Assembly (NCBI GenBank): GCA_007133055.1
Contig: SLNM01000102.1
Coordinates: 1 to 12,439, forward strand
Source of the DNA: Lentisphaeria bacterium
Lineage (GTDB): Bacteria > Verrucomicrobiota > Lentisphaeria > Oligosphaerales > PUNB01
Reading direction: 5' to 3'
DNA length: 12,439 bases
The position numbers were made by a program, and so were the translations under genes. The notes beneath the pieces are model-generated. The model was not told the origin of the DNA, ran no database searches, and saw only the letters and a program-made list of their open reading frames with translations. This document shows, piece after piece, positions 1 through 12,439 of this stretch; the stretch's first letter is position 1; every line of letters starts with the position of its first letter.

Positions 1-2
1 GT

Positions 3-1514
3 CCGATCCAGGACGGAGTTCTGGATCAATCCGAATGTCAGCGCGTAGTCGTAGAGTTTTCCGCTCCCAACACCAACAAACCACAGCATCTGGGGCATGT
101 GCGCAACAACACCCTGGGGCAGGCTGTGGTTTCACTGCTGCGCCGGGTCGGGCACGAGGTGGTGGCGGTCAACCTGATCAACGACCGCGGCATCCATATC
201 TGCAAGTCGATGCTTGCCTATCAGCGCTTCGGCCAGGGTGAGGCCCCGGGCGACCGCGGGGTCAAGGGGGATCACCTGGTCGGGGATTACTATGTCAGGT
301 TCGACCGGGAATACCGGCGTCAGCTCGAGGGTTTACGGCAGTCGCGCCCCGAGCTGCGCGAGCGGTCGGACGAGGATTTGTTTCTGGAAACCGAAATCGG
401 GCGGGCGGCTCAGGACATGCTGGTCGAGTGGGAGGCCGGGCGACCGGATATTCACGCCCTGTGGCGGACCATGAACCAATGGGTGCTGGACGGCTTCGAA
501 CAGACCTATCGGCGACTGGGAGTGTTTTTTGACCACACATACCTGGAAAGCGAGACCTACGGCCGCGGCCGTGAGATAGCCCTTGCCGCCGTTGAAAGGG
601 GGGTGTTCAATCGCCGCGAAGACGGCGCGGTAGTGGTTGATCTGAGGGGTCTGAAGCTGGGAGAGAAAGTGGTTTTGCGCAGTGATTCCACCAGTGTCTA
701 CGTGACCCAGGACATTGGGACCACGGTGATCAAGCATGAGGAGCATCGTCCGCAGCGGCAAATCTGGGTGGTCGGTGACGAGCAGATTTATCATTTCAAG
801 GTGCTTTTCGCCATATTGCACAAGCTCGACTACCCGTGGGTAAAGCAGCCGGATGCTCTTCATCATTTGGCCTACGGCATGGTTAATCTGCCTTCGGGCA
901 AAATGAAAAGTCGCGAGGGCACGGTGGTTGACGCCGATGATTTACTGAACGAAATGGAATCGCTGGCCCGAACCGCCACATTGCAGCGCTACCAGCAGGC
1001 GCCGGCTGATTTGGCGGCGCGCTCCCGCGTCATCGGGCTGGGAGCGCTTAAGTTTATGCTGCTGAAGGTCAACCCGAAAACCACGATTCTCTTCGATCCC
1101 GAAGCGGCTCTCAAGTTCGAGGGTGACACCGGGCCATACATCCTGTATGCCTGCGCGCGCATTGCCTCCATGCTGCGCAAGGCCGAGGCAAGGGGAGTGG
1201 CGGAGCAACAGGATGCTTCAAACTTGATCGACTGGTCGGTTCTGGGGGCGGCCGAGGAAGTGGATCTGGCTTTGGCCTGCGCCGACTACGGGCAGGTATT
1301 GCAAAGGGCGGCCGCCGAGCTGGACACCTCGATATTGGCCAATTACCTTTTGGACTTGGCCAAGGCTTTCAGTCGGTTCTACCGGAAATGCCCGGTGCTC
1401 AATGCGGACTCGGAAGCGCGTCGATACGCCAGGCTGGAGCTGAGCAGACGAGTGCGCGATATTGTCTGCGACGGGCTGCACACCCTGGGCATGGAAACCC
1501 TGGAAAGCATGTAG
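3..1514 (+). CDS. argS: Arginyl-tRNA synthetase, 5'-truncated by the window edge
   Basis: Class I aminoacyl-tRNA synthetase that charges tRNA-Arg with arginine in the cytoplasm. The frame is open from base 3, and the protein clearly continues upstream of the window. The start of this fragment reads VEFSAPNTNKPQHLGHVRNN, the ATP-binding HIGH motif in the form HLGH (bases 87-98). The second signature is GKMKSREGTVV, with KMKS at 900-911 in the KMSKS position. The C-terminal segment GPYILYACARIASMLRKA begins the DALR-type anticodon-binding domain, and the protein ends in LGMETLESM. About 503 residues are visible of a family length near 590, so the N-terminal tRNA D-loop recognition domain is mostly outside. 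A GTG at 99 is internal, because the essential HLGH lies before it. The stop is TAG at 1512-1514. Identification is very secure. Confidence 0.97.
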   Translation, partial: PIQDGVLDQSECQRVVVEFSAPNTNKPQHLGHVRNNTLGQAVVSLLRRVGHEVVAVNLINDRGIHICKSMLAYQRFGQGEAPGDRGVKGDHLVGDYYVRFDREYRRQLEGLRQSRPELRERSDEDLFLETEIGRAAQDMLVEWEAGRPDIHALWRTMNQWVLDGFEQTYRRLGVFFDHTYLESETYGRGREIALAAVERGVFNRREDGAVVVDLRGLKLGEKVVLRSDSTSVYVTQDIGTTVIKHEEHRPQRQIWVVGDEQIYHFKVLFAILHKLDYPWVKQPDALHHLAYGMVNLPSGKMKSREGTVVDADDLLNEMESLARTATLQRYQQAPADLAARSRVIGLGALKFMLLKVNPKTTILFDPEAALKFEGDTGPYILYACARIASMLRKAEARGVAEQQDASNLIDWSVLGAAEEVDLALACADYGQVLQRAAAELDTSILANYLLDLAKAFSRFYRKCPVLNADSEARRYARLELSRRVRDIVCDGLHTLGMETLESM

Positions 1515-1521
1515 TAGGATA

Positions 1522-1644
1522 ACAGAGAATTGCGAATGTGCGAATCGAGCCAATTGTAGGTTGGGAATCTGTCCCGACCAGGCTCGATTCGCTTGGGCGA
1601 GACGGATTCTCGCCCTACGAAATCTGCATTTCGCAATTCCCTGT
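1522..1644. repeat. Nested inverted-repeat element of REP/REPIN type
   Basis: The gap between argS and the next gene is almost filled by nested palindromes. The outer arms 1522-1536 and 1630-1644 match inversely at 14 of 15 bases (core GAATTGCGAA). The middle arms 1540-1551 (GCGAATCGAGCC) and 1581-1592 are perfect inverse copies. Inside are two short hairpin units in opposite orientation, each preceded by GTAG. One is GTAG at 1556-1559 followed by GTTGGGA-N5-TCCCGAC (1560-1578). The other is GTAG on the minus strand (1618-1615) with GGGCGAGA-N5-TCTCGCCC (1595-1615). The two units agree at about 15 of 21 positions. A GTAG head plus a hairpin in an inverted pair is the design of REP sequences mobilised by RAYT transposases. 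No transposase is present here. Transcribed, the element could fold and act as a 3' end for argS, but no T tract follows. Confidence 0.75.
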
Positions 1645-1672
1645 GTAGGACAACAACAGGAGACTGATACAG

Positions 1673-3748
1673 ATGGGACACTCGCTGGCCAGCTTGGCTG
1701 ATGTTTTCCCGGACCAACAATTGGAATGCGCGGTGGCTGGCTGTCGCAGTCTATGCCTTGGGGCGTCCCGGCAGAATGAATCTGACCATGCCCCGGTCGA
1801 TTCCGCACTGCCTTCACCGGTCTGCGACGACTGCCGCCGTCAGTTCGCCGAGCTGGCCGAGCTCACGATGCCCTGTGCCAGGCAAGGCTGCGAGGGGAGC
1901 TGGCAGTGGATGCGTTTGCAGCAGCTGATCGACCGGCGGCAGGCCGAGGCGAGCGGGCGGGAGCCTGCGGCCAACCCCAGTGGGCTTTGCCCGGAATGTC
2001 AACGGCAGGCCGAGGAGCTGGGCGACCGGGATGTGGAATGCATGGTCAAGGGTTGCTCGGAAACCTGGCGATGGACGGGCGTGGAACGCCTCTGCCAGGA
2101 GAGCCAGGCGCCGCCGCCGCGGATGTGCGCCCGCTGCACCAAACGGCTGGCCCGCCTGCAAGACCGCGATATTCGCTGCTGCCTGGACGGCTGCGAACAA
2201 ACTTGGTGCTGGACGGCTCGCGAGCAGTTCGATGAGATGATACAGATGGAGCGCAGCACAACGCCGCCGCCGCCGCGCAGAATGTGCGGGAGTTGCCAGG
2301 CCAAGTTTCGGCTTATGCACGACCGGGACATCCCCTGCCGGGTGACCGGTTGTCAAAGAACCTGGCAACTGACTGCCGAAGCTCAGCTGCGACACCAGCT
2401 CATCCATGGCGAAAACAGCGATCCTGCCGAAGGCAGCCGGCGAATGTGCAATGAATGCCACGCCTTCCTGAAGCAGGCCAGGCCACGGCAAATCCCCTGC
2501 CGTATTCGCGCCTGCAAGAACACTTGGACCTACACACCGAGCTGGCAGTTGAACGATTTCGCCCGCGGTCGCACAAGGCCGCCTTCGAGGCTGTGTGAAA
2601 GTTGTCAGAAACGCTTGCAGGAATTGCAGCTCTCGCCCCAGGCCTGCATGGTGCCGGGCTGTCAAAACACCTGGGACTGGACCCCGGAGGAGCAACTGCG
2701 GGAAATGGTACTTGCCGCCGCCACCAACAAACCTTTGCGGCCGCCGAAGAAACGGTGCGTTGAATGCGATGAGTTTCTCCGGCGGCAGCCAGGCAAAAAG
2801 TTGTACTGCAACGACTGCGGCAGCGAAATATCGTGGTCCTCCTACGAACAGCTTCTCCACTCCCGCGGCACCTTCGCCAAGCCAACCAGATGCTCCGACT
2901 GCGCCGCCAGGATAGTGGCCGAGAAAAAGCCGGTGCCGGAGGATTTCATTGTTCACTCGGACAAACCAAAGTTCCAGGTGCCCTCCCGCGGTCCCTGGCA
3001 AAAACATCAGACCATTGCCCATTCCCCTCCCGGCATGGACCGACAAACCATCGAGCGTTTGCAGGCAGCCGACTTTCGGGTGATCGCCTTCGGCGACGAC
3101 ATGACCGTCGCCGCCCCGGGCGGCGAGCAATGCTGGCCGCTTCTGCTGCAACAGGAGCTTAACACTCGCCTGCGGGATGCGGCCGCCACTGTGGCGGTGG
3201 CCAATGCCGGCATCGAAGCCTGCGACAGCGGTCTGGCCAGACTGCGAATCGCCCGCGACGTGCAACCATTCCAGCCACACCTGGTAATTGTCTCGTTTGT
3301 CTTTGCCGACGCCCGCGTCGAGGTTGAGCCAGGACAGAACGACACCCGGGGCAATCATCGCGACGACCATCAGGATTTGTCGCCGGAACAGTTGTTGCTG
3401 CGGCAGCTTCGCACCTTGCATTCCAACCTGCTCTACTGGCTGCCCAATCCAATTTTTCCGCAGCAGCAGGTGAAGACGGAGATGGACACCAAGACTCGCC
3501 AGTGGGTCAATTCCTTGGACAACCGCTATCGTCAGCAGCGGGCGCGGGTCGGTCGCCTGTGCCAGGCCAAAGGGGTGGCTTTGCTCGATGTCGGTTCAAA
3601 ATTCGAGGTTAACGGACTGAGCAGTGCCAGCAAGTGGATGAAGGATCCATACCATCCCAACCAGGCGGGGCATCGGAATATTGCCAAGTGGATGGCCGGG
3701 GCAATCCTGCAGCAGCAGTTGCTGCCGGTCGAGACAGGAGAAGGATAA
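1673..3748 (+). CDS. Eight-repeat zinc-ribbon protein with degenerate SGNH-hydrolase-like domain
   Basis: A 691-residue protein whose exact family I do not recognise. Residues 19-410 hold eight repeats with a spacing of 46-55 residues. Each has a Cys pair (C-x4-C in repeats 1-7, C-x2-C in repeat 8), usually followed by a W-x-W/T motif and an EQL-like helix, then a C-x2-C pair. The pairs are C19/C24+C51/C54, C68/C73+C106/C109, C123/C128+C152/C155, C169/C174+C205/C208, C222/C227+C259/C262, C276/C281+C308/C311, C325/C330+C362/C365 and C379/C382+C407/C410, so eight four-Cys metal sites are plausible. Residues 469-683 look like an SGNH/GDSL domain: block I IAFGDDMT (474-478), block II NAG (511-513), block III VSFVFADA, block V DPYHPNQAGH (D658, H661). 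The nucleophile Ser is Asp476 and the block III G-x-N-D is V-F-A-D, so esterase activity is doubtful. No signal peptide or membrane segment is visible. The start is ATG with AGGAGA at 1658-1663 (9-nt spacer). The function is unknown; protein or nucleic-acid binding is a guess. Confidence 0.85.
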   Translation: MGHSLASLADVFPDQQLECAVAGCRSLCLGASRQNESDHAPVDSALPSPVCDDCRRQFAELAELTMPCARQGCEGSWQWMRLQQLIDRRQAEASGREPAANPSGLCPECQRQAEELGDRDVECMVKGCSETWRWTGVERLCQESQAPPPRMCARCTKRLARLQDRDIRCCLDGCEQTWCWTAREQFDEMIQMERSTTPPPPRRMCGSCQAKFRLMHDRDIPCRVTGCQRTWQLTAEAQLRHQLIHGENSDPAEGSRRMCNECHAFLKQARPRQIPCRIRACKNTWTYTPSWQLNDFARGRTRPPSRLCESCQKRLQELQLSPQACMVPGCQNTWDWTPEEQLREMVLAAATNKPLRPPKKRCVECDEFLRRQPGKKLYCNDCGSEISWSSYEQLLHSRGTFAKPTRCSDCAARIVAEKKPVPEDFIVHSDKPKFQVPSRGPWQKHQTIAHSPPGMDRQTIERLQAADFRVIAFGDDMTVAAPGGEQCWPLLLQQELNTRLRDAAATVAVANAGIEACDSGLARLRIARDVQPFQPHLVIVSFVFADARVEVEPGQNDTRGNHRDDHQDLSPEQLLLRQLRTLHSNLLYWLPNPIFPQQQVKTEMDTKTRQWVNSLDNRYRQQRARVGRLCQAKGVALLDVGSKFEVNGLSSASKWMKDPYHPNQAGHRNIAKWMAGAILQQQLLPVETGEG

Positions 3749-3749
3749 A

Positions 3750-4610
3750 ATGGAAGGCATCATGGTCAGGCATCCCGCCAATCCCGTACTGTCGGCGGAT
3801 CGGATACCCTATCCGGCCACCCTGATCTTCAACGCCGGTGTCGCCAAGTATCAGGGGAGATACGTCATGGTTTTCAGAAACGACTATGGCGGTCAACCCG
3901 GCACCACCGGTTTCAAGGGCACCAATATCGGAGTTGCATATTCCTCCGACGGCATTGTCTGGGAACCCCGGTCCAAACCCTGGATTGAATGGAAGACCGA
4001 GGAGATCAGGAGAGCCTACGACCCCCGCATAACGGTCATTGACAACCGCTGCTACCTTTGCTTCGCAGTCGACACCCGGCATGGGATTCGCGGCGGGATT
4101 GCGGTCTCCGACGATCTGGATCGATGGGAGGTTCTCAGTCTGTCCGCCCCCGACAATCGGAATATGGTTCTTTTTCCAGAGAAAGTGAACGGGAAGTTTC
4201 TCCGGCTGGAGCGTCCCTTCCCGGTCTACGGGCGGGGTGGTCCCGAGAATTTCGACCTATGGTATTCCGATTCTCCCGACGGCGTCTACTGGGGCAACAC
4301 CAACCTGGTGCTCGGTTCGGAGCTGGTGCCATGGGCCAACGCCAAGGTCGGACCGGGCGCGCCGCCAGTTAAAACCCGCGCCGGCTGGCAGGCCGCTATC
4401 GTCGCCCGCTCTCGTCGACCGAACGGACAGGGTTGGAGTTCCGCCTTTAGGCGGCAGTTGCAGCGAGCTTTAGCGAGCGGGCTTTTATTCGCCCGTGCTC
4501 CGGGGGCTGAAGCCTCCAGACAACTTCCGCGTAAACGCGGAACTCTGACGGGGGACGACGTGTCCGTGGGCGCTACGCACCGGACACCGCATGTCAGAAA
4601 CAGCGGTTGA
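3750..4610 (+). pseudogene. GH130-family glycoside phosphorylase/hydrolase, 3'-truncated by repeats
   Basis: The first 214 codons (to 4392) encode a five-bladed-propeller GH130-type protein, the family of beta-mannoside phosphorylases and related hydrolases. Recognisable pieces are NAGVAKYQGRYVMVFR (28-43), GVAYSSDGIVWEP, YDPRIT (D91, at the position of the family's conserved catalytic Asp), RNMVLFPEKVNGKFLRLERP, FDLWYSDSPDGVYW and VGPGAPPVKTRAGWQ. Family members continue from the last motif with a W-x-x-x-Y/F-H-G strand and about 90-130 more residues. Here the reading frame instead enters the repeat cluster at 4393 and adds 72 residues of repeat-derived sequence before TGA at 4608-4610. The missing blade does not reappear downstream. 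The start is ATG at 3750, one base after the preceding TAA, with AGGAG 9 nt upstream, so translation is probably coupled to the zinc-ribbon gene. The product, if made, is unlikely to be an active enzyme. GH130 membership is confident; subfamily and substrate cannot be read. Confidence 0.85.
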
Positions 4611-4629
4611 CGATAACGGGCGACGATAG
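4396..4629. repeat. MITE-like element with 26-bp terminal inverted repeats
   Basis: The ends 4396-4421 and 4604-4629 are inverse copies matching at 23 of 26 positions. The outer terminus reads CTATCGTCGCCCG on the left and CGGGCGACGATAG on the right. The interior is dense with hairpins: CCGCC-TTTA-GGCGG (4441-4454), TTCCGCGT-AA-ACGCGGAA (4525-4542) and GTGTCCG...CGGACAC (4560-4587). There is no transposase gene and no coding signal of its own. The left end falls directly after the last GH130-like codon, so this element or its accretion is the likely cause of the gene's truncation. I see no clear target-site duplication flanking it. Confidence 0.7.
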
Positions 4630-4639
4630 GATATTGAAA

Positions 4640-4745
4640 CTGGAAGTTGTGGGATTGAAGTGCCCCTCCAGGGCACAACAAGGATTTTATGCCAACCCCA
4701 GGCGCTGCCTGGGGCTACGATGAAGCCGCCCTTCCAGGGCTAAGA
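4640..4745. repeat. Tandem hairpin repeat module (three stem-loops)
   Basis: Three short stem-loops stand in a row: GTGCCC-N5-GGGCAC (4660-4676), CCCCAGGC-GCT-GCCTGGGG (4696-4714) and GCCC-TTCCA-GGGC (4728-4740). The first and third share the pattern GAAG...CCTTCCAGGGC or a close variant. The second has an 8-bp perfect stem. The second-plus-third pair resembles the two-hairpin module at 6379-6428. From memory this style of dispersed hairpin repeat is common between genes in planctomycete and verrucomicrobial genomes. No open reading frame of any credibility runs through it. Confidence 0.6.
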
Positions 4746-4757
4746 ACAATGGGAGTG

Positions 4758-4872
4758 GGTTGACGATAGCGGGCGACCTGCCTTCGCCAAGGCTACGGCA
4801 TGGCACGCGAGAGCGGATTACGAGTAGACGTCCCAATCGTCCACCGCTATCGTCGCCCGCTATCGTCCGCCG
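4758..4872. repeat. Second pair of the 26-bp end sequence in inverted arrangement
   Basis: The left copy GGTTGACGATAGCGGGCGAC (4758-4777) matches the right end of the neighbouring element (4605-4624) at 19 of 20 bases. The right copy at 4847-4872 matches the left end of that element (4396-4421) at 23 of 26 and is inverted relative to the left copy. Together with the two ends at 4396 and 4604, the four copies are oriented plus, minus, minus, plus. The 70-base interior holds a small hairpin GCCTT-CGCC-AAGGC (4780-4793). The pattern suggests repeated insertion or rearrangement of one element family at this spot. Confidence 0.65.
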
Positions 4873-4978
4873 ACACAGTACCTCAACCCTAATCTTCCGC
4901 CCTAATCTACACTGTTCCAGGAAATATCAGCGTTCATCAGTGTCCATCAGTGGTTGATTTTATTCCGGAGTACGCAGT
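4873..4978. other. Non-coding stretch with short CATCAGTG direct repeat
   Basis: The bases between the repeat cluster and the sulfatase stop show no gene. The only structure is CATCAGTG at 4935-4942 and again at 4945-4952 (10-bp period), followed by GTTGATTTT. Similar 'catcagtgtccatcagtgg' tails are, from memory, a dispersed motif near gene ends in several PVC-group genomes. The strand of action is not evident. It sits downstream of both the broken GH130 gene and the convergent sulfatase, so a role as a gene-end element is possible but not shown. Confidence 0.4.
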
Positions 4979-6298
4979 TCATGAATTAATCAGGCTAGGG
5001 ACCCTGTCAACAGGAAAAATGTCCCCTTTCCCGACGATGTAGTCGCGCAGCAATGCGCGGTGGCGATCCAGGCACTCCTGGTATTCCGGAATTCCGGCAA
5101 GGTTGATTGTCTCGCCCGGATCCTCTTCCATATTGACAAGAAACTCACGATTGTCACCTCGGTCATAGATCATATACTTGTAGCTCTGTGTTCGCACCGC
5201 GCGCCCCAAGTACCCCAATGGCCTTCCAAAGGTTCCGAATTCGGTTTCGACAATTATGTGGTCGCGCTTCGGGCAAGCACAGGAGTCCGTCAGCAGGTCG
5301 GACCAGTCGCATCCATCCAAGTGTTTGGGAGTGTCGATTCCGGCGAGTCCACACAGCGTGGGGATCAAATCGATTCCCGTGTTGACCAGGTGGCGTTCTT
5401 CGACCCGTCCGAGACCGCTGCCGGGCTTGCTTGCGATGCAGGGCACTCTGGCCGACGCGTCATAGAGCACCTGTTTCTGATTCCAATGATGATGGGCATT
5501 GCCGTCTCCATGGTCACTGGTGAAAACGACGAGAGTGTCTTCCCAGTGCCCGCACTGCTGCAGCACATTCAGGAGTTCGCCAATGCGGCGATCCACAATC
5601 TCAGTGAGACGGCAGTAATACCAGCGCTGCAAGCGCCACCGTAGCGAGTCCCAGTTTCCCGTTGGATAGTTGCTCTTTCCGTACAATTTCTGGACATCCC
5701 GGATCACCGAAGGTTCTCTTTTAGGAATCGAAAAGTTGTCTGGCAATGGCGGCATCTGATTCATATTCTCAATCATGCCCGGGTTGCCGTCGGGGAAAGG
5801 GCCGCCGTGAGCAGCTTCACAGATATTGTGGGGATTGTTGAACGACGCTGAAAATATGAATTGCCCGTCGCCTTTCTCGCCGAGGAACCTCTTGAAGTCG
5901 GGCACGATTCCTTCATCGGCACCATTGCACCGGATGTTGTTTATCCAGTCGAATCCGTGCCGCGTTTTGTCCTGCCAGGGCACTTTGATGTGCCATTTGC
6001 CGGAGTACCCCGTGGAATAACCGGCATCCCGGAAAATCTGCCCCATCATCATCTCCGACTGGACTTCCCCGCCATACACATTGAATGTGATGCCGTGTTG
6101 ATGAGGCATAAGACCTGTGTACCACGAACAACGCTGCGGTACGCAAAGAGGCTGGGCCGCGTATGCCTTCTCGAAACGCACGCCGTCCGCCGCAAGCGAA
6201 TCCATGTTGGGCGTGTGAAGGTCTGGATTGCCCGAGCAGCTCAACATCGTGGCGCTCTGCTGATCGGTTGTGATGAGTAATATATTGTTCCGTTTCAT
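4979..6298 (-). CDS. Type I sulfatase (formylglycine-dependent), no signal peptide
   Basis: A 439-residue arylsulfatase-family hydrolase, expected to remove sulfate esters from a sulfated glycan or small molecule. Metal-binding D12 lies in ITTDQQSA. The formylglycine site is C52 in C-V-P-Q-R, within the pattern C-x-P-x-R-x-S-x-x-T-G. SGKWHIK holds K101 and H103, H157 lies in NNPH, and TSDHGDGNAHHH holds D262/H263, with K275 following. All active-site groups are therefore present. The usual Ser before the Arg of the signature is Gln here. The N-terminus MKRNNILLITTDQQ goes straight into the first strand, so no export signal is seen; a cytoplasmic enzyme, or one exported another way, is implied. 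The start ATG is preceded by AAGGAGC (6302-6308). A formylglycine-generating or anaerobic maturase enzyme must be encoded elsewhere. Family assignment is secure; the substrate is unknown. Confidence 0.94.
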   Translation of the reverse strand: MKRNNILLITTDQQSATMLSCSGNPDLHTPNMDSLAADGVRFEKAYAAQPLCVPQRCSWYTGLMPHQHGITFNVYGGEVQSEMMMGQIFRDAGYSTGYSGKWHIKVPWQDKTRHGFDWINNIRCNGADEGIVPDFKRFLGEKGDGQFIFSASFNNPHNICEAAHGGPFPDGNPGMIENMNQMPPLPDNFSIPKREPSVIRDVQKLYGKSNYPTGNWDSLRWRLQRWYYCRLTEIVDRRIGELLNVLQQCGHWEDTLVVFTSDHGDGNAHHHWNQKQVLYDASARVPCIASKPGSGLGRVEERHLVNTGIDLIPTLCGLAGIDTPKHLDGCDWSDLLTDSCACPKRDHIIVETEFGTFGRPLGYLGRAVRTQSYKYMIYDRGDNREFLVNMEEDPGETINLAGIPEYQECLDRHRALLRDYIVGKGDIFPVDRVPSLINS

Positions 6299-6378
6299 AC
6301 AGCTCCTTGTTCAGATGTCGTGTCGGCGAGTTGTTCGACGGTTCGGTTGGTGTTTTTCAGGTGGCTATTATTTAGTTA

Positions 6379-6428
6379 CCCGGGGCGTTGCCCCGGTCTG
6401 GTATGCGTTGCGCCGTTGGCGCAGGGGC
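6379..6428. repeat. Two-hairpin repeat between comF-like gene and sulfatase
   Basis: Two perfect stem-loops with GTT loops lie side by side: CCGGGGC-GTT-GCCCCGG (6380-6396) and TGCGCC-GTT-GGCGCA (6409-6423), followed by GGGGCT. The order, spacing and flanks (ACCC at the front, GGGCT at the back) parallel 4695-4741, with different stem bases that still pair. The module lies downstream of the comF-like stop and upstream of the sulfatase start. It could end transcription of the former, but neither strand shows a run of T after a stem. Confidence 0.6.
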
Positions 6429-6450
6429 TGCACCGGATAAATTCTCTGTA

Positions 6451-7188
6451 TCACCCCCGAGCCAGGGTCAGAACGCGGACTGAGGCGGCTTTGGCGGCAA
6501 GCAGGGTGTCGGCGGCGGCGGCCAGGGTGGCGCCGGTGGTCAGGACATCATCGACAAGTAAAACATGCAGCCCCTCGACGGCATCCGGATCGGCCACCCG
6601 GAAAATTCCCTTGACATTGATCCGTCTTTGGTCCAAGTCGAGCTGCGCCTGCTGGCGCGACCAGCCGCGGCGCCGCAGCAATCGCCGCACTGGCAGGCCG
6701 AGCCTGCGTCCAACCCCTTCGGCCAGCAACTCCGCCTGATTGTAGCCGCGCTGCAATTCCTTGAACGAATGCAAAGGCACGGGCGTGATTGCCTGCAATC
6801 CACCGTCGGTTCCGAAGTCAAGCCAACTGGTGGCCATGCGCCTTGCGAAGACAGGCGCCAGCATGGTCGCCCCACGATATTTGAACCGATGAACCAGCTC
6901 CCGCAGATAACCGCCGTATGCGTAAACGCTGACCGCCTCCAGCCAGGGTCGGTGACCAAAGCTCAAGCATTCGCCGCACATTGCCAGGACTCCATCGATC
7001 GCCCCGCCGCAACCGGGGCAGCGGGTCTTTGGCAGTACCCGCAGACGGTCCGTGCAGGGCGGACACCATTGAAGTTCCTCCCGACCCGGCCGGGCCAGGC
7101 AGGCCGGGCAGACATCCGGATAAAGCATCCTGCTGACAGGCCCGACTAGTAATCGGCGCGCCTCCGCGGCCACTCCCGCCACCCGCAT
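6451..7188 (-). CDS. comF: ComF/GntX-family phosphoribosyltransferase-like protein
   Basis: A 245-residue member of the ComF (amidophosphoribosyltransferase-like) family. In competent bacteria ComF is needed for DNA uptake or for processing of incoming DNA; in others its role is unclear. The N-terminal part carries two zinc-binding Cys sets, C27/C30 with C42/C45 and C57/C60 with C71/C74. The phosphoribosyltransferase half follows: FKYRG (102-106), TPVPLH (135-140), RGYNQAELLA (147-156), RRINVKGIF (188-196) and the PRPP-binding loop VLLVDDVLTTGAT (209-221). Length and motif order are normal for the family. The start ATG has AAGGA at 7196-7200, 7 nt upstream. It lies 188 nt downstream of queC on the same strand, so it may be a separate unit. 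No other competence gene is in the window. The family is secure; a competence role is not shown. Confidence 0.92.
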   Translation of the reverse strand: MRVAGVAAEARRLLVGPVSRMLYPDVCPACLARPGREELQWCPPCTDRLRVLPKTRCPGCGGAIDGVLAMCGECLSFGHRPWLEAVSVYAYGGYLRELVHRFKYRGATMLAPVFARRMATSWLDFGTDGGLQAITPVPLHSFKELQRGYNQAELLAEGVGRRLGLPVRRLLRRRGWSRQQAQLDLDQRRINVKGIFRVADPDAVEGLHVLLVDDVLTTGATLAAAADTLLAAKAASVRVLTLARG

Positions 7189-7376
7189 GCGATCATCCTT
7201 TCCTGTTTTTTCCTTGTTCAGTTGGATATTCCATTGACTTCATGTCTTGGTGACTTCATGACTCCGGGCTTATTCACGGCAATGTCTTTGAAACTTTGCG
7301 GCATGAAGCGTGGGACTCGTCAACCGTTCGCGTCGACCGGTTTTCTGATTCACCCATTTTTTCGCCTAACCTCTCG
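7189..7376. other. Intergenic region with ATGAAGTCA direct repeat
   Basis: No gene is supported between queC and the comF-like gene. On the minus strand the sequence has ATGAAGTCA twice (plus-strand TGACTTCAT around 7234-7260), 17 bases apart and about 60 bases before the comF-like start. The spacing and position could suit a paired operator, but it could equally be a chance or dispersed repeat. A short AACCG...CGGTT pairing near 7322-7343 is too weak to call a terminator. Confidence 0.3.
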
Positions 7377-8102
7377 TTAGTTTATATCGGGGCCCAGCGG
7401 ATCGTCCATTCCAAGTTCATGGAATGCCATTCTTCTTTCCACGCAGGTGGGGCAAACCCGGCATGGCGCGTCCTCACCTCGGTAGCAGGACCAAGTGCTG
7501 CCGAAGTCAACCCCCATTTCCAGCCCCATTCTGAGCAGCTCGCATTTACTGGTTTCGACAAAAGGCGCGCGCACCGCCACCGGTGACCGCCGATTAAGTC
7601 CGAGCACCGTGTTGAGTCGCTGCAGGAAATGACGGTTGCAGTCCCAGTATCCGTAGTTGTCATGCGCCTGTGCTCCGTAGAATACCAGGTGGCATCCACG
7701 GCTTTCGGCAAAGGCCGCCGCCAGCGCCAGCATAATCAGGTTGCGGTTCGGCACGTAGGTCGGGGGCTGGTCGCGCTCGGCCTCCGGAATTTCCGTCAGC
7801 TCCGGCACCGGCTGGCCGTTGTCCATCAGCGCCGAATTGCCGGCGACAATCTCCCGCAGCACCGACAAATCAAGTATTAGGTGTTCGGCTACGGCCTGAC
7901 CCAGCGCCGCCACTTGCCGACGTGCCGCGACCAATTCTCGAACATGCCGCTGCCCGTAGCCGAAGGAGAGGGCGTAAACTGGTTTGCAGGCTAGTTTCCT
8001 TGTCACATAATACAGAAGCACAGAGGAATCCATGCCGCCGCTGAGCAGCACCGTGGCGGGCTTTCCCGCATCTTTCGCCGAGATTGCGTCGTGGTATTGC
8101 AT
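7377..8102 (-). CDS. queC: 7-cyano-7-deazaguanine synthase
   Basis: QueC converts 7-carboxy-7-deazaguanine to preQ0 with ATP and ammonia, a step toward queuosine in the tRNA wobble position. The ATP pyrophosphatase loop is SGGMDS (21-26), preceded by the strand ATVLL. YVPNRNLIML (116-125) corresponds to the family's YVPGRN motif. The zinc site is C206, C214, C217 and C220 in WSCYRG...PCRVCPTCVERR. Length (241 residues) and motif spacing are normal. The start ATG lacks a visible Shine-Dalgarno sequence but lies 18 nt after the yqgE stop, so it is probably translated from a shared message. No other queuosine gene (queD, queE, folE, tgt) is in the window; these would be elsewhere. Identification is secure. 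Confidence 0.96.
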   Translation of the reverse strand: MQYHDAISAKDAGKPATVLLSGGMDSSVLLYYVTRKLACKPVYALSFGYGQRHVRELVAARRQVAALGQAVAEHLILDLSVLREIVAGNSALMDNGQPVPELTEIPEAERDQPPTYVPNRNLIMLALAAAFAESRGCHLVFYGAQAHDNYGYWDCNRHFLQRLNTVLGLNRRSPVAVRAPFVETSKCELLRMGLEMGVDFGSTWSCYRGEDAPCRVCPTCVERRMAFHELGMDDPLGPDIN

Positions 8103-8120
8103 GAAGCAGTAGATTGATTT

Positions 8121-8675
8121 TCAATTGCCGCCGGGGAAGTCGGGGAAATTGGCGTACATTGGATTTTCGGCGGCCAGCCGGCGAATGGCCCGGTTCCACA
8201 TCACCGAGCTTGGCACCTGGAAAATTAGTTCGGCATCCCCTCGGACGCGCAGCCACGAATTCATATCGAACTCGGTGGCCAGTTGATCGCCGCCCCAGCC
8301 TGAGTATCCGAGAAAGAACCGACAGTCGGCGGGTCGGAAGGCGCCATTGTCAAAGCCTGCCTGCAAAGTTTCGACATTGCCCCCGAGCCAGACTTCGGGA
8401 AGGATAGGCAGAGATTCCGGCAGCAGCTCGCCGTAGGGATGCAGCACCTGCAACACTTCGGTTCGAACCGGCCCGCCCTTGAACAGGTTTTCCCGGGCGT
8501 ATGGGAACTCCTTCAGCAGCTCGGGCATCGGGCGCACGGGTTGATTAAGCACCAGGCCATAGGAGCCTTTGCCCGGGACATGCTCGCAGATCAGAACCAC
8601 ACTGTGTGCGAAATTCGGGTCCTGCAAGGTGATCGGCGCCACCAGCAAATCGCCATTTTCAACCAGAACCCCCAT
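8121..8675 (-). CDS. yqgE: YqgE/AlgH family protein (UPF0301)
   Basis: A conserved protein of unknown biochemical function; homologues are named AlgH for an old link to alginate regulation. Recognisable family pieces are LLVAPITLQDPNFAHSVVLI near the N-terminus, GSYGLVLNQPV, NLFKGGPV, FLGYSGWGGDQL and a final MYANFPDF. Length (184-186 residues) is typical. Two ATGs compete. The one at 8681 overlaps the upstream nuclease stop as ATGA, but the GAGGA at 8682-8686 touches it. The one at 8675 has the same GAGGA at a good 6-nt spacer, so I use 8675. Either way translation is coupled to the nuclease gene. The gene lies between the nuclease and queC in one tight unit. The context does not clarify its role. 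Confidence 0.92.
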   Translation of the reverse strand: MGVLVENGDLLVAPITLQDPNFAHSVVLICEHVPGKGSYGLVLNQPVRPMPELLKEFPYARENLFKGGPVRTEVLQVLHPYGELLPESLPILPEVWLGGNVETLQAGFDNGAFRPADCRFFLGYSGWGGDQLATEFDMNSWLRVRGDAELIFQVPSSVMWNRAIRRLAAENPMYANFPDFPGGN

Positions 8676-8677
8676 AC

Positions 8678-9658
8678 TCATTCCTCGTGCGCGCTTGCAG
8701 GCGCAGCCTCCGTCTTCGGTTTCGACCCGGTAATTGCCGGGCAGACTTCACGAAAATTGCAGCGTCCGCATATGCGCGGCACGTCGCAGGTGGGAAAGTC
8801 CTCCTCGCGCGCCATGTTTTTCTCCGGTTCAGACAATGGCAGACGCATCTTCCCGATACTTTCCCCGATGATATTTTCAGTGTCGGCCAGCAGCTCGGTC
8901 GAGAGTGGATACTCGCTGACCCGCGCCGTATCGCCAAGAAAAACTCCGGCCAGTCGCAGTCGCTGCAGCGGCGCCTTCCACTTGCGCATGGCAAACATGG
9001 CATAGCAGGCCAGTTGCACCTTCAGTTCCTCGGGTTGCTCCGAACCTGTTTTCCAGTCGAGAATACGCAGCATGCCGGCCTCGTCGAAAAAGGCGAAGTC
9101 GATGGCGCACCACACTTTCAGTCCGTCGTCCAGGACAAATGCGTCCAGGGTGTCAACCGGTTTCCAGTTCATATAACCGGCGGCAATGATTTCTGCCAGC
9201 AGCGGCGAAGTCGCCAGAGCCTCCAGACATCCGTAAACGCGGGTCTTGACATCTTCGGTTAGCTCCTCGGGCACGGTGGCTCCGTTGCCATAGTACAGCT
9301 CGAACAAATTGGTTTTCTTGGGACTGACCAGCCATTCCCGATTGACCGCCTCCAGCCATCCTCGGCGCAGCTTGCTGCGCGCCGCCTGCCGGAGAGCCTC
9401 GACCGTCACCGGCTCGGTCTTTGCCGCAAATCGGCGCAACGCCTCGGCAATGGTGTCGTGGACAATGCCGCCTGCCCACATGTTCAGGCTCTGGATGTTT
9501 TTCAGAATGTAGATTCTACGGGTCCGCTCATCCGCCGCCGCCGCGTCCCAACCCCCCCATGATCCGTAGTAGTTGTAATAGTAGGCACGCCGGCACTGGC
9601 GAAACAAACGGTCGCGGGAAACCGACCAGGTTAGTTCGTTGACAAGTTCTCGGGCCAT
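8678..9658 (-). CDS. Cas4/RecB-like PD-(D/E)XK nuclease with iron-sulfur cysteines
   Basis: A 326-residue stand-alone nuclease of the PD-(D/E)XK superfamily, RecB/AddB/Cas4 branch. In order: C22 in SVSRDRLFRQC; a motif I His H67 in GIVHDTI; D187 in CAIDFAF; D201 and K203 in ILDWKTG; Q215 and Y219 in QLACY; and a C-terminal cysteine group C297-x2-C300-x5-C306 (C291 nearby). One early Cys plus three late Cys is how Cas4 and AddB hold a [4Fe-4S] cluster. There is no helicase domain in the protein or next to it, and no CRISPR array, so it is not evidently a CRISPR Cas4. The start is ATG at 9658, with AAGGA at 9665-9669 and a 6-nt spacer; the TTG at 9664 would abut that site. The 3' end runs into yqgE. 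The function is inferred as DNA end processing; the partner is unknown. Confidence 0.88.
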   Translation of the reverse strand: MARELVNELTWSVSRDRLFRQCRRAYYYNYYGSWGGWDAAAADERTRRIYILKNIQSLNMWAGGIVHDTIAEALRRFAAKTEPVTVEALRQAARSKLRRGWLEAVNREWLVSPKKTNLFELYYGNGATVPEELTEDVKTRVYGCLEALATSPLLAEIIAAGYMNWKPVDTLDAFVLDDGLKVWCAIDFAFFDEAGMLRILDWKTGSEQPEELKVQLACYAMFAMRKWKAPLQRLRLAGVFLGDTARVSEYPLSTELLADTENIIGESIGKMRLPLSEPEKNMAREEDFPTCDVPRICGRCNFREVCPAITGSKPKTEAAPASAHEE

Positions 9659-9664
9659 TTTCAA

Positions 9665-9669
9665 TCCTT
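9665..9669 (-). promoter_or_regulatory. Ribosome-binding site AAGGA that decides the nuclease start
   Basis: AAGGA on the minus strand is 6 nt before the ATG at 9658 and directly next to an in-frame TTG at 9664. The spacing favours the ATG and shortens the protein by two residues compared with the longest frame. Confidence 0.65.
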
Positions 9670-9754
9670 GGCTTTTTTACACCATTCTATGATCGGAGGG
9701 AACGGCCAATAGCGCTTGATTCACACGCTTAAGCGCAGACATCAGGCGGGCAGG

Positions 9755-10252
9755 TCATCCTTTTTCCTCGCTCGTCGCGCCGCCATCGTTCTCGCGCCGG
9801 CGCTGCTGGAAAAAACTCTGAATCATTGCCAGTGCCTCATCCGCCATCACCCCGCCGGTTACCGGCACAGCGTGCAGCAGGCCGGGGAAGTCCAGCAGGT
9901 TCAAAGCGCCGCCTCCTGCGCCGCCGCGCGGATCGGGGCAGCCGAAAACCAACCGTCCGAGCCGGCAGTTGACCATGGCTCCGGCACACATCGGGCATGG
10001 TTCCTTGGTAACGTACAGTGTCACTGTGTTCAGGCGCCAGTCGCCGACCGCCGTCGAAGCCTGGGTCAGAGCGATCATTTCGGCATGGGCCGTGCCATCG
10101 TTTAGCATCTCCACCTGGTTGAAGGCCCGCGCCACCACGCAGCCGGTGTCGTCAACCGCCACCGCCCCCACAGGCACCTCCCCCCTGTCCGCTGCAATGG
10201 CCGCCAGGCGCAAGGCCATGCGCATATATTCTTCGTCCGCCTTGATTGCCAA
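9755..10252 (-). CDS. tadA: tRNA-specific adenosine deaminase
   Basis: TadA deaminates A34 to inosine in tRNA-Arg(ACG), allowing it to read CGU, CGC and CGA. The zinc and catalytic motif is H56-A-E58 in NDGTAHAEMIAL, with P-C86-P-M-C89 in TKEPCPMCAGAM. The C-terminal part GGALNLLDFPGLLHAVPVTGGV is typical of TadA, which separates it from guanine or cytosine deaminases. It has 165 residues, in the normal range, with a charged tail (RRRENDGG...SEEKG). The start is TTG at 10252-10250 with GGAG (10262-10265) at a 9-nt spacer. An internal ATG at codon 10 would remove the DEEYM lead that the family keeps. A tRNA-Arg gene of another anticodon lies 43 nt away in the opposite direction. Confidence 0.94.
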   Translation of the reverse strand: MAIKADEEYMRMALRLAAIAADRGEVPVGAVAVDDTGCVVARAFNQVEMLNDGTAHAEMIALTQASTAVGDWRLNTVTLYVTKEPCPMCAGAMVNCRLGRLVFGCPDPRGGAGGGALNLLDFPGLLHAVPVTGGVMADEALAMIQSFFQQRRRENDGGATSEEKG

Positions 10253-10273
10253 TTCCGCTTGCTCCGCTATATT
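10246..10273 (+). promoter_or_regulatory. Sigma-70-like promoter for the tRNA-Arg gene
   Basis: TTGCCA (10246-10251, 5 of 6 to TTGACA), a 16-bp spacer and TATATT (10268-10273, 5 of 6 to TATAAT) stand about 22 bp before the tRNA. A GC-rich stretch follows the -10 box, as is usual in stable-RNA promoters. The -35 box overlaps the TTG start codon of the divergent tadA (10250-10252), and the spacer covers its ribosome-binding site. Confidence 0.55.
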
Positions 10274-10295
10274 GCCGAGGTCAGTGCATCCGGCT

Positions 10296-10372
10296 GCGCC
10301 CGTAGCTCAATTGGATAGAGCATCTGACTTCGGATCAGAAGGCTGCAGGTTCGAGCCCTGCCGGGCGTACCA
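10296..10372 (+). tRNA. tRNA-Arg (anticodon TCG)
   Basis: A complete 77-nt cloverleaf. The acceptor stem is GCGCCCG (10296-10302) with CGGGCGT (10362-10368), having a G-U first pair, then discriminator A and an encoded CCA (10370-10372). The D arm is GCTC...GAGC. The anticodon stem is TCTGA/TCAGA with loop CTTCGGA, giving anticodon TCG, which reads CGA/CGG arginine codons. The T arm is GCAGG-TTCGAGC-CCTGC. No integrase or other sign of an attachment site lies nearby. No T-rich terminator follows within 100 bases. Confidence 0.97.
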
Positions 10373-10482
10373 TTACCGTACTGCATAACTCGGGACATTT
10401 CAACCGACATCCTGGCCGTAACCGTAATGCGTCAGCAAACGGGAATCAATCAGGTCAGTACACTCCGCCTATGTATTCGCCG

Positions 10483-10827
10483 TTACGGAATTGTCCAGTC
10501 CCGCCGTTCCAGGATCGCTTTTTGGCGGGCGACTGCGGTTTCGGCATTGCTGTCACCGTATAGGATCAGCCTTTGCTCATCGGTGATTCTGCGATAAATG
10601 GGGGAGGTGTTCCTGTCTGTTTGGCCGTCGTACAGCCAGCTCTCTGATTCTACGTAATAACCGAGGTGTCCGGAGAAGGGCAAGGGGAAAAACATGCGGT
10701 TGATAGCCGGTGTGTGCGAGAAGAGCGACCCCAATGCTAGCAACGGCAGAAGCCAGTACGCCAGGCGCGGCAAACAGCACCGCCAGCCGGAGCTACCCTT
10801 GCAATCGGGGTCGCTGGGATTGTACAT
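10483..10827 (-). CDS. Small single-pass membrane protein, unknown
   Basis: A 114-residue protein I do not recognise. Its N-terminal part is polar and Cys-containing. A hydrophobic segment (LAYWLLPLLALGSLF) at about residues 23-37 is probably a membrane anchor. A soluble tail follows with Y-E-W residues and RITDEQRLILYGDSNAETAVARQ, then RRDWTIP. The longest frame starts at ATG 10842, which has no ribosome-binding site. ATG 10827 has GGGAGGA (10834-10840) at a 6-nt spacer, so I use that. It begins 25 nt after the pyrF stop and is likely cotranscribed. It could be real or a fragment of a longer membrane protein, since the tail ends abruptly. Confidence that it is expressed is moderate. Confidence 0.6.
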   Translation of the reverse strand: MYNPSDPDCKGSSGWRCCLPRLAYWLLPLLALGSLFSHTPAINRMFFPLPFSGHLGYYVESESWLYDGQTDRNTSPIYRRITDEQRLILYGDSNAETAVARQKAILERRDWTIP

Positions 10828-10852
10828 CGGCGATCCTCCCATGGTTGAATAA

Positions 10853-11542
10853 CTACGCCAGTTCGTCCTGGATGGCGGCGGCGGCAGCAGCCGGATCGGG
10901 TGCTTCGGTAATCGGGCGGCCTACCACTATAAAAGTGGCGCCCGCCCGGGCCGCATCGAGCGGGGTGGTAACACGCTTCTGATCGCGGCAATCGGTGCCG
11001 GCCGGGCGAATTCCCGGCACCACCAGCTTGAACTCGGAGCCAAGCTCGCGGCGCAGCATCTCGATTTCCCAGGCCGAACAGACCACTCCGTCCAACCCGG
11101 CACCGGCGCTGAGCCGGGCCAGGTTCAAGACCTGCTCCGCCGGCCGGCAGTGCCATCCCATTTCGCGCATGGCGGCAGTGTCCAGGCTGGTCAGTACGGT
11201 TACGGCGACCAGGATCAGACGCCCGTCCGCCGCTTCCGCCGCCGCCCGCAGCATGGCCGAGCCACCGCTGGCATGAACATTGACCATGTCCGCTCCCAGG
11301 TCCGCCGCCGCTTCGACCGCCCGGCCGACGGTGTTGGGGATGTCGTGAAACTTCAAGTCCAGAAAAATCTTTTTGCCATATTCCTCCCGCAGTCTTCGCA
11401 CCACCTCCGGACCGCAGCAAGTAAACAATTGCTTGCCGACCTTGACCCAGTCCGCTGACTGGCCGAGCGCCTTGGTCAGCGCACAAGCTTGCTCCGAGGT
11501 GGCAACGTCCAGGGCAACAATCAATTCAGTTTTGGATGGCAT
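10853..11542 (-). CDS. pyrF: Orotidine 5'-phosphate decarboxylase
   Basis: PyrF catalyses the last step of UMP synthesis, decarboxylating OMP to UMP in the cytoplasm. The TIM-barrel family motifs are all visible: ALD (10-12), WVKVG (32-36) and the active-site LDLKFHDIPNT (61-71), with D62, K64 and D67. Also present are VVPGIRP with the following DQKRVTTP, and the phosphate-binding IVVGRPIT. Its 229 residues are normal. The start is ATG at 11542 with GGAG (11551-11554) at an 8-nt spacer; a GTG at 11551 would overlap that site. It is preceded at 55 nt by a membrane protein gene and followed at 25 nt by a small membrane protein gene, all in one direction. No other pyrimidine gene is nearby. Identification is secure. 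Confidence 0.97.
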   Translation of the reverse strand: MPSKTELIVALDVATSEQACALTKALGQSADWVKVGKQLFTCCGPEVVRRLREEYGKKIFLDLKFHDIPNTVGRAVEAAADLGADMVNVHASGGSAMLRAAAEAADGRLILVAVTVLTSLDTAAMREMGWHCRPAEQVLNLARLSAGAGLDGVVCSAWEIEMLRRELGSEFKLVVPGIRPAGTDCRDQKRVTTPLDAARAGATFIVVGRPITEAPDPAAAAAAIQDELA

Positions 11543-11597
11543 AGTCGGCACTCCGATTATAGTTAGGCAAAAGGGGACAGTTGGTTATTCGCATGCA

Positions 11598-12251
11598 TTA
11601 ATCAGGCTCGCCCTTCGTTTCGCCGTCCGGCGGCGGTATGACGGTCAGGAAAAGAGCCATTATTGTCAGCGCCGCGAAAGGCAGCGAGAACAGGTTGCGA
11701 AACAGCGGCGATACCCGCAGCCAAACCGTGTAGGGCGAGGACAGCTCTCGAACGAAAGTGAGTCCCTCCAGTCCCAGGGCGTGCAAATATACGATCACCG
11801 CGATTGCCCCCATCAGCGGGCTGACGCTGATCCCGGCCCATCGACATACCCGCGCCCATACAAACTGGCCGCGGCGGGCAAAGCAAATTTCCATGAGCCG
11901 GGCCATGGAAACCAGGAAAAAGATCAGGCAAAGCAGAAACAGGAAACCGCACACCATAAAGTACAATCGTTGGTAAAAAGGGAAATGCCAGACAAAGAAC
12001 GGGGTCAATCCGAAACACGCCAGTCCCGCGAGCTGCAAACGCCAGGCCGCCCGGGTTCCTGCCTGGTCGGGCAAGTGGTCAATCGGCCAGAGCATCGCTC
12101 CCAGGGCGATTAGCCCGGTGGGCAGCAGCAGACTCAGCGAATAAGGCCGGTCCGGGAGGTGCGGACGACCGGCCGCCTCGATCATGATCACCGCCAGGGT
12201 CAGCAGACCCAGCAATATGCATTCCAGTGAACGAATCATTCTTGTGGTCAT
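11598..12251 (-). CDS. Six-helix membrane protein, unknown
   Basis: A 217-residue hydrophobic protein with about six transmembrane segments, near residues 11-27, 39-56, 73-90, 96-117, 138-160 and 184-205. The first helix follows a short MTTRMIRSLE lead, and the C-terminal tail is short and charged (DGETKGEPD). Basic residues cluster between helices 4 and 5 (ARLMEICFARRGQFVWARVCRWAG), which suggests that loop is cytoplasmic. I see no conserved motif that names a family. The start ATG has AGGA (12260-12263) at an 8-nt spacer and a good promoter about 120 nt upstream. It is probably the first gene of the unit with pyrF, but nothing links it to pyrimidine synthesis. Confidence 0.8.
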   Translation of the reverse strand: MTTRMIRSLECILLGLLTLAVIMIEAAGRPHLPDRPYSLSLLLPTGLIALGAMLWPIDHLPDQAGTRAAWRLQLAGLACFGLTPFFVWHFPFYQRLYFMVCGFLFLLCLIFFLVSMARLMEICFARRGQFVWARVCRWAGISVSPLMGAIAVIVYLHALGLEGLTFVRELSSPYTVWLRVSPLFRNLFSLPFAALTIMALFLTVIPPPDGETKGEPD

Positions 12252-12365
12252 AATAAGCGTCCTGAAAAAAGAATATTTGACAACAAGCTTCCACCTGAAT
12301 CCGTGATAAAATTGGCGAAAAGTAACATAATACCCGAAGAACGTGCAGCGGTTGTCAGTCGCACT

Positions 12366-12393
12366 ACCATAAAAATATCCGCATCGTTGTCAA
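12366..12393 (-). promoter_or_regulatory. Sigma-70-like promoter for the membrane protein-pyrF unit
   Basis: On the minus strand a perfect -35 box TTGACA (12393-12388) is followed by a 16-bp AT-leaning spacer and TATGGT (12371-12366, 4 of 6 to TATAAT). It stands about 115 bp before the ATG at 12251, leaving a leader of roughly 105 bases. No other gene is supported in 12252-12439. GTTGTCAA/TTGACAAC inverse copies at 12386-12393 and about 12276-12283 lie at both ends of the leader and could be an operator pair or chance. Confidence 0.5.
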
Positions 12394-12439
12394 GTCGGAA
12401 TGCCAAACTTGAGTTAATACGCCGGAGGACGGGGTGTAA

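Follow-up and report, generated by a model that had tools for sequence, protein, structure and literature searches.

An eight-unit Cys4 array fused to a catalytically altered SGNH-fold domain in a lineage of Lentisphaeria

Several known protein families approach parts of the protein described here. The probable treble clef domain zf_Tbcl (PF13451) has its motifs in the same order as the repeat units of this protein (i.e., C..C, an aromatic pair, E-Q, and P-x-R-C-x-x-C), but the first Cys pair of units 1 to 7 is C-x4-C where zf_Tbcl has C-x2-C, and the protein appears to stack all eight of its units in one rod. Regarding the C-terminal part, the nearest enzymes are the GDSL/SGNH esterases (Lipase_GDSL_2, PF13472; TesA, 1ivn; 1yzf); unlike these, the protein lacks the Ser and the oxyanion Asn, its family mostly lacks the Asp-His dyad, and a Cys4 array is fused to the domain. 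The non-GDSL lipase-like family (NonGDSL, PF25182) matched 17 of the 25 members of our alignment A1 at an E value of <=0.01 (best, 5.2e-8), whereas the protein itself scored 14.7 bits, under the cutoff of 80. The same units also occur in hypothetical proteins of Myxococcales/Polyangia and "Deltaproteobacteria" (e.g., P0028, P0053, and P0098), which are referred to here as array-only proteins. Within the part of the open-licence PMC literature returned by our searches, we found no paper on the combination of such an array with a pseudo-SGNH domain, on PF13451 or the probable treble clef domain, or on zinc SGNH proteins of Lentisphaerae; among the matches listed for Victivallales signature zinc proteins, none named Victivallales, and the match for bacterial tandem treble-clef arrays was limited to PMC7159879.

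The window (i.e., the whole stretch of DNA analyzed; 12,439 nucleotides) is from a draft genome of 2.03 Mb (384 contigs; 68% complete). The gene, at positions 1673 to 3748 of the plus strand, which carries all of the gene features given below, encodes 691 amino acids; a putative Shine-Dalgarno sequence (AGGAG; 1658 to 1662), read from the sequence, lies 10 bases before the ATG. The open reading frame was aligned with 24 relatives (A1) and with a larger set of fusions sharing <90% mutual identity, which comprised 85 nonredundant sequences, including our own; L049_p1_2838, which is array only and ends with its contig, was left out. A first-pass annotation had described an SGNH-like fold preceded by eight units, each containing two Cys pairs, at residues 19 to 410. 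This observation was confirmed, and the SGNH-fold domain was placed at residues 440 to 680. Its broader proposal of a metal-binding array fused to a pseudo-esterase is supported by the 85-sequence alignment, the models, and the fold search. The predictions yield an SGNH fold as well as zinc-finger-like units, and the nucleophile position has no conserved Ser, the opposite of what the annotation had named as counterevidence. Although the assemblies are mostly draft metagenomes, we give practically no weight to the idea that assembly or annotation errors produced the fusion or the altered SGNH domain, which is refuted by the recurrence of the fusion in 85 nonredundant sequences and in a single-contig 5.7-Mb genome (G013).

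The array consists of unit 1 (residues 19 to 54; 1727 to 1834; C-x4-C and C-x2-C), unit 2 (68 to 109; 1874 to 1999), unit 3 (123 to 155; 2039 to 2137), unit 4 (169 to 208; 2177 to 2296), unit 5 (222 to 262; 2336 to 2458), unit 6 (276 to 311; 2498 to 2605), unit 7 (325 to 365; 2645 to 2767), and the end unit, unit 8 (379 to 410; 2807 to 2902). The first Cys pair is C-x4-C in all of units 1 to 7, whereas both pairs of unit 8 (C379/C382 and C407/C410) are C-x2-C. Across the 85 fusions, every ungapped cell at the 32 ligand positions was Cys (2688 of 2688; gaps, 32 of 2720), and the mean pairwise identity of the array was 45%. A profile built from 518 units (units 1 to 7) has the approximate consensus D-[KR]-E-x-P-C-[RK]-x-[RK]-G-C-x-[NG]-T-W-x-W-x-R-x-x-Q-L ... 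P-P-x-R-[ML]-C-x-x-C. In profile comparisons with unit 8, the pooled units 1 to 7 reached a probability of 94.6%, compared with 66% for unit 1 alone and 48% for unit 6 alone.

The units had initially been called zinc-ribbon-like. Cys4 zinc-finger-like units are indeed predicted, but they are better described as treble-clef units resembling zf_Tbcl. In our protein, zf_Tbcl recognizes unit 8 only (residues 375 to 411; E value, 1.4e-4; 22.2 bits in the protein scan and 27.9 bits in the genome search; cutoff, 24), and 9 of the 25 A1 members had matches at an E value of 0.01 (best, 3.6e-7). When aligned by hhalign with a zf_Tbcl protein from G033, a related genome, unit 8 gave a probability of 97.5% and the pooled units 1 to 7 gave 84%. 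Two C-x2-C pairs are present in unit 8 and absent from units 1 to 7, which, judged by sequence, are a variant of zf_Tbcl and not a member. The metal of the array is probably zinc. Two array-only proteins matched the FYVE zinc finger (PF01363; a eukaryotic lipid-binding finger) at 2.5e-6 and 6.9e-7, slightly past the cutoff. These matches were set aside; the matched stretch of about 60 residues is longer than one unit.

The model of residues 215 to 415, which includes units 5 to 8, had a mean pLDDT of 96.6 and a pTM of 0.78, which predicts that its four units are packed into a single rigid body. Structure searches returned nothing convincing among solved structures as a counterpart of such a rod. 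The pTM of the full-length model was 0.42, so this model gives no defined arrangement of the rod and the SGNH-fold head.

The structure model and fold search assigned a three-layer SGNH fold to residues 440 to 680 (2990 to 3712), and the catalytic set proved to be altered family-wide: the complete Ser-Asp-His set was found in 0 of the 85 fusions. The block I nucleophile position, Asp476 in our protein (codon at 3098 to 3100), holds Asp in 42 sequences, Glu in 36, Ser and Gln in 2 each, and Cys, Gly, and Thr in 1 each, which agrees with the earlier statement that the Ser has been lost; neither of the two Ser-bearing homologs combines it with the Asp-His set. The loss of the block III oxyanion Asn of GxND, previously read from V-F-A-D, was likewise confirmed, with Ala545 here and Asn in 2 of the 85. 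The block II Gly, in contrast to the earlier claim that it is kept, is replaced by Ala516, which aligns with the Gly of TesA; Gly occupies this place in 40 of the 85. Asp658 and His661 of block V (DPYH, residues 658 to 661; 3644 to 3655) are both present, as had been stated, yet only 8 of the 85 fusions retain the pair. Asp was found at position 658 in 38, and His661 is lost in 77; His stands one place later in 47 sequences and in neither place in 34. As a control, we applied the same profile to ten GDSL relatives, drawn from eight genomes of the order. These had the nucleophile Ser in 9 of 9 visible cases, the Asn in 10 of 10, the block II Gly in 8 of 10, and, in block V, His in 9 of 10 with Asp in 6 and Glu in 3. 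With the Ser, the block II Gly, and the Asn all missing, the sequence indicates a protein that has the SGNH fold but does not qualify as an SGNH hydrolase enzyme. The hydrolase label (i.e., that of Pfam and of P0014 and P0156, both named "SGNH/GDSL hydrolase family protein") is probably wrong.

The altered domain is nonetheless under constraint, given that >85% of it is covered in 85 of 85 fusions at a mean pairwise identity of 36% and that R528, D529, and G666 are each invariant (85 of 85). Also conserved are D546 (82 of 85; Glu in 3), N511 (83 of 85), and N663 (83 of 85). Since N511 and D546 (10 of 10 each), D529 (8 of 10), and N663 (6 of 10) are common in the GDSL relatives, these may be fold residues. 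Arg528 occurs in only 4 of the 10 relatives, and its fixation in the fusions is therefore new. At position 659, Trp is found in 77 of the 85 fusions and in 0 of the 10 relatives, with Pro in our own protein. A family-specific patch formed by W655, M656, and W659 was considered and rejected: Trp655 and Met656 occur in 3 of the 10 relatives and also in TesA, and thus do not mark a new surface. By this comparison of sequences, the new constraints that stand are Trp659 and the fixation of Arg528 only.

The same residues bear on whether the domain is still an enzyme, using Asp or Glu at the nucleophile position or carrying out a different reaction. Haloalkane dehalogenases and epoxide hydrolases use an acidic nucleophile in the alpha/beta-hydrolase fold. 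The acidic residue in 78 of the 85 fusions, the nearly fixed R528, D529, D546, N511, and N663, the novelty of Arg528, and the Asp658 and His661 of our own protein are all compatible with retained catalysis. However, the exchange of Asp and Glu (42 versus 36), together with S, Q, C, G, and T, is unusual for a nucleophile, His661 and the oxyanion Asn are gone in 77 and 83 of the 85, respectively, and N511, D546, D529, and N663 may serve the fold. We consider a persisting enzyme very unlikely.

With moderate confidence, we favor the reading that the protein is a noncatalytic scaffold or reader in the cytoplasm, consisting of a rod and a GDSL-derived head that binds but does not hydrolyze. In residues 1 to 415, treble-clef-type units that probably bind zinc would stack into a rigid rod, to whose C terminus a GDSL-type esterase domain would have been joined in the lineage of the window. 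The fold of the added domain would have persisted, whereas the nucleophile and the oxyanion Asn have disappeared, as has the Asp-His dyad in most members; acidity at position 476, Arg528, and, within the loop of the old dyad, a Trp have become conserved. The role of the domain would have shifted from hydrolysis to binding; an acyl or sugar ligand, as suggested by the first-pass annotation, is one candidate. We infer the absence of catalysis from these losses, and a cytoplasmic location from the lack of a signal peptide apparent by eye. Counted against this reading are the conserved acidic position 476 and the invariant R528 and D529, which leave room for other chemistry, as well as the Pro659 and the retained Asp658 and His661 of our own protein. 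If correct, it describes an enzyme fold turned presumed binding module, family-wide and order-wide, and tied to a rod of Cys4 units.

A full or contig-cut copy was detected in 45 of the 47 genomes of the window's order, with one strong match per genome (once split over two contigs); the two genomes without a copy, G031 and G038, are 77% and 85% complete. Given the single copy and its presence in 45 of the 47 genomes, the protein is probably important for these bacteria. Among further genomes of the class, 1 of 12 had a copy. Of 288 genomes drawn from the phylum, 17 had the array, all within the order, and among the rows listed the first without a match was labeled "same class."

Outside the order, the array was found in 50 of 116 genomes related to a Myxococcales metagenome-assembled genome (MAG). 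A protein search with one array-only homolog yielded 190 relatives, and the 120 listed included Victivallales, Polyangia, "Deltaproteobacteria," and one "Pacebacteria." Of 157 proteins collected in all, 57 contained the SGNH part. At 43 array-only loci, representing 42 genomes because L037 and L039 share one, the array was found in 43 and the SGNH part of the profile in 0, considering all open reading frames of the retrieved DNA. Of 20 array-only reading frames that were read, 8 had exactly eight units by regular expression, and 4 more had 32 Cys; one group had 18 to 26 Cys and K/R-rich inserts. The reading frame L038|506-2392 was discarded as a false frame without a unit.

Because the array stands alone in Myxococcales- and deltaproteobacteria-type genomes, it is taken to be older than the fusion. 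In a single FastTree run on 67 arrays, the 35 sampled fusions formed one clade (support, 0.915) that also included one array-only protein, P0070. This protein of 424 amino acids ends without an SGNH domain; it possibly represents a secondary loss of that domain or a shortened record. The simplest reading is that an old array gained a GDSL domain once. We also compared units in 400 random pairs drawn from 68 of the 85 fusions and from 11 array-only sequences with exactly eight units by regular expression. The comparison suggests, at the sequence level, one-to-one orthology of units between the fusions and the array-only proteins, with a modest preference for the diagonal of 0.13 to 0.53 for units 1 to 7 (chance, 0.125) and of 1.0 for unit 8, the end units being best matches in every tested pair; for units 4 and 6, the mean score was higher off the diagonal.

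Neighboring genes were tallied as raw counts at 41 Lentisphaeria loci (one per genome; several cut by contig ends) and at the 43 array-only loci. In Lentisphaeria, a Pal-type lipoprotein gene lies downstream in 24 of the 41, followed by Nudix (22) and LipA (15) genes. ArgS is just upstream in 3 of the 41, i.e., in all three sampled genomes of the window's own family (51 to 253 bases by tblastn), and RlmB occurs in 1 of the 41 (L061, where ArgS is 7.7 kb off); the remaining loci had none of the markers. At the array-only loci, trigger factor is divergent in 16 of the 43, mostly with ClpP, and MtaB lies 0 to 203 bases upstream on the same strand in 7; a convergent Nudix gene was found in 14 and UppS-CdsA in 5. 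In relatives of the Myxococcales MAG (L146 and L148 to L160), the array gene and trigger factor are transcribed divergently, ClpP being present in 13 of 14, and the Nudix gene is convergent in 14 of 14. That a Nudix gene adjoins the array in two phyla may be due to chance, as strand and order differ. Genomic context was considered as a direct answer and dismissed: the neighbors vary by lineage (Pal-Nudix-LipA, UppS-CdsA, or a permease) and thus point to no single pathway. The frequency of translation and proteostasis genes beside the array, not uniform and taken from raw counts, is no more than a hint.

A permease gene lies directly upstream of the array in 6 of the 43 array-only loci (L142, L143, L144, L161, L164, and L165), and the one scanned, that of L144, matches the arsenic-efflux family NF037962. 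Together with the 32 invariant Cys, which could hold about eight zinc ions, and with the adjoining trigger factor, ClpP, and ClpX genes in Myxococcales-type genomes, this would fit a metal store, a buffer, or a thiol-redox sensor (i.e., zinc or arsenic handling or redox-switched chaperoning as in Hsp33). Such a role is rather improbable, however, in that conservation extends past the Cys to W, Q-L, and P-P-x-R, the Foldseek match to Hsp33 is weak (E value, 0.53), and the permease marker was found in 0 of the 41 Lentisphaeria loci.

A scaffold that binds proteins without nucleic acid, for instance a factor tied to the cell envelope or the proteolysis machinery, is a special case of the noncatalytic scaffold or reader that we favor, and the two overlap in probability. 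The downstream Pal-type gene, the tig-clpP-clpX neighborhood in Myxococcales-type genomes, and Trp659 inside the former dyad loop are in keeping with it, but there is no apparent signal peptide and basic positions recur in the units. We regard this special case as unlikely, although it deserves some weight.

Those basic positions raise the question of what the rod of the favored scaffold or reader would bind. In units 1 to 7, K or R recurs two residues ahead of CxxC (0.77) and at two positions within CX4C (0.64 and 0.54), and the net charge of the array has a median of +9 (range, -5 to +19). K/R tracts such as KKRRRKRRRKRK were present in 15 of 15 repeat-only proteins of the first search (P0026 to P0040). 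These features and the neighbors (ArgS, RlmB, MtaB, and trigger factor were counted toward it) suggest binding of RNA or a translation-related particle, which we offer as a tentative guess at somewhat less than even chances. Array charges down to -5 and the small basic excess of our own protein (59 K+R versus 52 D+E) were counted against it. The boldest version, to which we assign a very low probability, is an RNA reader built on a zinc rod, in which the dead esterase head would recognize an ester without cleaving it (e.g., the aminoacyl or peptidyl ester of a tRNA or an acylated sugar) and which would act as a core quality-control or storage factor of the order. This would mean a factor built from a translation-associated array common to the order and Myxococcales.

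An Ala/Glu-rich spacer separates the units in many of the repeat-only proteins P0026 to P0040 that were read. Between ArgS and the gene, the window contains an interspersed repeat (1521 to 1665) with 46 matches in its own genome, including itself, many of which are 85 to 99% identical over about 120 bases. A GH130-type reading frame (3750 to 4610; Glyco_hydro_130; E value, 1.9e-17; profile positions 33 to 231 of 320) begins one base past the stop of the gene; its family match fades about where repeat-like DNA starts (4395 to 4740; 56 own-genome matches, including itself), and it looks truncated. The reading frames between 4979 and 12251 may encode, from their resemblance by eye, a sulfatase, a ComF-type phosphoribosyltransferase, QueC, AlgH/DUF179, a PD-(D/E)XK-type nuclease, TadA, and PyrF, and a tRNA-Arg gene (anticodon tcg) is located at 10296 to 10372.
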